A DNA stretch of 64,000 nt, taken from positions 62,001 to 126,000 of the forward strand of contig NZ_BKZV01000003.1 in the NCBI RefSeq assembly GCF_008974285.1. Reading direction: 5' to 3'. The DNA comes from Thermogemmatispora aurantia. GTDB taxonomy: Bacteria > Chloroflexota > Ktedonobacteria > Ktedonobacterales > Ktedonobacteraceae. A program made the position numbers and the translations under genes. Every line of letters begins with the position of its first letter. The first letter of the stretch is position 1. The notes below the pieces were generated by a model. That model was not told the DNA's origin and did not search any database. It saw nothing but the letters and a program-made list of their open reading frames with translations. This document shows positions 1 to 64,000 of this stretch, in pieces.

Positions 1-428
1 AAGCGTCCTGTCTGGAAGCAGTCGAGGACACAGATAATGGCCCGTGCCGGGCTGCGCCCGAGCAGCTGCAGCAGGGTTGTGGCTAGCTGCAGACCGCTGG
101 CGGGTTGCTGATAGAACGTATCTGCCAGCGCGAGGTAACCTTCAGCCCGCCCTTCATCGAGGAAAGCATGCCCGGCGAAGTAGAGGAAGAGCGTATCATC
201 GGGACCTGCAGCCTGCAGGCAGAGCTGCGCGAGCCACTGCTCGATAGACTGCCGCGTGGCTTGCGCCCCAAGCAGAAGTTGCACATCAGAGGAACTCCAG
301 CGTCCTCCCCGGCTATTCACCAGCCAGTGCGCAATGGCCCTGGCATCTGTCTCGGCGTAGCGAAGTGGTCGAAAACTGCTATCCTGGTACTGATTAATGC
401 CGATCAGAAGGCCCAGGCGTCTGCCCAT
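1..428 (-). CDS. Caspase-like (peptidase C14) protein, N-terminal part, cut by window edge
   Basis: The reverse strand reads from an ATG at 428 without a stop to the window edge, giving 142 visible residues. AAGGAG lies 6-7 bases upstream of the ATG. The N-terminus (GLLIGINQYQ) followed by an ETDA segment matches the first strand and loop of the caspase/metacaspase p20 fold. FLYFAGHAF holds the expected catalytic His and IICVLDCFQTG the catalytic Cys, with the normal spacing between them. By family, such proteins are cysteine proteases cleaving after basic residues (metacaspase type) or act as signalling scaffolds. The rest of the protein, where bacterial members often carry sensor or repeat domains, lies outside the window, so the exact subtype is open. 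It is divergent from coaE. Confidence 0.8.
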   Translation of the reverse strand, partial: MGRRLGLLIGINQYQDSSFRPLRYAETDARAIAHWLVNSRGGRWSSSDVQLLLGAQATRQSIEQWLAQLCLQAAGPDDTLFLYFAGHAFLDEGRAEGYLALADTFYQQPASGLQLATTLLQLLGRSPARAIICVLDCFQTGR

Positions 429-465
429 GCACGCTCCTTACTGCGATAGCAAAGATTGCGGAGTT

Positions 466-495
466 ATTGTACGATAAAATTCGCCAGCCTGGAAA
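466..495 (-). promoter_or_regulatory. Probable sigma-70-type promoter of the caspase-like gene
   Basis: On the minus strand TTTCCA (495-490) and TACAAT (471-466) are separated by 18 bases. Transcription would start about 30 bases upstream of the ATG at 428. The -10 match is 5/6 and the -35 match is modest. Confidence 0.45.
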
Positions 496-672
496 GAAAT
501 GGTGTACGTCGGTACTTTTGGCAGGGTGAAAGCAAGGGCTGGGCCGGGCGGGGCGATGAGAGGCCAGGCCAGGGCGGGAGGTTGACCAGCTCTCTCGCCG
601 TCGAACTGCAAACAACCTGGCAGACGCCTGCTTGCCCCGATTATCTTGTTGTGAGAGGAGCATTGTTCACCG

Positions 673-1281
673 ATGCCTCGTGTCATTGGCCTGACAGGCA
701 ATATCGCCTGCGGAAAAACAACCGTGGGCAAGATGTTGTTGGAACTGGGAGCAGAGCGCTACATCGATGCTGACGCCCTGGTCCACTCGCTCTACGAGCC
801 GGGCCAGCCGATTACAGCCAGGGTTGCTCAAGTTTTTGGTCCCTCCGTTTTGACCCCGGAGGGGCGAGTTGATCGTCAAGCCCTTGGCCAGATCGTCTTC
901 CGTGATCCCGAGGCGCTGCGCCGGCTAGAAGCCCTTGTCCATCCCGCGGTGGGGGCAGCCATTCTGGAGGAGCTGAGCCGGGTCAGCCCTTCCGGCATCG
1001 CAGTGATCGACGCCGTCAAGCTGCTGGAAGGCGGGCAGGCCGCTCTCTGCCAGAGCAAATGGCTGGTGATTTGTTCGCCCGAGCAGGAACTCCGTCGCCT
1101 GATAGAGCGCAGTCATCTCAACGAGCAGGAGGCTCTGGCACGCCTGCGCGCTCAACCTTCGGTCGAGCAGCGTCTTCCGCTAGTCGATGAGGTAATCGAT
1201 AACAGTGGCTCTCTGGAGGAGACCCGTCAGCAGGTTGCCAGAGCCTTCGCTCGCTTCTGTCAGCGCTTTCCCCCTTCCTGA
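673..1281 (+). CDS. coaE: Dephospho-CoA kinase
   Basis: The gene encodes 202 residues, the usual length of CoaE, which phosphorylates the 3'-hydroxyl of dephospho-CoA with ATP in the last step of coenzyme A synthesis in the cytosol. The N-terminus carries the P-loop GLTGNIACGKTTV at about residues 6-18, with Ala where Gly is commoner. IDADALVHSLYEPG follows, matching the conserved D-x-D/A segment of the family. LVHPAVG at about residue 95 matches the CoaE LxHPxV motif. The ATG at 673 is preceded by AGGAG, but about 12 bases away, so initiation may be moderate. It stands alone between divergent and convergent neighbours; a GC-rich hairpin follows at 1313-1331. Confidence 0.92.
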   Translation: MPRVIGLTGNIACGKTTVGKMLLELGAERYIDADALVHSLYEPGQPITARVAQVFGPSVLTPEGRVDRQALGQIVFRDPEALRRLEALVHPAVGAAILEELSRVSPSGIAVIDAVKLLEGGQAALCQSKWLVICSPEQELRRLIERSHLNEQEALARLRAQPSVEQRLPLVDEVIDNSGSLEETRQQVARAFARFCQRFPPS

Positions 1282-1312
1282 GCACGCGCTCGCTGAGAAG
1301 CGAGGAAATAGA

Positions 1313-1331
1313 GCCGGCCTTCTTGGCCGGC
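1313..1331 (+). terminator. GC hairpin after coaE
   Basis: A 7-bp stem (GCCGGCC, loop TTCTT, GGCCGGC) lies 30 bases after the coaE stop. No T-run follows, so termination is only plausible. Confidence 0.35.
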
Positions 1332-1510
1332 CCACCCTCTGGCCAGTCAGTCTGCGTCCCTGGTCCCGGGTCTTCCGCTGCTACCTTGCCTGGCGATCCT
1401 ACCCGGCCAGGCAACAACGGCCACCTTTGATCGGAACCCTGCAATGTGGGCTGCCTGGCGCATAGCCAGGAACCGCCCTGCCCTCCCAGGGTCTGCGCGC
1501 CTTGTCTCGC

Positions 1511-1693
1511 CTAGAATTCCTTATGCTGGTTCTCTAGCTTTCGGTGAAGCTCTTCGATGCGCTCGATCACTTCATCGAGGGTCCGAAGCCCCAGCTCTTC
1601 CATGTCATCGCGAATAGTCTCCAGAATTTCTAGCATTTCAAGGTCGTCGTACTCTTCAGGATCAAACTCTTCCTCTTCGAGATCATCAGTCAT
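1511..1693 (-). CDS. Small highly acidic protein of unknown function
   Basis: This 60-residue protein is dominated by Asp and Glu; the first 30 residues read almost continuously as an acidic patch (EEEEFDPEEYDDLE). A predicted amphipathic helix with Lys and His at the end follows. AAGGGAG sits 8 bases upstream of the ATG at 1693, which together with the clean stop argues that it is a real gene. I recognise no family. A protein with such charge could act as a small adaptor or a DNA-mimicking or RNA-polymerase-binding factor, but that is speculation. It follows the PD40 lipoprotein gene on the same strand after about 60 bases and could be co-transcribed with it. Confidence 0.65.
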   Translation of the reverse strand: MTDDLEEEEFDPEEYDDLEMLEILETIRDDMEELGLRTLDEVIERIEELHRKLENQHKEF

Positions 1694-1756
1694 GGTTGTA
1701 CTCCCTTCTGAGATTGCGGCTCTGGCTGAGCCGGCGGCAGCTGAGCCACTTGCCCA

Positions 1757-3112
1757 TTATAGCAATGGGGCCTGGAAGAGAAAAGAGACAGCGCTATCTT
1801 GATAGCTCCAGCCGACCTGAGTGATAGGACCGTTTGTCAGCAGACGGGGAGCCGTGAGTGGCTGACCCTGGGCATTCAGCGTCAGCAGGTAGAGGCCGTT
1901 GCCTTCGTGAAGCAGGCTATTTCCCTGCCACCACAGCCGTCCACGCGTCAGGAAGACAAAGCTCCGGCTATCACTCCCCCAGAGGCTATTGGGCATAGGC
2001 TCTAACAATGCGCCCACTGCTGGTAGCTGGCTGCTGGCTGGGCTGAGCGGCCCCAATGGGGTCCGATCACTCAGGAGTAGCTGCTCTCTCCCTGTCTGGA
2101 CATCGACCAGCCACAGTGTATGGCGCCCATCGAGCAGCAAGAAGCGCCCGTCAGGCGACCAGAAGGGGACGCTATCGATCTCTGCGCGGATGCTCAGGCG
2201 AATGCTCCCGTCCAGGTTGACGATAAGATAGTGGCCATCGGCTGTCAGAGCCAGCACCTGCTGCCCGCTGCTCGACCAGGCAAACTGTTGGCAACTGCAG
2301 GTGAGCAGCGGGCGCGTCTCGCCCGTTGGCCGCTGCAGGAGCAGAGCAATCTGCTTCGCCGAGCCGTTTGGGGCCGTTGAGACCGCGTAGAGAAAAGACG
2401 GCTGTGTCTGGTGCGGCTGCCAGAGAACCCGCTCCAGGGTGGCTGGCAGCGGGTGACCGGTCGGAAGTCCAGGTGTGAGCCAGCGCTGCTCGGGGCCACT
2501 GGCGTTGAAGGTGAAAAGACCGTCTTGATCAACCCCCAGAATGTCCTCATCCCCGTTGCTGAGCGAGGGGATGGCCAGGCTGGCCGGCAACGTGCGTGTA
2601 GCAATGCCGCCTGGCTGGTCGTTTTGGGCAAGCTCCCAACGCAGCTGAGAAGTGCTTCCTCCGAGAGTGAGACGATAGAGAAGACGGCTGCCCGTGGGGT
2701 CCCACCAGGCATCGCTGATGCGCACAGCGGCGCTGGAGAAGAAGATTGGGATAGGCGAGCCGCCGTCAACGCCAACGGTATTCAGCCCGGCAGGCGCGTC
2801 GGTCACCAGCCCGGTCAGGGGATCTGGCTTGAGACGGCGCCCCGCCGTGCTCTGCGCGTAATCGCTATCCAGCGTGCGGAACACCAGCAGATGGTGATCG
2901 GGCGACCAGCCTATTCCCACCACCGGGGGGGTATTGTCAGCTACTTCATAGGCGCCGCTGCCATCGGGGTAGATGGTCCACAGCTGACCATCGCGCACAA
3001 AAGCTATTTTGGCTGTGCCGCTGTAGCCCGGGCTGCAGGCGCTTGGTCCCAGCGCGAGCACGATCCAGCTCAGCAGGACCAGAGTCATGATATGCCGCCT
3101 GCTGCAATTCAT
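1757..3112 (-). CDS. Secreted lipoprotein with TolB-like PD40 beta-propeller
   Basis: From the ATG at 3112 the product has 451 residues. It opens with a charged n-region (MNCSRRH), a hydrophobic core and GPSACS, suggesting a signal peptide with a lipoprotein-type Cys, although the -3 residue is Pro rather than Leu. The mature part contains repeated propeller strands typical of PD40/TolB repeats, such as IAFVRDGQLWTIYPDG, GIGWSPDHHLLVF and SVPFWSPDGRFLLLDG. This suggests a six- or seven-bladed scaffold outside the membrane, probably binding a protein or polysaccharide. No catalytic motif is visible. An alternative start at 3088 has a better-spaced AGGCGG but loses the positive n-region. The longer reading up to 3310 lacks signal-peptide logic. 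Substrate unknown. Confidence 0.75.
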   Translation of the reverse strand: MNCSRRHIMTLVLLSWIVLALGPSACSPGYSGTAKIAFVRDGQLWTIYPDGSGAYEVADNTPPVVGIGWSPDHHLLVFRTLDSDYAQSTAGRRLKPDPLTGLVTDAPAGLNTVGVDGGSPIPIFFSSAAVRISDAWWDPTGSRLLYRLTLGGSTSQLRWELAQNDQPGGIATRTLPASLAIPSLSNGDEDILGVDQDGLFTFNASGPEQRWLTPGLPTGHPLPATLERVLWQPHQTQPSFLYAVSTAPNGSAKQIALLLQRPTGETRPLLTCSCQQFAWSSSGQQVLALTADGHYLIVNLDGSIRLSIRAEIDSVPFWSPDGRFLLLDGRHTLWLVDVQTGREQLLLSDRTPLGPLSPASSQLPAVGALLEPMPNSLWGSDSRSFVFLTRGRLWWQGNSLLHEGNGLYLLTLNAQGQPLTAPRLLTNGPITQVGWSYQDSAVSFLFQAPLL

Positions 3113-3263
3113 GCTCCAAAGTATAGCGCTCCCTCCTTTGCTCGTCAACCTTGCCTGCGGACCGACACAGGAGGCGTCTGGCTTTTCCTCCTCCTCCCGC
3201 TCATGAAAGACGAACCTTGTATCCCTTTTTGACCCCTGCGCCGTGTTAAGGATGGTGAGTGTG

Positions 3264-3314
3264 ATTTGTGCCAGCAATCGAGGAGAAAAGTAAAGAAGCC
3301 TCACTGGCACAAAT
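3264..3314. repeat. 11-bp perfect inverted repeat in divergent intergenic region
   Basis: ATTTGTGCCAG at 3264-3274 is repeated in inverse at 3304-3314. The 29-base loop contains a further GAGG/CCTC pair. It lies between the divergent lipoprotein and GlsB-type genes, where either an operator or an RNA hairpin in the leader is possible. Confidence 0.5.
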
Positions 3315-3370
3315 GATCATTCAATCATAGTCAGTCTTCTTTTGGTCTACTCGAAGGAGGGACGCCTATC

Positions 3371-3673
3371 ATGACAGCAGCTTCACTTGTGCTCGCTGCC
3401 ACGTTGAATCCTGGTGGCATCATTGCCTGGCTCATCATTGGCCTGATCGCAGGAGCGCTGGCCGGCTTTCTGGTCAAGGGTGGCGGCTTTGGCATCGTTG
3501 GAGATATCATCGTTGGTCTCATCGGGGCCTTCCTTGGTGGTCTTATCATGGATCTGCTGGTACCGGGAGCCAGCTTCGGTTTCTGGGGTAGCCTGGTCGT
3601 GGCTCTGATCGGAGCCTGTATCCTGATCTTTCTCCTGCGCCTCTTCTCGCGCGGGCGCGGCAGCACCGTCTAA
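3371..3673 (+). CDS. GlsB/YeaQ/YmgE (transglycosylase-associated) family membrane protein
   Basis: This 100-residue integral membrane protein has three hydrophobic helices. Glycine-rich turns match the family: GGIIAWLIIGLIAGALAG, then GGFGIVGDIIVGLIGAFLGG, then a last helix ending in the basic tail FSRGRGSTV. The family is common and linked to stress in several bacteria, but its biochemical role is unknown; the transglycosylase label is historical. AAGGAGGG upstream of the ATG at 3371 fixes the start. It is a monocistronic gene convergent with the esterase; two nested inverted repeats downstream may end both transcripts. Confidence 0.88.
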   Translation: MTAASLVLAATLNPGGIIAWLIIGLIAGALAGFLVKGGGFGIVGDIIVGLIGAFLGGLIMDLLVPGASFGFWGSLVVALIGACILIFLLRLFSRGRGSTV

Positions 3674-3705
3674 GCGGGTGGTTCAAGCTGAACCTGGATG
3701 CAGGC

Positions 3706-3851
3706 AGACAGGCAGACTTCGCATACCTGCACGCCAACGAGCGAGTCTGTCTGTCTATCCGCCTGGTCTAATGGCAGGCAGGCTCACGAACGTGGGGGCA
3801 CCTTCCTCTAGCTTGCCATCAAGTCGGGGGGAGCCTCGCTCGTGAGCCTGC
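3706..3851. terminator. Two inverted repeats between convergent genes, likely bidirectional terminator region
   Basis: An imperfect inverted repeat (AGACAGGCAGAC... with GCGAGTCTGTCTGTCT, about 3706-3757) is followed by a perfect 12-bp inverted repeat GCAGGCTCACGA / TCGTGAGCCTGC (3778-3789 and 3840-3851). No long T-run is present. Position between the ends of two convergent genes suggests transcript termination or mRNA end protection. Confidence 0.45.
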
Positions 3852-3903
3852 TCCCTCGTTGATATGATGACTATTGGAGCGTGAGCGATCCCTGCCTGCC
3901 CTC

Positions 3904-4929
3904 TCAGGCCCCAGCCAGCGGGTGAGCCGCGAAGAACTGCCAGATCACCGCTGTTGCGCTGAGGGTATGGGTCGTCTTCCCAAGATAGGGTACAGGGATC
4001 AGCGAGCCGGGCCAGGTATGGCCACCGCCAGCCACCCGGTAGTGGACCACCAGGCCAGGTGCCGTGCAGCGGGACCATTCTTCACCAGTGATATCGCCTC
4101 GGGCCAGAAAGACGTCTGGGCCTTTTTGACAACCATCGCGCTTGGCCCAATCCTCCAGCCATTGTGGAATAGGAGGCAGGCCCACGCTCGCTTTTCCCTC
4201 GTAAGGAACGATGAAATCGCCTGTCCCATGAATCTCCAGAATGGGAACACTACGCTGAGGGTGACAGCCCCCAGGAATAGGGTAGAAAGCACCCGAAACC
4301 GGCGCAAAGGCTGCAATCTGCGTCGAGAGACGACAGGCCAGCAGGGCCGTCAGCCCTCCCCCATTCGAGAGACCTGTGGCGAAGATTCGCCGCAGATCGA
4401 TGCACCAGTGCGTTTCCAACGTCTGCAGCAGATCACTTGTGAAGCGCACGTCATCGACGTGCGTGGGATGAGGGCCATAGGCGTTCCAACCAGTCTTGCC
4501 GTCGGGGGCCAGAACGCCATCGGGATAGACCACAAAGAAATCTTCGCGGTCTGCCAGCGCAGAAAAACCCGTATAGGTCTCCTGCTGCTTGCCACTGCTG
4601 CCATGACCATGAAAGTTGAGCACGAGAGGCAGGGGCAGATCCGGCTGGTAGCCCGAGGGAATATGCAGACGGTAGCTGCGGGTTACCCCACCTGACAGCA
4701 GCGTCTCCACCAGCGTGGTACCGCGGGCGACGGCAGGTTGTCCACAGCCTTGACTCTTCTGACTCGTCACTGCCGGTGTCGGGGACATCTGGCCGCTATC
4801 TCCACTCTGGAGGCTGGTGCTCCCCCCAGGGCTGCCTGAAGCAGTGCCCCCACGGCAGCCACTCAGCAACACCACCAGGAGGAAGACCACCCATGCCACA
4901 CGATCGCCACTCCAACGTGCCTGTCGCAT
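3904..4929 (-). CDS. Secreted esterase, PHB depolymerase / LpqC family (CE1-like)
   Basis: The product has 341 residues from the ATG at 4929, chosen because AAGGAG lies 8 bases upstream and it starts a proper lipoprotein signal (hydrophobic core, then LLSGCRGG with the lipobox Cys). The mature enzyme is an alpha/beta hydrolase. LVLNFHGHGSSG forms the oxyanion strand, GLSNGG carries the nucleophile Ser, HGTGDFIVPY the Asp and GGGHTWPGS the His, in the order and spacing of poly(3-hydroxybutyrate) depolymerase, feruloyl esterase and LpqC proteins. It probably hydrolyses polyester or feruloyl/acetyl esters outside the cell. Given the GH3/GH43 genes in this window, a role in hemicellulose side-chain removal is possible but unproven. 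Confidence 0.85.
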   Translation of the reverse strand: MRQARWSGDRVAWVVFLLVVLLSGCRGGTASGSPGGSTSLQSGDSGQMSPTPAVTSQKSQGCGQPAVARGTTLVETLLSGGVTRSYRLHIPSGYQPDLPLPLVLNFHGHGSSGKQQETYTGFSALADREDFFVVYPDGVLAPDGKTGWNAYGPHPTHVDDVRFTSDLLQTLETHWCIDLRRIFATGLSNGGGLTALLACRLSTQIAAFAPVSGAFYPIPGGCHPQRSVPILEIHGTGDFIVPYEGKASVGLPPIPQWLEDWAKRDGCQKGPDVFLARGDITGEEWSRCTAPGLVVHYRVAGGGHTWPGSLIPVPYLGKTTHTLSATAVIWQFFAAHPLAGA

Positions 4930-5287
4930 AAGCGTTGCTCCTTCAGAGGTAATGATGAATGATCGGAGAAGGCTGTTCTCTGGCGATCCTTCCTTTGGAG
5001 AAGACGCTCCAGGCGGCCCCATCTGGTGGATGGGCCTTAAGCCTGTTGACTCCTGGGCGTTCTCTCGCTCTCGGTTAGGTGGGCTGGTGCCAGTCTCTTC
5101 CGCTCGCTCCTTCCTCCTTCCCCTTGCCTGTTAGCAGGAAAGCAAGCAAAGAATTATAATAAAGGGAAGCGTCAAGCAGGGAGAGATCTCTCCCTGCTCC
5201 CTCTGGAGGAACGGGAGCTGTACCCCGGCACTGGTCAGCCGGCCCCCGGGGGACCGTACCTGTGCCAGGCGCAGATCAAGGGGCATC

Positions 5288-7168
5288 GTGACCATGAGAG
5301 AGCAACGTCATCCAGGTGATCACTTTCCACCTTTGCTGGAGCGACCACAGCGGAGCTGGCAACGCCTGCTGGTAGATACCCTGCTGGCATTTTTTGCTGC
5401 TGCTCTGGTCACCGCTGTGATCTATACCTTTGCGCTCTACCCGCGCATTCCCAACATTTCGCTGCTCTATCTCCTCGTGGTGCTGGCGCTGGCCAGCACA
5501 CGCGGTCTCTATGCGGCGGTGCTGACTTCCGTCCTGGCCTTCCTTTTTTTTGACTACTTTCTGGTTCAGCCGCTCTACAGCCTGACCGTCAACCGTTTCG
5601 AGGAATGGCTCGCCCTCTTCGTCTTTCTCACTGCGGCAATCATCACTGGACAGATGACCAACGCGCTGCGCAGGCAGGCGGATGAGGCTCGGCGGCGCGA
5701 GCGGGAGACTCGCATTCTCTATGATCTGGTGCGAGCTGCCAACCACGAGGAGGACTTCCAGCACCAGCTGGCCATCGTGACGCAGGCCGTGGTCCAGGTC
5801 TTTGCCCCCTGGGGGGTCTGCGACTGCGTACTACTGCTGCCCGATGAGCAGAGCAGGTTGGAAGTGCTTGCAAGTGCGCGGACGCCCCGGGAGCGCTTTC
5901 GGCTCTCGTCGGACGAGCAGGCCACTGCTGCCTGGGTCATGGCTAATGGCCAGGCCGCCGAGCTACATGATGTCCCTCTGGAAGGGCATGGCCCCTATGG
6001 GCGGGGCCTGCGTGCGACCCTGCAGAGTTCCCTGCGTGGCTGGGGCCGGCGCCGCTACGCCCGGTTGCTACCGCTCAAGACGGGCGAGCGCGTTCTGGGC
6101 GTGCTTCTGCTCCTCATGGAAGAAACTGAGTGGCCACACCTGGGCAAAGCCCGCGCCCGGCAGCCGCGCCTCAATGGAACCTCGGCGGTCCTGGAGGGAC
6201 CGTTCTTCTCGGCTTTTCTTGACCAGGCTGCGGCCATCATCGAGCGCGCTCGTCTCAGGCGGGAGGGCCTGCAGCTAGAGCTGCTGCGCCAGACTGATGC
6301 GCTGCGCACCGCGCTGCTCTCTTCCGTCTCGCATGACCTGCGCACTCCTCTGGCCTCCATCAAAGCGGCAGCCAGCAGCCTTCTGCAGGAAGACATTGTT
6401 TGGGACGAGGAGAGTCGGCGCAGCTTTGCCCTTACCATCGAGCGTGAGGCCGATCGCCTCAACCGCCTCGTCGAGAATCTGCTCGACATGTCGCGCATCG
6501 AGGGCGGCGCCCTCAAGCCTGAGAAGGAATGGTATCCTCTGGATGAATTGATCCACGATGTCCTGCTGCAACTGCAGCCGCTGCTGCAGCAGCGGCAGGT
6601 GCACGTTGACCTGGAGGAGGACCTGCCGCCCGTGCCGGTCGACTATCTGCAGCTCAGTCAGGTGCTCACAAACCTGATCGAAAACGCTGTGCGCCATACT
6701 CCTGCCACCAGTCCAATCGAGATCGCCGCCAGATGGTGCAATGGACATGTGCAGGTCAGTGTTGCCGATCGCGGGCCAGGCATACCTCCCGCTGATCTGG
6801 AGCGCATCTTCGATAAGTTCTATCGCGTGAGGCGTGCAGGAAGTCCAGGTAGCGGGAGCGGGCGCGCCGGGGGCACCGGGCTTGGGCTGGCTGTCTGTAA
6901 GGGCCTGATCGAGGCCCATGGGGGACATATCTGGGCCGAGAACCGTCGAGGGGGGGGCGCCGTCTTCCACTTTACCTTACCGCTCAGCGATCACGAGAGC
7001 CAAACTGCGGGAGAGCAAGCTGAAGCACCTGCCGCTGCGCCGGGAGCGACCACACCAACAACCTTGCCTATCCAAACGCCTGCCTCGAGCGAAGAGGCCG
7101 CGGAATCGAGCAATCTGGCTCAGGTTGGTAAGAGAGAGCAGAGGGAGGAGGAGCAACCGCTCTCATGA
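5288..7168 (+). CDS. KdpD-like sensor histidine kinase (DUF4118-GAF-HisKA-HATPase)
   Basis: A 626-residue membrane kinase. Residues about 20-120 form the four-helix DUF4118 membrane domain of KdpD. A GAF-like segment covers about 140-320. HisKA has the phospho-acceptor His349 in SHDLRTPLASI. The catalytic domain shows N-box NLIENAVRH, G1 DRGPGIP and G2 GTGLGLAV. The N-terminal cytosolic KdpD/Usp sensor of E. coli KdpD is absent. The tail after residue 570 is Pro/Ala/Thr-rich. The start is GTG 5288 or ATG 5294; AAGGGG lies 4 or 10 bases upstream. The stop overlaps the next start (ATGA), so kinase and regulator are translationally coupled. No kdpFABC genes are nearby, so K+ control is not established. 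Confidence 0.9.
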   Translation: MTMREQRHPGDHFPPLLERPQRSWQRLLVDTLLAFFAAALVTAVIYTFALYPRIPNISLLYLLVVLALASTRGLYAAVLTSVLAFLFFDYFLVQPLYSLTVNRFEEWLALFVFLTAAIITGQMTNALRRQADEARRRERETRILYDLVRAANHEEDFQHQLAIVTQAVVQVFAPWGVCDCVLLLPDEQSRLEVLASARTPRERFRLSSDEQATAAWVMANGQAAELHDVPLEGHGPYGRGLRATLQSSLRGWGRRRYARLLPLKTGERVLGVLLLLMEETEWPHLGKARARQPRLNGTSAVLEGPFFSAFLDQAAAIIERARLRREGLQLELLRQTDALRTALLSSVSHDLRTPLASIKAAASSLLQEDIVWDEESRRSFALTIEREADRLNRLVENLLDMSRIEGGALKPEKEWYPLDELIHDVLLQLQPLLQQRQVHVDLEEDLPPVPVDYLQLSQVLTNLIENAVRHTPATSPIEIAARWCNGHVQVSVADRGPGIPPADLERIFDKFYRVRRAGSPGSGSGRAGGTGLGLAVCKGLIEAHGGHIWAENRRGGGAVFHFTLPLSDHESQTAGEQAEAPAAAPGATTPTTLPIQTPASSEEAAESSNLAQVGKREQREEEQPLS

Positions 7169-7896
7169 ATACAGCAGGAGGGGCACGTATCCTGGTTGTC
7201 GACGATGAGATCGAGATCGTCCGGGCACTTCAGCGCAGTCTCAGCGCCTATGGCTATGAGGTCTATGCCGCCAGCAGCGGAGAAGAGGCCCTCGAAGCGC
7301 TTGGCCACTTTCGTCCAGATGTCATGCTGCTGGATCTGGGACTGCCAGGGATCAGCGGGCTGGAGGTCTGTAAGCGCGTGCGGGCTCACTCGAATCTGCC
7401 GATCATCGTCCTCTCGGTCAAAGATAGTGAGCGCGATAAGGTGCTGGCGCTCGATCTGGGAGCTGATGATTACGTCGCCAAGCCTTTTGGCATGAACGAA
7501 GTGCTGGCCCGCATCAGAGTTGCGCTGCGGCACGCGGCACCGCTACAGGGGGGGACAGCTGCCGTCTTCAAGGCTGGCCCGCTCCGCATTGACTTTGCGC
7601 GTCGCCTGGTGCAGCTCAACGGTAAAGAGGTCAAGCTCACCCCGACAGAATACGAGCTACTCAAGGTCCTGGTGCAGAACCGAGGCAAGATCATGACACG
7701 GCAGATGCTCCTGACCCGCGTCTGGGGTAGCGGCTACGGAGGCGAGGCTCACTACTTGCACGTCTACATTGGACAGCTGCGGCGCAAGATCGAACCGGAC
7801 CCGGCTCATCCTCGCTTTATTCTCACCATCTCCGGCGTTGGCTATCGTTTCTCGGCTGAGGAGGAGACAGCAGGCGAAGAAGCCGACGAGGGATGA
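7165..7896 (+). CDS. OmpR/KdpE-family response regulator
   Basis: This 243-residue cytosolic transcription factor has a receiver domain at 1-125. Acidic pocket residues are Asp13/Asp14, the phospho-acceptor Asp57 lies in LLDLGLPG, and the conserved Lys in AKPFG is present. A winged-helix OmpR-type DNA-binding domain covers about 145-235, with TPTEYELLKVL, RQMLLTRVWG and YLHVYIGQLRRKIEP, the last close to the KdpE consensus. The ATG at 7165 overlaps the kinase stop by four bases, so it is the cognate partner. Targets are not visible in the window; direct-repeat boxes of the OmpR/PhoB type occur at the APC permease promoter near 12.3 kb, but no link is shown. Confidence 0.93.
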   Translation: MNTAGGARILVVDDEIEIVRALQRSLSAYGYEVYAASSGEEALEALGHFRPDVMLLDLGLPGISGLEVCKRVRAHSNLPIIVLSVKDSERDKVLALDLGADDYVAKPFGMNEVLARIRVALRHAAPLQGGTAAVFKAGPLRIDFARRLVQLNGKEVKLTPTEYELLKVLVQNRGKIMTRQMLLTRVWGSGYGGEAHYLHVYIGQLRRKIEPDPAHPRFILTISGVGYRFSAEEETAGEEADEG

Positions 7897-8734
7897 CGGA
7901 GGGCAGGCGAAGGGGAGGGTAGCCCTCCAGGGAGGAAGGAGCCAGGTGCTCCTTGGGCGCCACCTGATCCGGAGCAGATGGCCACCGGCTGCGGGCTTAT
8001 CACTACAGAGCAGAGGCATTTCAGGAGTGAGAGGCGGCCCCCATGAGCGGCTGAGCAGCCTCCACTAACCTTTGTATGCAGAGTCCAAGAGGCTCGTCCG
8101 CTGCAACCGCTGCAACATAGTACAGGGAGTCGCCCTGCAACCTGAGTGCTCTGTCTGCCAGCAGGCCCCCCAACGCCTGGCCCCCACGGGTAAGCCACCT
8201 GTCCGGCATCAGGGCAGACGCAAGAGAGACCAGACCTTGGCTGGGCTGGTGGAGCAACCATACGAACAGCCCTTCCTGGAGACTGACCCGGTGAGGGCAG
8301 GCCCAGGTGGTGGCTGGCTCCTGCCTCAGGCGAGGGAAGTTCAGGATAGTTCCCCAACCCCTTTTCTTGTCCCTTTTCTTGTCTCCTGGGCCATTCTGCT
8401 GTGATCCTCTGCCCCAGCCACTGTTGCTATCGGCTGACCACCGCACCGGTACGGCGTCATTGTGGCTCGCCAGGTGCCTGGCATGAGCGGCAGCGGACTG
8501 ATACCGTAAGCGGGCCAGAAGGAAGCCAGGGCAAGGTCACCGTCGTCCCTGCCGCAGGCGTAGACCTGGACACCAGACTCACCCGTGCCTGCGGACGGAG
8601 CCAGGAGAGGCACAAGCGGACGGGCTGGGGGCTATTTCTGATCAGTTCAGTCAGAACTGGCCCGGCCCACAGCTCCGTCCCGCCGGTCTCCTGGCCAGGA
8701 AGACAGGAAGGAGCCGGGAGGCTCCTTGAGGTTC
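7897..8734. other. Long intergenic stretch (838 bp) with a GC hairpin but no convincing gene
   Basis: Directly after the response regulator a small hairpin GGAGGG-TAG-CCCTCC (7914-7928) may end its transcript. A 13-base direct repeat CCCTTTTCTTGT occurs near 8350-8380. Open frames on both strands lack ribosome-binding sites and recognisable composition. At the right end a strong hairpin belongs to the next gene. Confidence 0.5.
8708..8727 (-). terminator. Terminator hairpin of the small secreted protein gene
   Basis: A perfect 8-bp stem AAGGAGCC / GGCTCCTT with a 4-base loop begins 8 bases after the stop codon on the minus strand. A pyrimidine-rich stretch (CCTGTCTTCC) follows. Confidence 0.55.
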
Positions 8735-9205
8735 TTAGATGCTCACCCAGATCAGTGGCCAGAAATTCTGGACACTTCCCTGCACATAGAAGCCATCTTG
8801 AGCCTTTTCGAGCTGGAACGAATAGTACCCGGCGCCACCTGTGACCGTTACTGTCCCGCCGGCCTCGGGTAGCCAGACCGTCCCAATGGGCACATCATTC
8901 AGGTAGAGGGTCAGCAGCATGGCGTAGCCGGGGCGGTAGTTGTAGGAGGTAAAGATCCACTGGTGCGTCCCAGCATCCAGGTAATACTCGTCACTGCGCG
9001 TGACCGCCGAAAAACTATAGCCGAAGCTATAGTGCTGATCGGGGCTATTATAATAGAAGCGTGAGCGAAGGATAGGCAGCTGAGCCCTTGTCGCCATAGC
9101 TGGCTTATGGGCCAGGGCTGCCGCCTGGGCATGAGCCGGCAACAAAAGCCAGCAAGAGACAACCATCATCAGGGCAACACTCAAGGCAAGAACCCAGCGT
9201 TTCAT
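8735..9205 (-). CDS. Small secreted protein of unknown function
   Basis: 156 residues from the ATG at 9205, chosen because AAAGGAG is 8 bases upstream; an in-frame GTG at 9214 is too close to it. The start MKRWVLALSVALMMVV and PAHAQAAA form a classical signal peptide with an AxA cleavage site. The mature part is rich in Tyr, Phe, Ser and Gly with alternating polar and hydrophobic residues (FYYNSPDQHYSFGYSFSAV, AGYYSFQLEKAQDGFYV), suggesting a small beta-sandwich. No Cys occurs in the predicted mature protein and no enzyme motif is visible. I do not recognise the family. It stands alone on its strand. Confidence 0.72.
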   Translation of the reverse strand: MKRWVLALSVALMMVVSCWLLLPAHAQAAALAHKPAMATRAQLPILRSRFYYNSPDQHYSFGYSFSAVTRSDEYYLDAGTHQWIFTSYNYRPGYAMLLTLYLNDVPIGTVWLPEAGGTVTVTGGAGYYSFQLEKAQDGFYVQGSVQNFWPLIWVSI

Positions 9206-9426
9206 CAACTGCACTCCTTTCCAGCATTCCCAGCTAGCTTGCGGTATCTGCCAGAGCTTGTAGCCCCTGCTGAACAGAGAACTACTAGTATAATTATACC
9301 TCGTTTTGCAAGATCAAAAAGTGAAAAACATCAATCTGATAATTTATATCTCCAAGCCAGATATTACACAAGTACCTTTTAGAAAGCAAAGGCCAGTGGG
9401 CGCTCGTGGAGGGAGGAGTCAGGAGC

Positions 9427-10152
9427 TTAGCGACTGGTACCGCTAAGCTCCTGGGAGGCCTCATGTGTAGGGCTGCCACGCTGGGACTCCACGCCGGAGG
9501 TATGCTGCGCGGTGGGGGGAGCAGGCTCCTGCTCGCGCGAGGGAGAAACTCGGGCCCCGCTGAGCACCAGCACCTCGCAAGGAGCATGCTTGAGGACATA
9601 CTCGACGGCGGGATCGATCTGCTGCAGACTACCGCGCACGCGCACGGGGCAGTTTGCCACAATAATCAGATCAGCAGCGCTTTGCGTCGCCTCGTAAACG
9701 ATGGCCGGGCCGGCCTGCCGGGCCTTCAGTACCCGCACCGTTAGCGTTGAAGGCGTCTGGCTCTGGCGCGCCACCGAGCGTGCACGCTCTATCAGGGCCT
9801 GGACACGTTTCTCCTCCTCGCCCAGCGTTGCGTCCAGGGGCAGCATGAAGGGCACCTCAATCACGGCCAGCGCCCAGACGCTCCCATTGCGGTGGCGGGC
9901 CATTTGGAGTGCCAGGGCCAGTGCGCGGTCGGTCTCCTCGCTACAGTGCAGCAGCGGCACCAGAATCCGAGTCATTTTATTGAGTGAGCGGACGGCCCGG
10001 CTGGTAGTGCGGCTCAGCTCGGTCTCTGGAGGCAGATGGAGCATCCAACCGAGGACCCCGATAATCGCAGCGGCAAACAGCAGTGCGATCACCACACCGA
10101 TAGGAGTAATCAAGAGTGGATTGGTGGGGGTGGCCACCAGCATCGCCAGCAT
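9427..10152 (-). CDS. Universal stress protein domain with N-terminal membrane segment
   Basis: A 241-residue protein. Residues 1-40 hold one transmembrane helix (TPIGVVIALLFAAAIIGVLGWM). Residues about 60-200 form a UspA-like domain starting MTRILVPLLHCSEETDRALALA and ending with a nucleotide-fold segment DLIIVANCPVRVRG ... APCEVLVL. The C-terminal 40 residues are Pro/Glu/Ser-rich. The start codon overlaps the stop of the upstream small membrane gene (TAATG), and that gene overlaps the APC permease, so the three form one coupled operon. Universal stress domains attached to or next to cationic amino-acid permeases are thought to regulate transport; here the domain is a separate membrane-anchored protein. 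Nucleotide binding cannot be judged with certainty. Confidence 0.82.
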   Translation of the reverse strand: MLAMLVATPTNPLLITPIGVVIALLFAAAIIGVLGWMLHLPPETELSRTTSRAVRSLNKMTRILVPLLHCSEETDRALALALQMARHRNGSVWALAVIEVPFMLPLDATLGEEEKRVQALIERARSVARQSQTPSTLTVRVLKARQAGPAIVYEATQSAADLIIVANCPVRVRGSLQQIDPAVEYVLKHAPCEVLVLSGARVSPSREQEPAPPTAQHTSGVESQRGSPTHEASQELSGTSR

Positions 10153-10433
10153 TACTGCTCTCCTCCCCTGCGTTGGCGGGCGTGGGCCAGGCGCCAGGGA
10201 GGGAGCAGCTGAAGACGCACCATTCCCAGCGCCACAAAGGCCAGGCCCAGCAGCAGCAGCGTCCAGGCCTGCCAGCCCAGCCAGAGTGCCCGCAGGCTAA
10301 TGATCATTCCCAAGGGAATAATGAGGACGCTGACCATCTGGCGGTAGCGTCCCCGCCAGTCGCGGCTGCCCTCTACTTTCTGCTCTGGCCTCTCACGGGC
10401 CTGCTCCCTCTCTTGGTTTCGAGGTACCCTCAT
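10152..10433 (-). CDS. Small two-helix membrane protein in the permease operon
   Basis: 93 residues with a very basic N-terminus (RNQEREQARERPEQK), two hydrophobic segments (VSVLIIPLGMIISLRALWLGW, then WTLLLLGLAFVALGMVRL) and a basic C-terminus (ARQRRGGEQ). Its start overlaps the stop of the APC permease gene by four bases and its stop overlaps the start of the Usp-domain gene, which is strong evidence of a real, co-translated gene. Function unknown. The location suggests an accessory subunit of the permease or an anchor for the stress-domain protein. Confidence 0.72.
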   Translation of the reverse strand: MRVPRNQEREQARERPEQKVEGSRDWRGRYRQMVSVLIIPLGMIISLRALWLGWQAWTLLLLGLAFVALGMVRLQLLPPWRLAHARQRRGGEQ

Positions 10434-12175
10434 CCTTCCCTCCTTTGCTCCTCTTCACGGGCAGTTGTCGTTGTACGTCGACCATTGCCTCGGCTCTCCT
10501 GGGGTGGTACCGGTACAGACACCACACGAGCAGTGGGAGGGGCCAGAGGCGCGCGCGCCTCTTCGCCGGTGAGAAGGCGTTTGCGTGCCAGGTTCTCGCG
10601 CAGCTCCTCGACCAGGTCGTACTCCTCGGCGTCCGCATAAACAGCCAGTTGCTCCTCGGGCCAGTTGCGGGGCACGCTGCCAAAGACTGGCAGACCCGAG
10701 CGCTTGCGGTGCCAGACATAGATGAGCAAACCCAGCAGCAACCAGCCTGGTCCCGCCAGCCGTCCGATAGCGTGCGTCAGTACCACCATCACCAGCATAC
10801 TGCTGATCCCCAGCAGGCCCAGGATACCTACCACTGGCAGGAAGCGGCTCTCTCCATCTTTCCCGCGGAAGCGGATATTCAGCGGCACCTTAAACGGTCG
10901 CGGTGTCCAGGGGTCGACGAAGCGCAGCACCAGCAGCGAGATGAAGACCAGAATATAAGCTGTCGCTGCGCCAAAGGCGTACATGTTGCCCAGGACATCG
11001 TAGGCATTGGGCGAGAGGCCAGCCAGCCACAGCTCCAGCAGGGCAAAGCCCGAGAAGACTACCAGCGTGCGCACAGGGGTGCGAAATTTGGGATGCACTC
11101 GTGCCAGTTGCCGCGGCAGCAGATCGTAGCGCGCCATTGAATAGGTGATGCGCGAAGAGCCGAACACGCCCGCGTTCGACGAGATCAGCACCAATGTCGC
11201 CCCCAGCAGTGCCACATAGGGACCGGCGACCAGGCCGAGAAAAGGAATATGGCTGGCAAGCCAGGCGATCGGATCGCCGTTATGCTCGGCGAAGGACTGC
11301 CAGGGCAGCATTGCCAGTCCCAGATTCGAGAAGGCCAGGGCATAGATGAGCACCGTCAGAATCAGGGCCAGCGAGGTTCGCGGTACCACCTTGCCAGGGC
11401 GGATCGTCTCCTGGCTGGCCTGACTGATCGATTCCAGGCCGACGAAGGAGATGATCGCCAGCGAGGCCCCATACGCCAGGTGATAAGGGTCGGGCCAGGA
11501 CTGAGTCATCTGCCGCAGCAAGAGCTGCGGGTCAAACGCGAACAGGAAGCCGAAGAAGAGAATCGTCGACTCGCTGATCACATCCAGGGCGCCTAGCACC
11601 TCGTTGAAGCGCGAGGATTCGCGCACCCCAATAATATTAAGGACGGTCAACAGGACCACGAAGATGGTTGCTTCTAGAATGAGCCACGGCTGAACGCCGG
11701 GCAATGTCAGACCTCCCAGGTGCAGGTCGATGCGCGTATTCAGGACCGGCAAGAAGAAATTGATGTAGCCAGCAGAGGCCAGAGCGAAGAGCGAGATGTC
11801 GATAGTAAAATCCAGCAGGACGGCCCAGCCAGCCACAAAGCCCCAGAAATCACCCAGGCCGCGTAACACATAGAACTGGCCACCGCCAGCCATTGGATAA
11901 GCAGCCGCCAGCTCGGTGTAGGCCAGGCCAACCATCACATAGACCAGGCCGGCGAAAAGAAAGGCCACATTGGTCGCGCCCTGGGCTGCGGCCATCACAA
12001 TGCCCAGTGCTACATAGACGTCGGCCCCCACATCGGCGTAGCCCCAGGTATAGGAACCCCAGACCCCTACTGCCCGTCTGAGTCCTGGCCCCACGCTCTC
12101 CTGGGCTGCTGTGGTAGTGTGCCCATCGGCCTCAGTGGAGGCGAGTGGCGCTCGCGCTGACTGATTGCCGAGCAT
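10430..12175 (-). CDS. APC-superfamily amino-acid permease with long C-terminal tail
   Basis: 581 residues from the ATG at 12175, which has AAGGAGG 8 bases upstream; the upstream extension to 12325 is rejected. Twelve hydrophobic segments are expected for this fold. The first carries GVWGSYTWGYADVGADVYVALG, a variant of the APC glycine motif, and AYPMAGGGQFYVLRGLG matches the conserved loop after helix 2. YGASLAIISFVGLESISQAS is the helix 6 region. The C-terminus after about residue 500 is cytosolic, charged and Arg/Glu-rich. It probably imports an amino acid or polyamine by proton symport. It overlaps the following small membrane gene. The upstream region has a perfect -10 and four phased CTTGAG-type repeats. 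Confidence 0.88.
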   Translation of the reverse strand: MLGNQSARAPLASTEADGHTTTAAQESVGPGLRRAVGVWGSYTWGYADVGADVYVALGIVMAAAQGATNVAFLFAGLVYVMVGLAYTELAAAYPMAGGGQFYVLRGLGDFWGFVAGWAVLLDFTIDISLFALASAGYINFFLPVLNTRIDLHLGGLTLPGVQPWLILEATIFVVLLTVLNIIGVRESSRFNEVLGALDVISESTILFFGFLFAFDPQLLLRQMTQSWPDPYHLAYGASLAIISFVGLESISQASQETIRPGKVVPRTSLALILTVLIYALAFSNLGLAMLPWQSFAEHNGDPIAWLASHIPFLGLVAGPYVALLGATLVLISSNAGVFGSSRITYSMARYDLLPRQLARVHPKFRTPVRTLVVFSGFALLELWLAGLSPNAYDVLGNMYAFGAATAYILVFISLLVLRFVDPWTPRPFKVPLNIRFRGKDGESRFLPVVGILGLLGISSMLVMVVLTHAIGRLAGPGWLLLGLLIYVWHRKRSGLPVFGSVPRNWPEEQLAVYADAEEYDLVEELRENLARKRLLTGEEARAPLAPPTARVVSVPVPPQESRGNGRRTTTTAREEEQRREG

Positions 12176-12323
12176 GAGACTTCCCTCCTTCTCTGCAGGA
12201 CGGGGCCGTGGGAGCTGATCCTTCTTCCATTCGGCTCTTGGGCCGGTCTCGTCCTTCCGGCAGGAAGAAAGTGGAAGGGCTGAGTCCCGGCTCCTATGGC
12301 CCCACCCTGTGAGAGTTACCCCC

Positions 12324-12389
12324 ATTATAGAAGCGACCTCCTCAAGGAAGGCTCAAGAAAAAGGAGGGCCTGCTCAAAAGCTGCTCAAG
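12324..12389 (-). promoter_or_regulatory. Promoter with four helically phased CTTGAG repeats upstream of the APC permease
   Basis: On the minus strand a perfect TATAAT (12329-12324) is preceded by CTTGAG-type hexamers at 12346-12341, 12357-12352, 12378-12373 (TTTGAG) and 12389-12384. Their spacings are 11, 21 and 11 bases, that is, on the same DNA face. The proximal copy replaces a normal -35. This is the layout of sites for dimeric OmpR/PhoB-type activators; which one is unknown. Confidence 0.55.
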
Positions 12390-12431
12390 ATGGCCCCTGC
12401 TCCCCGGACGGTCTGCATACTGCCGTTGCCC

Positions 12432-12460
12432 TTGCGCTTTCTTTCTCTAGAAGATAGAAT
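12432..12460 (+). promoter_or_regulatory. Possible promoter of the AAA ATPase-VWA-rsmG operon
   Basis: TTGCGC (12432-12437), a 17-base spacer and TAGAAT (12455-12460) face the operon. The first gene starts at 12821, so the leader would be about 350 bases. Confidence 0.4.
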
Positions 12461-12820
12461 AGGATAGGTTCCACACGTTTTCCTGGTGAGTGGGCGTTGG
12501 GAGACCCGCAGGCCCGTGGCCGGCCAGCAGGGCGGGGCGCGGGACGCTGCAGGATCTCTGCCCCGTTGCCAGCCAGTCTGTCTGCCTAAATCACTCGATC
12601 AAGCAAGGGCATTGGCGGCGGGCGGCAACGCAGCGGCTGCCTTCGACCGGCTGCTCGCAGCGGTTATGCTCCTGTGCTGGATCAGCGCATTGGTCCGTGG
12701 CGTGCTATCCATGAGCGCGACCCTGGGCTAGGTCGAGAGAGCGGAGCGCTGGGGCGCGAGGAGCGCCGGAGGCACAGAGCGCACACGTAACCACCCCCGA
12801 GAAAGGTAGCTTAGAGCGGA
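12461..12820. other. Leader or intergenic stretch before the AAA ATPase gene
   Basis: GC-rich sequence with two short overlapping open frames lacking ribosome sites. I see no clear structure or gene. AAAGGTAG lies about 10 to 15 bases before the ATG at 12821. Confidence 0.35.
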
Positions 12821-14224
12821 ATGACCATCACAACACAACCGCGCACAATCGGAGAATTGCGTGAAAGTGGCTACAGAGTCCTCTCCGTCAAAGAAGAGAT
12901 GCGTAAAAATCTCATCGAGAAGGTGCGTAAAGGAGAGGAACTGTTTCCCGGGATCATTGGCTACGAGGACACAGTGATCCCTCAGATTGAGAACGCGATC
13001 CTTTCCGGCCAGGACATCATCTTCCTCGGCGAGCGTGGTCAGGCCAAGACGCGCATGGCGCGCAGCCTGGTCAACCTGCTTGATGAGGAGATACCGGTCA
13101 TTGCTGGCTGTGAAATCAACGATAATCCCTACGCGCCGATTTGCAAAGCGTGCCGCGATAAGGTAGCTGAGCAGGGAGACAAGGTAGAAATCGCCTGGCT
13201 CCCGCGGGATCGCCGCTACAGTGAGAAGTTGGCCACACCAGACATTACCATCTCCGACCTCATCGGTGAGGTCGATCCCGTGCGCGTTGCCGAAGGGCGC
13301 TATCTCTCGGACGAGCTGACCATCCACTATGGCCTGATCCCTCGGACCAATCGCGGTATCTTCTGTATCAACGAGCTGCCCGATCTGGCTGAGCGCATCC
13401 AGGTCGGCCTGCTCAATATCATGGAAGAGCGCGATGTCCAGATCCGCGGGTATAAGATTCGGCTGCCGCTCGATGTCTATGTAGTGGCTAGCGCCAATCC
13501 CGAAGACTATACCAATCGCGGGCGGATCATCACGCCGCTCAAGGACCGCATTGGGTCCGAGATCCGCACTCACTATCCGCTCGATATCGAGCATGAGATC
13601 CAGATCATGGAGGCGGAGAGTAACCGCTTCCCCACCGATGGGCTAGAGGTCGTAGTGCCACGCTTCATGAAGGAGATCGTTGCGATGGTGACCCATCTGG
13701 CCCGGCGCAGCAACGACATTAGCCAGCGCTCCGGTGTCAGCGTCCGTGTCTCGATCACCAACTATGAGAACGTGGTGAGCAATGCCTGTCGCCGTGCCCT
13801 CCGGCTGGGTGAGCGCGTAGCGGCTCCGCGCGTGAGCGATCTCTCGGCGATCATTGCTTCTACCAGCGGCAAGATTGAGCTGGATACAGTGGGCGAGGTC
13901 AAGGAGGAGCGTGTTGTGGGCCGCCTGATTAATGGGGCAGTGGCGGAGGTCTTTGGCCAGTACTTTGAGCCGCGCGAATTCGAGCAGCTCCTGGCTGGCT
14001 TTGAACGCGGCCTGAGTGTGCAGGTCGGCGATGACCTGCCGGCGATGGAGTACGTCAATCAGCTCTCGCGCGTCGGCGGGCTGAGCAAGGCCATCGATAG
14101 GTTGCAGGCTCGCGGGCATCCCGCGACCATTGCTTCGGCGGTCGAGTTCATCCTTGAGGGCCTCCACCTGAATCGCCGCCTCAACAAAGACGAGATGAGT
14201 GGCAAGATCCGTTATCGACGCTAA
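12821..14224 (+). CDS. MoxR/ChlI-type AAA+ ATPase
   Basis: 467 residues. Walker A GERGQAKT lies at residues 70-77, Walker B GIFCINELPDL near 185, and sensor-1-like VVASANPEDYTNRGR near 220. The order and insert pattern match the magnesium-chelatase I / MoxR group. A CKACRDK pair of cysteines at about 110 is an unusual insert and might bind metal. Members of this group work as ATP-driven chaperones with a VWA-domain partner to insert metals or activate target complexes. The VWA gene follows 142 bases downstream, supporting that pairing. The aerobic CO-dehydrogenase accessory proteins CoxD and CoxE are also an AAA ATPase and a VWA protein, and a cox-like cluster starts 4.7 kb downstream, but an opposite-strand gene intervenes and both proteins here are longer than CoxD and CoxE. 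Confidence 0.88.
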   Translation: MTITTQPRTIGELRESGYRVLSVKEEMRKNLIEKVRKGEELFPGIIGYEDTVIPQIENAILSGQDIIFLGERGQAKTRMARSLVNLLDEEIPVIAGCEINDNPYAPICKACRDKVAEQGDKVEIAWLPRDRRYSEKLATPDITISDLIGEVDPVRVAEGRYLSDELTIHYGLIPRTNRGIFCINELPDLAERIQVGLLNIMEERDVQIRGYKIRLPLDVYVVASANPEDYTNRGRIITPLKDRIGSEIRTHYPLDIEHEIQIMEAESNRFPTDGLEVVVPRFMKEIVAMVTHLARRSNDISQRSGVSVRVSITNYENVVSNACRRALRLGERVAAPRVSDLSAIIASTSGKIELDTVGEVKEERVVGRLINGAVAEVFGQYFEPREFEQLLAGFERGLSVQVGDDLPAMEYVNQLSRVGGLSKAIDRLQARGHPATIASAVEFILEGLHLNRRLNKDEMSGKIRYRR

Positions 14225-14366
14225 GAGGCTCACTGCGGCTTCCCCTGCCCTGTTATGGACCGCCGCTGAGCTGGACTGGGTGCGCCAACGGGCGGATAGC
14301 AGCACGCGGGCGGCGGCTTCGTCCCAGCTAAAACAGGGGACAGCGGGGAGCAGAGGGAGATTTCCC

Positions 14367-16466
14367 ATGTTGAAGCGCTTTTTCCGAACCCGCTACGGCT
14401 ATTCGCGCTGGGATGGTACCCAAGAGATCGAGGGACTGGATGCTGATGACATCATGCGCGCCCTCGCAGATGACTACCTGGAGCAGGGCGATCTCCAGCA
14501 GGCCCTGCGTCGCCTGATGCAGGACGGTATGCAGCGGCCCGATGGGAGGCGCAATCTCGGTCTGCGCGAACTGCTGGAGCGGCTGCGCGCTCAGCGTAGT
14601 CAACTGCTCAATCGCTATAATATGGCCTCCGGCGTCATGGATGATCTGCGCCAGAAACTGGAGGAGATTAAGCAGCTGGAGCGTGAAGGGATCGAGCGCC
14701 GTCTCAGAGAGGCTCAGGAGCTGGCCGAGGCCGAGCAAGCTCGCCAGTCCGAGGCCGGAACTCCGTCCCAGCCTGGCGAGGATACTGCCGGTAGCGATGC
14801 CCTGACGCCCGAGCAGAAGCGCCGCATGCTGGAGACTATCGCCCAGCGCAAAAAGCAGTACCTGGAGAGCCTCCCTCAAGATCTGCCAGGGCAGATTAAG
14901 GCCCTCTCCGAGTACGATTTCATGGAAGAGGCAGCGCGCGAGAAGTTCAATGAACTGCTGGAAAGCCTGCGCCAGCAGATGATGCAGCAGTTTTTCCAGG
15001 GCATGCGGCAATCGCTGCAGAGCATGACGCCCGAAGATATCGCCCACCTGCGCGAGATGATCCGCGAGCTGAACCGCATGCTGCGTGAACGGCAGCAGGG
15101 TCTCAACCCGGATTTCGACTCCTTCATGGAGAAGTATGGCGAGTACTTCCCCGGGGTGAATACGCTCGATGACCTCATCGAGCAGATGCAGCAGCGCATG
15201 GCGGCCATGCAAGCTCTGCTAGAAAACCTCTCGCCGGAGCAGCGCCAGGAGCTGGAAAATCTGATGGAGCAGCTCATCAGCGACGATCGCATCCGTGTTG
15301 ATCTGATGGAGCTGGCACAGAATCTCCAGGCCCTGGCTCCCCTGGATGACTACCGCATGCGCTTCCCCTTCCGCGGCAGCGAACCCCTGCCGTTCAACGA
15401 GGCTCTGCGCATGATGGGCCGGCTGCAACAGATGGAGGGCCTGGAGGAGCAGCTCCAGCAGGCGCGACGCCTGGACGACCTGGAGGCCATCGATAGCGAG
15501 AAAGTCCGCGAGCTGCTCGGCTCCGATGAGTATCGCTCTCTTGAAGAGTTAAAGGCCCTGATGAAGATCCTGGAGGAGGCCGGCTATATTCAAAGGAAAG
15601 GGAACCGCTGGGAGCTAACGGCGCGCGCCATCCGTAAGATTGGTCAGAAGGCGCTCCAGGACATCTTTGACAAGCTCAAGCGCGACGGCTTCGGACGCCA
15701 CGTCAGTCCTTTCCGCGGCCCCGGCGGCGAGCGCACCGATGAGAGCAAGCGCTATGAGTTCGGCGACCCCTTCCTGCTGGACCTGCAAAAGACGGTCATG
15801 AATGCCGTCTATCGCAATGGCACCGGCACGCCCATCAGGCTCTCTCAGGAGGACTTCGAGGTCTATCGCACGGAGTTCACAACGCAGTCATCAACGGTGC
15901 TCATGCTCGATATGAGCATGAGTATGATCTATAACGGCTGCCAGCAGGCAGCTAAGAAGGTAGCGGTAGCCCTGGAGAGCCTGATTCGCTCGCAGTTCCC
16001 GCGCGACAACCTCTACATCGTGGGCTTCTCATTTGTGGCGCGTGAGTACAAGCCGGAGGAGCTGATCGAGATCGGGCGCTATGATCATAGCCAGGGCACC
16101 AATCTGGCCCACGGGTTGATGCTGGCCCGCCAGCTGCTCTCACGCCATCGCGGGATCAACAAGCAGATCATCCTGGTGACCGATGGGGGCCCGACGGTCT
16201 GGTACGAGGAGGAGCTGGGAGGCTGGCAATTTGCCTACCCACCTAACCCCTGGGCCGAGCAGCAGGCGCTCCTGGAAGTCCAGCGCTGCACGCGTGAGGG
16301 GATCACCATCAACACCTTCATGCTCGAAGATGATCGCTGGATGGTCAGCTTCGTTAACCAGATGGCCGAGATCAACCACGGGCGAACCTTCTACACCGAT
16401 AAGAATAACCTGGGTGAATACCTGCTTGTTGATTATCTCAACAGCAAGCGCAAGCGGATCTCGTAA
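14367..16466 (+). CDS. VWA-domain protein, partner of the AAA+ ATPase
   Basis: 699 residues from the ATG at 14367, with GAGGGAG upstream; a longer reading from GTG 14199 overlaps the ATPase gene and has no ribosome site. Residues 1-450 are helical and very rich in Glu, Gln, Arg and Leu (coiled-coil, for example EQMQQRMAAMQALLENLSPEQ). Residues about 505-690 form a von Willebrand A domain with the MIDAS DMSMS at 515-519, GTNLAHG as the threonine element and LVTDGGPTV as the acidic turn. Together with the ATPase it probably forms a metal-insertion or remodelling complex in the cytosol; the substrate is unknown. Its TAATG stop/start junction couples it to rsmG. Confidence 0.87.
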   Translation: MLKRFFRTRYGYSRWDGTQEIEGLDADDIMRALADDYLEQGDLQQALRRLMQDGMQRPDGRRNLGLRELLERLRAQRSQLLNRYNMASGVMDDLRQKLEEIKQLEREGIERRLREAQELAEAEQARQSEAGTPSQPGEDTAGSDALTPEQKRRMLETIAQRKKQYLESLPQDLPGQIKALSEYDFMEEAAREKFNELLESLRQQMMQQFFQGMRQSLQSMTPEDIAHLREMIRELNRMLRERQQGLNPDFDSFMEKYGEYFPGVNTLDDLIEQMQQRMAAMQALLENLSPEQRQELENLMEQLISDDRIRVDLMELAQNLQALAPLDDYRMRFPFRGSEPLPFNEALRMMGRLQQMEGLEEQLQQARRLDDLEAIDSEKVRELLGSDEYRSLEELKALMKILEEAGYIQRKGNRWELTARAIRKIGQKALQDIFDKLKRDGFGRHVSPFRGPGGERTDESKRYEFGDPFLLDLQKTVMNAVYRNGTGTPIRLSQEDFEVYRTEFTTQSSTVLMLDMSMSMIYNGCQQAAKKVAVALESLIRSQFPRDNLYIVGFSFVAREYKPEELIEIGRYDHSQGTNLAHGLMLARQLLSRHRGINKQIILVTDGGPTVWYEEELGGWQFAYPPNPWAEQQALLEVQRCTREGITINTFMLEDDRWMVSFVNQMAEINHGRTFYTDKNNLGEYLLVDYLNSKRKRIS

Positions 16467-17221
16467 TGAGCGAGGCAGAGGAGACGCTGCAAGCTTTTAT
16501 AGAGCAGCTCTATGCGCAGGCGCCCGAGGCCGCCGCCCAGGCTGCTCAGGCTCTGGCCCGTTTCCTGCGCTACCGTGAGGAGCTGCTACGCTGGAATGAG
16601 CGCGTGAATCTGACCGCTATTGTCGATCCCGAGGAAGTGCTGACACGGCACTTCCTCGATTCGTTAACGATCCTGACAGCGGTCGATCCGCCAATCTGTC
16701 GCCTGCTGGACATCGGCAGCGGCGCGGGCTTCCCCGGTCTGCCGATCAAGATCGTGCGTCCGGCCTGGGCGCTCACCTTGCTGGAGGCGACAGCTCGGAA
16801 GGTGGCCTTTTTGCGCCATGTGTGCCAGGTGCTGGAGCTGGAAGGGATCACGGTCGTGCATGGACGGGCTGAGCTATTGGGGCGTGATCCAGCCTACCGC
16901 GGTGCCTTCGACCTGGTGACGGCGCGGGCCGTGGCCGCCCTACCAGTCGTGTTGGAATATGCGGCCCCCTATTGTCGGGTGGGTGGCACTATTGTGCTGC
17001 CACGCAAGGGAGATAGCCCTGAAGAGATGGAGCAGGGCCTGCGGGCAGCAGATCAGCTTGGCCTGACGCTTGAGGCCCAGCTATCGGTCACCCTGCCCGG
17101 TCTTGATGACGGGCGCTATCTCCTCCTCTGGCGTCAGCACCAGCCTTGTCCCCCCCACTTCCCCCGCAACAACGCTGCTATCCTCAAGCACCCTGCCGGT
17201 GAGCGTCTTGGTGGGTGCTGA
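16466..17221 (+). CDS. rsmG: 16S rRNA (guanine527-N7)-methyltransferase
   Basis: 251 residues, the normal size for RsmG/GidB, which methylates G527 of 16S rRNA using S-adenosylmethionine. Visible marks are LLRWNERVNLTAI, TRHFLDSLTIL, the SAM-binding loop LLDIGSGAGFPGLPIKI at about residues 75-91, LLEATARKVAFLRHV and VTARAVAALPVVLEYAAP. The C-terminus (FPRNNAAILKHPAGE) is equivalent to the usual YPRRPGIPxKxPL end. Its ATG overlaps the stop of the VWA gene, so a housekeeping rRNA enzyme rides in the ATPase operon. Loss of RsmG gives low-level streptomycin resistance in several bacteria. Confidence 0.93.
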   Translation: MSEAEETLQAFIEQLYAQAPEAAAQAAQALARFLRYREELLRWNERVNLTAIVDPEEVLTRHFLDSLTILTAVDPPICRLLDIGSGAGFPGLPIKIVRPAWALTLLEATARKVAFLRHVCQVLELEGITVVHGRAELLGRDPAYRGAFDLVTARAVAALPVVLEYAAPYCRVGGTIVLPRKGDSPEEMEQGLRAADQLGLTLEAQLSVTLPGLDDGRYLLLWRQHQPCPPHFPRNNAAILKHPAGERLGGC

Positions 17222-17293
17222 GGGGCGGCCTGGCTGACCGTTCCCCTCAGCGCCCACAAGAGGTACAATAAAAGGAAACGCAGAAACGCAAAC

Positions 17294-17312
17294 AAAAGCT
17301 CATTTGAGCTTT
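17294..17312 (-). terminator. Terminator between convergent rsmG and hydrolase genes
   Basis: AAAGCTCA-TT-TGAGCTTT (17295-17312) overlaps the stop codon of the hydrolase gene. On the minus strand it is followed by TTTTGTTTGCGTTT. It could also serve rsmG on the plus strand. Confidence 0.6.
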
Positions 17313-18340
17313 GAAGGGAGGGGTGTCTTGCATAAGAGCGCGTTGTTGATCGCTTGCGCCACCGCCTGCTGGATCAGGTAGCCAGTCAGCGAGTGGGGAT
17401 CAGCGGGATTGTTCTGGACCGGCGTGCAGATCACTGCCTGCCCGGGAGGTCCGGGAAAGAGCGGGGCAAGCGCAGGAACAAGCGCGACAATATCGTTGGG
17501 ATCATAGAAATTCTGCCAGGCGGCGACATTGGCAGGAAACGGGTGCTTTTGCCCAGGCGGCACCGGTGGTAGCAGCTCCTGGTAGATGAAAGGACTCAGC
17601 CCCAGAGGCGACCCCAGGGTGATGAAGGCAGTAATCGGAATCTCGCGATGCGTGTTGAGGACGTCATAGGCGACGACCGTCCCCAGGCTGTGAGCCACTA
17701 CAATGATCGAGCGGCCGGCTTGCTGACGCAGGAGCGCGAGCAGACGCCCCATGACCTGGGCCCGTAGCGCGGCGTTATGCAGGTAGAGATCGACATCGCT
17801 GACAAAGAGTCGCAGCAGCTCGCGGGGGGCACCCAGAATGTGCTCTAGCCCCTGGAGAATATGTACCAGGAGTGAGTACAGCCAGACGAGTCCACCCCCA
17901 GTATGAGGCGAGAACGCTGTTGGAGCCTGCTCTCCTTCAGCGCTTCCGCTCTCGATCAGTCCGCGTTGGTGCGCTTCGCGCAGAATAGCTCGCGCCACAT
18001 TGATCTGATAGAGCGGGTCTGCCGCTGTGTGAGCCGTGAGCGGAGTGGCCTGCTGCGCACTCGGGGCCATTGATCCCCGATAGCTGCTGATTTCGCCTGG
18101 CCAGGTGGCTGCCGTGCTCAAGCGCTGGCCAGCAGCCCCCCCGCTGGCAGGAGCCAGGGCGGCATCCGGGAGAAAGAGGTCGCCATAGAAGGCCAACAGG
18201 ATGCGCTCGCGCCCGATCGCGACTGGCGCCGGGAGTCTCCCCAGACCCTCCAGTATGCCTCCCTGGAAGTCGGCCAGGATCTGGTCCTTCAAGTGCCACT
18301 GTTCGCTTCTTCCATGTACACAGACGATAACGCTATCCAC
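17300..18340 (-). CDS. Alpha/beta hydrolase (lipase/esterase-like), unknown substrate
   Basis: 346 residues starting at GTG 18340, preceded by AAGGAG with 8 bases spacing. The N-terminus (VIVCVHGRSEQ) is the HG oxyanion strand. The nucleophile is in VVAHSLGTVVAYDVL at about residue 225. A likely Asp is in NFYDPNDIVAL and the His in DPHSLTGYL, giving a full Ser-Asp-His triad. No signal peptide or membrane segment is seen, so it is cytosolic. An insert of about 100 residues between oxyanion strand and nucleophile probably forms a lid. It is related to the AHSLG serine esterases often annotated as lipases. It stands alone between rsmG (convergent) and the cox-like genes (divergent). Confidence 0.75.
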   Translation of the reverse strand: MDSVIVCVHGRSEQWHLKDQILADFQGGILEGLGRLPAPVAIGRERILLAFYGDLFLPDAALAPASGGAAGQRLSTAATWPGEISSYRGSMAPSAQQATPLTAHTAADPLYQINVARAILREAHQRGLIESGSAEGEQAPTAFSPHTGGGLVWLYSLLVHILQGLEHILGAPRELLRLFVSDVDLYLHNAALRAQVMGRLLALLRQQAGRSIIVVAHSLGTVVAYDVLNTHREIPITAFITLGSPLGLSPFIYQELLPPVPPGQKHPFPANVAAWQNFYDPNDIVALVPALAPLFPGPPGQAVICTPVQNNPADPHSLTGYLIQQAVAQAINNALLCKTPLPSKLK

Positions 18341-18895
18341 TACTCGTTCTCCTTCTTCTAATGCTTAAGCAAGCAGCCGCGCCACGTAAATGTAAATACT
18401 CTCTTATTCTATTGTACTGATTCGCAAACATATACATATGCAAAAGCAGTGGGAGCAGAGAGAGGAGAAGATGCGGGGAGAAGGGCATACTATCGGGTGG
18501 GAGTGAGCGGAGAAGGGCTGGTGAGCAGGGAGGCTTGACAGCAGTTGGGAATAGGGGTACTCTTTTGGGTATTCCCTCACCCTTCCAGGCCGGGTCAGTG
18601 CTGGGAGTGGGGCAAGAAGGGCGGTCGCCTGTTGGCCCGGTCCCCACCTTTGGGTTCAGGTGGGTCAGGGTCTGATCCAGGCAGCAGGCCTGGTCTGGAG
18701 GCTCGGGCCGGGCAGACACCTTGCAGGCGCGCTGCCGGAGGTAGCGGAAAGGGAACCAGGCGTTGGAGCCAGGTTCAGCTAGAAGCGGCGACCTGGGAAC
18801 GCGACCCGCACGCAGGGGAGAAGTCGTTAGCGTTCTCTGGAGCAGAAGCCGAGGGAGAGAGCGCAAAACGATCAAGACACTCGGAGCAAGCAGCG
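18341..18895. other. Divergent regulatory region between hydrolase and cox-like genes
   Basis: The left 100 bases are AT-rich (18380-18440) and probably hold promoters. An inverted repeat GGGAATA / TATTCCC lies near 18545-18575. The rest is G-rich leader of the FAD-subunit gene. A reading frame open upstream of 18896 lacks a ribosome site and is treated as non-coding. Confidence 0.4.
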
Positions 18896-19786
18896 ATGAA
18901 ACCACCACGCTTTCAATATTGCGCGCCGCGTCTCCTTGACGACGCGCTGGATCTGCTGGATCACACTGCTGAGGAGGCAAAGATTCTGGCGGGTGGCCAG
19001 AGCCTGATGCCGCTCTTGAATATGCGCCTGGCCAGGCCTGCCTATCTCCTGGACATCAACCATATTTCGGAGCTGCACTATATCGAAGAGGAGAGAGACT
19101 ATCTGGCAATTGGCGCTGTGACCCGACAGCGACAGGTTGAGCGCTCGCCCGCAGTGCAGCAGAAGCATCCGCTGCTGGTCGAGGTCATTCGCCATATCGG
19201 CCACTTCCAGATTCGCAATCGCGGAACTGTTGCGGGCAGTATTGCCCACGCTGATCCGGCGGCGGAGCTACCTGCCCTGCTGGTCTGTCTGGACGGCATG
19301 GTGGTGGCCCAAAGTGCCCACGGCGAGCGCCTGCTGCCGGCGGCTGACTTTTTCCAGGGCTATCTGACCACCGAGCTGCGTCCCAATGAGATGGTGACCG
19401 AGGTGCGTTTCCCCTGGCTACCGCCGGCTGCTGGCTGGGCCTTTGCCGAGTTCGCGCGCCGCTCCGGCGATTATGCGCTTGCGGGGGCCATTGTGGTGCT
19501 GACGGCGGGGCCTGATGGGCGCTGTAGCTCGGCCCGCCTGAGCTATCTGGGGGTGGCCCCAGTGCCGCAACGCGCGAGCGCGGTGGAGGCGCTGCTCGTT
19601 GGTACGACCTTGGACGCAGCCACTCTGGAGGAGGCGGCGGCGGCGGCTCGTACGCTCGTCAGCGAGGAGATGCAGGATATCCACGCTACCGCCGAGTATC
19701 GCCGCGAGCTGGTCGCGGATCTCACGCGCCGCCTGTTGCCACTGGCCTGGTCGCGCTGCTCTCAGGCTCGCTCCGGGCCAGCCTGA
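18896..19786 (+). CDS. Molybdenum hydroxylase FAD-binding medium subunit (CoxM-like)
   Basis: 296 residues, the usual size for CoxM/XdhB medium subunits, which carry electrons from the 2Fe-2S clusters via FAD to quinone or another acceptor. Marks include AKILAGGQSLMPLLNMRLARP (the FAD pyrophosphate loop AGGQSL) at about residue 34 and IRNRGTVAGSIAHADPAAELPALL, the second flavin motif, near residue 108. FARRSGDYALAGAIVVL is the C-terminal domain signature. The start at 18896 has GGAG about 10 bases upstream. A terminator-like hairpin follows the gene before the small-subunit gene, so transcription may be partly separate. Function follows the large subunit, which is not a typical CO oxidase. 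Confidence 0.9.
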   Translation: MKPPRFQYCAPRLLDDALDLLDHTAEEAKILAGGQSLMPLLNMRLARPAYLLDINHISELHYIEEERDYLAIGAVTRQRQVERSPAVQQKHPLLVEVIRHIGHFQIRNRGTVAGSIAHADPAAELPALLVCLDGMVVAQSAHGERLLPAADFFQGYLTTELRPNEMVTEVRFPWLPPAAGWAFAEFARRSGDYALAGAIVVLTAGPDGRCSSARLSYLGVAPVPQRASAVEALLVGTTLDAATLEEAAAAARTLVSEEMQDIHATAEYRRELVADLTRRLLPLAWSRCSQARSGPA

Positions 19787-19851
19787 GCCGTCACCGCTCT
19801 CAGAGAGAGGTATGCCCACCTGTGCCCGAGGCAGACCGCCCAGCCTCTACA

Positions 19852-19897
19852 GGCCCCGTCCAGGGGCCGTTCCTCTTCTCTGTTCTTTTCTTTTTCT
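19852..19897 (+). terminator. Intrinsic terminator-like element between cox-like M and S genes
   Basis: Stem GGCCCC-GTCCA-GGGGCC (19852-19868) is followed by a long U-rich tract (TTCCTCTTCTCTGTTC, then TTTTCTTTTTCTC). It sits 65 bases after the M stop; the gap to the S start is 368 bases. I see no clear promoter in the remaining gap. Confidence 0.6.
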
Positions 19898-20154
19898 CTC
19901 ATCTTGCCTTGCAAGCCGTCAACCAATCAATCGGCTAAGAGCGTGTGACAGGCCAGCACGAGACTGCAAGTCGCGGCCTCGCCACACAAGCGCCCACGCA
20001 CAGCCTGTCGGGAGTGTGCAGGCGCGACCTTGCTCAGAGATCAAGCAGGCCAAGCAGCAAGCGGCCAGGCTGCCTGACCAGCCTGTAAGGTGGGCATGGC
20101 GTTCGTTCCAGCTGGCCGGCAGCCTGGCCAGTAACGAGAAAGGGGTTGTTGCCT

Positions 20155-20694
20155 ATGTATGCCTTCGATGAGCCTGGGTCTCCTCCGCAGTTCTGTGAGG
20201 AGTATGATCTGACGGTGACGGTCAATGGCTGTCTCTATCAGCGCCGCGTCCCGGTGCGCATGCTCCTGTCAGATTTCCTGCGCCATGAGCTGCATTTGAC
20301 TGGCACCCATGTGGGATGCGAGCATGGCGTCTGTGGCTGCTGTACGGTACTGCTCAACGGAGAGGCTGTGCGCTCGTGCCTGCTGCTGGCTGTGCAGGCG
20401 GATAACATGGCCCTGACAACCATCGAAGGGCTGGCTGGCAGCGCCGAGGAGCTGCACCCTATCCAGCGGGCTTTTCAGGAGAAGCATGCGCTACAGTGTG
20501 GTTTCTGTACTCCTGGTTTCATTATGTCGGTCCACGCCTTCTTACATGAGCATCCTGACCCGGATGAGCGGCAGATTCGCCAGGGATTGGCCGGTAATCT
20601 CTGCCGTTGCACAGGCTATCAAAACATTGTCGAGGCGGTCAAACTGGCAGCCCAGTATCTGCGCAGCTCTCAGTCTCAGAGGGAGGAGGCATAA
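20155..20694 (+). CDS. Molybdenum hydroxylase 2Fe-2S small subunit (CoxS-like)
   Basis: 179 residues from the ATG at 20155, with AAAGGGG 9 bases upstream. The N-terminal plant-ferredoxin domain has CEHGVCGCC plus a later Cys (VRSCLLLA) for the first cluster. The C-terminal helical domain has CGFCTPGFIM and LCRCTGYQNIVEAV for the second, so all eight cluster cysteines are present. It shuttles electrons between the Mo centre and the FAD subunit. About 20 extra residues precede the ferredoxin domain. It lies 6 bases before the large-subunit gene, which indicates one transcript and a stable complex. Confidence 0.93.
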   Translation: MYAFDEPGSPPQFCEEYDLTVTVNGCLYQRRVPVRMLLSDFLRHELHLTGTHVGCEHGVCGCCTVLLNGEAVRSCLLLAVQADNMALTTIEGLAGSAEELHPIQRAFQEKHALQCGFCTPGFIMSVHAFLHEHPDPDERQIRQGLAGNLCRCTGYQNIVEAVKLAAQYLRSSQSQREEA

Positions 20695-20700
20695 GCGCCT

Positions 20701-23094
20701 ATGGCAACACGCTGGTTTGGTGCTCCGGTTCAGCGCTCCGAGGACCCGCGCTTGCTGCGTGGTCGGGGAACGTACGTCGATGATATCGATTTGCCAGAAA
20801 TGTTGCATGCCGCTGTTTTGCGCAGTCCCTATGCTCATGCCCGTATTAAACGCATCGATGCCGCGGCGGCTCGCGCCCTGCCCGGTGTGCACCTGGTCTT
20901 GACGGCGGAGGATCTGGGCGAGCTGCTGGAGCCATCGCCGCTGCTGGTGCCGCACCCGGCGCTGACGCAGCCGCGTACACAGCTACCGCTGGCACGCGAT
21001 GAGGTCCACTATGCTGGGGCTGCGGTGGCTTTTGTGGTGGCCGAGGATCGCTATCTGGCAGAGGACGCCCTGGAGCTGATCGACGTGGACTACGAGCCTC
21101 TGCCAGTCGTGGCGAGCCTGGAGCAGGCGGCGGCAGAGGGGGCTCCGCTGGTCCATGCCGATGTGCCCGGCAACGTGGCCGCCCATCTGGTGCAACGTGT
21201 CGGCGATCCCGAGGGGGTCATAGCTTCTGCCCCCCATGTGCTCCGCGAGCGCTTTGTGATGGAACGCGGCTCAGCCATGCCGATGGAGGGCCGGGGAGTA
21301 GTCGCGCGCTGGGACCCGCACGAGGGGATGTTAACCTGTTGGATATCGACCCAGGGGCCGATCCCCATCCGCAATGGCCTGGCGGCCATGTTCCGTCTGC
21401 CAGAGCATAAGGTGCGCGTGGTGGCTCCCGACGTGGGTGGTGGTTTCGGCACCAAGATTATGATGTTCTACCCGGAAGAGATCCTGACGCCGCTGGCGGC
21501 GCTACGGCTGGGGCGCCCGGTGAAGTGGATCGAAGACCGCGCCGAGCATTTCCTCGCGGCGAACCAGGAGCGGGGCCAGATTCACGATGTGGAATACGCC
21601 TTTGATGACCAGGGCATTCTGCTAGCTGTGCGCGATGTCTTCTTGCACGATACCGGGGCCTATACGCCCTACGGAATCATTGTGCCCATTATCACGGCCT
21701 GTACTCTGCCTGGCCCCTATCGCTTGCGTCATTACTACAGCGAGTTCAAGGTCCTCTATACCAATAAGGTGCCGGTCAGTCCTTATCGTGGCGCGGGCCG
21801 TCCCCACGCGGTCTTTGTCATGGAGCGCATCATGGACCGCATTGCGACGGAACTGGGCCTTGATCCACTGGAGGTGCGCAGCCGTAACTTTATTCGGCCC
21901 GAAGAGTTCCCCTGGGATGTCGGCCTGGTCTATCAGGACGGCGGGCCAACGATCTACGATAGCGGCAACTACCAGGCTGGCCTGGAGCGCCTTAAAGAGG
22001 CTCTGGGATACGAACAGTTTCGTGAGGAGCAGCGACGGGCACGCGAGCGGGGGCGCTATCTGGGCATAGGGGTGGCCTGCTATGTTGAGGGCACGGGAAT
22101 CGGCCCTTACGAGGGGGCCCAGGTGCGCGTCGAGTCGGATGGACGAGTCTATGTCTCGACGGGCGTGACGACTCAGGGGCAGGCCCATCAGACAACCTTT
22201 GCCCAGATTGTGGCAGATCAGCTGGGGGTCGACCCGCGGGACGTGCTGGTGACGACGGGGGACTCACAGGCCTTCTACTGGGGAGTTGGCACCTTTGCCA
22301 GCCGGGCCGCCACAGTGGCCGGTTCGGCGATCCATCTGGCGGCGGTCAAGGTCCGTGAGAAGGCCAAGCAGGTGGCGGCGGACCTCTTTGAAGCCTCGCC
22401 GGAGGATATCGAGCTGGCCGATGGCAAGGTCTTTGTGCGTGACGCTCCTCAGCGGGCATTAACACTGGGTCAGGTGGCCATTGCCTCCAATCCGCTGCGC
22501 TATTCTTATGGAGAGAATGCTCGCAAGCTGATGCAGATGCAACTGGCCGGGCCACGTCCTGGCCCCGCGCTGCCTGAAGAACGTGGTGGCCCGGGTCTGG
22601 AAGCGACAGCGTTCTATAGCCCCCCGCGTGGTACCTTCGCCAGTGGAGTGCATGGGGCCATTGTCGAGGTCGACCCACGGACAGGGATGGTCACCTTTCT
22701 CAAGTATGTGGCTGTGCACGACTGTGGACGAGTGATCAATCCGCTGGTGGTTGAGGGCCAAGTGCACGGAGGTGTGGCCCAGGGCATCGGGGGAGCCTTC
22801 TACGAGCGTCTCGTCTTCAATGAAGAGGGGCAGCTGCTCAACGGTAGCTTTATGGATTACCTGCTTCCTACGGTCGAGGAGATCCCCCCACTTCAGGTTG
22901 AGCATGTGGAGACCCCTTCACCACTCAACCCGCTCGGAGTGAAAGGGGCGGGCGAGGCCGGTACTATTCCGGTGGCGGCCCTCTTTGCCTCGGCCCTGGA
23001 TGACGCGCTGGCGCCCTTCGGTCTGCGTATCCGCGAGATGCCGCTTGATCCATGCCGTCTGAAGCAACTGCTCAAAGAATATCAGAATACTTGA
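20701..23094 (+). CDS. Molybdenum hydroxylase large subunit (CoxL/XdhA-like, form-II-type active-site loop)
   Basis: 797 residues with the full aldehyde-oxidase/xanthine-dehydrogenase Mo fold. Marks are GRGTYVDDI near the N-terminus, the FG pair in DVGGGFGTKI, the form-defining loop PYRGAGR at residues 361-367, STGVTTQGQAHQTTFAQI and the C-terminal catalytic Glu segment GVKGAGEAGTIP. Genuine CO oxidases (form I CoxL) carry AYRCSFR with the Cys that binds copper; here that Cys is absent and the loop resembles the AYRGAGR of form II proteins, whose physiological substrate is uncertain. So the enzyme most likely hydroxylates an aldehyde, purine-like or other aromatic substrate; CO oxidation is not excluded. 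No sulfurase or other maturation gene is adjacent. Confidence 0.9.
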   Translation: MATRWFGAPVQRSEDPRLLRGRGTYVDDIDLPEMLHAAVLRSPYAHARIKRIDAAAARALPGVHLVLTAEDLGELLEPSPLLVPHPALTQPRTQLPLARDEVHYAGAAVAFVVAEDRYLAEDALELIDVDYEPLPVVASLEQAAAEGAPLVHADVPGNVAAHLVQRVGDPEGVIASAPHVLRERFVMERGSAMPMEGRGVVARWDPHEGMLTCWISTQGPIPIRNGLAAMFRLPEHKVRVVAPDVGGGFGTKIMMFYPEEILTPLAALRLGRPVKWIEDRAEHFLAANQERGQIHDVEYAFDDQGILLAVRDVFLHDTGAYTPYGIIVPIITACTLPGPYRLRHYYSEFKVLYTNKVPVSPYRGAGRPHAVFVMERIMDRIATELGLDPLEVRSRNFIRPEEFPWDVGLVYQDGGPTIYDSGNYQAGLERLKEALGYEQFREEQRRARERGRYLGIGVACYVEGTGIGPYEGAQVRVESDGRVYVSTGVTTQGQAHQTTFAQIVADQLGVDPRDVLVTTGDSQAFYWGVGTFASRAATVAGSAIHLAAVKVREKAKQVAADLFEASPEDIELADGKVFVRDAPQRALTLGQVAIASNPLRYSYGENARKLMQMQLAGPRPGPALPEERGGPGLEATAFYSPPRGTFASGVHGAIVEVDPRTGMVTFLKYVAVHDCGRVINPLVVEGQVHGGVAQGIGGAFYERLVFNEEGQLLNGSFMDYLLPTVEEIPPLQVEHVETPSPLNPLGVKGAGEAGTIPVAALFASALDDALAPFGLRIREMPLDPCRLKQLLKEYQNT

Positions 23095-23233
23095 AGCGCT
23101 TAGATCGTGTGAGATACCGCGATTTGTGAAAAATTACCGGTAGACATTCAGGCGGCGATATGCGATACTCAACCTGGCTAGCCATGCGTGTGAGCCGAGT
23201 ATGCCAACCAAGAAGAGTGGAGGGTCCTATCTC

Positions 23234-24454
23234 ATGTCTTCAATGTATCCTCCGTATGAGGGTGGGGCCGCCGGTCAGGTCTGTCAGCGCTGTAGGATGC
23301 CGTTAGCTCCGAACGAGATCTATTGCAGCAACTGCGGATACTATAATGCACCGGCTAGCAACCAGCCTGCACCATCGAATCCAGGAGCTCCCTGGGGAGG
23401 AGGGGCTGGAGGCTATCCGCCGACAACCTACGGTCAGCAGTATCCGGGCAGCGGGGTACCTTCGCAGTGGGGCCAGTCGGCCACTCCTGTGCCGGCTCCT
23501 CCCCCGCCGTCCTCGCCGGCCTTCGGCGGAGCGCCGGGCTACTATGGAGGGGCGCCGTCCTCGCCGCCGCCCTCACCAGGGTACTCTTTCCCTGACCAGG
23601 TCGGTGCCCCTCCTTATCCCTCCCCGGCCCCGGGCGGTTATCCTCCCCAGGCAGGGGGCTATCAGGTACCGCCCTTGCCGCCTGCTCAGCCGCCTGAGCG
23701 GCCTCGCAGGGGGCCGAATTTCGGCCTGGTTGCCTTGATTGCGGTGGTCGTCCTGGTGCTGGTGCTTGGTGGGATCGGCGTCTTGGCTCTTACCCATCAC
23801 GGTGGAGGAACCACAGGAACCCTGACCCCAACACCCGCACAGAGCACGGGGGCCCCGACCGCTACGCCGCTATTCAGCGACAATTTTGCTAACAACAACC
23901 ACGGCTGGGATCTGACCAGCGTGCCAGGTCGTTACTCGGTCAAGCTGGGGAATGGGCAGCTCCTCCTGGAGGAGGATAACAATCGCATTCTGCCAGAGTT
24001 CGTGCCCGGCAAGACCTTTGATGACTTCAGGCTGGACGTGGACGTTGCTATCACGAAGGGAACCCAGGAGAACAGTGGCTTCGGTGTCTATATCCGCGCC
24101 TCGGCCAACCAGAATACGGAGCTGGCAACCTACTATCGCTTTGCTATGTACGGGGATTCAACCTACGCGATCTTCAAAGGCGTGGTCGATTCCTCGGGTC
24201 AGCCACTTGATGATCAGAAGCTGGTTGGCTACCTGTCGACCACGGCTCTCAAGCCGATCGGTCAGGTCAACCATGTTGAGATTGTCGCCAAGGGGTCGAC
24301 GATGACGCTCTCGGTGAATGGCCAGACGCTCAACAGCGTGACCGACAGCAGCTATAAGAGTGGCTCAATTGCCCTCTACGTCTCGAATCTGCCCGATACG
24401 CCCAAGGGAGTGGTCGTAGCTTTCTCGAATCTGGCGATCTATCCCGCTTCCTGA
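23234..24454 (+). CDS. Zinc-ribbon, proline-rich, single-pass membrane protein with extracellular beta-sandwich
   Basis: 406 residues from the ATG at 23234 (GGAGGG 9 bases upstream; an earlier ATG at 23201 has none). A CQRCRMPLAPNEIYCSNCG zinc ribbon near the N-terminus is followed by a Pro/Gly/Tyr/Ser-rich disordered stretch of about 130 residues. One transmembrane helix (LVALIAVVVLVLVLGGIGVLAL) and a Thr/Pro linker come next. The C-terminal domain of about 190 residues (FSDNFANNNHGWDLT ... VGVVVAFSNLAIYPA type) resembles LamG/DUF1080-like concanavalin folds. The topology places the zinc ribbon in the cytosol and the sandwich outside, suggesting a wall- or glycan-binding protein. Chloroflexota carry many such proteins; ligand unknown. 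Confidence 0.75.
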   Translation: MSSMYPPYEGGAAGQVCQRCRMPLAPNEIYCSNCGYYNAPASNQPAPSNPGAPWGGGAGGYPPTTYGQQYPGSGVPSQWGQSATPVPAPPPPSSPAFGGAPGYYGGAPSSPPPSPGYSFPDQVGAPPYPSPAPGGYPPQAGGYQVPPLPPAQPPERPRRGPNFGLVALIAVVVLVLVLGGIGVLALTHHGGGTTGTLTPTPAQSTGAPTATPLFSDNFANNNHGWDLTSVPGRYSVKLGNGQLLLEEDNNRILPEFVPGKTFDDFRLDVDVAITKGTQENSGFGVYIRASANQNTELATYYRFAMYGDSTYAIFKGVVDSSGQPLDDQKLVGYLSTTALKPIGQVNHVEIVAKGSTMTLSVNGQTLNSVTDSSYKSGSIALYVSNLPDTPKGVVVAFSNLAIYPAS

Positions 24455-24600
24455 GCACGGTGGAATAGCCTGCTCGCTCCGGCCCAGCGGTCTGTGCTGC
24501 GGGCCGGGTCCTGAGACCACGGGTGAGCGCCAACAGAGCGGGGACTGGTAGACTGGCGGACCGGCAGCGTGGCAATGGAGACCAGTGCATCCCTGACCAT

Positions 24601-26541
24601 TCAGGCTGTTGAAGGGCCTGGGCCTCTGACCGCTGAGGGCGGGGCTGGTGATGAGCATGCTGGCCGGGGCTGGTAGACGAGATAGCCGACGAACTGGTAG
24701 AGACAGTAGGTCTGTGCGGTGCCGGGGGAGGAGAGCACATGCTGCTGGAAAAAGCTGGCCTGCTGACGTCCCGTAGTGGCATCGAGCAGTCCGTCGGCGA
24801 CAGGAAAGACATAGGCGGGCGAGGGCGCCCTCTCAACAATCAGACGATATGGTTCATAGCGATTAAAGCCGGGGCGCAGCTTGGCGTCGAGGACGCTGCA
24901 GATGATGCGTTCCTGGCTCAGGAAGACGAGCCAGTTGCAGGTCCAATATTCAGAATAAACCCGTGTGGCACCTATAGTCTCTAGATCGTGGATTAAGGCC
25001 AGACGTCGCTGGTAGTCGGCCTGGGAGGCCGGAATGTCCGCGAAGGTGCGGGCGGTTCCAACCACGAAGGTCGCCCCTACTAGCGACAAGAGAAGCATCA
25101 GAGGAAGCGCCGTGGCCATTCTGGCCCCGTGGTCACGAGCGCCGATGCTGGTGGGGCGGGGCTGCTGCCTGGCCTGACGGAGATGTCCCAGAGTGTGGGC
25201 GCTCCGCTGCCAGAGTGGCCAGAGCAGGACCGGAAGAGCCACCAGGGCACAGGTCAGGTAGCGGAAGGTGGTCTCCGGCGAGACGGCAGCGACGGGCGCA
25301 GCAGCATAAAGGAAGAGCGTCAGACCAACACTTGCCAGCAGGGCCAGCTGCACACACTGGCGTATTGTCTCCTCGTGGGCCGCTCCAGTCTCCAGCAGCT
25401 TTGGCTCGGCGCTCTTCAGATGGAGTTGAGGCCAGCAATGACCGGGCCAGGGTAGTGACAAAGAATGGGTCCACCGGAGTCGCTGCAGGCGGCGTAAACA
25501 GAAGAGGGTTGCCAGCAGAGCCAGCACCACGTAGGCAAGTCCCCAACCCATTTGAGCTGAGACGCAGAGCCAGGTCTGCGAAGTCGGTAGTCCCCAGGGT
25601 GGAATAGCACTGAGCGGGCAGCGCGGCTGGTAGCCTGTGGCCCACGGCAGGGCGATGAAGAAGGCGCCGCTCAGCTGGTGAAAGCCAGTCAAATGGCGAG
25701 CGGCTAGTTCATCAGCGCCGCCGTGATGGATAGACAGTAGCACGGCTAGTGAGTTCTGACTGAGCGGAGCCGTCAGGTTGTAGTAGAGCAGCGGCTCCGC
25801 CCCGACCATCATCCCCAGTAGCAGGCCCAGGCCCGCGCGCCCCCACAGCTCGCGCCCGCAGAAAAGCACCAGCAGCGCCAGGGCAGCCAGCACGAATGGA
25901 CTGATCAGGAAGTCAATCCACAAGGCCAGGCCGATACTGACCCCAAGCAGGACATAAACCGCCAGCCGCCTCCAAGAGGGTGATCGGCGCTGCACCCTGC
26001 TGGCAGGGAAGGAGAGGGCCAGCCAGCCAGCCAGCAGTAGAATCAGAGGGGCGAACATCAGCATCTCGGGGTATTCTCCCACCGCGCGTAGCTGAAGGAA
26101 GAGCACATCCCCTGAGCCAAAAGTAAAGAGCAGGAGGCAGGCGAAGGCAAAAGTTCTGCCGTAGAGAAGACGCACCAGACCGTAGCTGCTCAGCAGAAAG
26201 CCAGCGACGAACGGCAGCAAGGCCAGGCGCAATGTGAAAAGCGAAGGGCCGAAGAGACGGAAGAGAGCGGCGGCGACATATCCTTCGACTGGTCCCATAT
26301 AAGGTAAACCATAGAAGAAGATAGGATGATCGCCCTGGAAAGCGACGTGCAGCGCCACCAGGCCCATGTTGGCCTCATCGCTATTGGTAACAGGCCAGGG
26401 GGAGCGAATCAACAGGAAGCGTAGCGTCAAAGCGAACAGCAGGATCAGCGCCACGGCAATCCATTCCAGGGTAGAGCGAGAGAGGAGTCTGGTATGTTGG
26501 GAAGATCGCGACGAGGTAGCGAGCTGCTCAGTGAGCATCAT
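24601..26541 (-). CDS. Polytopic GT-C-like membrane protein (glycosyltransferase 39-related), copy 1
   Basis: 646 residues from the ATG at 26541 (GGAG about 10 bases upstream; 26574 is an alternative). About ten hydrophobic helices are followed by a soluble C-terminal part. The first outside loop carries TNSDEANMGLVALHV, a place where GT-C enzymes keep their acidic catalytic pair. HPIFFYGLPYMGPVEGYVAAALF follows, matching ArnT/PMT-like proteins. The C-terminal domain contains VYSEYWTCNWLVFLSQERIIC, nearly the same as in the second copy at 36981-38771. It probably transfers a sugar from a polyprenyl-phosphate donor onto an exported acceptor. The C-terminus is Pro/Ser-rich. It follows the dehydratase gene on the same strand after 343 bases. 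Confidence 0.72.
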   Translation of the reverse strand: MMLTEQLATSSRSSQHTRLLSRSTLEWIAVALILLFALTLRFLLIRSPWPVTNSDEANMGLVALHVAFQGDHPIFFYGLPYMGPVEGYVAAALFRLFGPSLFTLRLALLPFVAGFLLSSYGLVRLLYGRTFAFACLLLFTFGSGDVLFLQLRAVGEYPEMLMFAPLILLLAGWLALSFPASRVQRRSPSWRRLAVYVLLGVSIGLALWIDFLISPFVLAALALLVLFCGRELWGRAGLGLLLGMMVGAEPLLYYNLTAPLSQNSLAVLLSIHHGGADELAARHLTGFHQLSGAFFIALPWATGYQPRCPLSAIPPWGLPTSQTWLCVSAQMGWGLAYVVLALLATLFCLRRLQRLRWTHSLSLPWPGHCWPQLHLKSAEPKLLETGAAHEETIRQCVQLALLASVGLTLFLYAAAPVAAVSPETTFRYLTCALVALPVLLWPLWQRSAHTLGHLRQARQQPRPTSIGARDHGARMATALPLMLLLSLVGATFVVGTARTFADIPASQADYQRRLALIHDLETIGATRVYSEYWTCNWLVFLSQERIICSVLDAKLRPGFNRYEPYRLIVERAPSPAYVFPVADGLLDATTGRQQASFFQQHVLSSPGTAQTYCLYQFVGYLVYQPRPACSSPAPPSAVRGPGPSTA

Positions 26542-26884
26542 TCTCTTGGCTCTCCGTTGCTGAAGATGGTGCATGCCGCGCCCCCGATCTCCAGTCCCAG
26601 TCCAGACAGTCCAGGAACAGACTATCCAGCTAGCAGTCACATGGCCTGGGGACTGGGCCGCGAAACGCCGGTCGGTCGATCCTATCGCCTGTACTCTGTC
26701 ATGTGTCTCTCCTAAGAAAAGAGGAACGAGGTTGATCGGCAGTGGGTCACGTCCCTGTACTTTGCTGCTGAGAAGGCTGACGCATACAGGTCAGCGCCAC
26801 AGCGCTCTCCGGGCAGGATGGCCCTCCTGGCAGCCAGGAAGGCAAGGGGAACAAAGGAAGCCAACCAGTCCCGGACTGACTGGA
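26542..26884. other. Intergenic stretch between dehydratase and GT-C-like gene
   Basis: No convincing gene, repeat or terminator is seen; only short open frames without ribosome sites. Confidence 0.35.
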
Positions 26885-27859
26885 TCAAGGCCAGTTGCTC
26901 AGGGCTTGGGCGTAGAGTGCCGGGTCCACGTTGCCGCCACTCACGATACAGCAGACACGCTGACCGCGGAAGCGCTCCGGGTGCAACAACAAGGCTCCCA
27001 ATGCCAGCGCGCCTGTCGGCTCAACCTTCAGGTTGGCTACCAGGAAGAGGCGGCGCAGCGCTTCCAGCGTTACCTCATCTGGGACCTCGATGATCTCCTC
27101 CACTCCCTGGCGGATAATCTCCCAGTTGAGTCGTCCCAACGAGAGCGTGCGTGCTCCGTCGGCAACCGTCTCCGGCTCCATCTCATTGGAGAGCAGTTGT
27201 CCGCTGCGCAGCGAGCGAGCGGCATCGTTGCCAGGCAGCGGCTCCGCCCCAATGATGCGTGTCGGACATCCAAGAAGGTCACGAGCAATGATCTGACCTG
27301 AGATCAGTCCACCTCCCCCAACCGGTACCAGCAGCACATCGACCTCGGCCTGGCGCAGGATTTCCTGCCCGAGGGTCGAATTGCCAGCTACCACGCGATA
27401 GTCGTCGTAAGCTGGAGCAATGAAAGCCTCGGGCTGTTCGCGGGCCAGCTGGGCTACGCGCTCCTGACGGCTGACGCGGCGTACATCGGTCAGCTCGACT
27501 CTCCCTCCATAGGACTGGACAGCTTCGATCTTCACGCGGGCCGCCGTCGAGGGCATGACGATCGTTGCCTCTTTCCCGAGCAAGCGCGCAGCATAGGCCA
27601 CCGCTTGCCCAAAGTTCCCAGAGGAGGCGGCGATAATCTGCCGCTGGGGAACGCTGGCCAGCAGATGGTAGGCGGCGCGGAATTTAAAGCTGCCCGTGTA
27701 TTGAAAGGTCTCACTGGCGAGTAGCAGCTGACAGCCCAGGGCTTCGGAGAGACGGGGAACGGGTAGCAGCAGCGTAGGGCGCAGGTAGCGTGGCAGCTTC
27801 TGCCACACCTCTTCAACGTAGGCTGACGTCAACTCGGGAGCCAGATCATAGCTGTGCAT
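26885..27859 (-). CDS. Threonine/serine dehydratase family enzyme (PLP fold type II)
   Basis: 324 residues, the length of single-domain catabolic threonine dehydratases and serine racemases, without the C-terminal ACT regulatory domain of IlvA. GSFKFRAA near residue 57 has the PLP-binding Lys, ASSGNFGQAVAYAA near 84 binds the cofactor phosphate, and VPVGGGGLISG near 175 is the glycine loop. It converts L-threonine or L-serine to the 2-oxo acid and ammonia, or racemises serine; the sequence alone does not decide. The ATG at 27859 has only a weak AAGAAG upstream. A leader region with a terminator-bearing structured RNA lies 66-170 bases upstream on the same strand and could control it. Confidence 0.87.
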   Translation of the reverse strand: MHSYDLAPELTSAYVEEVWQKLPRYLRPTLLLPVPRLSEALGCQLLLASETFQYTGSFKFRAAYHLLASVPQRQIIAASSGNFGQAVAYAARLLGKEATIVMPSTAARVKIEAVQSYGGRVELTDVRRVSRQERVAQLAREQPEAFIAPAYDDYRVVAGNSTLGQEILRQAEVDVLLVPVGGGGLISGQIIARDLLGCPTRIIGAEPLPGNDAARSLRSGQLLSNEMEPETVADGARTLSLGRLNWEIIRQGVEEIIEVPDEVTLEALRRLFLVANLKVEPTGALALGALLLHPERFRGQRVCCIVSGGNVDPALYAQALSNWP

Positions 27860-27924
27860 AGCGCATGTAAACTTCTTTTCTGGGTAAGTGGCAGGTCGTC
27901 AAGATTGGCCACGATTGGCACTGA

Positions 27925-28022
27925 CCAAAAAGAAAAGACCAGAGGAGCGCCGCCCTAATGGCCTTCCTTCCCTGCCAAGGCGGCAGGATGGGATCGCAGC
28001 AAAGTATCTCTACGGCGCTCCT
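27925..28022 (-). ncRNA. Candidate ~95-nt structured RNA (sRNA or terminated leader)
   Basis: A perfect 16-bp inverted repeat (GACCAGAGGAGCGCCG at 28028-28013 on the minus strand, its complement at 27952-27937) encloses 60 bases that include the small hairpin CTGCC-GCCTT-GGCAG. The 3' arm runs directly into TTTTCTTTTT. A promoter ends at 28029, so a transcript would start near 28022 inside the first arm and end near 27927, its two ends pairing with each other. No protein frame is present. It could be an independent small RNA, or a prematurely ended leader of the dehydratase gene whose ATG is at 27859. It lacks the SRP RNA core motif. Confidence 0.5.
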
Positions 28023-28028
28023 CTGGTC

Positions 28029-28058
28029 ATTGTACCATTGCGGACAGATGGAAGACAA
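28029..28058 (-). promoter_or_regulatory. Promoter driving the structured RNA
   Basis: TTGTCT (28058-28053), an 18-base spacer and TACAAT (28034-28029) on the minus strand, immediately before the inverted repeat. Confidence 0.55.
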
Positions 28059-28120
28059 GATACCTCTGCCGTAGCTACTCAGACAGCCTGGCCTCCTTCT
28101 CGCTCGGGCTAAGGGATCAG

Positions 28121-28147
28121 AGCCAGAGCCGCACTGCGGCTCTGGCT
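28121..28147. terminator. Perfect 13-bp hairpin downstream of the NCS2 permease gene
   Basis: AGCCAGAGCCGCA, one base, then its exact complement. It is 135 bases after the permease stop on the minus strand. No T-run follows; it may end or protect the permease mRNA. Confidence 0.45.
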
Positions 28148-28282
28148 GTTGAGCTGCGTCTGACCTGGCAGTGGTGCACACTCTTCCACTCTCCCTGGTT
28201 CTCTTTCCTCCAACCAGGGTAAGGCCAGGAGACTGCGAGACTGCTCTGAGCCGAAGCACAGCGAGCGAGCGGGCGGGCAAAG

Positions 28283-29689
28283 CTATGGGCGTTGCTCTGG
28301 CGGCTCTGGCTCCAGCGAGCGCTCGCCTGCCGGATTCAGTCCCACTGCCGCATCGGCTGTCACCGTCTCCTCTGGCTCCGGCGCTGGCTCACGCAGGATC
28401 TGGTAGAGGATAATCGACCCGAAAGTAGCCACACCGATGGCACTCAGCTGGAAGCTACCGATATTGAGCGCCAGATTCCCGGCCCCGACGATCAGGGCAA
28501 AGGCCACGGTGATCAGATTGCGGCTCTTTGAAAAATCCACGCGGTTCTCAACCCAGATGCGTCCACCAGTAGCCGCGATCAGGCCGAAGAGCACGATCGC
28601 CAGGCCCCCGATCACCCCGGAGGGGATGGTCATGATCAAAGCGCCGAACTTCGGACAGAAGCCCAACAAAATGGCGACAACCGCAGCAATGATGAAGATA
28701 GCGGTAGAGTAGATACGAGTGACTGCCATAACACCAATATTCTCGGCGTAGGTTGTCACTCCGGTACCTCCCCCAAAACCAGCGACAATCGTAGCCAGGG
28801 CGTCACCCAGGAAAGCGCGGCCCAGATAGCGATCCAGATTGCGCCCTGTCATGGCCGCCACGGCCTTCACATGACCAGTGTTCTCGGCCACCAGGATGAC
28901 TGCCACCGGGGCGATCAGCGCTATGGCGCTGGGTGAAAAGGTTGGCGTTGAGAAGTGGGGGAGGCCAATCCAGCTGGCCTTCTCCAGTCCTGAGAAGTCG
29001 ATTGGCTTGCCCAGGTGCAGGCCATTAGCAAACAGCAGGTAGATCAGATAACCGATGATACCGCCGAGCAGAATAGGTAAGCGGCGCAAGGGACTGGGAA
29101 GAAAAACGGCCACGAAAGCGACCGCCAGCACGGTAATGAGGCCCATCCAGGTATCGAAGGCTGAGCCACTCACATCGCTTACGGCCACCGGGGCCAGATT
29201 CAGTCCGATGACAGCAACGACGGCGCCGGTCACAACCGGGGGCATCAAAATATCGATCCAGCGGTAGCCAGCAGCAATCACGATCAAGGCAATGATACCG
29301 TAGACTACCCCTGCGGCGATGATACCGCCCAGAGCTACCCCGATGTTAGGATTGAGGCCCGGGCCGTGGAAGCCGCTGGCGAAGCCAGTGGCAGCCAGCA
29401 CCACTGCGATAAAGGAGAAGCTAGAGCCAAGATAGCTCGGTACTCGCCCGCCCACGACTAGAAAGAAGAGCAGCGTTCCGATGCCTGAGAAGAAGATGGC
29501 CGTGTTCGGATCGAAGCCCATCAAAATTGGTGCCAGTACGGTCGAGCCGAACATAGCCAGCACATGCTGCAGCCCTACCAGAATGGACTGTCCCCAGGGA
29601 AGGCGCTCATCGGGCGCAATGATCCCTTCGGTCTTGAGCGTCCAACTACTGAAATAGCCGCGTTTCTCCGCGGTGTCTCCTGTTGCCAT
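28283..29689 (-). CDS. NCS2 nucleobase:cation symporter, uracil permease type
   Basis: 468 residues from the ATG at 29689, which has GGAGGG 8 bases upstream; the in-frame ATG at 29707 lies on that ribosome site. The fold has 14 membrane segments. Diagnostic are the helix 1 region LVGLQHVLAMFGSTVLAP, the helix 8 segment VAENTGHVKAV with the substrate-binding Glu, and the helix 10 segment GFGGGTGVTTYAENIGVMAVTRIYS, which matches UraA/PyrP/RutG (GxGxTTYGENIGVMAxT) rather than xanthine or urate carriers. It should import uracil or a related pyrimidine with protons. The C-terminal 40 residues are Glu/Pro-rich. Its 240-base leader contains an intrinsic-terminator hairpin with no gene upstream, which indicates attenuation control. 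Confidence 0.88.
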   Translation of the reverse strand: MATGDTAEKRGYFSSWTLKTEGIIAPDERLPWGQSILVGLQHVLAMFGSTVLAPILMGFDPNTAIFFSGIGTLLFFLVVGGRVPSYLGSSFSFIAVVLAATGFASGFHGPGLNPNIGVALGGIIAAGVVYGIIALIVIAAGYRWIDILMPPVVTGAVVAVIGLNLAPVAVSDVSGSAFDTWMGLITVLAVAFVAVFLPSPLRRLPILLGGIIGYLIYLLFANGLHLGKPIDFSGLEKASWIGLPHFSTPTFSPSAIALIAPVAVILVAENTGHVKAVAAMTGRNLDRYLGRAFLGDALATIVAGFGGGTGVTTYAENIGVMAVTRIYSTAIFIIAAVVAILLGFCPKFGALIMTIPSGVIGGLAIVLFGLIAATGGRIWVENRVDFSKSRNLITVAFALIVGAGNLALNIGSFQLSAIGVATFGSIILYQILREPAPEPEETVTADAAVGLNPAGERSLEPEPPEQRP

Positions 29690-29743
29690 GTGGAAAACCC
29701 TCCTCATAGAAACAGTTGGCCAAAGGTGGATGCCAGACTCGAT

Positions 29744-29784
29744 AGAAAGAAAAAGAGGGTAGTTTGTAGAAGAATACGCTACCC
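29744..29784 (-). promoter_or_regulatory. Terminator hairpin in the leader of the NCS2 permease gene (attenuator)
   Basis: On the minus strand GGGTAG (29784-29779), a 16-base loop, CTACCC (29762-29757) and then CTCTTTTTCTTTC form a typical intrinsic terminator 55 bases before the start codon. A UUCG-type mini-hairpin (GAGC-TTCG-CTC) lies just upstream. As no minus-strand gene precedes it, its role is probably conditional termination of the permease transcript. Confidence 0.55.
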
Positions 29785-29937
29785 GGAGTGTGAGCGAAGC
29801 TCTGAGATGATTGATGAGGTTGCGACCAGGTCGGTGGGACTATATGTGAGCGCTATGGCCTCCTTTCTGGCACCTGCGCGGCGGGCACAGCTGGCAGGAG
29901 TGACCGCGGACCAAGCAGGCAGGGCCTATTTCCCTAG

Positions 29938-29943
29938 ATTATA
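29938..29943 (-). promoter_or_regulatory. -10 box of the NCS2 permease transcript
   Basis: Perfect TATAAT on the minus strand, about 250 bases before the start codon. No good -35 is seen at 16-19 bases, so an activator or another sigma factor may be needed. Confidence 0.35.
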
Positions 29944-30603
29944 CCCTATTCTGACCCCAAATGCGAGACATCACCTGGGGCTACAAGTAGGCCAACCTGA
30001 CTCATCTAACGCTCCTCGGCCAGGGTAAGGGGGTAAAGGAGCCGACTACCTTCCGCGGGCAGCGGGAAAGCGGAGACGTGCGGCTGCCATCTGTCCGATG
30101 CGATGCGATGGCTTTTAACAGACAGTGGTTGCCATCTCCGGCCAATCCTTGTGACTGATCACGACTCTCCTTCAGCTCCTCACTGCTGGCGGAGGTGGCC
30201 CTAACGCGTCCACCCCTGGTCTACGTAGCGCTGCTGGGGGCTAGTCGAGCGGTTGGCCTCGCCGTCCGGGCTGACTGGCGGCCTGGGTGATAACAGCCGG
30301 GCCGACGCTCGGGAAGTCCTCGGGTAACGGCGCATTGCTCTTTCTCCTGAAGGCAAGAGGTTTCTAGCGCCGATCCTCAGTGAGGCGCTTGGCGCCTCTT
30401 TCTATCCTGTGCACTGGGCAGGTGAGGGCTGCTCTGCTAGAATAGGGGCAGAGCCTGGTACAGAGAGGACAATGGCATTGCATGCCCGGTGCCAGCAGAG
30501 CAGCCAGCGGAGCGTTGTCGGGCTGTGCGCCTGGGCAGGACAGCCAGAGAAGGGCATGAGGCCATCTCGTGATCAGCAGCCAGAGAGGAAGGATCGAAGA
30601 AAC
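29944..30603. other. Divergent intergenic region between permease and TetR genes
   Basis: Mostly GC-rich with no gene. An extended -10 TGCTAGAAT (30435-30443) faces the TetR gene and sits in a small hairpin (CTCTGC / GCAGAG). Open frames on both strands near 30364-30663 lack ribosome sites. Confidence 0.4.
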
Positions 30604-31344
30604 GTGAGAAACAGCCAGCTGAAGCGACAGAGCAGCGAGACCCTGAGCGGTCAGCTGAGCCACGGCGAACCCCGCTCCGTCAGAGAGGCCATCCTGAGCG
30701 CCGCCGTCGAGCTATTTGCCCGCTACGGTTACCATGCGGCCCCGCTGCGTGACATCGCCCGTATGGCCGGCATTCAGGCGGCCAGCATTTACTACCACTA
30801 TGCCAACAAGCAAGCGCTGCTTGTTGAAATCATGGAGACCTACATGCGCCACCTGAACGCCAACCTGGAGCGCATCATACGCGAGCAACCAGGGCCGCTG
30901 GAGCGGCTACGGGAGGCCATCGCTAACCACATTCGTCTCCACACCAGCTTCAAGAACGAATTCTTCATCATCGATACCGAGATTCGGGCCCTGGAAGGCG
31001 CCAACCGTGACTACATCATTGCTCTGCGCGACCACTACGAGCGCCTGATTCAGGAGATCCTGCGCGATGGCATGGAGCGGGGGGTCTTCAAGCGGAGCGA
31101 CATCAAGGTCACCTCCTACGCTCTGATTGCCATGTGCACCGAAGTCGCCACCTGGTTCCGTCCGGGCGGGCGACTCAGCGTGCAACAGGTCATTGACCTC
31201 TACAGTCAACTCATTCTCCAGGGTCTGCTCTGCGAGGGAGGTCCCGAGCGAAGGCTGGTGGAATCAGAGCATACTTTACCCCCTGTTTCTGGAGCAGCAG
31301 GTGAAGGGCCGTCACGGTCTCAGCCAGGGGGAAGCGAGCCGTGA
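30604..31344 (+). CDS. TetR/AcrR-family transcriptional regulator
   Basis: From GTG 30604 (GGAAGGA about 10 bases upstream) the product has 246 residues. The helix-turn-helix (AILSAAVELFARYGYHAAPLRDIARMAGIQAASIYYHYANKQALL) covers about residues 25-75 with the typical YxHxxNK recognition end. The C-terminal domain (RLHTSFKNEFFI ... EVATWFRPGGRLSVQQVIDLY) resembles the TetR_C group of KstR2-type regulators, which bind CoA-thioesters; the ligand here is unknown. An upstream ATG at 30556 is possible but poorly spaced. The last 44 codons overlap the convergent alcohol dehydrogenase gene by 134 bases, an unusually long 3' overlap. It may regulate that gene. Confidence 0.87.
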   Translation: MRNSQLKRQSSETLSGQLSHGEPRSVREAILSAAVELFARYGYHAAPLRDIARMAGIQAASIYYHYANKQALLVEIMETYMRHLNANLERIIREQPGPLERLREAIANHIRLHTSFKNEFFIIDTEIRALEGANRDYIIALRDHYERLIQEILRDGMERGVFKRSDIKVTSYALIAMCTEVATWFRPGGRLSVQQVIDLYSQLILQGLLCEGGPERRLVESEHTLPPVSGAAGEGPSRSQPGGSEP

Positions 31345-32302
31345 TGAGGGCTTCGACTGGAATCTGCCTGCTGGCGATCAGCTCCAGGGCGCGTGCAAAG
31401 TAGGTAGGAGTATGGTGGAAGACCCCCTTAAGGGTCAGCTCATCGTAGTGCAGCGGGCGTGTCTCCAGCGAGATATGCGTTCCGGAGGCGCACCCCCCGA
31501 AGAAATTGACCAGACCGCCGCGGCGCACCAGGGAGACTGCCAGCTCCCAGGTCTCGGGTGTACCTACGGCCTCGATTACCACATCGGCTCCGCGCCCCTC
31601 GGGCGTAGCAGCCCGTAGCAGAGCGCGCTGCTCCTCTGAGGAGAGGGAGCCGGTCTCAAAGACCTGTTCGGCGCCGAAATGGCGGGCGAGGGCCAGTCGT
31701 TGCGCGCCATGCCCACTGACCAGAACCCTGGCCCCCATCAGACGGGCGGCTGCCGCCAGCAGCAGGCCCAGGGGGCCAGCGCCGATGATCAGCACCGTGT
31801 CACCGGGCTGGATCTCGCTCTCCTCAGCGCCGTGCAGGGCGCAGGCCAGCGGCTCTGTCAGGGCAGCCGCTGTAAACGAGAGGCCCTGCGGCAGGCGATA
31901 GAGATTACGCTGCACAATGCGGGCCGGAACCAGCAGGTACTCGGCATAAGCACCATTCAGCAGCAGCAGATCCTCGCACAGGCTGTAGCGACCGCGGCGG
32001 CAGTAGAAACAACGGTCGCAGGGAGCGGAGTTTGCCGCAACCACGGCATCGCCCTCCTTCCAGCCCTGCACTCCCGGGCCGACAGCGGCCACAATGCCCG
32101 CGGCCTCATGGCCGAAGCCTGCGGGTGGGTGCTTGAACAACAGAGGATGACCGCGTACATAGGTCTTGACATCGGTACCACACGTAGTAGCCGCCGCAAT
32201 CTGCAGAACAAGCTCGCCGGGGCCTGGCTCGGGGATAGGACGCTCCTCCAGGCGCACATCGCCCGGCGCATAGAACATCGCCGCCAACATCTGTCCAGGC
32301 AT
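31211..32302 (-). CDS. Zinc-dependent alcohol/polyol dehydrogenase (MDR family)
   Basis: 363 residues of the medium-chain dehydrogenase family. Catalytic zinc ligands are visible as TTCGTD (Cys about 42) and GFGHEAAG (His-Glu about 64). The structural zinc site is CDRCFYCRRGRYSLC, all four Cys present. The NAD-binding loop is VLIIGAGPLGLLLAAAA near residue 175. It resembles sorbitol, threonine or erythritol-type dehydrogenases that oxidise secondary alcohols of sugars and polyols. The segment APCDRCFYC with NSA before it is common in this group. AGGAAG upstream of ATG 32302 supports the start. The 3' end runs 134 bases into the TetR gene on the other strand. Substrate undecided. Confidence 0.88.
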   Translation of the reverse strand: MPGQMLAAMFYAPGDVRLEERPIPEPGPGELVLQIAAATTCGTDVKTYVRGHPLLFKHPPAGFGHEAAGIVAAVGPGVQGWKEGDAVVAANSAPCDRCFYCRRGRYSLCEDLLLLNGAYAEYLLVPARIVQRNLYRLPQGLSFTAAALTEPLACALHGAEESEIQPGDTVLIIGAGPLGLLLAAAARLMGARVLVSGHGAQRLALARHFGAEQVFETGSLSSEEQRALLRAATPEGRGADVVIEAVGTPETWELAVSLVRRGGLVNFFGGCASGTHISLETRPLHYDELTLKGVFHHTPTYFARALELIASRQIPVEALITARFPLAETVTALHLLLQKQGVKYALIPPAFARDLPRRADPGE

Positions 32303-32484
32303 AGCGTATGACTTCCTCCCTTACCGCTCACGTTGCAGCTCGTTTCATTGTGGCCTCTCGAAGGGGGCCTGTCAAGGGGTGGGCGGGGGCCTGTGCTCCC
32401 CCCTAACAGGCGCGTGTAGTGAACGTCAGGCGCCGGGTCGCCGACGTGATCTCATCCACCGGCCAGGCGAGTAGACAGGGCAGG

Positions 32485-33609
32485 CTAGCTCAGCGAGGTC
32501 TCCAGCAGGCTATCGCTATCGCGGCCAGGGCTATCAACAGGCTCCAGCAAGCGATAGCGATCGGGGAGATCCTCTTCTCCGCTAAGGTCCAGCTCCTGCA
32601 GAGCGGGATAGACCAGCGGAGGGACCAGTGTCAGCTCTAGCTCCTCACAGAGACGCAGCAGCGCGTTCTCCACCTGGAGCGGGAGGTGTTCTTGAAAGAG
32701 CAAAAGAGAGCCGAGACTCGCCGCGATCATCTCACGGATGTGGTCCTCATCGCGCTTGGTATGAAAGTGAGGGCTATGGGAGTGGTACTGCTGCAGCAGA
32801 GCTGCCGCGGGGGCCGAATAAAGAGGGCTGGCCTTGAAGAGCAAGTCGAGGAGCAGGAAGGTTTCCACAGCGAAACCGGAGGCGAAACGCAATGTTCGTG
32901 CCGTTGTCAAGGTCATCCCCTGCTCTCCGGCGTTAGAGGAGGTAATAGTCTCTGGGAGTCCAGACCAGGACTGACAGAGTAGGGAGACAATTGGCGAGAC
33001 CACGCTCGTGCAGCGGCCAGCGCTGGCCTCGACCAGTGTGCCATTGCGCAGGCCGGGCTTGGCAGCCCAGCAGATGCGAATATTATGCAAGGTCCCACTG
33101 GCGTGGTAGGCGTAAGTTGTATGCGCGGCCATGAACAGGCGGCCCATAGCCAGCGTATACTCCAGCAAGGCACAGGGGACCAGATTATCGGCGTCGTAGA
33201 AAACGAGCCAGCGGGGAAAACGCAGCAGGTGGGCCAGCAGCGTTCCGAGATACATTCCCTCCCCCTTCCCATCGCGCACATGGCCGCTGCTATCCAGAAT
33301 ATGGGCAACGCCGTGGACGCGCAGCAGTGCTGCCAGGGCGTCGTCCTTCTGGTGCACCACGAACAGCTGACGGTGGGAGGCCAGTCGGGCCCGCAGGCCC
33401 AACCTGAGCATCTCATACTCCTCTGGGGGGCAGTTGGTCACGACAATGATCGGACTGTTCACCGGCAGATACCAGAGTACTCCGGCCAGCGTCTCCAGGC
33501 TCTCGGACTTGTGGGAGATGATGAAGGCGGTGTGGGCCAGGAAATGGGAAAGATCGTGGAGGTTGTGCTCTTCGAGAAGATGGGCAAATCGGATGGTGTC
33601 AATGAGCAT
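32485..33609 (-). CDS. mpgS: Mannosyl-3-phosphoglycerate synthase-like glycosyltransferase (GT55)
   Basis: 374 residues. The family's landmarks appear in order: IIVVTNCPPEEYEML near the N-terminus, HVRDGKGEGMYLGTLLA (the GKGEGM loop), WLVFYDADNLVPCALLEY with the DAD metal site, IRICWAAKPGLRNG, and ITSSNAGEQGMTLTTA. The enzyme joins GDP-mannose and 3-phosphoglycerate to mannosyl-3-phosphoglycerate, the precursor of the compatible solute mannosylglycerate, found in thermophiles such as Thermus and Rubrobacter. The phosphatase MpgP is not adjacent. AAAGGAA precedes ATG 33609. A GC-rich hairpin region (32360-32410) separates it from the alcohol dehydrogenase gene. Glucosyl-3-phosphoglycerate synthase is less likely because that family has different motifs. 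Confidence 0.8.
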   Translation of the reverse strand: MLIDTIRFAHLLEEHNLHDLSHFLAHTAFIISHKSESLETLAGVLWYLPVNSPIIVVTNCPPEEYEMLRLGLRARLASHRQLFVVHQKDDALAALLRVHGVAHILDSSGHVRDGKGEGMYLGTLLAHLLRFPRWLVFYDADNLVPCALLEYTLAMGRLFMAAHTTYAYHASGTLHNIRICWAAKPGLRNGTLVEASAGRCTSVVSPIVSLLCQSWSGLPETITSSNAGEQGMTLTTARTLRFASGFAVETFLLLDLLFKASPLYSAPAAALLQQYHSHSPHFHTKRDEDHIREMIAASLGSLLLFQEHLPLQVENALLRLCEELELTLVPPLVYPALQELDLSGEEDLPDRYRLLEPVDSPGRDSDSLLETSLS

Positions 33610-34211
33610 ATCGCTTGCTTTTCCTTTCTAATCGAGAGGAGTTGCGTCTGTCGCGACCGGAAAGATTCGACCATCTGTAGAGAAAAGACGCACGGAAGAG
33701 GGCTTTCATCTCATCGAGGCCGGCAAGAGCACAGAACAGAAAGGTACGGACCGGGCCGCTATCGGCTCCGCTCCCGACCGCTAAGAGAGTGAGCCACTCC
33801 ACCGGGCACCGCCATTCTGCTTCAGGGGCGAGGGCGGTGACCCAACCCTAGCTAGCAACCTCGCTAGCCAGCCAGAAGGGAACTCTGCCGTACAGTAATA
33901 CGTTCGCCTCCCAAAAGGCGCGCCGCTTGCCGGCTCAAAGTACTAGGTAGGCGGAGGGTTGAAACAGCCAGGCAGTAGACAGAGGCAAGAACCACTCCTG
34001 TACGGCTTTGCATGTGCTCCTCGTCGCCCCAGGCGGGGAATAAAGGCCCCAAGAGCGCAGCCCGGGGTGCCGAGAGAGGACGAGGTGGGCATCCGGCCAG
34101 GGAGCGAGGCCACCGCCCACGCAGGTGGGCAGATGCCGGGCTAGGAGCCGGATGGGGAGAAAGGAGACAGGTGCTGTCTCAGCTCCCTCCTTCCTTCCCA
34201 GCTTACTCCGC
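33610..34211. other. Intergenic stretch (602 bp) with a terminator hairpin
   Basis: A perfect 7-bp hairpin GAGACAG-GTG-CTGTCTC (34164-34180) lies about 30 bases after the coiled-coil gene on the minus strand, followed there by CTTTCTCC, and probably ends its transcript. Elsewhere there are only frames without ribosome sites. A CGCCT/AGGCG hairpin near 33905-33920 is weak. Confidence 0.45.
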
Positions 34212-35441
34212 TCAGAGAGAGCCATCGCGACTATCGAAGCCAACGGAGGGGGGACTGGGAGAGAAGTGCTCCAAGAATCGGTAGAGGCGCCGTAATTGGC
34301 GCTCGTGTTCTCCTTGTTGCTGTTCGACATTTAAATAGAGCTGCGAGAGCAACTCGTAGCGCTGGGTCTGCTCATTGAGGCGCAGTAGCAGTGTTCCCAG
34401 TTGCTCCTGTTGCCCGGCCAGCACCCCCAGCAGCTCCTGCTGGGTCTCCTGTTGATCCCGACGGCGCTCCTCCAGCTCCCGTTCAAGATAGCTGAGCTGA
34501 AGTCCCTGCTGATCTTGCCGATCATGCTGTTGCTCCACGCGCTGGCGCTGCTCAGCGATCTGAGCCGTCAGGAACGTCATCTGTTGGGTCAGTTGTCCCA
34601 AAGTATGCGCCATCTGCTCCTGCTGGATACGCTGCTCTGCCAGTTGGGTAGTCAGGTGAAGCATCTCTCGCGTGAGCTGCTCGTGGACTTCGACCTCCTG
34701 TTGCACATGGGTCGTCAGGGCTTCGATCTGCTGACGAAGCAGGATGAGCGTCTGCTGCCACTGCTCACTGGTCTGCTGTAATCGCTCCGTCAGCTCTTCG
34801 AGTTGCTGTTCCAGCTCAGTCTGGCGGGTGCTGTTCTGGATCTGGAGGGCGGCGATTTCATCCTCAAAGGAGGTTTGCAGCCGAGTCAAGGCCTCATCGA
34901 CAACAAGTCGCTGTTGCGCGGAGGCCTCTTGCTGTTGCTGAAAACGTGCCTCCAGTCGGCTGCGCAAGCGTTCCAGGGCCTCATGCTGGCGCAGGGCCTG
35001 CTCGCGGACTAGCCTGCGCAGGGCTGCCATCTCCTGAGAGACAAACTCGGGGGAGGCGACCGCGTGGGCTTCCCGAGGGGCTTCCGCGGCTGGCCGCTCG
35101 GGCAGCGAGCGCTGCTCTGGCTGACCACCCTCGTTCCTGGCTGGAGCGGGAGTCTGGACCGTGCTCGCCGAGGCAGCAACGCTAGCATTAAGCAAGGCCA
35201 GATCGCTAGCGCGGATCAGGCGTAGCTGGCTCCTGCTCTCGAGCGGGGGGCGACGTACTGGCAAGAGGCCTTGACTGATCCAGCGTTCGATGGTCGCCTC
35301 ACTCTGCCCGCTCGTACGGGCGGCCTGGCTAATAGTTAACCAGCGATCTTCAGGGTTGGCCAGCTCGTCGACGAGGTGTTCCTGCTGCACAGCTTCTTCT
35401 GTCCTTGCAGGCGAGTCTTCCTGCATGTGTTCCTCGAACAT
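34212..35441 (-). CDS. Helix-turn-helix protein with very long Gln/Glu-rich coiled coil
   Basis: 409 residues, GGAGG 10 bases upstream of ATG 35441. Residues about 32-80 form a MerR/excisionase-like DNA-binding domain (WLTISQAARTSGQSEATIERWISQGLLPV, then a basic wing and SDLALLNA). A Pro/Ala-rich linker follows. Residues about 130-395 are an almost unbroken coiled coil with heptads and many Gln (LEQQLEELTERLQQTSEQWQ). The architecture, a small site-specific DNA reader plus a rod, recalls KfrA-like plasmid proteins and nucleoid organisers, but I see no homology that proves such a role. No membrane segment. It may bridge DNA or tether a partner. Monocistronic. Confidence 0.75.
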   Translation of the reverse strand: MFEEHMQEDSPARTEEAVQQEHLVDELANPEDRWLTISQAARTSGQSEATIERWISQGLLPVRRPPLESRSQLRLIRASDLALLNASVAASASTVQTPAPARNEGGQPEQRSLPERPAAEAPREAHAVASPEFVSQEMAALRRLVREQALRQHEALERLRSRLEARFQQQQEASAQQRLVVDEALTRLQTSFEDEIAALQIQNSTRQTELEQQLEELTERLQQTSEQWQQTLILLRQQIEALTTHVQQEVEVHEQLTREMLHLTTQLAEQRIQQEQMAHTLGQLTQQMTFLTAQIAEQRQRVEQQHDRQDQQGLQLSYLERELEERRRDQQETQQELLGVLAGQQEQLGTLLLRLNEQTQRYELLSQLYLNVEQQQGEHERQLRRLYRFLEHFSPSPPSVGFDSRDGSL

Positions 35442-35580
35442 GAAAGCAACTGCCTCCAGCTATCCGCTGGTCTCAGTATATGTTGCCAGCCCGGGGACGT
35501 CAACAGCAGAAGGCAGGAGGCCGGTCTCGACTAGTACGAGTGGCTAGTTGAGGTCAAGGATGAGAGGAGGGATAACCCCG

Positions 35581-35609
35581 TGGTCCAGTCCATCACTCAG
35601 ACTGGACCA
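35581..35609 (-). terminator. Strong hairpin after the tandem lysozyme-like gene
   Basis: Perfect 10-bp stem TGGTCCAGTC / GACTGGACCA with a 9-base loop, about 50 bases after the stop at 35657 on the minus strand. No T-run, but position and strength fit a terminator. Confidence 0.5.
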
Positions 35610-35656
35610 GGTGAGGCCGAGGCCGGGGCAGGCAGAAGCGCACGTGGCTTGCCAGT

Positions 35657-36862
35657 CTACTGTTGTGGGCTGGCGGCCTGCGCTTGCTGCTCCTGCTCGG
35701 CTTGCTTACTCTGCTGGCGCCAGAGGGTGACCTGGCGCTCAACCATCTGGATAAAGGTTTTCACGACCAGGGGGTCACGACTCTGGGCATAGGCTGGGAC
35801 GAGCTGTCCAACAGTGCCGAGGCCCTGCTGGTCCAGGTAGTAGTTGCGCACATAACGGAACCAGTCGCGGATGCCGTCCTCCCAGCTCTGGTAGCTCCGG
35901 TAGCCACTCAAGGAGCGGCAGTGGCAATCAGCAGTGACTGGGGCGTGCAACAGGCCAGGCGAGTGGGTGACACGTGCCAGGCCCACGGTGCCGAAGGTGC
36001 TATCGTGCAGGAAGAACGCCAGGGCATAGACGGGGTCGATCCCCACCTGCTCTCCACTCTGGTAGATCAGGTGGGCGTCGCCGGCCAATGGTGACTGGTA
36101 TTGGGTCAGCAGGCTAGCGATGAAATCAACCGTGACCGTCGGGCGCCCCTGGAGCGCGTAGCCATCGGCAGGATAGGGCACGGCAGTGGCCCGATTGCCG
36201 GCTGAGGGTCCGATAGCCGTTGGGGTAGGCACCGGTGTCGGCTGTTGGCCTGTACTACTTGCGTTCATTGTGGAAGTCGTGCCACTGACCGGACCAAAGA
36301 GCCGCAGTTGCTCGCTGCGCCAGGTGTCGACCGCTGCCTCGACTGCCCGGATGTAGCCAGCCACGTCGTTGTGATCAGCCGCCGGTGCATAGCGCGGAAT
36401 GATCTCCTCGACGGTGGTCAGTCCCCAGCTATCGATGTAGACGCTGCGAATGAGCCGATACCAGGCGACAAAGCCGGCCTCCCAACTGGGAAAAGCTGCA
36501 AATCCATCGATGCAAGCGGCATCGGGAATGCAGCGCAGGTTACCCAGCGAGAGCGTCGTCTGGGCGATGCCCACTGTTCCAAAGGTGCTTTCATGGAAGA
36601 AGAAGGCTAGAGCATAGACGGGGTCGATCCCGTACTCGATCCCGTCGTCGTAGAGTGCCTGGCCTTTGCCAGCGGCTGGTGAGTGATAGCTGGTGAGCAC
36701 GAGGTCGATCAGAGCGGGACTAACGGAGGGTGGTCCCGCAAGGACGTAGGGGCTAGCCGGCTGCGGCGCGGCGCGCAACGTTGCGCTCCCCGAGGCAAAG
36801 GAGGCGAAGCCAAAGAGGAGAAGCAAAAGGCTAACGATGAGAATTTTGCCGATCCGCTGCAT
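35657..36862 (-). CDS. Secreted protein with two tandem lysozyme-like (glucosaminidase-type) domains
   Basis: 401 residues, AAAGGCGG upstream of ATG 36862. A signal peptide (KILIVSLLLLLFGFASFASGSA) is followed by two homologous domains, about 45-190 and 242-385, joined by a Ser/Thr/Pro linker. Each has GIDPVYALAFF-x-H-x-STFGTVG, a SW/E-x-G-x-x-W/D-WF/YR segment and a final GLxTVxxxxPxYA repeat. This matches the beta-N-acetylglucosaminidase branch of the lysozyme fold, where the Glu after His would be catalytic. Domain 1 has HESTFG (Glu91). Domain 2 has HDSTFG (Asp287), so it may be inactive or binding only. Both keep a nearby Cys pair. It should act on peptidoglycan in the cell wall. Confidence 0.78.
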   Translation of the reverse strand: MQRIGKILIVSLLLLLFGFASFASGSATLRAAPQPASPYVLAGPPSVSPALIDLVLTSYHSPAAGKGQALYDDGIEYGIDPVYALAFFFHESTFGTVGIAQTTLSLGNLRCIPDAACIDGFAAFPSWEAGFVAWYRLIRSVYIDSWGLTTVEEIIPRYAPAADHNDVAGYIRAVEAAVDTWRSEQLRLFGPVSGTTSTMNASSTGQQPTPVPTPTAIGPSAGNRATAVPYPADGYALQGRPTVTVDFIASLLTQYQSPLAGDAHLIYQSGEQVGIDPVYALAFFLHDSTFGTVGLARVTHSPGLLHAPVTADCHCRSLSGYRSYQSWEDGIRDWFRYVRNYYLDQQGLGTVGQLVPAYAQSRDPLVVKTFIQMVERQVTLWRQQSKQAEQEQQAQAASPQQ

Positions 36863-36980
36863 GCGTCCGCCTTTCGTTATGGCCTCTCTTCCTCTAATGA
36901 TACCCCATTTCGCTCAGAAAAGGCAGCCCCCCTGTAAAAAAGGTGGGGGAAGGTCAAGCGCGGTTGACGAGCCGGGCTGG

Positions 36981-38771
36981 TCAGGTTTGTCCCTGGCGTA
37001 GATAGAGTACAAAGCCAGGAAGATTCACGCGCCGGTAGTGGCGGCTGGCAAGAGTACTGGCCTGACTGCTGAGCAACGGGAACTCGCCGTTCTGGGCGTC
37101 GCTGAAGAGATAGGCAGCTCGGGGGTCGGCACTGACCTCCTGGTAATAAGGGGGATAGCGCACCAGGTCATTGCGCGTGAGCCAGGGATTAATGGTTGCG
37201 CAGATCACCTGCTCCTGGCTCACAAAGGTCAGGCGATCACAAATCCAGTAACCGGAATAGACGTGGCGGACTCCCCACTGCTCCAGGGTGGCTGCCAGAG
37301 CAACGTATTCCTGCTGACGCTGAGCGGCGCTGGGGATCTCAGGGAGGTTGGCAAGGGTACCCTCCAGGAAGGCCAGAACAAGCAGGGCCAGGACTGTCCC
37401 GGCGAGTAAGCGCTGGGCGCGGGCATAGACGCGTCCACGGTAGGCGGCAGTGCCGAGTAATAGTGAAGGCTGGTCCTGGAAGGCGTTGCCGATGCCAGAG
37501 TGGAAGCTCTGTTGAAAGAGGTAGACCGGGGGCCAGATGAGGGCGGGGGTCAGGATCAGCAGGCCCACCAGGTAGCGCATGCTCTGAGGGCGCTGCGCCG
37601 CTGTCAGGCTGACAGTGTAGCTCAGCAGCGTGATGAGACCTGCGAACAGCAGGAGCAGGCGACTGGCGTGCAAAGCCTGTGCCTGTCGCTTCTTCCCCCT
37701 CAGACGGCCCTCTTTTGAGGGCTGCCAGAGCTTCCAGAGGTGGCGCAATGACAAGAAGAGGGAGCTGGCGAGCAGGAGGAGAAAGCCAAGGCTCCAGCCG
37801 CCGTAGAGCGCGGCGCAGCTAAGGCTCTGGCCATGCTGCCAGCCGTAGAAGGGCAGGGCTTCCAGAGGGCAGGTCGGCGTCATGCCGGTGGCCAGGGGCA
37901 AGCTGTAAAGAAAGGTGCCAGCCAGTTTCTTGAGCCAGAGTTGCAGACCCGTAGGAGGTATCCCGGGATAGCGATTCTGGCTATAGAGGGCCAGGAAAAC
38001 GCTGAGCGAGTCCTGGCCGGCGGGAGCCTGGAGATTGTAGAGAATCAGCGGGAAGGCCCCGAGGGCCAGACCGGCCAGGAGGAGGAGCGGCAGGACCGGG
38101 TACCTCAGCCATTCACGCCAGCTAAAAAGCACCAGGAGCAGCGCCGCGCACACGAGGAAGGGTATCACCAGCCAATGACTCCACAGACCCAGGCCGGCTA
38201 CAAGTCCCCAGGCGAAAGAAGCTAGCAGACGTCTCTTGGGCCATGACTCTTCTGGCACCTCCGGCTGAGTCTGCGCCAGCCAGGCTGCCAGAAGCATAGC
38301 CAGTGAACCAAAAGCCAGGGTCTCCACAGCTCCTCCAACGGCGCGCATTTCGGGGGTCAAGACATAGCGTGGCGCCAGGCTGAGCAGCACCAACGAGAGG
38401 AGAGCCACCATGCGCCCATAAAGCAGTCGGGCTAGCTGGTAGAGAGCGAGCGCAAAGAGGAGGAGAAAGACCAGCATGGCCAGGCGCAGCGAAAGCAAGG
38501 AGGGGCTGAAGAGGTGAAAGAAGACGGCCGCCACGTAGGCCTCGCCGGCCCCCATATAGTTTTGCCCATAGTAGAAGATAGGCCAGTCCTGGCCACGGGC
38601 GATATGGAGAGCCATCAACCCCATCGTTCCTTCCTCGCTGTCGGTGCCGGGCCAGCCAGCAAGGCTGAAGCCTAGGCGTATCGCCAGCATGGCGACGATG
38701 AGAGTTAGGGCTGCGAGCTGCTCGCCTGCTCGCCGCAACTGCATACGCAAGGTTGATAAGGAGGCCATCAT
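36981..38771 (-). CDS. Polytopic GT-C-like membrane protein, copy 2
   Basis: 596 residues with the same layout as the protein at 24601-26541. The first loop is TDSEEGTMGLMALHI, then WPIFYYGQNYMGAGEAYVAAVFF, many hydrophobic helices, and a soluble C-terminus with VYSGYWICDRLTFVSQEQVIC. Conserved acidic residues in loop 1 are typical of GT-C transferases using polyprenyl-linked sugars at the outer membrane face. AAGGA lies 7 bases before ATG 38771. The following gene on the strand (118 bases later) encodes the tandem lysozyme-like protein, hinting at cell-envelope work. Donor and acceptor unknown. Tandem MM at the start leaves a 3-base ambiguity. Confidence 0.72.
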   Translation of the reverse strand: MMASLSTLRMQLRRAGEQLAALTLIVAMLAIRLGFSLAGWPGTDSEEGTMGLMALHIARGQDWPIFYYGQNYMGAGEAYVAAVFFHLFSPSLLSLRLAMLVFLLLFALALYQLARLLYGRMVALLSLVLLSLAPRYVLTPEMRAVGGAVETLAFGSLAMLLAAWLAQTQPEVPEESWPKRRLLASFAWGLVAGLGLWSHWLVIPFLVCAALLLVLFSWREWLRYPVLPLLLLAGLALGAFPLILYNLQAPAGQDSLSVFLALYSQNRYPGIPPTGLQLWLKKLAGTFLYSLPLATGMTPTCPLEALPFYGWQHGQSLSCAALYGGWSLGFLLLLASSLFLSLRHLWKLWQPSKEGRLRGKKRQAQALHASRLLLLFAGLITLLSYTVSLTAAQRPQSMRYLVGLLILTPALIWPPVYLFQQSFHSGIGNAFQDQPSLLLGTAAYRGRVYARAQRLLAGTVLALLVLAFLEGTLANLPEIPSAAQRQQEYVALAATLEQWGVRHVYSGYWICDRLTFVSQEQVICATINPWLTRNDLVRYPPYYQEVSADPRAAYLFSDAQNGEFPLLSSQASTLASRHYRRVNLPGFVLYLRQGQT

Positions 38772-39064
38772 TCCCCTTTCCTTGCAGAAGAGGACAGAGA
38801 CGAGACACCTGCCTGCCCAGAGGCAGGGATTACCTTTCAGCTCTCTATCTTGAGTGAATCTATTCTAGACGACTTGCCGTGCGTTGCCTAGATGATTGGG
38901 CGAAAAATACCGGCATTGGCTGTCTTGCTGTTCCACTGCCCCGGCTTGACCGCCAGGAAGCAGGAGGGGACCGATCGACGGTTGCCGACCACGAGATTTT
39001 GGTGAGGCAATTCAGCTATACTGTGTCGTATCAAGGCTGATGACGGAGGAGAAGAAAGCTGACC

Positions 39065-41344
39065 ATGAGCCGAGATGGATATGCTGGGCAGGTCCAACAA
39101 CGGATCGACGCGTTGTTGGCCGCAATGACCCTCGAAGAGAAAGCCGGGCAACTCACGCAGTATTTCTACTTCCCGGGTTTCACCCTCCAGACCTCCTTTG
39201 TGGAGGAAGAGATTCGCTCTGGAAAGGTGGGGAGCCTTCTCTTCGTCGCCGACCCGGTGCAGACCAATCGACTCCAGCGCCTTGCGGTTGAGGAGAGCCG
39301 CCTTGGCATCCCGCTGCTCTTTGGCTTCGACGTCATTCATGGACTGCGGACCATCTTTCCCGTGCCGCTCGGGCTGGCGGCCTCCTGGGACCCGCAGCTG
39401 GTCGAGCAGGTGCAAACGGTAGCGGCACGGGAGGCACGCGCTGTCGGTATTCACTGGGCTTTTGCCCCGATGGTGGATATTGCTCGTGATCCTCGCTGGG
39501 GCCGTATCGTCGAAGGGGCTGGAGAGGATCCCTACCTGGGCGCACGCCTGGCTGCCGCACATGTGCGAGGCTTTCAAGGCGAGGGGATTGGCGCAGCCGA
39601 GCGCATAGCCGCTGGACCGAAGCACTTTGTGGGCTATGGAGCAGCGCTAGGCGGACGCGACTACGATGAGGTCAACCTTTCTGAGAGTGAGCTACGCAAT
39701 GTCTATCTGCCGCCGTTTGCAGCAGCAGTTGAGGCGGGCGCTGAAAACATTATGAGCTCCTATGTGGGGATCAATGGAGTGCCAGCGGCGGCAGACCGCC
39801 GGCTGCTCACCGAGGTGCTGCGGAACGAACTAGGCTTCCAGGGATTCGTGGTGAGCGACGCCAACGCAGTGATCGACCTGACCACGCATGGTCTGACGCG
39901 CGACGATCGCGATGCCGCCCTGCGGGCGCTGCAGGCTGGCCTGGATATGGAGATGTCTCTGGGTGTACAGTTTGGGGGTGAGACTGGTCCAGCGGCGCGT
40001 CCGGCGGCGTTCTCCACGCTGCCAGAGGCGGTGCGTGCTGGCCAGATCGAGGAGCGAGTGCTCGACGCGGCGGTGAGACGAGTGCTGGCGCTCAAGTTCC
40101 GCCTGGGCCTCTTTGAGCACCCCTATGTTGATGAGATGCGCGCCAACATGGTACTCAGCTCGCCCGCCCATCGTGAGCTGGCGCGCGTGGCCGCTGAGCG
40201 CTCAGCGGTGCTCTTGCGCAATACAGGTGTCTTGCCACTCGACCGTGCGGCACTGCGTCGGCTCGCTGTGATCGGGCCACTGGCGGCGGATAAGCGGGCG
40301 ACCCTTGGCCCGTGGGTCTTCGTGCCGGAGCTCGAGCGTACGGTCACCGTCCTAGAGGGACTCCATCAGATGGCAGGCTCCACACTGCAGATCGACTATG
40401 CTCCTGGGGTGCCGCTGCCAACCCGTCCCATCCCTTCGCCATTTGCCGCTCTCGACCAGCTCGTCCCAGGCGCATCTTTGGCGGGGGAACCGTCATTGGA
40501 CGAACGGGCCGAGTTCGAGCGAGCCATCGCCCTGGCCCGCTCGGCGGATGTTGCGGTGCTGGTACTGGGCGAGGCGGCAGACATGAGCGGGGAGGCGGCC
40601 TCGCGCTCAACGCTCGACCTGCCAGGCCGGCAGTTGGAGCTGTTGGAAGCAGTGGCTGAAACCGGGACGCCACTGGTCCTGGTGCTGCTCTGTGGCCGGC
40701 CCCTCGATCTGCGCCGTGTGGTTGAACGGACGGCAGCCCTGCTGGTGGCCTGGCACCCGGGCAGTGAAGGAGGCAACGCCGTGGCCAGGCTGCTCTTTGG
40801 CGAGGCCACTCCTGGGGGCAAGTTGCCCGTGAGCTGGCCGCGCAGCGTGGGACAAGTGCCCTTGATCTATGCGCATCTGCGCTCGCACCAGCCGCATACA
40901 AGCGGCCTACGCTACTGGGAGGAAGAGAGCACGCCCCTCTATCCTTTCGGTTTTGGCCTCAGCTATGGTGAGGTGGAGTATAGCGATTTGCAGCTGAGTG
41001 CCACCTCGATCGGCCTTCACGATACGCTGGACGCCAGCGTGGTGCTCCACAACCGCTCGCAGCGTCCTCTCGAGGAGGTAGCGCAGCTCTACCTGCATCA
41101 GCGCTATGGGAGGGCAGCCCGTCCGGTACGTGAACTGAAGGCGTTTGAACGCGTGAGTCTGGCCCCCGGAGAGAGGCGTACGCTCCGCTTCACGATCGGG
41201 CCAGAGGCGAGGCGCTACTGGAGCGCCGCCGCTGGAGCCTATGTGCTCGATGAGTCCGTCTTTGACGTTTGGGTGGGCGGCTCATCGCAGGCCTCCTTGC
41301 ACGCCGAGTTCACTGTGCAGGCCGACAGCCAGGTTGGCCGCTGA
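39065..41344 (+). CDS. bglX: Glycoside hydrolase family 3 beta-glucosidase/beta-xylosidase
   Basis: 759 residues with the full three-domain GH3 layout: TIM-barrel (about 10-330), alpha/beta sandwich (340-590) and C-terminal fibronectin-III-like domain (650-750). IGxHWAFAPMVDIARDPRWGRIVEGAGEDPYL and GPKHFVGYG are classical GH3 motifs. The nucleophile Asp lies in GFVVSDANAV (usually SDW). The acid/base Glu is expected in ADMSGEAASRSTLDLPGRQ. No signal peptide is seen, so it probably acts inside the cell on imported oligosaccharides, removing terminal beta-D-glucose or xylose. The GH43 gene follows 142 bases downstream on the same strand, suggesting joint hemicellulose breakdown. GGAGGAG lies rather far (about 16 bases) from the ATG. 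No sugar transporter is adjacent. Confidence 0.92.
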   Translation: MSRDGYAGQVQQRIDALLAAMTLEEKAGQLTQYFYFPGFTLQTSFVEEEIRSGKVGSLLFVADPVQTNRLQRLAVEESRLGIPLLFGFDVIHGLRTIFPVPLGLAASWDPQLVEQVQTVAAREARAVGIHWAFAPMVDIARDPRWGRIVEGAGEDPYLGARLAAAHVRGFQGEGIGAAERIAAGPKHFVGYGAALGGRDYDEVNLSESELRNVYLPPFAAAVEAGAENIMSSYVGINGVPAAADRRLLTEVLRNELGFQGFVVSDANAVIDLTTHGLTRDDRDAALRALQAGLDMEMSLGVQFGGETGPAARPAAFSTLPEAVRAGQIEERVLDAAVRRVLALKFRLGLFEHPYVDEMRANMVLSSPAHRELARVAAERSAVLLRNTGVLPLDRAALRRLAVIGPLAADKRATLGPWVFVPELERTVTVLEGLHQMAGSTLQIDYAPGVPLPTRPIPSPFAALDQLVPGASLAGEPSLDERAEFERAIALARSADVAVLVLGEAADMSGEAASRSTLDLPGRQLELLEAVAETGTPLVLVLLCGRPLDLRRVVERTAALLVAWHPGSEGGNAVARLLFGEATPGGKLPVSWPRSVGQVPLIYAHLRSHQPHTSGLRYWEEESTPLYPFGFGLSYGEVEYSDLQLSATSIGLHDTLDASVVLHNRSQRPLEEVAQLYLHQRYGRAARPVRELKAFERVSLAPGERRTLRFTIGPEARRYWSAAAGAYVLDESVFDVWVGGSSQASLHAEFTVQADSQVGR

Positions 41345-41486
41345 CCCTGCCCAGGGAAGGCAGCGATACCGCGGGCGCTGATCCCAGATCAGGCGGCTTC
41401 GCCCGGCCTGGGTCAGTGCTCCCCTGGCAGGGCGGCGTTTGGTTTGGTAACAGCGTCTGGAAGGACCATAAAGGTGCATACAGGCT

Positions 41487-43058
41487 ATGCAGGTGCAGAA
41501 TCCGATCATTCCTGGTTTCCACCCCGACCCGAGCATCTGCCGTGTCGACGATGACTACTATCTGGTTACCAGCTCCTTCGAGTATGTTCCCGGTGTGCCT
41601 GTCTTTCACAGCCGCGACCTGGTCCACTGGCAGTGTCTTGGCTACTGCCTCACTCGCCCTGAGCAACTTCCCCTGCCGAGGAGCGAACCGTCGCTGGGGA
41701 TCTTTGCCCCAACCATCCGCTTCCATCAGGGCAACTTTTATATGGTCACCACCAATATGGACCTGCAGGCAGGGAGAGGAGGAAGGAGTAACTTCTACGT
41801 CACTGCCCGCGACCCGCGTGGCCCCTGGTCCGATCCGATCTGGCTGGAGCAAGGGGGGATTGATCCCTCGCTCTTCTTCGATGACGATGGCCGAGTCTAT
41901 CTGACGAGTACTGCAGAGGGTCAGGAGCAGGGCATCCAGCAGAGCGAGATCGACCCGGTCACAGGCCGGCTCTTGACGAAACCCCGCCTTCTCTGGCGAG
42001 GAACTGGCGGTGCCTACCCTGAAGGCCCGCATCTCTACAAGATCGATGGCCGCTATTACTTGATGATTGCCGAAGGAGGCACCTCATATGGCCATATGGA
42101 GACGCTGGTTCGGGGACCAACGCCGTGGGGGCCGTGGGAAGCCTGTCCCCACAACCCTATCTTGAGTCATCGCAGTCTGCTTAGCCCAATTCAGGCCACT
42201 GGTCACGCCGACCTGGTGCAGGCCCAGGACGGCAGCTGGTGGCTTGTCTGTCTGGGGATCAGACCTCAGCCCTTCACCGGACTCCATCAGCTAGGGCGCG
42301 AGACCTTCCTGGCCCCGGTAGTCTGGGATAGCCGCGGCTGGCCACACGTCGGCGAGAACGGACGGCTCAAGCAGACCTTCGAAGGGCCACAGCTGCCTTC
42401 CGTGTCCTGGCCTGCCCGCGCCGTGCGTGATGACTTTGATCAGCCCACGCTCGGTCTCGACTGGAACTTCCTGCGTTGGCCTCCCCCGGGCAGCTGGTCG
42501 CTGGCCGCCCGCCCTGGCTTCCTGCGTCTGCTCGGCAACACGGCCACGCTTGATCAAGGCCACGGCGTGGCCTTCGTAGGAAGACGACAGGAGCATGGGC
42601 AGTGCACCGTGACAGCGCAGCTCGAATTCGCTTCTCAGATTGAGGGTCATGAGGCCGGCCTGACCGTCTGGATGAACCGTGAGCACCACTATGAGATCGC
42701 TGTCCTCTGTCAGGAGGGGGAGCACTGGGTCATTGTGCGCCGACGCATCGGAAGCCTGGCGGCCATCGTTGCCCGCGAGCGGGTAGAGGCAGGGCCGATC
42801 ACCCTCGGCATTCGGGCCATTCAGCCGACGCAGCCCGCGTTCGGTGCCGTTTCCCTCTATCTTTTCTCGTACACCCAGGGTGAGGCAGGGAGGCGCGAGT
42901 TGGCGCAAGGTGAGGCTCGCTATCTGACCTCAGAGGTCGCTGGTGGCTTCACAGGCGTCTACTTCGCCCTCTATGCGACTACCAACGGAAGGAGCGGCAC
43001 CGCAGTCGCCGACTTCGACTGGGTCGAGTACCAGCCCGCTCCCGACTTCGCCTCCTGA
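41487..43058 (+). CDS. Glycoside hydrolase family 43 beta-xylosidase/arabinofuranosidase
   Basis: 523 residues: five-bladed beta-propeller catalytic domain (1-310) plus a C-terminal beta-sandwich of about 200 residues, the GH43 C2 module of beta-xylosidases. The general base is Asp14 in GFHPDPSIC, the pKa-modulating Asp lies in GGIDPSLFFDDDG, and the catalytic acid Glu lies in YPEGPHLYK. FHSRDLVHWQ and GTGGAYPEGPHLYKIDGRYYL are family signatures. It releases xylose or arabinose from xylo-oligosaccharides; no signal peptide is seen, so it is likely cytosolic. The ribosome site before ATG 41487 is weak (AAAGGTG, 13 bases). The gene appears co-transcribed with the GH3 gene. A hairpin follows at 43087. 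Confidence 0.92.
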   Translation: MQVQNPIIPGFHPDPSICRVDDDYYLVTSSFEYVPGVPVFHSRDLVHWQCLGYCLTRPEQLPLPRSEPSLGIFAPTIRFHQGNFYMVTTNMDLQAGRGGRSNFYVTARDPRGPWSDPIWLEQGGIDPSLFFDDDGRVYLTSTAEGQEQGIQQSEIDPVTGRLLTKPRLLWRGTGGAYPEGPHLYKIDGRYYLMIAEGGTSYGHMETLVRGPTPWGPWEACPHNPILSHRSLLSPIQATGHADLVQAQDGSWWLVCLGIRPQPFTGLHQLGRETFLAPVVWDSRGWPHVGENGRLKQTFEGPQLPSVSWPARAVRDDFDQPTLGLDWNFLRWPPPGSWSLAARPGFLRLLGNTATLDQGHGVAFVGRRQEHGQCTVTAQLEFASQIEGHEAGLTVWMNREHHYEIAVLCQEGEHWVIVRRRIGSLAAIVARERVEAGPITLGIRAIQPTQPAFGAVSLYLFSYTQGEAGRRELAQGEARYLTSEVAGGFTGVYFALYATTNGRSGTAVADFDWVEYQPAPDFAS

Positions 43059-43086
43059 AGTCAGCGACTTTGCTGCTGAGGAGCGC

Positions 43087-43132
43087 GGAACCGGAAGGAG
43101 GGAGGTCAAAGAGCCTGCCCCCCTCCGGTTCC
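43087..43132. terminator. Bidirectional terminator between GH43 and MCP-like genes
   Basis: GGAACCGGA (43087-43095) pairs with TCCGGTTCC (43124-43132), and further G/C pairs extend inwards. It lies midway between the two convergent stops. Confidence 0.5.
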
Positions 43133-43216
43133 ATCCTCGACCCTGGCCCTGTTCTCAGTAAGCTCATCCGGCTTGCCCCTCGCGGGTGCGGGCTAGGCTC
43201 GTCGTGGCCGTACCGT

Positions 43217-45157
43217 TCAGGCAGTGCTACCCTCACGCAGACGGAAGACCTCGACCGAGCGACGCAGGTACTCGACCCGCTGCGCCAGTGCCTCGACATG
43301 CTGCGACGCCTGGCGCGTGTTCACATTCATCTGGCGAGTCGCCTGGGAGAGGCGCTGCATGGTTTGCACAATCGAGGTAAAGGCCTGCAGCTGGCGGGCC
43401 GCCATATCTGTAATGCGCTCGATCTCGCGTGCTTGCAACTCAACGGCTTCAGAAATCGTCTCCAGAGCAGCTCCAGCCTCCTGCGCTCGATCAGCTCCAA
43501 AGGCACTTTCGTGTTCTGTAGTACGCATCGAACTTGTCACCGCATTGATATCCTGCCGTACTCCATCGACGATCTGCACGATCGAGCGCGCCTGGCTGTT
43601 TGCTCGCTCGGCCAGACGCTGGATATCAGCCGCTACCGCTCCGAAACCGCGCACTGACTCCCCCTCGTAGGCCACCAGGGTTGCCGCATCCTGAGCCAAA
43701 CGGTTCGTCTGCTCGACAATGGCTGAGATTACCTCGACGGTACTGTTAATAGCGCGCGAATGCTCGTCAAGCTTCTCAACCTTAGCAGCGGTCGCCTGTA
43801 CATTCTCATAGATGCGCTTTAGACCTTCGAGCACTTGTTGGACGGCCTGGCGACCCTGGCGCACATGCTGAAGCGACTCATGGGTACTTGACTGCAGCAT
43901 ATTGGCGCGCTCAGCGATATTGCGGCTGGAGGAGGCAATATGCTCGATCTCGCGGGTCGCACGGGCGATCTGTTGCAGCTGCTGGTCGCCTGTTTCCACC
44001 AGGCGCGCCAGAGCATCGACGACGACCGTTGTTGAGATGGCCACCTCGCGTGCTGCCCCCTTGACACGCATGACCAGGCTGCTCAGTTCGGCCAGCATAT
44101 AGTTAAAGGCATTGGCGATAATCTGCAGCGTCCCGCCAGTCATTCGCGCGCGTCCGCTCAAATTGCCCTGGCTGACTCCGCTGACATCGCCTACCAGAGC
44201 CTCAATCTGCTTCTGCAGGGCATTGCGCTGATCTTGAATCTCCTGGATCAGGCGCACCATGTGGTCGAGCATGCTATTGAGCGAGCGGGCCACCAGGGCG
44301 ATCTCATCGCGGCCCGAGACCGGGGCGCGAACGCTGGTGTCGCCCTGGGCGATACGGCGTGTTAGGCGAGCCAGCTGGCCCAGGGGGCGGGCGATTGTCC
44401 AGTAGACAAAGGTTCCGACCAGTAAGACCACAGCGATAATCAAGATGGCGGCCAGCGCGATCTCAATCGCCGTCTGTGTAGCCTGGGGGCCAGTTACCTC
44501 GACCACCTTATCGCCGACGGTCTCCGTGAGATCGACGAGGTGCTTCCAATCATTTTCCAGAGGGGTATAGACACTGTTGGCCTGTTGCAGCAGCTGGGTG
44601 GTCTTGCTCGTAGTGCTGGAAGATTGCAACGCCGCCAGCTCGCGATCTTGCGCTTGCAGGTAGTGCTCCCACTCACCTGACAGGATGCGCTGCAGCGTCT
44701 GCTGCTGGTCACTGGCCAGGCCACGGGTACTGCTCTCGCTCTCTAGCAGCGTGCGGATGGGGGCCATCTGTGGCGAAGTGGCCAGCTGGTAGTTGTGCTG
44801 GTAGCTCGTCAGGCCCTGGGCGAAGCTTGACTCCAGCGTTTTGATCTCGGCGGTCAGGCGCTGGCGCAAGGCAGCCAGATCAGTATTGGGGGCCCCAGCA
44901 ATAGTCGTTGACACGAATGTCTGGGCCTGCAGGGCGATCAGGTCGGCATGCATATGCTGCAGGTTTGCCAGCTGGGTTGTGGCCACGTGGACGGCATCAG
45001 TGCTCACCTGGACCGCCTGGCTGCGGCCATTAAGGGTATCGATATAGGCCCGTCCGAGCAGCCAGAGGATGATGCCCGGAATGACAGCCACTAGCATAGC
45101 TGCTAGAAAGAGACGCCGTACAATGGGCGCCTGCGAGATCCATCTCATCGAAACCAT
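43217..45157 (-). CDS. Methyl-accepting chemotaxis-like receptor B with degenerate signalling tip
   Basis: 646 residues from ATG 45157 (AAGGGA about 11 bases upstream). One membrane helix (RLFLAAMLVAVIPGIILWLLG), a helical extracellular sensor of about 220 residues, a second helix, then HAMP (TIARPLGQLARLTRRIAQGDTSV), a HAMP-like repeat and a long MCP coiled coil. The tip reads EQTNRLAQDAATLVAYEGE where classical receptors have EQTNLLALNAAIEAARAGE; the Arg that contacts partner proteins is Tyr, so coupling to CheA/CheW is doubtful. No cheA/cheW genes are nearby. It may work as a stand-alone membrane sensor or scaffold. Last gene of the kinase-receptor-binding protein-receptor cluster; 80 bases follow the binding-protein gene. 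Confidence 0.85.
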   Translation of the reverse strand: MVSMRWISQAPIVRRLFLAAMLVAVIPGIILWLLGRAYIDTLNGRSQAVQVSTDAVHVATTQLANLQHMHADLIALQAQTFVSTTIAGAPNTDLAALRQRLTAEIKTLESSFAQGLTSYQHNYQLATSPQMAPIRTLLESESSTRGLASDQQQTLQRILSGEWEHYLQAQDRELAALQSSSTTSKTTQLLQQANSVYTPLENDWKHLVDLTETVGDKVVEVTGPQATQTAIEIALAAILIIAVVLLVGTFVYWTIARPLGQLARLTRRIAQGDTSVRAPVSGRDEIALVARSLNSMLDHMVRLIQEIQDQRNALQKQIEALVGDVSGVSQGNLSGRARMTGGTLQIIANAFNYMLAELSSLVMRVKGAAREVAISTTVVVDALARLVETGDQQLQQIARATREIEHIASSSRNIAERANMLQSSTHESLQHVRQGRQAVQQVLEGLKRIYENVQATAAKVEKLDEHSRAINSTVEVISAIVEQTNRLAQDAATLVAYEGESVRGFGAVAADIQRLAERANSQARSIVQIVDGVRQDINAVTSSMRTTEHESAFGADRAQEAGAALETISEAVELQAREIERITDMAARQLQAFTSIVQTMQRLSQATRQMNVNTRQASQHVEALAQRVEYLRRSVEVFRLREGSTA

Positions 45158-45237
45158 CGTGCTCACGTTCCCTTCTTGCTTCTCTACACCTGGTCGTTCG
45201 CGGGGCAGCGATCGGACCAGTGGGCTACTCGGACCAC

Positions 45238-47043
45238 TCAAACATGATGCAAGGTAAGCGCCACCTGCTCATTATCGGGGTAGCTATAGGGGGACGGCAC
45301 AGCGTAGGGATTGTGCTCATCGGGCCATCCCACAAAGCGGGCCGTTGTGTACTCATACCAGTTGACGCTGTAGAGCAAGGGAATCGAGGGCAACTGCTCC
45401 ACCATAATGCGCTGCAGTCCAGTGAGAGCCTGCTGCTGTACTGTGGGATCGGTCGAGTGGGCATATTGAGCCAATAGCTGATCGGTTGTGGGGTCGCTCC
45501 AGCGCTCCCAGTTCGAGGGAGCAGATTTCCCGATCGGTGCTGTGTTGGCGCTATCGAGCAAAGCATCGTACAGATAGTAAGGGGAGGGGCCGCTATTGGT
45601 CCAGGAGATCGCGCTCTCAAAGGAACCCAGCTGCAGATCCGAGACATAGGTATTGAGCGGGAGCGCCTTAACCGTGACCGAGATGCCGATCGCGGCCAGA
45701 TCCTGGGCCATCAAGGCACAATCCTTTTCCCAGTCAGTCCAGCCAGAAACAACCTCCATGCTGAAAGCCAGCTGCCGGCCCTCGCGATCTACGAAGATGC
45801 CATCGCTTCCCCGCGTAAAGCCGGCCCCTTCCAGCAGGCGGATGGCGCGCGCCCGATCGATCTGGAACGAGAGCGAGCGATACTGCGGAGCCAGGAATGA
45901 ACGGTAGGCAGGCAGGACAATGCCCGTTGGATGAGGCGGCGGCTCGTAACCGTTCTCGCCCTCCTTCGAGAGGCTCTCACGGTCGATCGCCAGACTGATA
46001 GCCTGGCGCACAGGGAGCAGATTGAAGGGATAGCGGGCAGTATTGAGATAGAGCATGACGATGGCAATGGGAGGCAGCCAGTAACGGTTGTGAGTCGGAT
46101 CACGCGCCACAAAGCTCTGGAGATTCGAACTAAAGAGGCCCGTCCAGTCAATAGACCCCTGGGCCAGGAGCAGGTCAGCGCTGGCGTTGGAGACATAGGC
46201 CGGATACCGCAACTCGCTGATATACGGTTTGCCCGGCTGCCAGTAGTGTGGATTACGTTCCAGGATATAGAGCGTGGGATCAAACGACTTCAGGATGAAG
46301 GGGCCGGTGCCGACCGGATTCGGATTAGCTTCGTGCACGGGATCCTTGACGTGCTCCCAGATATGGCGGGGCACGATGTAGGTCTGGCCACCGATGTACC
46401 ACTCCTCTGGAAACGATGGCTGCTTGAAAGTAATGACCACACGGTATGGATCGGGGTTCGTCACCGCCTGGAGGGTGGTCCAGATGCTATGAAGATCCAG
46501 GGCCGGAAAGCGGTGGAGCAAGTTGAGCGTAAAGACCACATCGTCGCTGGTAAAAGGCTGACCATCGCTCCACTCGACTCCGCGGCGCAGCTGGAAGGTG
46601 AGCGTCTTGAGGTCGCTAGACCAGGAGAAGCTGGTCGCCAGCCAGGGCTTCACCTGGCCGGTCTCCTGGTTAAAGAAGAGCAAGGTCTCATAGATCATCC
46701 CCTTGGTCCCGCTGAGCGTCGAGTTATCGGCGGCAAAGGGATTAAAGAAACGCTGGAAGCGTCCATAGGGGCCGGGGACAATGGTTAAGGCTCCCCCATA
46801 CTTGATCTGTGAACCTGGCTGGGTGCTGCTGGTCGGCGTACTGCCAGGCACACAAGCTGTCATCACCAGCAGCAGGGCTGCAGCCAGCACCAAGAGCCGG
46901 GGAACATGCCGGCGCTGGCGCCTGCCACGGAGTTGAGTCACCCAGAGTGAGTCAGGGCCAGGCGAGGAGCCGCACCACGAAGCGGGACTGAGACTATGAG
47001 GCTCACAGGCAGGGCGAGTGTGATCAGGGACAGTGCTGGGCAT
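45238..47043 (-). CDS. Family 5 extracellular solute-binding lipoprotein (Dpp/Opp or oligosaccharide type)
   Basis: 601 residues; AAGGAGG 7 bases before ATG 47043 is an ideal ribosome site. Unusually, about 46 polar residues with several Arg precede the hydrophobic signal core (RLLVLAAALLLVMTACVPGS), whose Cys is the lipobox. The mature part matches SBP_bac_5: LTFQLRRGVEWSDGQPFTSDDVVFTLNLL, GTGPFILKSFDP, LPVRQAISLAIDRESL and ARAIRLLEGAGFTRGSDG. Ligands of this family are peptides, or sugars such as cellobiose and xylo-oligomers in thermophiles. No permease or ATPase genes flank it; instead it lies between two MCP-like receptor genes (31 and 80 bases away), so it may present ligand to them rather than to a transporter. 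Confidence 0.88.
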   Translation of the reverse strand: MPSTVPDHTRPACEPHSLSPASWCGSSPGPDSLWVTQLRGRRQRRHVPRLLVLAAALLLVMTACVPGSTPTSSTQPGSQIKYGGALTIVPGPYGRFQRFFNPFAADNSTLSGTKGMIYETLLFFNQETGQVKPWLATSFSWSSDLKTLTFQLRRGVEWSDGQPFTSDDVVFTLNLLHRFPALDLHSIWTTLQAVTNPDPYRVVITFKQPSFPEEWYIGGQTYIVPRHIWEHVKDPVHEANPNPVGTGPFILKSFDPTLYILERNPHYWQPGKPYISELRYPAYVSNASADLLLAQGSIDWTGLFSSNLQSFVARDPTHNRYWLPPIAIVMLYLNTARYPFNLLPVRQAISLAIDRESLSKEGENGYEPPPHPTGIVLPAYRSFLAPQYRSLSFQIDRARAIRLLEGAGFTRGSDGIFVDREGRQLAFSMEVVSGWTDWEKDCALMAQDLAAIGISVTVKALPLNTYVSDLQLGSFESAISWTNSGPSPYYLYDALLDSANTAPIGKSAPSNWERWSDPTTDQLLAQYAHSTDPTVQQQALTGLQRIMVEQLPSIPLLYSVNWYEYTTARFVGWPDEHNPYAVPSPYSYPDNEQVALTLHHV

Positions 47044-47074
47044 GGTGCATCCTCCTTGACATCAACATCAGATC

Positions 47075-49270
47075 CTACTGATAGGACTCGCCGTCGGAAG
47101 CTTGCGGTGGCTGCGAGACCCACAGCTGTGAAGAGGGCAAAGGGGTATTGGGGCTGGACCCTGGTAGCCCCATCGGCGGCAGAGGTGTCACTGCCCCACT
47201 GGGAGGCAAAGGGGTCTGTGGCGGAAGGGGCAGCAGGCCGGGCTGAGATTGGCTGAGCGGGGCACTCACAGGCCGCGTGCCTGAGCCAAGTGGAGAGATC
47301 GACCCGGTCGTTGTCAAGCTACGCCGCTCGCTTGCAATCGCTGTCGGGGCTGCTGACTGCTCACGTGAGACCCTGAAGGCATCGACGGAGATCCGCAGAT
47401 GCTCAACCAGGGAGGCCAGGCGCTGCATATGATGAGTCGCCTCGCTCAAGCGGGCCTTGTTCGTCTGCGTCAGATCGGCCACATACTGCATAATCTGGAC
47501 TGCCGCCGTGGCCAGCTCCATCTGTCTGGTCACCAGGCTTGTGATATCGGCGATGTCGCGGGCCTGGCGCTCAACTGTGGCAAAGATACCTTCCAGGGTA
47601 CGCTCGATGTCCTGAGAAACCTTGCTTTCCACAGTGGTCTCGCGCTGGGTACGCTCCATAGAGGTAGCGGCCTCGGCAATATCCTCCTGGGCATTGCGCA
47701 CGATGCGTGCGATGTTATTGGCCTCCAGCTTGGCCTGCTCGGCCAGCCGGCGGATGCGCACGGCCACCGCGCCGAACTCTTTGCGTCCCTCGCCGGCCAT
47801 CGCGGCCTGGATAGCTGAATCGAGGGCGAGGCGATGGGTCTGGTAAGCCAGGCTGAAGATGACCTCCACAATATCGTTGATCTCCTGTGAACGTTCGCCC
47901 AAGCTGCGCACACGCTGTGTCGTTGCCTGCACATGGGACTGAATGTGGCCGAGGCGGTTAATCGCGTCCCAAGTGGCTTGATGCCCACCAGTGGCGCTGC
48001 GCTGCGTGTCTTGAGCGATGCCTTCCAGAATCTGGGCGTGTTGGGCCACCTCCTGACTCGCCAGAGCCATCTGCTCCACCCCGCTCGCCGCCTCATTGAT
48101 CTGCTGAATCTGAAATTCCCCGAGCTGGCTGAGGCGAGTCATCTGTTCCAGCGTGAGTCGGGTCGAGGTCTCCACCTCGCGCGCCACCTGCTTGATACGG
48201 ATCACCAGGCCCTCCAGCTCGCTGATCATGTAATTGAAGGAAGAAGCGAGCACTCCCAGTACGTCGCCGGTCACATCAGCGCGGATGCGCAAATCGCCCT
48301 CGCCAACCCCTTTCACCTCGCTCGCCAGATTCCCGATGCGCGTTTGCAGGAGATCGCGCTGCTGCTGCGTATTCTCCATCAATTGGACAATGGTGTCGAG
48401 CATGGTATTCATTGAAGCTGCCACGCGGGCGATCTCGTCACGTCCGCTGAGCCTGGCGCGCGCCATCGTATCGCCCGCGCTAATGCGCCGGGTGAGCTGG
48501 ATGAGCTGGCGCAGTGGACGGCTGATCGTCAAGTTGACAAGGTAGCCAATGGTAAAGACAAAGAGCATGGAGATGGGGATGGCGGTCACGGTCCCAATCA
48601 ACATGGGGACGGTCTGTGAGGGACCAACGCGCACGACCTCGGTGTTGACACGCTCGGCAATGTCTACAATGCGTTGCCAGCTCGCTAACAGCGGTGTATA
48701 GAGCTGATCAGCCTTCTGCAGGAGCTGGGCTGCCTGGGCCAGAGGCATGCGCGTATCGAGGCCGATCAAAAGGTCGTCCTGGGCGGCCTTGTACTGGGGC
48801 CATTGATGCTCCAAAATAAGGTCGAGCAGCTGCTGTTGCTCACTGATAATAGTGGTGTGCGGGTCATTATCAAGCAGAATCTGCCGGATGTCGGCCATCG
48901 CCGGGGCAGTGGCGAGCTGGTACTGTTCTTGATAGGCCACGCTGTCGACATCGAAGCTCCCTTCGATGCTGAGCACCTGCAGGATGACGTCCTCTTCTGC
49001 ACGCGTTACGGTAGCATCGCTGGTGCTATTGGTGGTGACGCTTGGCAATAGAGCCACCAGCAGCGCGTGCATGCTCTGCAGGCGCGCTAGCTCGGTGGTG
49101 GTAATCTTGATGGTCTGGTTACTGATCAGGACAGCTTGCCTTCCCGACTCCAGGGCATGAAAATAGATGCTGCTGAGGAAAACAATCGCAATAAAGGGAA
49201 TGATGGTTGCCCAGGCGAAGGTGGCAAAGAGCCGTAGGGAAATCGGCGTGTTACTGATCCATCTCGGCAT
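47075..49270 (-). CDS. Methyl-accepting chemotaxis-like receptor A with degenerate signalling tip
   Basis: 731 residues from ATG 49270, with AGGAGG 8 bases upstream; the start to 49435 is rejected. It begins MPRWISNTPISLRLF, like the receptor at 43217-45157. A membrane helix, a helical outside sensor of about 230 residues, a second helix, HAMP (TISRPLRQLIQLTRRISAGDTM), a second HAMP-like unit and an MCP coiled coil follow. The tip reads YQTHRLALDSAIQAAMAGE: Asn to His, and the partner-binding Arg to Met. The C-terminal 90 residues are Pro/Leu/Ser-rich (PLPPQTPLPPSGAVTPLPPM), a disordered tail not found in receptor B. It lies 31 bases before the binding-protein gene. A 28-bp palindrome lies 195 bases upstream. 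Likely a membrane sensor with non-standard output. Confidence 0.85.
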   Translation of the reverse strand: MPRWISNTPISLRLFATFAWATIIPFIAIVFLSSIYFHALESGRQAVLISNQTIKITTTELARLQSMHALLVALLPSVTTNSTSDATVTRAEEDVILQVLSIEGSFDVDSVAYQEQYQLATAPAMADIRQILLDNDPHTTIISEQQQLLDLILEHQWPQYKAAQDDLLIGLDTRMPLAQAAQLLQKADQLYTPLLASWQRIVDIAERVNTEVVRVGPSQTVPMLIGTVTAIPISMLFVFTIGYLVNLTISRPLRQLIQLTRRISAGDTMARARLSGRDEIARVAASMNTMLDTIVQLMENTQQQRDLLQTRIGNLASEVKGVGEGDLRIRADVTGDVLGVLASSFNYMISELEGLVIRIKQVAREVETSTRLTLEQMTRLSQLGEFQIQQINEAASGVEQMALASQEVAQHAQILEGIAQDTQRSATGGHQATWDAINRLGHIQSHVQATTQRVRSLGERSQEINDIVEVIFSLAYQTHRLALDSAIQAAMAGEGRKEFGAVAVRIRRLAEQAKLEANNIARIVRNAQEDIAEAATSMERTQRETTVESKVSQDIERTLEGIFATVERQARDIADITSLVTRQMELATAAVQIMQYVADLTQTNKARLSEATHHMQRLASLVEHLRISVDAFRVSREQSAAPTAIASERRSLTTTGSISPLGSGTRPVSAPLSQSQPGLLPLPPQTPLPPSGAVTPLPPMGLPGSSPNTPLPSSQLWVSQPPQASDGESYQ

Positions 49271-49464
49271 CTTCCTGGCCTCCTCTCTTGCGCTCGGCTC
49301 CGTCGCGCTCTCTCTGCCGCTTGCGGGTTCGCTCGCAGGACCACACGCGGTCATTGACGTCAAACGCTGCCAGTGATGTTGAGCTAAGTATACAATATCA
49401 GTAGTCATGGAATTCCTAAATGGTTGATTAGTCACCTGAATTTCTTACTGACATTCTTCTCTGC

Positions 49465-49492
49465 GTTGTTACGGTACCGGTACCGTAACAAC
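49465..49492. promoter_or_regulatory. 28-bp perfect palindrome, probable operator
   Basis: Each half reads GTTGTTACGGTACC (or its complement), so the site is a 28-bp perfect dyad with a central GGTACCGGTACC (two overlapping GGTACC units). It is in the 388-base gap between the kinase and receptor A genes, 195 bases before the latter. No T-run follows on either strand, so an operator for a dimeric or tetrameric repressor is more likely than a terminator. Confidence 0.6.
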
Positions 49493-49658
49493 ATCAGAAA
49501 TCGATTCACTGTGCAAAGGAGAGGTTTGTTCGCCGGCGAGGCATGCGGGCGATGGGCGCTGCGCGTCTTGGGAGCAGGGCACAGGGTCGTGGCAAGAGAG
49601 CAGCGAGCGCGAGGAGAAGAGCGAGGTGAACGGCGATCTGGTGACGGAGCGGATGGGG

Positions 49659-51242
49659 TCAGCGGCGCAGAGGGAGGGGGGGCAGTGTTAGTAGAAGGAG
49701 GGCGCCGGGCAGGGGGGGTGGAAGGCTGCCGGCGCTGTGAGCGGAAGCAATCAAGAAGAGGAAGACGAAGACCAGGAGCAACACCGCCAGAGCGATGGCT
49801 GTCAGCACGATCGCCGTGCGCAGGCTCAGGCCCTTCTCGGGCAAGGAGAGCGGCCACCCCTGGGATTGGGCCGCCTGGGTTGACGGGGAAGGAGCCGTGG
49901 AGGCAGGGGACGGTCTACGTCGTGTGCGTATCAGTCCTCCCTGTCTCTGGGAGTCACTGACGACTGGGGCGGAAGGAGCGGCCTGAACGCGGGTCGATGG
50001 GAGCACCAGGCGCTGCGGTTGCTCCTGACTGGCCTGACTGCCAGAGCGTGCCGAACGAGCCGGGCCGCCTGGGGCCTGTAGGCTGGTCCAGCCGCAACGA
50101 GGGCAGCCTGTCTGTGAAGAAGCCAGTGGCATCTGGCAGACTGGACAGCTGACGCCGGGGGTGCTGGTGCGAGCCTGATGCAGATCCTCATAGAGCTGGG
50201 GCAGGTCCGGCTGCGTCTTATGTGGATCGACGGCGCGCCCTCTTTCCGCTGTGGGGGTGGGCGGCTCCTGACGCGCTGGCTGTAGCTGCTCCAGTACCTG
50301 TCTCAACTCGGCCTTGAACTCTGCCACCGACTGATAGCGCTCCGTAGGCTTGAGTGCCATTGCGCGCTGAATAATGGCGTTGAGCCGCTGCAGAATCTCT
50401 GGCGGGAGCATAGCGAGCTGAGCCACATGGCGCGGCATGCGCGTGCCGCGTGTGGGGCGAGCGGCCTCGAAGCGGAAAGATTTACCCGCCTTCTCCTCTG
50501 CCAGCAGGCGAGCCAGCTGCTCCTGAAGCGAAGGTAGGCCAGAATGTCCCTGCTGGAGCGCCTGATTGCGGGCGGAAACGCTGGCCGGCTCTTGCATTGT
50601 CAAGGCGAAATACAGTGTCCCTCCCAGGGCGTAGACGTCGGAGCGGGGGTCGGTGCCGCTCCCGCCGGGGTACTGTTCGGGCGGAGCATAGCCGGGCGTG
50701 CCTTGATGGCGGGCGAAGAAGAGTGTGCGCGCTCCGTCAGCCACCGCCTTAGCGTTGCCCAGGTCGACCAGATAGGCAGTTCCATCGGACGTGATGCGGA
50801 TATTGTCGGGCTTGATATCGCGATGGATCACTGGCGGTTGCTGGCTATGGAGAAACTGGACAGCGTCGCAGACCGCCAGCAGCCAGCCCAGAATCACAGG
50901 CAAAGGAATAGCCTCATCGTGCTGGCGGGCCAGACGCAGCTGTTCGGTCAGGTCGCGCCCTTCGATATAGCTCAACACGACGTAGTAGCGTCCGCGCTCG
51001 CTAAAGGCATCGATAAAACTGGGCAAGTGGGGATGGTGGAGGCGGCTGAGCACGCGAGCCTCATGCTGGAGCTGGGCCTGACCACTGGCACCGGTGACCA
51101 GGTATTCTTTCACCGCACAAGGCTGGTTCGTGCGCAGATCCACCGCCAGGTAGACATGGCCGAAGCCGCCGCTGCCCAGGGCTCGTTCGATGCGGTACTG
51201 GCCACGCATGATCGTCCCCGGCGGGATGGTTTCGATCATCAT
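49659..51242 (-). CDS. Serine/threonine protein kinase with zinc ribbon and C-terminal membrane helix
   Basis: 527 residues; GGAGG lies upstream of ATG 51242. The kinase domain covers about 15-320: G-loop LGSGGFGHVY, the Lys in CAVKEYL (Lys45), catalytic HRDIKPDN at 140-147, metal site DLGNAK at 160 (Leu in place of Phe) and GTPGYAPPEQ. Then a CPVCQMPLASSQTGCPRCGW zinc ribbon (about 370-390), a Ser/Pro/Gln-rich linker, one membrane helix (AIVLTAIALAVLLLVFVFLFLIASA) and a short Pro/Leu-rich tail. The tail is outside, so the kinase is anchored on the inner face. It may phosphorylate the adjacent receptors, but this is inference from location. The following gene, receptor A, is 388 bases away. 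Confidence 0.88.
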   Translation of the reverse strand: MMIETIPPGTIMRGQYRIERALGSGGFGHVYLAVDLRTNQPCAVKEYLVTGASGQAQLQHEARVLSRLHHPHLPSFIDAFSERGRYYVVLSYIEGRDLTEQLRLARQHDEAIPLPVILGWLLAVCDAVQFLHSQQPPVIHRDIKPDNIRITSDGTAYLVDLGNAKAVADGARTLFFARHQGTPGYAPPEQYPGGSGTDPRSDVYALGGTLYFALTMQEPASVSARNQALQQGHSGLPSLQEQLARLLAEEKAGKSFRFEAARPTRGTRMPRHVAQLAMLPPEILQRLNAIIQRAMALKPTERYQSVAEFKAELRQVLEQLQPARQEPPTPTAERGRAVDPHKTQPDLPQLYEDLHQARTSTPGVSCPVCQMPLASSQTGCPRCGWTSLQAPGGPARSARSGSQASQEQPQRLVLPSTRVQAAPSAPVVSDSQRQGGLIRTRRRPSPASTAPSPSTQAAQSQGWPLSLPEKGLSLRTAIVLTAIALAVLLLVFVFLFLIASAHSAGSLPPPLPGALLLLTLPPLPLRR

Positions 51243-51749
51243 AGATGCTCTCTCTTCCTCCAGTTATCGCTCGGCTAAGAATAGGGAGAGGCGGCGCCCC
51301 ATGAGGCCCCGCTGCATTATAACACTCCTGTCGCGCCACTGTCATGGACACACGCTACAATGGCTAGCTCGCTGGCTGCGAGAGAGACGGACCGGCGGGC
51401 AGTAACCCCCAGCCGGGCGCAAGTTGCCATGTTCTACGAGGCTCTCCTGGAGAGACAAACGCCCCTGTTCCCCTTTTCTTACCGATGAACCTGTCTCCAG
51501 GGAGAAAGCACCTGGTCCGGGACCCTGGATCGCGGTTGCTGTAGCCCTGTGCTGTCCACCGCCCCTGGTGGCATCCGCCACAGGCCAGCTCATCTAAACA
51601 GGTGTGCATTGGCTGGTGCCGAGGCGACCTGGACGTGCTATGCTAAAACAACACTCCTGTATTTCTTACTGTCCCTGTCGTACCCGGTGGCCCTGCTTTG
51701 CCTGAAGCAGCCGGGAGGCGAGCCTTCTGAACCTGAATTGAAAGGTAGA
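51243..51749. other. Divergent region between kinase and histone-deacetylase-like genes
   Basis: It holds the kinase promoter (51316-51345) and an extended -10 TGCTATGCT (51636-51644) facing the deacetylase-like gene. A frame open from 51549 that reads into the deacetylase lacks family similarity and a ribosome site, so it is treated as leader. Confidence 0.45.
51316..51345 (-). promoter_or_regulatory. Promoter of the Ser/Thr kinase gene
   Basis: ATGACA (51345-51340, 5/6), an 18-base spacer and perfect TATAAT (51321-51316) on the minus strand, about 70 bases before the ATG. Confidence 0.6.
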
Positions 51750-52907
51750 GTGAACGAACGGATGCCTGTGGAGAGCTTGACCAGCGGCTTGCTCTTCGAC
51801 GAGCGCTTTCTAGCCCATGATGCGGGAGTCGAAACCTCTGTGCAGACCCGCGAGGGGAGCTTTCAGCTCGATCCAGAGCCGCATCCCTCGGACGTGGCCA
51901 TTATCAAGCGCACCTGGCAGTTTCTGGAGCGTTCTGGCCTCCTCGGGCGTATGCGGCATCTGCGTGCGCGGCCTGCCCGAGAGGAGGAGCTGCTCGTCTA
52001 TCACACGCGCCCCTATCTTGACGGCTTGCAAGCCCACGCTGCGGGTGGGCCGCGACAAGGCGACTGGGGCGAGATCGACGAAGATACACCGGTGAGCGCC
52101 GGCTCGCTAGAGGCAGCCTTTTGCGCTGCCGGCGGGGCCTGTCAGGCCGTGAAGGCTGTGATGGACGGAGAGGTACGCAATGTCTACGCACTACTGCGAC
52201 CACCCGGTCACCATGCTGAGCGCAACCGGGCCCTGGGCTATTGTATCTTCAATAACGCGGTGATCGCCGCCGAGTACGCGCGCCGAACCTACGGCTTGGA
52301 GCGCGTGATGATCATCGATTGGGATGTTCACCACGGCAACGGAACCCAGGAGGCTTTCTATGCAGACCCGGGAGTGCTCTTTGTTTCGCTGCATCAGCGC
52401 GACTGGTATCCCCGTCTGTCGGGTGAGTTAGAGCAAGTTGGGAGAGGGGCCGGCGTAGGCTACACTGTGAACATCCCCCTGCCGGCAGGCACAGGTGACC
52501 GCGGCTATATTGCTGCCTTTGAGCAGCTGGTGCTGCCGATCGGTCTGCGCTATCGCCCGCAGCTGATCCTCATCTCGGCGGGACAGGATGCGAGCTGGCT
52601 TGATCCGCTGGCGCGTATGATGATGACGCGTCAGGGGTTCCGGCGCCTGAGCGAGCTGGTGGCTGGCCTGGCCAATGAAGTCTGCGAGGGGCGCCTGGTT
52701 GCCCTGCAGGAGGGCGGATACAGTCGCGCCTACGTGCCCTATTGCACTGCGGCCATTGTCGAGGCTCTGCTCGGCGTTGACCTGGGTATTGTCGATCTCT
52801 ATGCCGGCGCCTGGGAGCTGGAGCGCAGTGCGACCATCTTTACGCAAGCCACTCGCCAGGCCCTGGAGGAGGCCCGACGCTGGCATCGTCAATGGTGGCC
52901 GCTGTGA
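51750..52907 (+). CDS. Histone deacetylase-family amidohydrolase
   Basis: 385 residues if started at GTG 51750 (AAAGG 4-5 bases upstream); ATG 51762 is the alternative. The family active site is complete: RPPGHHAERNRALGYCIFNN gives the His-His charge relay pair, IIDWDVHHGNGTQEAF gives the Asp and His zinc ligands, and SAGQDASWLDPLA gives the third zinc ligand (Asp). GGYSRAYVPYC replaces the usual GGY end motif. It removes acetyl or other acyl groups from lysine or polyamines in the cytosol; bacterial members include acetoin-utilization proteins and acetylpolyamine amidohydrolases. SAGFDAH of typical members is SAGQDAS here, a small change close to the metal. The EamA exporter gene follows on the same strand. 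Confidence 0.88.
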   Translation: MNERMPVESLTSGLLFDERFLAHDAGVETSVQTREGSFQLDPEPHPSDVAIIKRTWQFLERSGLLGRMRHLRARPAREEELLVYHTRPYLDGLQAHAAGGPRQGDWGEIDEDTPVSAGSLEAAFCAAGGACQAVKAVMDGEVRNVYALLRPPGHHAERNRALGYCIFNNAVIAAEYARRTYGLERVMIIDWDVHHGNGTQEAFYADPGVLFVSLHQRDWYPRLSGELEQVGRGAGVGYTVNIPLPAGTGDRGYIAAFEQLVLPIGLRYRPQLILISAGQDASWLDPLARMMMTRQGFRRLSELVAGLANEVCEGRLVALQEGGYSRAYVPYCTAAIVEALLGVDLGIVDLYAGAWELERSATIFTQATRQALEEARRWHRQWWPL

Positions 52908-53056
52908 GAGCAATGGAATAGGGAAGGACTGGCGAAGAGATGGACGGGTGGCCAAGAGCGACCTGACCTGACGGCTGAGGATGAGTGGTGGGGTGGGGAG
53001 TAGGGTGCAGTCAGGTAGCTTCACGAGACATGGCATGGTTCAGAAAGGAACATCGA

Positions 53057-54109
53057 GTGTTGAATAGCAAGGGCGAGGGGCGCTGGCGCCTCCGGGGCTA
53101 TCTGCTGGTTGGGCTGGCCTCGCTCCTCTTTGGTTTCAATGGGAACCTCGCACGCAAGCTGTTCGATGAAAGCGCGCTCACGCCGCTGACGCTGGTGGAG
53201 TGGCGCATGCTCATCGGGGGGGCCTGCCTGTTTGTTTTGCTGGGCGTGGCCCAGCGCGGAAAAGTTTGGCCGCCGCGCCGGAGCTGGGGCTGGCTGCTGG
53301 CCTTGGGCCTGGCGATGGCGACAGTGGCCTATAGCTACTTCATGGCCATTAGCCGTCTACCGGTGGCTATTGCCCTGGTGATCCAGTTCAGCACCCCGGC
53401 CTGGCTGGTGCTCGGTGAGGCGCTCTGGCGACGTCGCTGGCCGGCCCTGCCAGTATTGGGAGCCTTGCTGCTGGCGGGAAGCGGTCTTGTGCTGGTGACG
53501 GGAGCCTGGCAGCAACAATTCTTGCGTTTGGATGGCCTGGGGTTGCTCTACGCGTTATTCTCGATCCTCTCCTTTGCTGCCTACCTGCTGCTGGGGCGAC
53601 GTGTTGGGCGCGAGCTGTCGGCTCTGAGCGCGACGACCTGGGGGGCAATTGTCGCTGCCCTTTTCTGGCTGCTCGTGCAGCCGCCGTGGCGTATACCGCT
53701 CGCTAGCCTGCAGCCGGGTCTGTGGCCGGCATTGGCAGCAGTAGGGGTGCTGGGTATGGCGCTGCCGTTCCTGTGCGAGCTGGCGGCCTTGCGCTATCTG
53801 GATGCGGGCCGGGTGGGTATCGCAGCCATGTTAGAGCTTGTAGCTGGCAGTGCCATCGCCTACGTCTGGCTTGGCGAAGCATTGACTCCTGACCAGCTTC
53901 TCGGAGGGGTGCTCGTCATACTCGGCGTGGGGCTCCTTCATTACGAAGAGCTGCGTCATCAGGCCAACGGTACCCTTCCGCCAGTGGAGCTGACGCCAAC
54001 CGGAGTGGAGGAAGGTTCCGGGGGCCAGCCAGGTCGGGGGAAATGCCTGCGCGACCTGGCTGTAGGCCAGGGACAAGAGGGCCAGGAGGAGCCGGGATCA
54101 GCGAGATGA
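53057..54109 (+). CDS. EamA/DMT-superfamily exporter
   Basis: 350 residues from GTG 53057, which has AAAGGA 7 bases upstream; upstream starts lack one. Ten hydrophobic helices in two homologous EamA halves: LVGLASLLFGFNGNLARKLF opens the first and LLYALFSILSFAAYLLLGRRVG the second. SYFMAISRLPVAIALVIQFSTP and YLDAGRVGIAAMLELVAGSAIAYVWLGEALT are typical helix 4/9 regions of the drug/metabolite transporter family, with the conserved LGE after helix 9. It probably exports an amino acid or metabolite; substrate unknown. The C-terminal 45 residues are hydrophilic (Gly/Glu/Gln-rich). It sits 149 bases after the deacetylase-like gene and 51 bases before the convergent LOG-family gene. Confidence 0.87.
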   Translation: MLNSKGEGRWRLRGYLLVGLASLLFGFNGNLARKLFDESALTPLTLVEWRMLIGGACLFVLLGVAQRGKVWPPRRSWGWLLALGLAMATVAYSYFMAISRLPVAIALVIQFSTPAWLVLGEALWRRRWPALPVLGALLLAGSGLVLVTGAWQQQFLRLDGLGLLYALFSILSFAAYLLLGRRVGRELSALSATTWGAIVAALFWLLVQPPWRIPLASLQPGLWPALAAVGVLGMALPFLCELAALRYLDAGRVGIAAMLELVAGSAIAYVWLGEALTPDQLLGGVLVILGVGLLHYEELRHQANGTLPPVELTPTGVEEGSGGQPGRGKCLRDLAVGQGQEGQEEPGSAR

Positions 54110-54160
54110 GGATGAGGGCCAGAAGAGGCTGGGTGAGCAATCGCCGCCGTGAGGGAGGAC

Positions 54161-55072
54161 TCAGCGAATCGACTTCTCGCGATTCGGGTCCTCGCGCTCC
54201 TGACGATAGGTCTCGTAGGCTTCCCGTACCAGGCGGCAAATCTCCTGGGGATCATCCGAGACGCGCAGCAGCTCGGCATCGCCTGGAGAAATCTTGCCTT
54301 CGGCCAGCATCGTCTGGTGCAGCCAGTGCAGTAAACCGCCCCAGTAGCGAGAATCGTAGAGGATCACCGGGAAATGGCTGACCTTGCGCGTCTGAATCAG
54401 GGTCAGGGCCTCGAACAACTCATCCATAGTGCCGAAGCCGCCCGGAAAGATCACGAAGGCGTTGGAGTATTTCACGAACATGGTCTTGCGAACCATGAAG
54501 TAGCGAAAGTCAATTGAGATATCCAGGTAGGGGTTCGAGGCCTGCTCGAAAGGCAGTTCGATGTTGCAGCCGATGGAGAGATTGCCTCCCTCCTGAGCTC
54601 CCTTATTGGCGGCCTCCATAATCCCTGGTCCGCCCCCGGTGATGATAGCGAAGCCTGCCTGGGCCAGCAGGCGCGCGGTCTCCACAGCAGCGGCATAGGC
54701 GGGATCATTGGGCCGGGTGCGAGCCGAGCCGAAGATGGCCACTGCTGGAGGGATATGGGCCAGCGCGTCGAAGCCATTGACGAACTCGCTCATGATGCGA
54801 AAGACGCGCCAGGGGTCGGTGATGGTAAAGTCAAAGTGGAGCGCGCGCTCCAGGGCATGCTCATCGGCCTGGATCTGCTCGCTCGGAGGTGGCTCCGATG
54901 GACTCACCAGCGGGCGCGTTGGGCGCGTCAGCAGGCGTTCATCCTCGGTCAGAGGCCGGCGCTTGCTCTGGAACGAGCGGAAGCGCTCTGCCCCCTTGCG
55001 ACTCCGATGGTTAAACTGGTTGCCTTTCGACGACTGATGCGGCGACGGTGTATGATTATGATTGCGACTCAT
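54161..55072 (-). CDS. LOG-family protein (nucleoside 5'-monophosphate phosphoribohydrolase type)
   Basis: 303 residues, AAGGACG next to ATG 55072. A basic, disordered N-terminus of about 60 residues (SRNHNHTPSPHQSSKG, then an RKG/KRR-rich part) precedes the Rossmann-like LOG domain. Motifs: VAIFGSARTRPNDPAY, TGGGPGIMEAANKGA and FPGGFGTMDELFEALT, which contains the PGGxGTxxE active site. The enzyme family cleaves the N-glycosidic bond of AMP-type nucleotides (cytokinin activation in plants, nucleotide turnover in bacteria). The three-helix insert VRKTMFVKYSNAFVIF matches the TIGR00730-type bacterial branch. The Arg-rich tail may bind nucleic acid or polyphosphate; this is a guess. It lies next to glgB on the same strand but divided by a 48-base gap and could be co-transcribed. 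Confidence 0.87.
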   Translation of the reverse strand: MSRNHNHTPSPHQSSKGNQFNHRSRKGAERFRSFQSKRRPLTEDERLLTRPTRPLVSPSEPPPSEQIQADEHALERALHFDFTITDPWRVFRIMSEFVNGFDALAHIPPAVAIFGSARTRPNDPAYAAAVETARLLAQAGFAIITGGGPGIMEAANKGAQEGGNLSIGCNIELPFEQASNPYLDISIDFRYFMVRKTMFVKYSNAFVIFPGGFGTMDELFEALTLIQTRKVSHFPVILYDSRYWGGLLHWLHQTMLAEGKISPGDAELLRVSDDPQEICRLVREAYETYRQEREDPNREKSIR

Positions 55073-55120
55073 CGTCCTTCTTCCTCACGAATAGTGCAGT
55101 CCCTCTGCTTATTGTTCTGA

Positions 55121-57154
55121 TTATTCGCCAGACTGGCTGCCGGCGGCCAGTGTGGAGGGCGAGCCGAAGGGGCGCCACTTTAAGACAATGGTGGAGAGCG
55201 GTGGCAACGTCAACACGATTGACTGCGGGCAGGACTGCCAGGCGATCGGCGCGCTGGGAAGCGGCTGAGGATTGCCGAGGCCGCTGCCACCGTAGCGCAA
55301 ATCATCGCTATTGAGCACCTCGTAGTACTCGCCGGCCAAGGGAGCCCCGACGCGATAGCCGAAGCGTGGCACCGGCGTGAAGTTACAGATGAAGATGAGC
55401 GTTTCTTCTGGGCGCCGACTGCGACGTTGAAAAGAGATCACGCTGTTCTCGCTATCGTGGCAGTCGATCCAGGCGAACCCCTCCGGCTCACAATCCAGCA
55501 TGCTCAAGGCTGGCTCCTGCAGGAGGAGACGATTCAGGTCGCGAACGAAGTCGCGCAGCTGGGCGTGGTGAGGATCGCTGGGCGGCTCCAGCAGATGCCA
55601 GTCGAGGCTCTCACGATAGTTCCACTCGCGCCACTGGCCGAACTCGCCGCCCATAAAGAGCAGTTTCTTGCCCGGATGCCCCCACATGTAGCCTAAGAAG
55701 GCACGCAGGTTGGCAAAACGCTGCCAGAGGTCGCCCGGCATCTTGGTCAAGAGCGACCCCTTCATATGGACCACCTCATCGTGAGAGAGCGGCAGCACGA
55801 AGTTTTCGGAGAAAGCGTATGTCAGAGAGAACGTGATATTATTGTGATGATAGCGGCGATAGATAGGGTCAAGACGCATATATTCGAGCATATCATGCAT
55901 CCAGCCCATATTCCACTTCATGCTGAAGCCCAGTCCTCCGACATAGGTGGGGCGCGAAACCAGCGGCCAGGCAGTAGACTCCTCGGCGATAGTCAGAGCA
56001 CCCAGCTCCTCGGCATAGACCGCCTCATTGAGTTGGCGCAAGAAATCGATGGCCTCCAGGTGCTCACGTCCGCCGTAGCGATTCGGGACCCACTCACCGG
56101 GACCGCGCATATAGTCCAGGTAGAGCATTGAGGCCACGGCGTCGACGCGCAACCCATCGATATGGTATTCGCGCAACCAGAAGAGAGCGTTGGCGATCAA
56201 GAAATTGCGCACCTCGCTGCGACCGTAGTCGAAGACCAGCGTGCCCCACTCGCGGTGCTCTCCCTTGCGGGGGTCGGCGTACTCATAGAGGTGGGTGCCA
56301 TCGAAGAGGCTCAGGCCGTGGGCATCCGTGGGGAAGTGAGACGGCACCCAATCGAGAATGACGCCGATGCCCTGCTGATGGAGATAGTCGACAAAGTACT
56401 GGAAATCCTCCGGGCTGCCGTAGCGACTGGTGGGAGCGTAGTAGCCAGTCACCTGATAACCCCAGGAGCCATCATATGGATGCTCCGCAATAGGGAGCAG
56501 CTCGACATGGGTGAAGCCCAGATCCTTGACGTAGGCGGCCAGGGCGTGAGCCAGCTCACGGTAGGTCAAAAAGCGATCTTCCTCGATGGCCCCGAGGCGA
56601 TGGCGCTCGGGGACATGGCGCCAGGAGCCTAGATGCACCTCGTAGATCGACAGAGGAGCGGAGAGCTGCTGGCGGGCCGCTCGCTGGAGCAGCCACTCCT
56701 CATCGTGCCAGCGGTAGCGACGCAGGTCGGTGACGATGCTGGCAGTAGCAGGGCGCAGCTCAGCGGCAAAGGCGTAAGGATCGGCCTTCTCCAGCACCTG
56801 GTGATTCACCCGCGAAACGATCGCGTATTTGTAGAGTGCGCCCACTTGTACGCCGGGAATAAAGCACTCCCAGACGCCCAGCTCACGATGACGGAGCTGC
56901 ATCGGGTGAGCGGAGCGATTCCAGCCGTTGAAGTCTCCGATGACAGAGACAGACTCGGCGTTGGGGGCCCAGGTAGCGAAGTGTACCCCGCTGATCCCAT
57001 TGACCACACGTGGGTGGGCGCCCATCTTGTCGTAGAGACGATACTCCCGCCCCTGCCCGAAGAGGTAGAGATCAAATTCACTGAAGAGCGAGGGGACGGA
57101 CTGACTGTTGGTCGGCTGCTGGGCATGTGCTCCATCCTCAGAGACTGTTGACAT
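55121..57154 (-). CDS. glgB: 1,4-alpha-glucan branching enzyme
   Basis: 677 residues, typical of GlgB (GH13). It starts with the carbohydrate-binding module 48 ([23 protein letters not shown]), then the amylase barrel. [37 protein letters not shown] and the nucleophile Asp in [15 protein letters not shown] are visible. The acid/base Glu is in TIAEEST, the transition-state Asp in LSHDEVVH, and a C-terminal beta-domain follows. The enzyme cuts an alpha-1,4 glucan chain and rejoins it through alpha-1,6 bonds during glycogen synthesis in the cytosol. No glgA or glgC is present. AGAAGG is very close to ATG 57154. An extended -10 lies about 80 bases upstream. Confidence 0.94.
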
Positions 57155-57230
57155 GGCCTTCTATTCCATCCAGGCGCGAGATTGGTTCTGCTCCGTTCTG
57201 CTTGCTGACTTATCCAGAGCACAGAGAACA

Positions 57231-57239
57231 ATTCTAGCA
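57231..57239 (-). promoter_or_regulatory. Extended -10 promoter element of glgB
   Basis: TGCTAGAAT on the minus strand, about 77 bases before the glgB ATG. No strong -35 is seen. Confidence 0.4.
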
Positions 57240-57355
57240 TAACACAGAAGGCAAGAGAGAAACTCCCCCTCCTTCGCTCAGCTTATCACGGAGCAGGCTT
57301 GGAAACCCGGACTGCCGAATGCGACGAGCAAGGTCCAGAAGCCAGGGAGACCGAC

Positions 57356-57383
57356 TTGCCTTCCGTGAGATTTGGTGTACAAT
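57356..57383 (+). promoter_or_regulatory. Promoter before the 10-bp tandem repeats
   Basis: TTGCCT (57356-57361), a 16-base spacer and TACAAT (57378-57383) point towards the DksA-like gene 575 bases away. Confidence 0.4.
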
Positions 57384-57391
57384 TTGAGGAC

Positions 57392-57440
57392 ATGTGAGTA
57401 ATGTGGAGTGATGTAGAGTGATGTGAGGTGATGTGAGGGC
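57392..57440 (+). repeat. Five imperfect 10-bp tandem repeats (consensus ATGTGGAGTG)
   Basis: Units begin at 57392 (9 bases), 57401, 57411, 57421 and 57431: ATGTGAGTA, ATGTGGAGTG, ATGTAGAGTG, ATGTGAGGTG, ATGTGAGGGC. The 10-base period matches one helical turn. They begin just downstream of the -10 box, so they would be in the 5' end of the RNA. Confidence 0.65.
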
Positions 57441-57958
57441 TGCTGGCATGCGCTAGGGAAGCTTGGCCAGCCAGCTCGTCGCTAGAGTGTGGCCAGTCAG
57501 GCTGTAGCCGGGCGAGACCACTGGCAGAAGGAAGGAGCGCGCTCAGAAGCAGCAACCTCTGTGCGGACCGGCGCTTGTGCCACTGCTGCTGCCAGTGCGC
57601 GCGAGGCGCGAAACGCGGCGGAGGTGTCCCTCCCAGCCCAGCCGTTCCGGACGGGGAGGGTGCCGTTGGGCGGAGAGGGTAGCGAGTGGCTATCGATGGA
57701 GAAGCTTGCCAGTCTCTCCTGGCCAACCGGCTACTCGTCAATCGGGTGAAGCAAGCGGAGGTCGGCGCCGCTCGGCTGTAGAGAAAAGGGTGGACGAGTA
57801 AAGGCGTGGCGTGGGCCTGTCTGGGGTGGTCTGGGCGGGAGTAGGCGGAAGCAGAAGAGCGAGTGGTGGTCTGTACCGCCTGGTTGGCGAGCTTGTGACG
57901 TGAAGAGGTCGGTGGCTGGTTTTCAGGAGCATGGCATGATCACGAAGGAGGCCAAGTC

Positions 57959-58318
57959 ATGAGCATCGACCTGGCAAAGATGAAGGCATTGCTGGAGGCA
58001 AAACGTGACGAGCTGCGGGCGGACATCGCGCAGTTGACTGCTCCTCCGGCCTCAGTGGAGCCGTTGCCCCAGGATAATGAGGACTCGGCAACCGAGATTC
58101 AAACCTATCAGCAGGAGCAGTCGATTCTCGAAAATGAGCAGGCCCTGCTAGCGGAGGTCGAGGCGGCGCTGGCCCGCATTGAGGAAGGGACCTACGGGCT
58201 GTGTGTAAGTTGCGGACGCCCCATTCCTGAGAAACGTCTGGAGGCCATTCCGTGGGCAGCGCGGGATGTACAGTGCGAATCTCAGCGCCAGGCTGGCCGC
58301 GAGAGCTTTGCCGGCTAA
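57959..58318 (+). CDS. DksA/TraR-like zinc-finger regulator with a Cys-to-Asp change
   Basis: 119 residues; AAGGAGG 7 bases before ATG 57959. An N-terminal coiled coil of about 75 residues ([19 protein letters not shown] ... [18 protein letters not shown]) is followed by the zinc-finger segment [24 protein letters not shown]. DksA and TraR proteins insert the coiled coil into the RNA-polymerase secondary channel and tune transcription with ppGpp. The metal set here is Cys82, Cys85, Asp103, Cys106: the third Cys is Asp, and two residues (Glu-Ser) follow Cys106 before the QRQA end. Asp could still bind zinc or the site could be metal-free. Conserved acidic tip residues of DksA are replaced by a longer NED stretch, so function may differ from classical DksA. 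Confidence 0.85.
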
Positions 58319-58645
58319 GCCCGGCGCGGATTAGCAGCGCAGCAACGCTCCATCCTCTCAGACCGGCAGTCCGGCGGGGATGGCTGGGCAGCCGGGGGAT
58401 GTCATGACCGGAGGGAGCGGCCCAGGCAGGATGGCTGTAGCCTGCTCGCGGGCCGCTCCTTTTCAAGGGAAAGAAAATCGGTTACAATACAATAGCCCTC
58501 GTGAACGCGCATACAAAGAAAAGAAAGGTCGGCGAGAGAGGCGCCGGTCCGATCAGCAGAGGCGGAGGAGGGCAGGGTCTCCTGAACGTCGGAAGACCGA
58601 CGAACCAGTTGGAACGAGCGAGAGAGAAAGGAAGAACGAGGAGCA
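58319..58645. other. Intergenic stretch before lspA
   Basis: GC-rich left half, then GGTTACAATACAATAG (58480-58496), whose TACAAT could be the -10 of lspA-rluD without a clear -35. No gene is seen. Confidence 0.35.
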
Positions 58646-59272
58646 GTGAGCGCGCGTCGCGCACGTCTGTATGATCTGCTAGCCCTGCTAGTAATGGTCC
58701 TCGTTGTCGCTCTTGACCAGTGGACCAAGGCGCTAGTGGTTCGCTATCTGAGTCCTCCCGACAGTGGGCGCGTGGTCCCGCTGCTGGGTGAATATCTGTC
58801 CCTCTATTATACCCGCAATAGTGGAGCGGCCTTCGGCCTCTTTGCCAACAGTGTAGTGCTGGCGGGACTGATTGCCGTGGCAGTAGCGGTTGTCATCACG
58901 CTCTATCTACGCGGCTTGAATTCAGGACCACTGAGCTACAAGCTGGTCTTCGGCCTGATCATTGGCGGGGCAGTCGGCAACCTCATCGATCGTGTGCGGC
59001 ATGGCGGCTACGTGGTTGACTTTATCCTCTTCCGCATTCCCCAGATTGGTTTTCGGTTCGCCGTCTTTAATCTGGCTGATTCGGCCATCACGGTGGGGGT
59101 GATCCTGCTTCTCCTGCTGATGGTCACAGGCGCTCTACCGCGGACCTCTGGCTCAGCTGAACAGTCCCCCAGGCGGGGGACGACGGCGGAGATCGAGCGG
59201 GCGCCAACGGAGCAGACGGCGACCTCGCCAACGCTACGCCCGGGACAGCCCCCGGCTAATTCTCATCGCTAG
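58646..59272 (+). CDS. lspA: Lipoprotein signal peptidase (signal peptidase II)
   Basis: 208 residues from GTG 58646 (GAGGAG directly upstream). Four membrane helices. The first motif is DQWTKALVV after helix 1. YTRNSGAAFGLF is the conserved NxGAAF loop. GNLIDRVRHGGYVVDFI carries the first catalytic Asp (NLIDR) and FNLADSAITVGVILLL the second (FNxAD). It cleaves the signal peptide of lipid-modified prolipoproteins, of which this window encodes several. The last 50 residues form a hydrophilic tail not needed for catalysis. rluD follows after 47 bases, a common lspA-rluD pair. Confidence 0.95.
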   Translation: MSARRARLYDLLALLVMVLVVALDQWTKALVVRYLSPPDSGRVVPLLGEYLSLYYTRNSGAAFGLFANSVVLAGLIAVAVAVVITLYLRGLNSGPLSYKLVFGLIIGGAVGNLIDRVRHGGYVVDFILFRIPQIGFRFAVFNLADSAITVGVILLLLLMVTGALPRTSGSAEQSPRRGTTAEIERAPTEQTATSPTLRPGQPPANSHR

Positions 59273-59319
59273 AACCATGTCCCTAGACGCTTAACGGGGA
59301 GGGAGCATAAGGAAGGAGC

Positions 59320-60309
59320 ATGTCAGCCCCCGAATCCACATTTTATTGCCCTCAGTCAGGACAAGAAGCCGTGTCAGCAGAATCTCGCAATGAAGTGCGC
59401 AGATACGAGGTTGGCCCTGCAGAGGCTGGCCAGCGCCTGGATCGTTTTGTACAGCAGCTGCTAGCGCCGCTCTCACGAGCAGCGGTGCAGCGTCTGATCG
59501 AAGAGGGAGCAGTGCTCGTCAATGGAGAGCGCGAGAAGGCGGGCTATGCGCTGCGGGCCGGTGATGTGGTCGAGGTCCTCTGGCAGCTGCCCCAGCGCGT
59601 GACGGAGGTGGCGCCGCGTGCCCTGCCCCTGGAGATTGTCTACGAAGACGATGATCTGCTGGTGGTCAACAAGGCTGCCGGGATGGTGGTGCATCCTGCC
59701 CCTGGCCACGAGGAGGATACGTTGGTCAATGCCTTGCTGGCCTATCGTCCCCAGCTGCGCGAGGTCGGCAGTGGGGAACGCCCTGGCCTGGTACATCGCC
59801 TGGATAAGGATACTTCGGGGTTACTTCTGGTGGCCAAGCATCAGCAGGCCCTGACGGCCCTGGCCGATATGATGCAACGACGCCAGATCCACAAGCGCTA
59901 TCTCGCTCTGGTAGTGGGCCAGGTGCCGCTTGACCAGGGGACGATCGAGGCCCCCATTGGGCGCGACCCACGCAACCGCCAGCTGATGACCGTGACCGCC
60001 CACCATAGCCGTGAGGCGCGGACTCATTTCCGGGTCGTGCGTCGTTTCGCCCGGCATACGCTCCTGTCGGTCGAGCCGGAGACGGGCCGTACTCATCAGA
60101 TTCGCGTGCACCTGAAGGCCATCGGCTACCCCGTGGCAGGCGACCCGGTCTACGGGCCCAGTAATCACCGCCTGCCTGGCCTGACACGCCAGTTTCTGCA
60201 CGCCGCCCAGCTTGTCCTGCCCCATCCAGTCACGGGGACAACGCTCAAGCTAGAGGCCCCACTTCCCGCTGATCTGCAGGCCGTTCTGGAGCGAGAGGAG
60301 TTGCTCTAA
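59320..60309 (+). CDS. rluD: 23S rRNA pseudouridine synthase, RluD family
   Basis: 329 residues. N-terminal S4 domain (RLDRFVQQLLAPLSRAAVQRLIEEGAVLVNG) at about 40-100, then the RluA-type catalytic domain: VVNKAAGMVVHPAPGH, the catalytic Asp in GLVHRLDKDTSGLLLVAK, PETGRTHQIRVHLKAIGYPVAGDPVYG and FLHAAQLVLPHPVTG. It converts uridines 1911, 1915 and 1917 of 23S rRNA (E. coli numbering) to pseudouridine. About 30 extra residues precede the S4 domain; a later start is not favoured, since AAGGAAGGAGC is just before ATG 59320. It lies 47 bases after lspA in one transcript. Confidence 0.92.
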   Translation: MSAPESTFYCPQSGQEAVSAESRNEVRRYEVGPAEAGQRLDRFVQQLLAPLSRAAVQRLIEEGAVLVNGEREKAGYALRAGDVVEVLWQLPQRVTEVAPRALPLEIVYEDDDLLVVNKAAGMVVHPAPGHEEDTLVNALLAYRPQLREVGSGERPGLVHRLDKDTSGLLLVAKHQQALTALADMMQRRQIHKRYLALVVGQVPLDQGTIEAPIGRDPRNRQLMTVTAHHSREARTHFRVVRRFARHTLLSVEPETGRTHQIRVHLKAIGYPVAGDPVYGPSNHRLPGLTRQFLHAAQLVLPHPVTGTTLKLEAPLPADLQAVLEREELL

Positions 60310-60882
60310 TCGCAGTTCATTCCGCTTGCCAAGCGGCCTCACCCTCTTCATTTCACCTCCGGGAAAGTTGCTTATAGGCCCCTGGCAAAAACCAGGGGGG
60401 GATGCTACACTATCCTCAGCAAAGGGAGCCTGCCCCCCTCGCAGGTGAGGGAAGCAACGGCAGGCCAGGTCAGGCCAGTGAAGTGAGTCCAGCGCTGCTC
60501 GTAGAGCGAGCGGCTATCTCATTCTTCACTTTGCCTATGCGTAACGTGTTCGCTTCCAACGGCAGCACCTCGGCGGCAGCTCCTCGTCTGGAGCCGCGAG
60601 CCGCGAGCACATGCCTTGCTCTGCACACCAGCTCGATGAGACGCACACAGCGCTAGCTCGTATTCTTGTTCCTCCGGTTCATCGCTTGTAGGAAGCTCTT
60701 CTCCTCCCTCTTGACTAGAACATATGTTCTATGTTACCCTGGCAGGAGAAGGAGAGAGGAGACGACAGGCGGAAGCCAACACGAGTGCTCCGACCGCTGT
60801 CGCTATTTCTGAAGCACTGCAAAGGACAGTGCGAGCTTGGCTGAGAGACTGACGCTTGACGAGACGAAAGGAGAACCAGGCC
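60310..60882. other. Intergenic stretch with a hairpin and a LexA-box promoter
   Basis: Hairpin CCCCTGG-CAAAAA-CCAGGGG (60379-60398), then the extended -10 TGCTACACT near 60404-60412 with CTGGCA 18 bases upstream inside the hairpin. A frame open from 60402 is unconvincing. The LexA box and the promoter of the next gene lie at 60711-60740. Confidence 0.4.
60711..60740 (+). promoter_or_regulatory. Promoter with Gram-positive-type LexA (SOS) box
   Basis: TTGACT (-35, 60711-60716) and TACCCT (-10, 60735-60740) are 18 bases apart. The spacer contains a 16-bp palindrome TAGAACATATGTTCTA (60716-60731) with GAAC-N4-GTTC, the LexA/DinR site of Gram-positives, also reported from the Chloroflexota genus Dehalococcoides. 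LexA here would block RNA polymerase. Confidence 0.6.
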
Positions 60883-61752
60883 ATGCCTGTACTTGAAGCG
60901 ACCGACAGGCTCACTCCGAAGAGTGCCCTGCGTCATCGTCCTCTGCAATCGGAGAGCGGGTCGGAGCGAGCAGCGGGATCGGTGGAGTCAGTAGAGCCGG
61001 TGGCGCAGCGGGCCTCGCGTCCACGCCCGACGCTGGCCGACGTGGCTTCCGAAGAGATCGCGGAGTGGAGACGGGTCGAGATAAAGGGAGAAGGCCAGAC
61101 TGGGCTGAAGCGCCCGCTGAGGGGGGCGGGCCGGACCACAAGCAGATCACGTGCCACCCTGACAGCGGATCGCCCCACGACGGGCACTCCTGGAGGGCAG
61201 CGGGGCCAGACCGCAGGCGCTGCGCCAGCGCGAGAGGGAAAGACGGCAGGTGGGCGACCGCCACAGACGCGCCGCTGGTTCCAGGCTCATCCGTTGCTGT
61301 ATCTTGGGTTGGGCATGCTCTGCATGCTCCTCCTCTGGTGCCTGTTGCTGCCGCTGATCTCGTGGGGACAGACGACCCTGGATGATCTACGCTACGGGCG
61401 CCCGCGAACCTTTCAGATCGATGCCTTTGTGGGCCACAATGAAGCGGCGGGTATCCCAAGCCACTTCATTGCGCTCAATTTGAACGGCCACATCGAGATC
61501 ATTGAGCTGCCAGGAGGCGATCCGGCCCATGCCCGCATCTATAGCGGTCCCCAGCTCTATGACCCAGACGCCAGTCTGGTGCCGGTGACCCTGAGCTTCG
61601 CCGATGTCAACGGAGATCACAAGCCGGATATGCTGGTGCACTTTCAGGGGACGCGTCTGGTCTTCATCAACGATGGCAGCGCCTTCCGTCCGCTGCGCCC
61701 TGATGAGCGACCCGCTGTGCTCCAATACCTGGAACGCCATCCGAATCTCTAG
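60883..61752 (+). CDS. Single-pass membrane protein of unknown function behind a LexA box
   Basis: 289 residues from ATG 60883 (AAAGGAG 9 bases upstream). Residues 1-135 are disordered and rich in Arg, Ser, Thr and Gly. One transmembrane helix (YLGLGMLCMLLLWCLLLPLISW) lies at about 145-165. The outside domain of about 115 residues has IALNLNGHIEIIELPGG and FADVNGDHKPDMLVHFQGTRLVFINDG, close to FG-GAP/VCBS calcium-binding repeats (DVNGDHKPDM). Such repeats appear in propeller and adhesion proteins, but only one or two copies are present. I do not recognise the family. A perfect LexA box overlaps its promoter, so it may be induced by DNA damage. A hairpin (61781-61811) follows. Confidence 0.72.
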   Translation: MPVLEATDRLTPKSALRHRPLQSESGSERAAGSVESVEPVAQRASRPRPTLADVASEEIAEWRRVEIKGEGQTGLKRPLRGAGRTTSRSRATLTADRPTTGTPGGQRGQTAGAAPAREGKTAGGRPPQTRRWFQAHPLLYLGLGMLCMLLLWCLLLPLISWGQTTLDDLRYGRPRTFQIDAFVGHNEAAGIPSHFIALNLNGHIEIIELPGGDPAHARIYSGPQLYDPDASLVPVTLSFADVNGDHKPDMLVHFQGTRLVFINDGSAFRPLRPDERPAVLQYLERHPNL

Positions 61753-62269
61753 CCAGGGACGAGCGCCGGCGAACGAAAGAGCGGCTCCCTCCTGGAGTTT
61801 GGAGGAGCCGCGTAAGGAATGAGAAGGAAGGGACTACTGTCGCGAGCTGCTGGTGGTGGAGAGCAAGGAGCAGCTCGCGGCAGCCAGTCCCTTCGTCCCT
61901 GGGTACGGGCCTGGACGCTGCCTTCGACTTGGCTCTACTCAGCCAGAGGTGCCGCGCTGGCGCAGTGCCAGGCCGGCGCATCATCCTGTCAGCTCAGTTG
62001 CAGGCCCTCCCTTTCGGTATGTGCGCTGGTACACTGACCCTGACTAACCGTGGGGCACAGGCTCGTCGGCCCAGGGTCAGTCAATCCAGTCGGCTGCAGC
62101 GGAACCGGACTCGCCGACTCGTGAATACACTCCTGACAGCCTCGCGTAGGGGTGGATTAGCTGTCTGGCCAATCAGGCTGATAGCGAGACCCAGAGAGCC
62201 AGCGTTTCTCCTGGCGATATTGCAGGGGAGACAAGCTCAGGAGAACCGCGGGAGGGGAGGGAGAGCGCA
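61753..62269. other. Intergenic stretch with terminator hairpin
   Basis: A bulged stem (GCGGCTCCCTCC at 61781-61792 with GGAGGAGCCGC at 61801-61811) lies 29 bases after the membrane-protein gene and may end its transcript. The remaining 450 bases show no gene; several frames overlap without ribosome sites. Confidence 0.45.
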
Positions 62270-62635
62270 CTAGTGGTGCCGCCGCTCTCCCTGCCGCTCG
62301 CTCTCCCCATGCGCTCGTCCTTGCTGCCCCCTGGCCGCCTGGGCCAGGACAGCCCCCACGGAGAAGCCGACTCGTTTGCGCGCGGGAATAGTAATCTGCT
62401 GCCCCCCACGGATGGATTTGACTTTGCGCGGAGCAACGGTGCGCAGGCTCCAGGTGCCGAAGCCCATCAGACGGACCTCGTGCCCACGAGCCAGTTCCTC
62501 GCGCACGACTTCGGTGAAGGCATCGATCACTTTGCCCGTCTCCTTGAGGCTGAGGCCGGCCCTGGCCGCCGTCTGGTGAATCAGCTCGTCCTTGCCAATG
62601 ACACTATGGTGCTTTTCAGACGAGACAGTGGTCAT
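62270..62635 (-). CDS. HU-family DNA-binding protein with basic C-terminal tail
   Basis: 121 residues, AAGGAGGG upstream of ATG 62635. The HU/IHF fold is clear: IGKDELIHQTAARAGLSLKETGKVIDAFTEVVREELARGHEVRLMGFGTWSLR, then VAPRKVKSIRGGQQITIPARKRVGFSVGAVL, which is the beta-arm and the closing helix. About 25 residues beyond the normal HU end are Arg/Gly/His-rich (RGQQGRAHGESERQGERRHH), resembling extended HU proteins of actinobacteria. The Pro at the arm tip that kinks DNA appears as ITIPARKR, the usual place. It binds and bends DNA without strong sequence preference and compacts the nucleoid. It stands alone, divergent from the GntR gene. Confidence 0.9.
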   Translation of the reverse strand: MTTVSSEKHHSVIGKDELIHQTAARAGLSLKETGKVIDAFTEVVREELARGHEVRLMGFGTWSLRTVAPRKVKSIRGGQQITIPARKRVGFSVGAVLAQAARGQQGRAHGESERQGERRHH

Positions 62636-62868
62636 ATCGGTTATTCCCTCCTTGTGCTAACGAAATGGCGCTGCTGAAGGCCATTGCGCCGCTGGGCGCC
62701 CCTTCACAACGCTTCTTGACGCAACACACGTTCCCGGTTTCGGTGAGCGTCTTGGGTCTCTCAGCGACTCACCATGCTGCCGCATTATGTATGGGAATGG
62801 TGTTACCATCCATTTCCACTATACAGAGCCTCACCAAATACCGCAGGAGAAAGCTCCTAGCATTCCCC

Positions 62869-62919
62869 TTGACATGCTAGACAGGGATGGTTAAACTTGT
62901 CTACAAGATGTCTAGACAG
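62869..62919 (+). promoter_or_regulatory. GntR promoter/operator overlapping the start codon
   Basis: Perfect -35 TTGACA (62869-62874), a 17-base spacer and -10 TAAACT (62892-62897) put transcription start at about 62903-62905. Site 1 CTTGT-CT-ACAAG (62896-62907) and site 2 TGTCTAGACA (62909-62918) are centred 12 bp apart. ATGCTAGACAG at 62874-62884 is the same motif minus one base. GTCTAGAC is the known core of HutC/DasR-type GntR operators, so autoregulation is likely. Confidence 0.6.
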
Positions 62920-63642
62920 AATAGAGCCTATTTGCAAATCTGTGCTGCCCTTGAGGAAGAGATCCGCAGCGGACGCCTGCCAACGGGCCAGCGGCTACCG
63001 GGTGAGTACGAGCTAGCGCGGCGCTTTGGCGTCAGTCGCATGACCGTGCGGCAAGCGCTGGCGGAGTTAGCGCGCAAACAGCTTATTCAGACGCGGGCTG
63101 GCTCAGGCAGCTATATCACCTTTGATCATCGGCCTCTGGACTGGAGTCAGGGCTGGTCGCGAGCACTGATGCGTCAGGGGGCGCAGGTGACGACGCGCGT
63201 GCTCTACTTTGGGGCGGTGGTCGAACCCGAGCTGCGGGAGCGCCTGCAGGTAGAGGCGGAGCGTTTCATTGCCCTGGACCGCCTGCGCCTGCTAGAAGGG
63301 TGTGAGCCCATCTCGCTAGAGCGCAGCCGTATTCCGCTGACGGCGCAGACGAGTGCCCTCTTGGATATCGATTTCGCCCATGAGTCGCTGATGGAGGCGC
63401 TGACGGGGCGTCTAGGGCTAGTACCTGCGACTGGAGAAGAGTGGGTAGAGGTAACGCGCCTGCGCACGGAGGAGGCCCATCTTCTAGGGAAGGCGATTGG
63501 GGAGGCGTTCTTGCTGAGCCGGCGAGTAACACGTGATCACGAGGGGCTGGTGATCGAGCATGTTATCAGTTTGCTGGACCCGTCGCATTTCCGCCTCTAT
63601 ATGACCTTTGATCTGAACCAGAACGAGCGACCGCGGAGGTAG
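62908..63642 (+). CDS. GntR-family (HutC/UTRA) transcriptional repressor, probably leaderless
   Basis: 244 residues from ATG 62908. The upstream ATG 62887 falls between the -35 and -10 boxes, so it cannot be the start. With transcription beginning 3-5 bases before ATG 62908 and no ribosome site, the mRNA appears leaderless. The N-terminal winged helix reads LEEEIRSGRLPTGQRLPGEYELARRFGVSRMTVRQALAELARKQLIQTRAGSGSYI, a textbook GntR domain. The UTRA effector domain covers about 80-240 (QVEAERFIALDRLRLLEGCEPISLERSRIP). Typical effectors are sugar phosphates or histidine-pathway acids. It ends 5 bases before the ADP-ribosylglycohydrolase gene, which is thus probably its target. Confidence 0.88.
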   Translation: MSRQNRAYLQICAALEEEIRSGRLPTGQRLPGEYELARRFGVSRMTVRQALAELARKQLIQTRAGSGSYITFDHRPLDWSQGWSRALMRQGAQVTTRVLYFGAVVEPELRERLQVEAERFIALDRLRLLEGCEPISLERSRIPLTAQTSALLDIDFAHESLMEALTGRLGLVPATGEEWVEVTRLRTEEAHLLGKAIGEAFLLSRRVTRDHEGLVIEHVISLLDPSHFRLYMTFDLNQNERPRR

Positions 63643-63647
63643 CAGCC

Positions 63648-64000
63648 ATGCATGAAGCGCGCCAAGCAGCGCTACGCGACCAGCAAGAGATGATGCGCCG
63701 GGCGCAAGGGACCTTGCTGGGGCTGGCAATTGGTGATGCCCTGGGTATGCCAACGCAGATGCTGCCACGCCCGATGGTGGCCCAGCTTTTTCCGGTCCTG
63801 GAGGGGTTTGAGGCTGGCCCGCTGCAGAATGCCATCAGCGCTGGACAGCCGGCTGGTCGAGTGACCGATGATACGCAGCAAGCTCTGCTGGTGGCACGCC
63901 TGTTGGTGGAGGGCCAGGGCCATGTAGAGGGCGCGCGGTTCGTAGAGGAACTGCTCCGCTGGGCCGAGCAGGCGGAGGCCGATGGAAGTGAACAGCTTGG
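63648..64000 (+). CDS. ADP-ribosylglycohydrolase (DraG family), N-terminal part, cut by window edge
   Basis: 118 visible residues from ATG 63648; GGAGGT 7 bases upstream is ideal. GTLLGLAIGDALGMPTQM and GRVTDDTQQALLVARLLVEG match the family's first motif (G-x-x-x-GDALG) and the TDDT metal-binding loop that holds the two Mg2+ ions. Such enzymes remove ADP-ribose from arginine or from small nucleosides; in sugar operons the relatives act on other N- or O-glycosidic substrates. The second metal motif (DxDTxA) lies beyond the window. Its link with a sugar-type GntR repressor in one operon suggests a catabolic substrate rather than nitrogenase control. Confidence 0.8.
   Translation, partial: MHEARQAALRDQQEMMRRAQGTLLGLAIGDALGMPTQMLPRPMVAQLFPVLEGFEAGPLQNAISAGQPAGRVTDDTQQALLVARLLVEGQGHVEGARFVEELLRWAEQAEADGSEQL

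Follow-up and report, generated by a model that had tools for sequence, protein, structure and literature searches.

A conserved structured RNA, seen only in Thermogemmatispora in the genomes searched, as a probable cis-regulatory leader of a dehydratase gene

A compact segment between a nucleobase permease gene and a dehydratase gene of Thermogemmatispora aurantia carries a promoter, a long stem and a U-tract in close succession, raising the question of whether it specifies a small RNA of its own or the leader of the gene that follows. The window analyzed here is a stretch of 64,000 nt from this species (GCF_008974285.1, contig NZ_BKZV01000003.1, forward-strand positions 62,001 to 126,000), and all coordinates below count from its first base. 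Judged by its sequence, the element, which is restricted to one genus in the genomes searched, is best read as a cis-regulatory leader of the dehydratase. We give a probability of roughly 55% to the reading in which it acts in cis as the 5′ leader of the dehydratase mRNA, in Thermogemmatispora only among those genomes, and is most likely an attenuator with two mutually exclusive folds. In general terms, a foldable RNA of about 95 bases in these heat-loving soil bacteria probably decides how often the dehydratase gene is read.

The preliminary description of the locus listed a sigma-70-like promoter (TTGTCT, 18 nt, TACAAT), a 16-bp inverted repeat around 60 bases, an inner hairpin and a terminal U-tract. 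All four are present; they had been given plus-strand coordinates, and every one of them reads on the minus strand. The features are as follows, where G000 is the genome of the window and G001 to G005 are the other five members of the genus compared.

28283 to 29707, minus strand: NCS2/RutG-like nucleobase permease gene, upstream of the element
28029 to 28058, minus strand: promoter, with a -35-like TTGTCT at 28058-28053, an 18-nt spacer ending in TGG and the -10 hexamer TACAAT at 28034-28029
28022, minus strand: A, the seventh base past the -10, expected (inferred) transcription start
28013 to 28028, minus strand: 5′ arm of the long stem P1, with its outer 6 nt (28028-28023) located before the expected start
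27991 to 28021, minus strand: alternative 5′ hairpin (anti-P1), GGA.CGC.GUAGAG with CUUUGC.GCG.UCC, which takes up the 5′ arm and excludes P1
27965 to 27993, minus strand: inner hairpin, UCC CA UCCUGCC - GCCUU - GGCAGGG AA GGA, with 98.3% of cells paired
27937 to 27952, minus strand: 3′ arm of P1, pairing with the 5′ arm at 16 of 16 positions, with 60 nt between the arms
27927 to 27936, minus strand: U-tract TTTTCTTTTT, directly abutting the outer stem; found in G000, G001 and G002, shorter in G005, none in G003 and G004
26885 to 27859, minus strand: PLP-dependent serine/threonine dehydratase-like gene, 324 aa; with the first base of the element numbered 1, its start codon begins at 170

Several of these features stand out in the window as a whole. 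The P1 arms form its longest perfect inverted repeat (loops up to 120); the runner-up, at 9420-9453, has 13 bp and a loop of 8. The U-tract is the sole minus-strand 10-mer with at least nine T, and TGRTACAAT occurs a single time on the minus strand, at the element, where a TG precedes the -10. A promoter scan over 2 kb returned two promoter-like sites, where shuffled sequence would give 0.3. The usual spacing from the -10 to the start is 7 nt, and the alignment column of A28022 is A in all six genus members and opens a run of seven invariant columns. The TACAAT hexamer is likewise kept in all six, and the -35-like hexamer is still recognizable. A hairpin-plus-U scan called no terminator at the element, since it allowed loops of 3-8 only. 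Between the permease and the element, a perfect GC-rich palindrome (GCCAGAGCCGCAGTGCGGCTCTGGC, 28122-28146) is found in G000 to G002 and not in G003 to G005, and is not followed by a U-tract.

The element is a conserved minus-strand RNA under selection, as judged from sequence comparison and folding. The 93-nt minus-strand RNA folds at -56.3 kcal/mol (z = -6.2), and none of 200 shuffles did as well. When the 32-pair consensus was laid over the six sequences, 27 cells were G-U and only 5 were A-C, the latter being what G-U pairs of a plus-strand RNA would look like; the structured RNA is therefore assigned to the minus strand. A plus-strand element was rejected on this bias; its fold z of 0.36 against shuffles comes from a stretch (27950-28058) that cuts off one arm and is no fair test. 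Consensus pairing holds in 95.8% of cells, a level that 30 of 500 shuffles of the six sequences also reach. Covariation in P1 is weak: three pairs are altered on both sides, with a shuffled mean of 1.7, and 58 of 500 shuffles reach three among these six close sequences.

Element identity among the six genomes ranges from 78 to 98%, and the element is kept far better than synonymous sites, as the most distant pairs show. G000 and G005 share 79.3% of the element and 86 of 171 four-fold degenerate sites of the dehydratase (50%), while G000 and G003 share 94.6% and 123 of 184 (67%), respectively. In the six-genome alignment, 66 of 98 element columns are invariant, compared with 32 of 219 on the upstream side and 14 of 76 on the downstream side. 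Arms and interior are conserved to about the same degree, and the loop is more conserved than the flanks. Single-base length changes in the loop disfavor a conserved peptide, and in G004 and G005 1-nt changes break, by eye, the TTG-started short frame inside the element. A leader peptide was therefore ruled against.

The distribution of the element is narrow. Of the 41 genomes searched with the 271-bp region (that of the window and 40 relatives), six carry the element, in a single copy each, and these six belong to one genus; the single copy was confirmed in all six Thermogemmatispora genomes, which include T. tikiterensis T81, T. carboxidivorans PM5 and the isolates HOG45 and HOG59. The preliminary description had also proposed a covariance search across the class; with a model built from the six elements, this search matched 6 of 47 genomes at E up to 0.01, all Thermogemmatispora. 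Within the family, a clear match was obtained in 6 of 29 genomes, with some match in 21 of 29 at a loose E of 10. Across the phylum, 6 of 400 Chloroflexota genomes matched at E up to 0.001 and the element was not found in the other 394 at that threshold; with their stricter filters, these larger searches may miss weak relatives. The weak matches within the family, at E up to 10 in 15 genomes outside the genus, were sampled at five loci (L019-L023), none of which resembles the element along its full length. One of these genomes (G015) holds 17 weak model matches, which may represent a long-palindrome family; its inspected locus, L019, is unlike the element in sequence.

A search of genome contigs with the core pattern gave 20 records, four of them Thermogemmatispora with the whole element; around the remaining 16 the sequence is, by eye, unlike it. 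Viral contigs gave no match to the core pattern. A 14-base CGTAGAGACACTTT from the element loop of G003 and G004 also occurs once in G043 (L022/L083, G043:C1:5249455-5249468), beside a strong hairpin, and once in G020; it is isolated, belongs to no repeat family and is probably shared by chance. Known RNA classes did not account for the element either. No Rfam family reached its gathering score in the window, and the best sub-threshold matches were microRNA models that score the stem only. The bacterial small SRP RNA (RF00169) has its one match in this genome elsewhere (G000:C2:281116-281215, 61 bits), the Ro/TROVE protein (PF05731) expected of a bacterial Y RNA has no match in G000, and ARAGORN predicts no tRNA or tmRNA gene in 27500-28500.

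The gene neighborhood is what ties this RNA to the dehydratase. The order permease, element, dehydratase on one strand is kept in all six members of the genus. The chains closest to the dehydratase product, a PLP enzyme, are those of threonine deaminase and serine racemase, and none of the 25 NCBIfam families listed reaches its cut-off for it; the matching gene in G005 (L038) contains one internal TGA. For comparison outside the genus, 18 loci with a close dehydratase ortholog in other genera of the family (L039-L056) were collected, of which L056 was dropped because it lies at a contig end and has no upstream DNA, and a second piece in G008 (C308) was left out. The exact TGRTACAAT lies 33-49 nt 5′ of the first aligned codon in 9 of the 17 remaining orthologs; four further ones have another TGNTANNNT within 110 nt, and the other four have none. 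The permease-dehydratase order recurs at a single outgroup locus (L041), which carries TGGTACAATG 48 nt before the gene and no element. With filters off, the covariance model produced 41 matches at the 17 loci (best E 0.0002, mostly short hairpins downstream of the gene), none of which falls between the promoter motif and the start codon when positions are compared by hand.

Since outgroup orthologs often carry the motif directly before the dehydratase, the TACAAT promoter appears to be the dehydratase's own; of the genomes compared, only those of Thermogemmatispora have the element between the two. The preliminary description had left the choice between a small RNA and a leader in which transcription stops before the dehydratase. 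A leader is favored over a free-standing RNA because the dehydratase always lies downstream (6/6) and the same promoter motif precedes it in other genera.

The strongest competitor, which we consider unlikely though with a real share of the probability, is a free-standing small RNA of about 90-100 nt that has a promoter and a terminator of its own, acts on a protein or in trans, and lies before the dehydratase incidentally. The promoter directly before the stem, the U-tract in four of six species, the loop that outdoes its flanks in conservation and the one copy per genome would all suit such a molecule. On this reading a second promoter would be required for the dehydratase within the roughly 75 nt past the stem, where a TTGAC is kept in five species but no -10 stands at a fixed distance, by eye, and a second promoter there was rejected. 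The element's invariant position in all six genomes and the promoter motif shared with other genera also count against a free-standing RNA. This same interval contains, at 27872-27903 on the minus strand, a conserved CTTGAC(G/A)A(C/T)C and a purine-rich AGAAAAGAAG between stem and start codon. The dehydratase of the window has no clear GGAG ribosome-binding site of the kind common in outgroup orthologs. Pairing of the leader with the ribosome-binding region was considered and rejected, as no pairing is conserved and the folds vary by species.

The two ends of the proposed RNA further weaken a self-contained molecule with its own terminator, because two of six species have no U-tract and the start is expected inside the stem. 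A strong stem followed by a U run is found in G000, G001, G002 and G005; G003 and G004 keep the stem, and their tails, with 3 and 5 U in 10 bases, are no U-tract. Intrinsic termination is thus not common to the genus, unless it was lost in these two. The expected start, A28022, falls within the 5′ arm, 6 nt from its outer end. An RNA made from there to the end of the U-tract would measure about 96 nt; its ends would be paired less fully than had been proposed, since it could not form the outermost six pairs, and its stem would be shorter and set off from the U-tract. Either the start is unusually near the -10, or RNA from farther upstream folds here too.

Under the preferred reading, that of a dehydratase leader with two exclusive folds, transcription would begin from the TACAAT promoter at about A28022. 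The nascent RNA is predicted to form first the 5′ hairpin, by pairing of the 5′ arm with the invariant CUUUGCUGCGAUCC; the emerging 3′ arm would then displace this hairpin and close P1 around the inner hairpin. P1 with the U-rich RNA behind it, a tail present in only four of six species, would cut read-through into the dehydratase. Read-through could be allowed by some signal that keeps the first hairpin in place, for example a ligand, a protein, temperature or the speed of the polymerase.

This order of events was modeled by folding transcripts of growing length from the expected start. Anti-P1 is the first nascent structure predicted in all six species, and P1 takes over when little of the 3′ arm is still missing; in G005 a different fold intervenes, and G000 keeps the order at 60 °C too. 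Strain T81 was grown at 60 °C (PMC6776052). The anti-P1 pairs form in 97.2% of 72 cells with no covariation, and they hardly vary, so covariation lends the two-fold model no support. The energy of anti-P1 is only moderately better than chance: 20-46 of 1000 shuffles match it in five species, and 260 of 1000 do in G005. Furthermore, the full leader from the expected start is predicted to fold otherwise, without P1, in G001, in G003 (at 37 °C) and in G005. The model would explain the invariance of CUUUGCUGCGAUCC, because its partner arm must also pair elsewhere.

Another possibility, slightly behind the small RNA in our estimate, is that the structure is a terminator or insulator against permease read-through that overlaps the dehydratase promoter by chance, or else a plain stabilizing stem at the 5′ end of the mRNA. 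This reading draws on the outer stem, presumably absent from the promoter's own transcript. The outer hexamer fits the 3′ side of its own species with a summed duplex energy of -33.1, compared with -12.9 for shuffled hexamers, and none of 2000 shuffles did as well; these are related sequences, so the count is not a probability. G000 and G005 each have the lowest value of their row in the own match, which in G001 and G002 ties with a cross-match; the own match of G003 falls slightly short of a cross-match, and that of G004 clearly short of several, which speaks against the idea. The U-tract is flush with the outer stem in all four species that have one, but G003 and G004 keep the stem without it, and the conserved 60-nt interior would be left unexplained.

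A more speculative idea, to which we give somewhat less weight still, is a switch that depends on the start site, the dehydratase promoter abutting the 5′ arm of a terminator. RNA reading through from the permease would contain the whole arm, close the stem right up to the U-tract and stop; RNA started at the promoter would be without the outer 6 nt, make a shorter stem at a distance from the U-tract and could pass, and the invariant interior would be a ligand or protein sensor of a class outside Rfam. Such a switch would account for the species-specific fit to the 3′ side of bases presumably left out of the promoter's own transcripts, and it rests on the option that RNA from farther upstream also folds here. 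If true, it would give a promoter a simple means of silencing the read-through of its upstream neighbor and not itself.

Finally, a DNA-level feature, with two inverted operator half-sites for a regulator 60 bp apart, could draw on the perfect 16-bp repeat that abuts the -10, and is very improbable given that arm changes keep pairing through G-U on one strand (the 27 to 5 bias of the whole structure), that the outer sequence changes while complementarity mostly stays, and that the interior is about as conserved as the arms.

The element is a strongly conserved RNA with no Rfam match in a class for which no small-RNA or riboswitch study was among the open-licence papers listed. Among open-licence papers, none was found on a small RNA in Thermogemmatispora, no on-topic title on a Ktedonobacter riboswitch or small RNA was among the matches listed, and none combined riboswitch, threonine dehydratase and leader. 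If the element is a sensor, it would be a candidate riboswitch or attenuator for serine/threonine breakdown. Moreover, the gain of the leader can be followed, because the element-free arrangement survives in sister genera.

Known systems offer partial parallels. T-box and leader-peptide attenuators precede amino-acid genes and work with alternative hairpins, and the element would likewise be a leader with alternative hairpins before an amino-acid enzyme gene. The T-box leader has an AGGGUGG-type core; a T-box was rejected here, as no Rfam match reached the gathering score and the similar AUUAGGGCGG is not kept in G005. Unlike leader-peptide attenuators, the element has no conserved leader peptide, given the 1-nt length changes in its loop. 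Bacterial small RNAs with intrinsic terminators consist of a promoter, a structured RNA and a U-tract; the element shares this plan, with about 95 nt of structured RNA, and differs from it in being fixed before one gene and in having a U-tract in some of the species only.

Among the mechanisms compared, the nearest published one is the HMP-PP riboswitch (thiS motif), an aptamer embedded in a terminator stem (PMC6478431). The thiS model is built on 400 representatives; the motif is reported from two phyla, its U run has six or more bases and its ligand is proven (PMC6478431). In contrast, the element is found in one genus, with a U-tract in four of six members, a 60-nt interior and no Rfam match, and it stands beside a PLP-dependent dehydratase where the thiS motif accompanies thiamin genes. 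The two would have in common that the interior of a terminator-like stem is unusually conserved, that an alternative fold can open this stem close to the U run, and that a metabolic gene is associated.

Follow-up and report, generated by a model that had tools for sequence, protein, structure and literature searches.

Within one promoter of the thermophilic soil bacterium Thermogemmatispora aurantia (Ktedonobacteria, Chloroflexota) lies a palindrome of the kind bound by the SOS repressor LexA, and the gene downstream is not a DNA repair gene but one for a membrane-anchored protein. This raises the questions of whether the palindrome is a LexA operator and, if so, what DNA damage would bring to the surface of the cell. 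The window, the whole 64-kb stretch of DNA analysed, lies in contig C3 of the 5.6-Mb genome.

The palindrome and its promoter

The site TAGAACATATGTTCTA (60716-60731) is a perfect palindrome of 16 bp. As the sequence-only reading of this DNA had proposed, it presents GAAC-N4-GTTC in a promoter spacer, between TTGACT and TACCCT, the last base of the former being also the first base of the palindrome. The features of the locus are:

60711..60716, + strand: -35 element TTGACT, taken from the sequence and invariant in six genus orthologs
60716..60731, no strand: predicted LexA/SOS operator TAGAACATATGTTCTA, from sequence, matrix score and ortholog conservation
60735..60740, + strand: -10 element TACCCT after an 18-nt spacer, read by eye
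60869..60873, + strand: ribosome-binding site AGGAG, taken from the sequence and kept in the orthologs where the aligned stretch extends that far
60883..61752, + strand: gene for a 289-aa bitopic membrane protein, from the translation, an AlphaFold2 model and relatives in 29 genomes
61781..61811, no strand: inverted repeat GCGGCTCC...GGAGCCGC without a T run, read by eye after the stop codon

A scan under strict sigma-70 rules missed the window promoter. Its -10 element is largely kept across the genus as TAC[C/T][C/T]T and is identical to the -10 hexamer of uvrA in the same genome, where the recA promoter likewise starts with TTGACT. The six Thermogemmatispora orthologs keep the block CTTGACT-nGAAC-nnAn-GTTCTATGTTAC, with the centre of the box variable and GAAC and GTTC invariant, a pattern as would be expected of a dyad operator.

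The ATG at 60883 follows AGGAG, which gives a predicted leader of considerably more than 100 nt. This 5′ leader, unusually conserved within the genus, includes the inverted repeat GCACTG...CAGTGC (window 60814-60835), with no Rfam match found in it by an RNA element search. The gene end at 61752, as first reported, is correct, and the inverted repeat beyond it is a possible transcript end which the terminator scan did not pick up. The neighbours in the window are lspA-rluD upstream and a convergent HU gene downstream; in many genera a copy of the window type has rluD, frequently accompanied by lspA, and/or HU as neighbour, a synteny which gives no clear functional hint.

Boxes of the lexA, recA, uvrA and umuDC loci

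The sequence-only reading had made its case depend on whether lexA and recA use another box. In this genome and 28 relatives, lexA, recA and uvrA bear boxes of the same type, in conserved and degenerate versions of the window box; the TAGAAC half is common to the lexA and recA boxes, and one half is regularly degenerate in those of all three genes. The lexA box of this genome (TCGAATAGCCGTTCTA) is located at -75 from the start codon and a second site (CCGAAAATACGTTCGA) at -132, the two flanking the promoter TTGACT-17-TATCAT. Across the relatives, the lexA box reads TNGAATNGNCGTTCTA, with small variants, at a near-fixed position before the gene in 28/29 loci. Boxes were found in all 27 recA loci, reading TGGTAC-N4-GTTCTA in 21, i.e. 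in the rest of the family, and the weak, half-palindromic [T/C]TTGACAGATGTTCTA in the six Thermogemmatispora genomes; the copy in this genome (TTTGACAGATGTTCTA) occupies the spacer of TTGACT-17-TACACT. The uvrA box of this genome (TGGAACGTTTGTCTTA) directly follows the promoter TTGACG-17-TACCCT, and the form NGAACGTTTGT... is present in at least 15 loci. Furthermore, umuD-umuC-like gene pairs bear near-perfect boxes (TAGAACAAAGGTTC[T/G]), those of three genomes comprising TAGAACAAAGGTTCTC, TAGAACAAAGGTTCGA and a cluster that includes TAAAACATACGTTCTA.

A profile search identified a single lexA and a single recA above the cut-off in this genome, the former on another contig than the window gene. 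The LexA protein matches the full LexA profile and aligns end to end with solved LexA structures, including the TIAAGEP cleavage region (AG site), GQSM with the catalytic serine and the Ser/Lys regions. One family genome of 85% completeness (G031) yields no LexA match, and three of the four relatives of the window gene examined there are boxless; the missing LexA may result from genome incompleteness.

Scores and control motifs

A score matrix was built from the lexA, recA and uvrA boxes alone and, as these training boxes were initially located by resemblance to the window motif, it is not fully independent; on this matrix the window site scores 19.8, the best training box 18.3 and the second-best site of the 64-kb window 10.5. 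The independent part is the position of the boxes, which is fixed across genera and makes them credible. A score of 19.8 was attained in 0/60 random windows of equal composition. The perfect form TAGAAC-N4-GTTCTA occurs twice in the genome and nine times across six genus genomes, compared to none for a mirrored control pattern in either set. The palindromic GAAC-N4-GTTC core, in contrast, is found at 34 places in the genome, below the 83 of its mirrored control. Being not enriched, the core alone would prove nothing, and the notion that every GAAC-N4-GTTC is a LexA site was rejected on these counts; only the extended TAGAAC...GTTCTA is informative.

A gene family linked to the box

Relatives of the encoded protein are present in all 29 family genomes, at 3-18 copies per genome and four in the genome analysed, the closest named relative of the window gene being that of Thermogemmatispora tikiterensis (94-95% identity). 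None were found in 18 genomes from other families of the order, and a GTDB-wide scan recovered relatives nowhere but in Ktedonobacterales or unplaced Chloroflexi bins.

A matrix score of at least 13 is reached by 48/91 family upstream regions and by 14/747 background windows, which themselves contain other SOS loci. A box with at least 10/12 consensus bases lies near the start of 55/92 relatives (mirrored motif: 0/92), and approximately 40% of the family genes are without a box. The distribution follows descent: on the protein tree the label 'box' takes 10 changes, versus 28.8 under shuffled labels, and the box is kept in three deep paralog groups (14/14 members in one) and absent from two. 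Throughout the six Thermogemmatispora genomes, boxes are present in three groups, namely those of C1:1374447, C1:1635293 and the window gene, and always absent from that of C5:211982, the latter group representing a natural internal control. The unusual SOS member suspected at the outset thereby expands to an entire family of genes, with a predicted SOS box that is conserved.

The box overlaps or falls inside clear promoters in the family, as seen in the upstream-region scan and the orthologs. Several family promoters take the form TTGAC-box-TACTAT or have two boxes flanking the promoter, an arrangement that reads as a repressor-site layout. At the paralog loci L164, L171, L176 and L185, LexA-like sites are located on both sides of a TTGACA-TACTAT promoter, as with TAGTATTTTTGTTCCA before and TAGAACAAAAGTTCCT after the promoter of L164.

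The encoded protein

The 289-aa product is predicted to comprise a cytosolic tail (residues 1-136), a membrane helix (137-171) and an ectodomain (172-289). Two stretches of the gene encode conserved elements:

60913..60942, + strand: tail motif PxSxxR[YH]R, codons 11-20, with S14 and R17 in 62/64 relatives
61603..61629, + strand: DVNGDHKPD, predicted FG-GAP-type Ca-binding loop, codons 241-249, with D241, D245 and D249 at least 90% conserved

The description as a membrane-anchored, FG-GAP-like protein holds, with FG-GAP_3 in 50/64 relatives, one membrane helix and a confident beta ectodomain; that of the tail as Arg/Ser-rich is corrected, the tail being Arg-rich (20 R, 4 K; net charge +10 over residues 1-133) and mostly predicted to be disordered. 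Its P12-x-S14-x-x-R17 motif is conserved despite this predicted disorder, and R43 is invariant among the relatives; as such, the motif probably binds a cytosolic partner. With a basic tail (+10) and a net negative ectodomain (-5), we infer an N-in/C-out topology for the model, with one membrane segment and the C-terminal part outside.

The ectodomain is modelled by AlphaFold2 at a mean pLDDT of 92 (mostly >90), as two four-stranded groups, eight strands in total, plus a helix at the C-terminus; strands 236-240, 249-254, 257-263 and 268-270 lie around and after the Ca-loop. The FG-GAP_3 match of the window protein itself (residues 227-252; 16.1 bits) is under the Pfam cut-off of 26.9, and the 50 matches among the relatives were counted at E up to 0.1 (best E-value: 1.2e-8). 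No fold match to the model was obtained at E <1e-3. Two-bladed RSL lectins rank first among its structural neighbours, but their best E-values (6e-3 for the full model, 4e-2 for the ectodomain) are not significant, and the TM is ~0.5 by target length. Three RSL chains assemble into a six-bladed propeller, and by this analogy the ectodomain may oligomerise. A sequence search yielded no solved homolog, only one spurious membrane-helix match, and a viral fold library contained no significant match to the protein. A defence gene was rejected, as there is no PADLOC match, and so was a phage origin, given the lack of a PHROG match for the protein and the confinement of its GTDB relatives to the Ktedonobacterales or unplaced Chloroflexi bins.

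Predicted LexA control

We suggest, at a probability of roughly 0.8, that the palindrome is a LexA operator and that the gene is LexA-repressed and damage-induced, encoding a single-pass envelope protein with an outside half-propeller. The sequence supplies the basis: a box that is conserved, lies in the promoter and is akin to the lexA, recA, uvrA and umuDC boxes. That LexA is the binding protein we infer from sequence and structure prediction. In the undamaged cell, LexA occupying the palindrome, between -35 and -10, would block RNA polymerase. Upon damage, RecA filaments would trigger LexA self-cleavage and the gene would be turned on alongside lexA, recA, uvrA and umuDC. The product would span the membrane once, the disordered basic tail remaining cytosolic and the FG-GAP-like half-propeller, of two blades and probably Ca-binding, facing outwards. 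LexA would control three of the four Thermogemmatispora copies in this manner.

What such a protein might do is a separate matter, and one serious candidate role, at somewhat under even odds, is that of a glycan-binding protein or surface adhesin whose copies multiplied and diversified to serve the life cycle or contact (mycelium, spores) rather than a division checkpoint. It is compatible with the LexA-control part of the model, and it would fit the FG-GAP-like blades, the lectins as best, albeit weak, fold matches, the up to 18 copies per genome and the aerial mycelium and spores formed by Thermogemmatispora (PMC5064121). Against it, no fold match falls under the threshold given above, and the conservation of the cytosolic motif points to a partner inside the cell, for which a plain adhesin has no need.

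An envelope checkpoint restraining septation or cell-wall growth during repair is a rather doubtful role, drawn from the analogy in topology with YneA and SosA, in which the tail would contact an internal partner and the ectodomain, perhaps oligomerised, wall material or the divisome. In its broadest form, and no less speculatively, lineage-specific, multi-copy, LexA-controlled half-propellers, each anchored by a single helix and assembling on the outside, would pass the DNA-damage state, via the cytosolic motif, to wall growth or septation of the mycelial Ktedonobacteria. If true, this would constitute a class of checkpoint with no relation to SulA, YneA, SosA, SidA or DidA. The protein, however, has no LysM domain and no lexA neighbour and is far larger than YneA or SosA, and up to 18 copies per genome would be out of the ordinary for a checkpoint protein. 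The surface or glycan-binding alternative is at least equally plausible.

The box might instead be bound mainly by another repressor, e.g. a LexA-like or Xre-type protein with a GAAC-N4-GTTC-like operator, its resemblance to the lexA and recA boxes being convergent or partial. The family boxes are often perfect palindromes where those of lexA, recA and uvrA are consistently imperfect, and short S24-peptidase paralogs are present in some relatives. This genome, however, contains one LexA-profile match only, the half-site, N4 spacing and promoter placement are identical to those of the SOS genes, and near-perfect boxes occur at the umuDC-like operons, all of which render a different repressor improbable and favour LexA. 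A chance palindrome, functionless at this gene, would accord with the many copies of the core, rarer than its mirrored control, but was rejected as extremely improbable by the consensus, matrix, tree, random-window and ortholog conservation tests, the box being retained with a variable centre in six genus orthologs, recurring family-wide at several paralog groups and having a full 12-base form that is scarce in the genome.

Further candidate targets

The genome's other perfect box (locus L024, C1:1447936-1450951; box at 1501-1516) is located upstream of a gene (551-1354, - strand) encoding a conserved 267-aa protein that matches the phage families of unknown function phrog_11717 and phrog_27776, with XdhC on the other side. 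The T. tikiterensis and T. carboxidivorans orthologs are boxed too, and by eye the central motif of the protein recalls single-strand-annealing-type proteins. A DUF1015 gene has an upstream box both in this genome (L025, C1:408157-411172; TTGAACATAAGTTCTA) and in a Ktedonobacter genome (L130; TAGAACCTTTGTTCTA), and may as such be a further conserved SOS target. In two other genera (L124 and L134), the gene shortly downstream of a perfect box encodes a membrane protein that weakly matches a glucosaminidase domain and may be a cell-wall enzyme under SOS control.

Comparison with known systems

The protein resembles FG-GAP/VCBS proteins (PF13517, PF01839) in its DxNGDxxxD loop and blade-like strands, and differs in having only about two blades, fused to a membrane helix and a basic tail, and in its restriction to the Ktedonobacterales. 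With the Ralstonia solanacearum lectin (RSL) its ectodomain model shares two four-stranded blades per chain, at 14-17% identity and a non-significant E-value; unlike RSL, which has no anchor, the window protein is predicted to be membrane-anchored.

The Gram-positive SOS division inhibitors YneA, SosA, ChiZ and DivS commonly cross the membrane with one segment and have their C-terminus outside (PMC6851548). The window protein is alike in its predicted LexA control, single membrane segment and predicted outside C-terminus, but has 289 aa, compared to 77 in SosA, a long cytosolic tail with a conserved motif, a two-blade FG-GAP-like ectodomain and no LysM domain (Pfam). Its gene, furthermore, is located between lspA-rluD and HU rather than beside lexA, and has several copies per genome.

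The operator of Bacillus subtilis LexA (DinR), of the Gram-positive type, is GAAC-N4-GTTC (PMC4234289). The Ktedonobacteraceae box agrees with it in core, N4 spacing, palindromy, promoter location and the presence of versions at lexA, recA and uvrA. The Bacillus box has C...G as its outer bases, whereas these are T[A/G/T]...[A/C/T]A here, and the lexA, recA and uvrA boxes regularly have one degenerate half, unlike the B. subtilis operator. The literature searched yielded no LexA regulon of Ktedonobacteria and no paper linking LexA or SOS to FG-GAP proteins. The operator type is already known; the target family and its expansion appear to be new. The analysis provides a testable SOS motif for the Ktedonobacteria lineage, with an unstudied envelope protein family as a recurrent non-repair target. 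The cell envelope of these bacteria probably changes upon DNA damage and, if confirmed, this would represent either a new DNA-damage checkpoint in mycelial bacteria or a remodelling of their surface by DNA damage.
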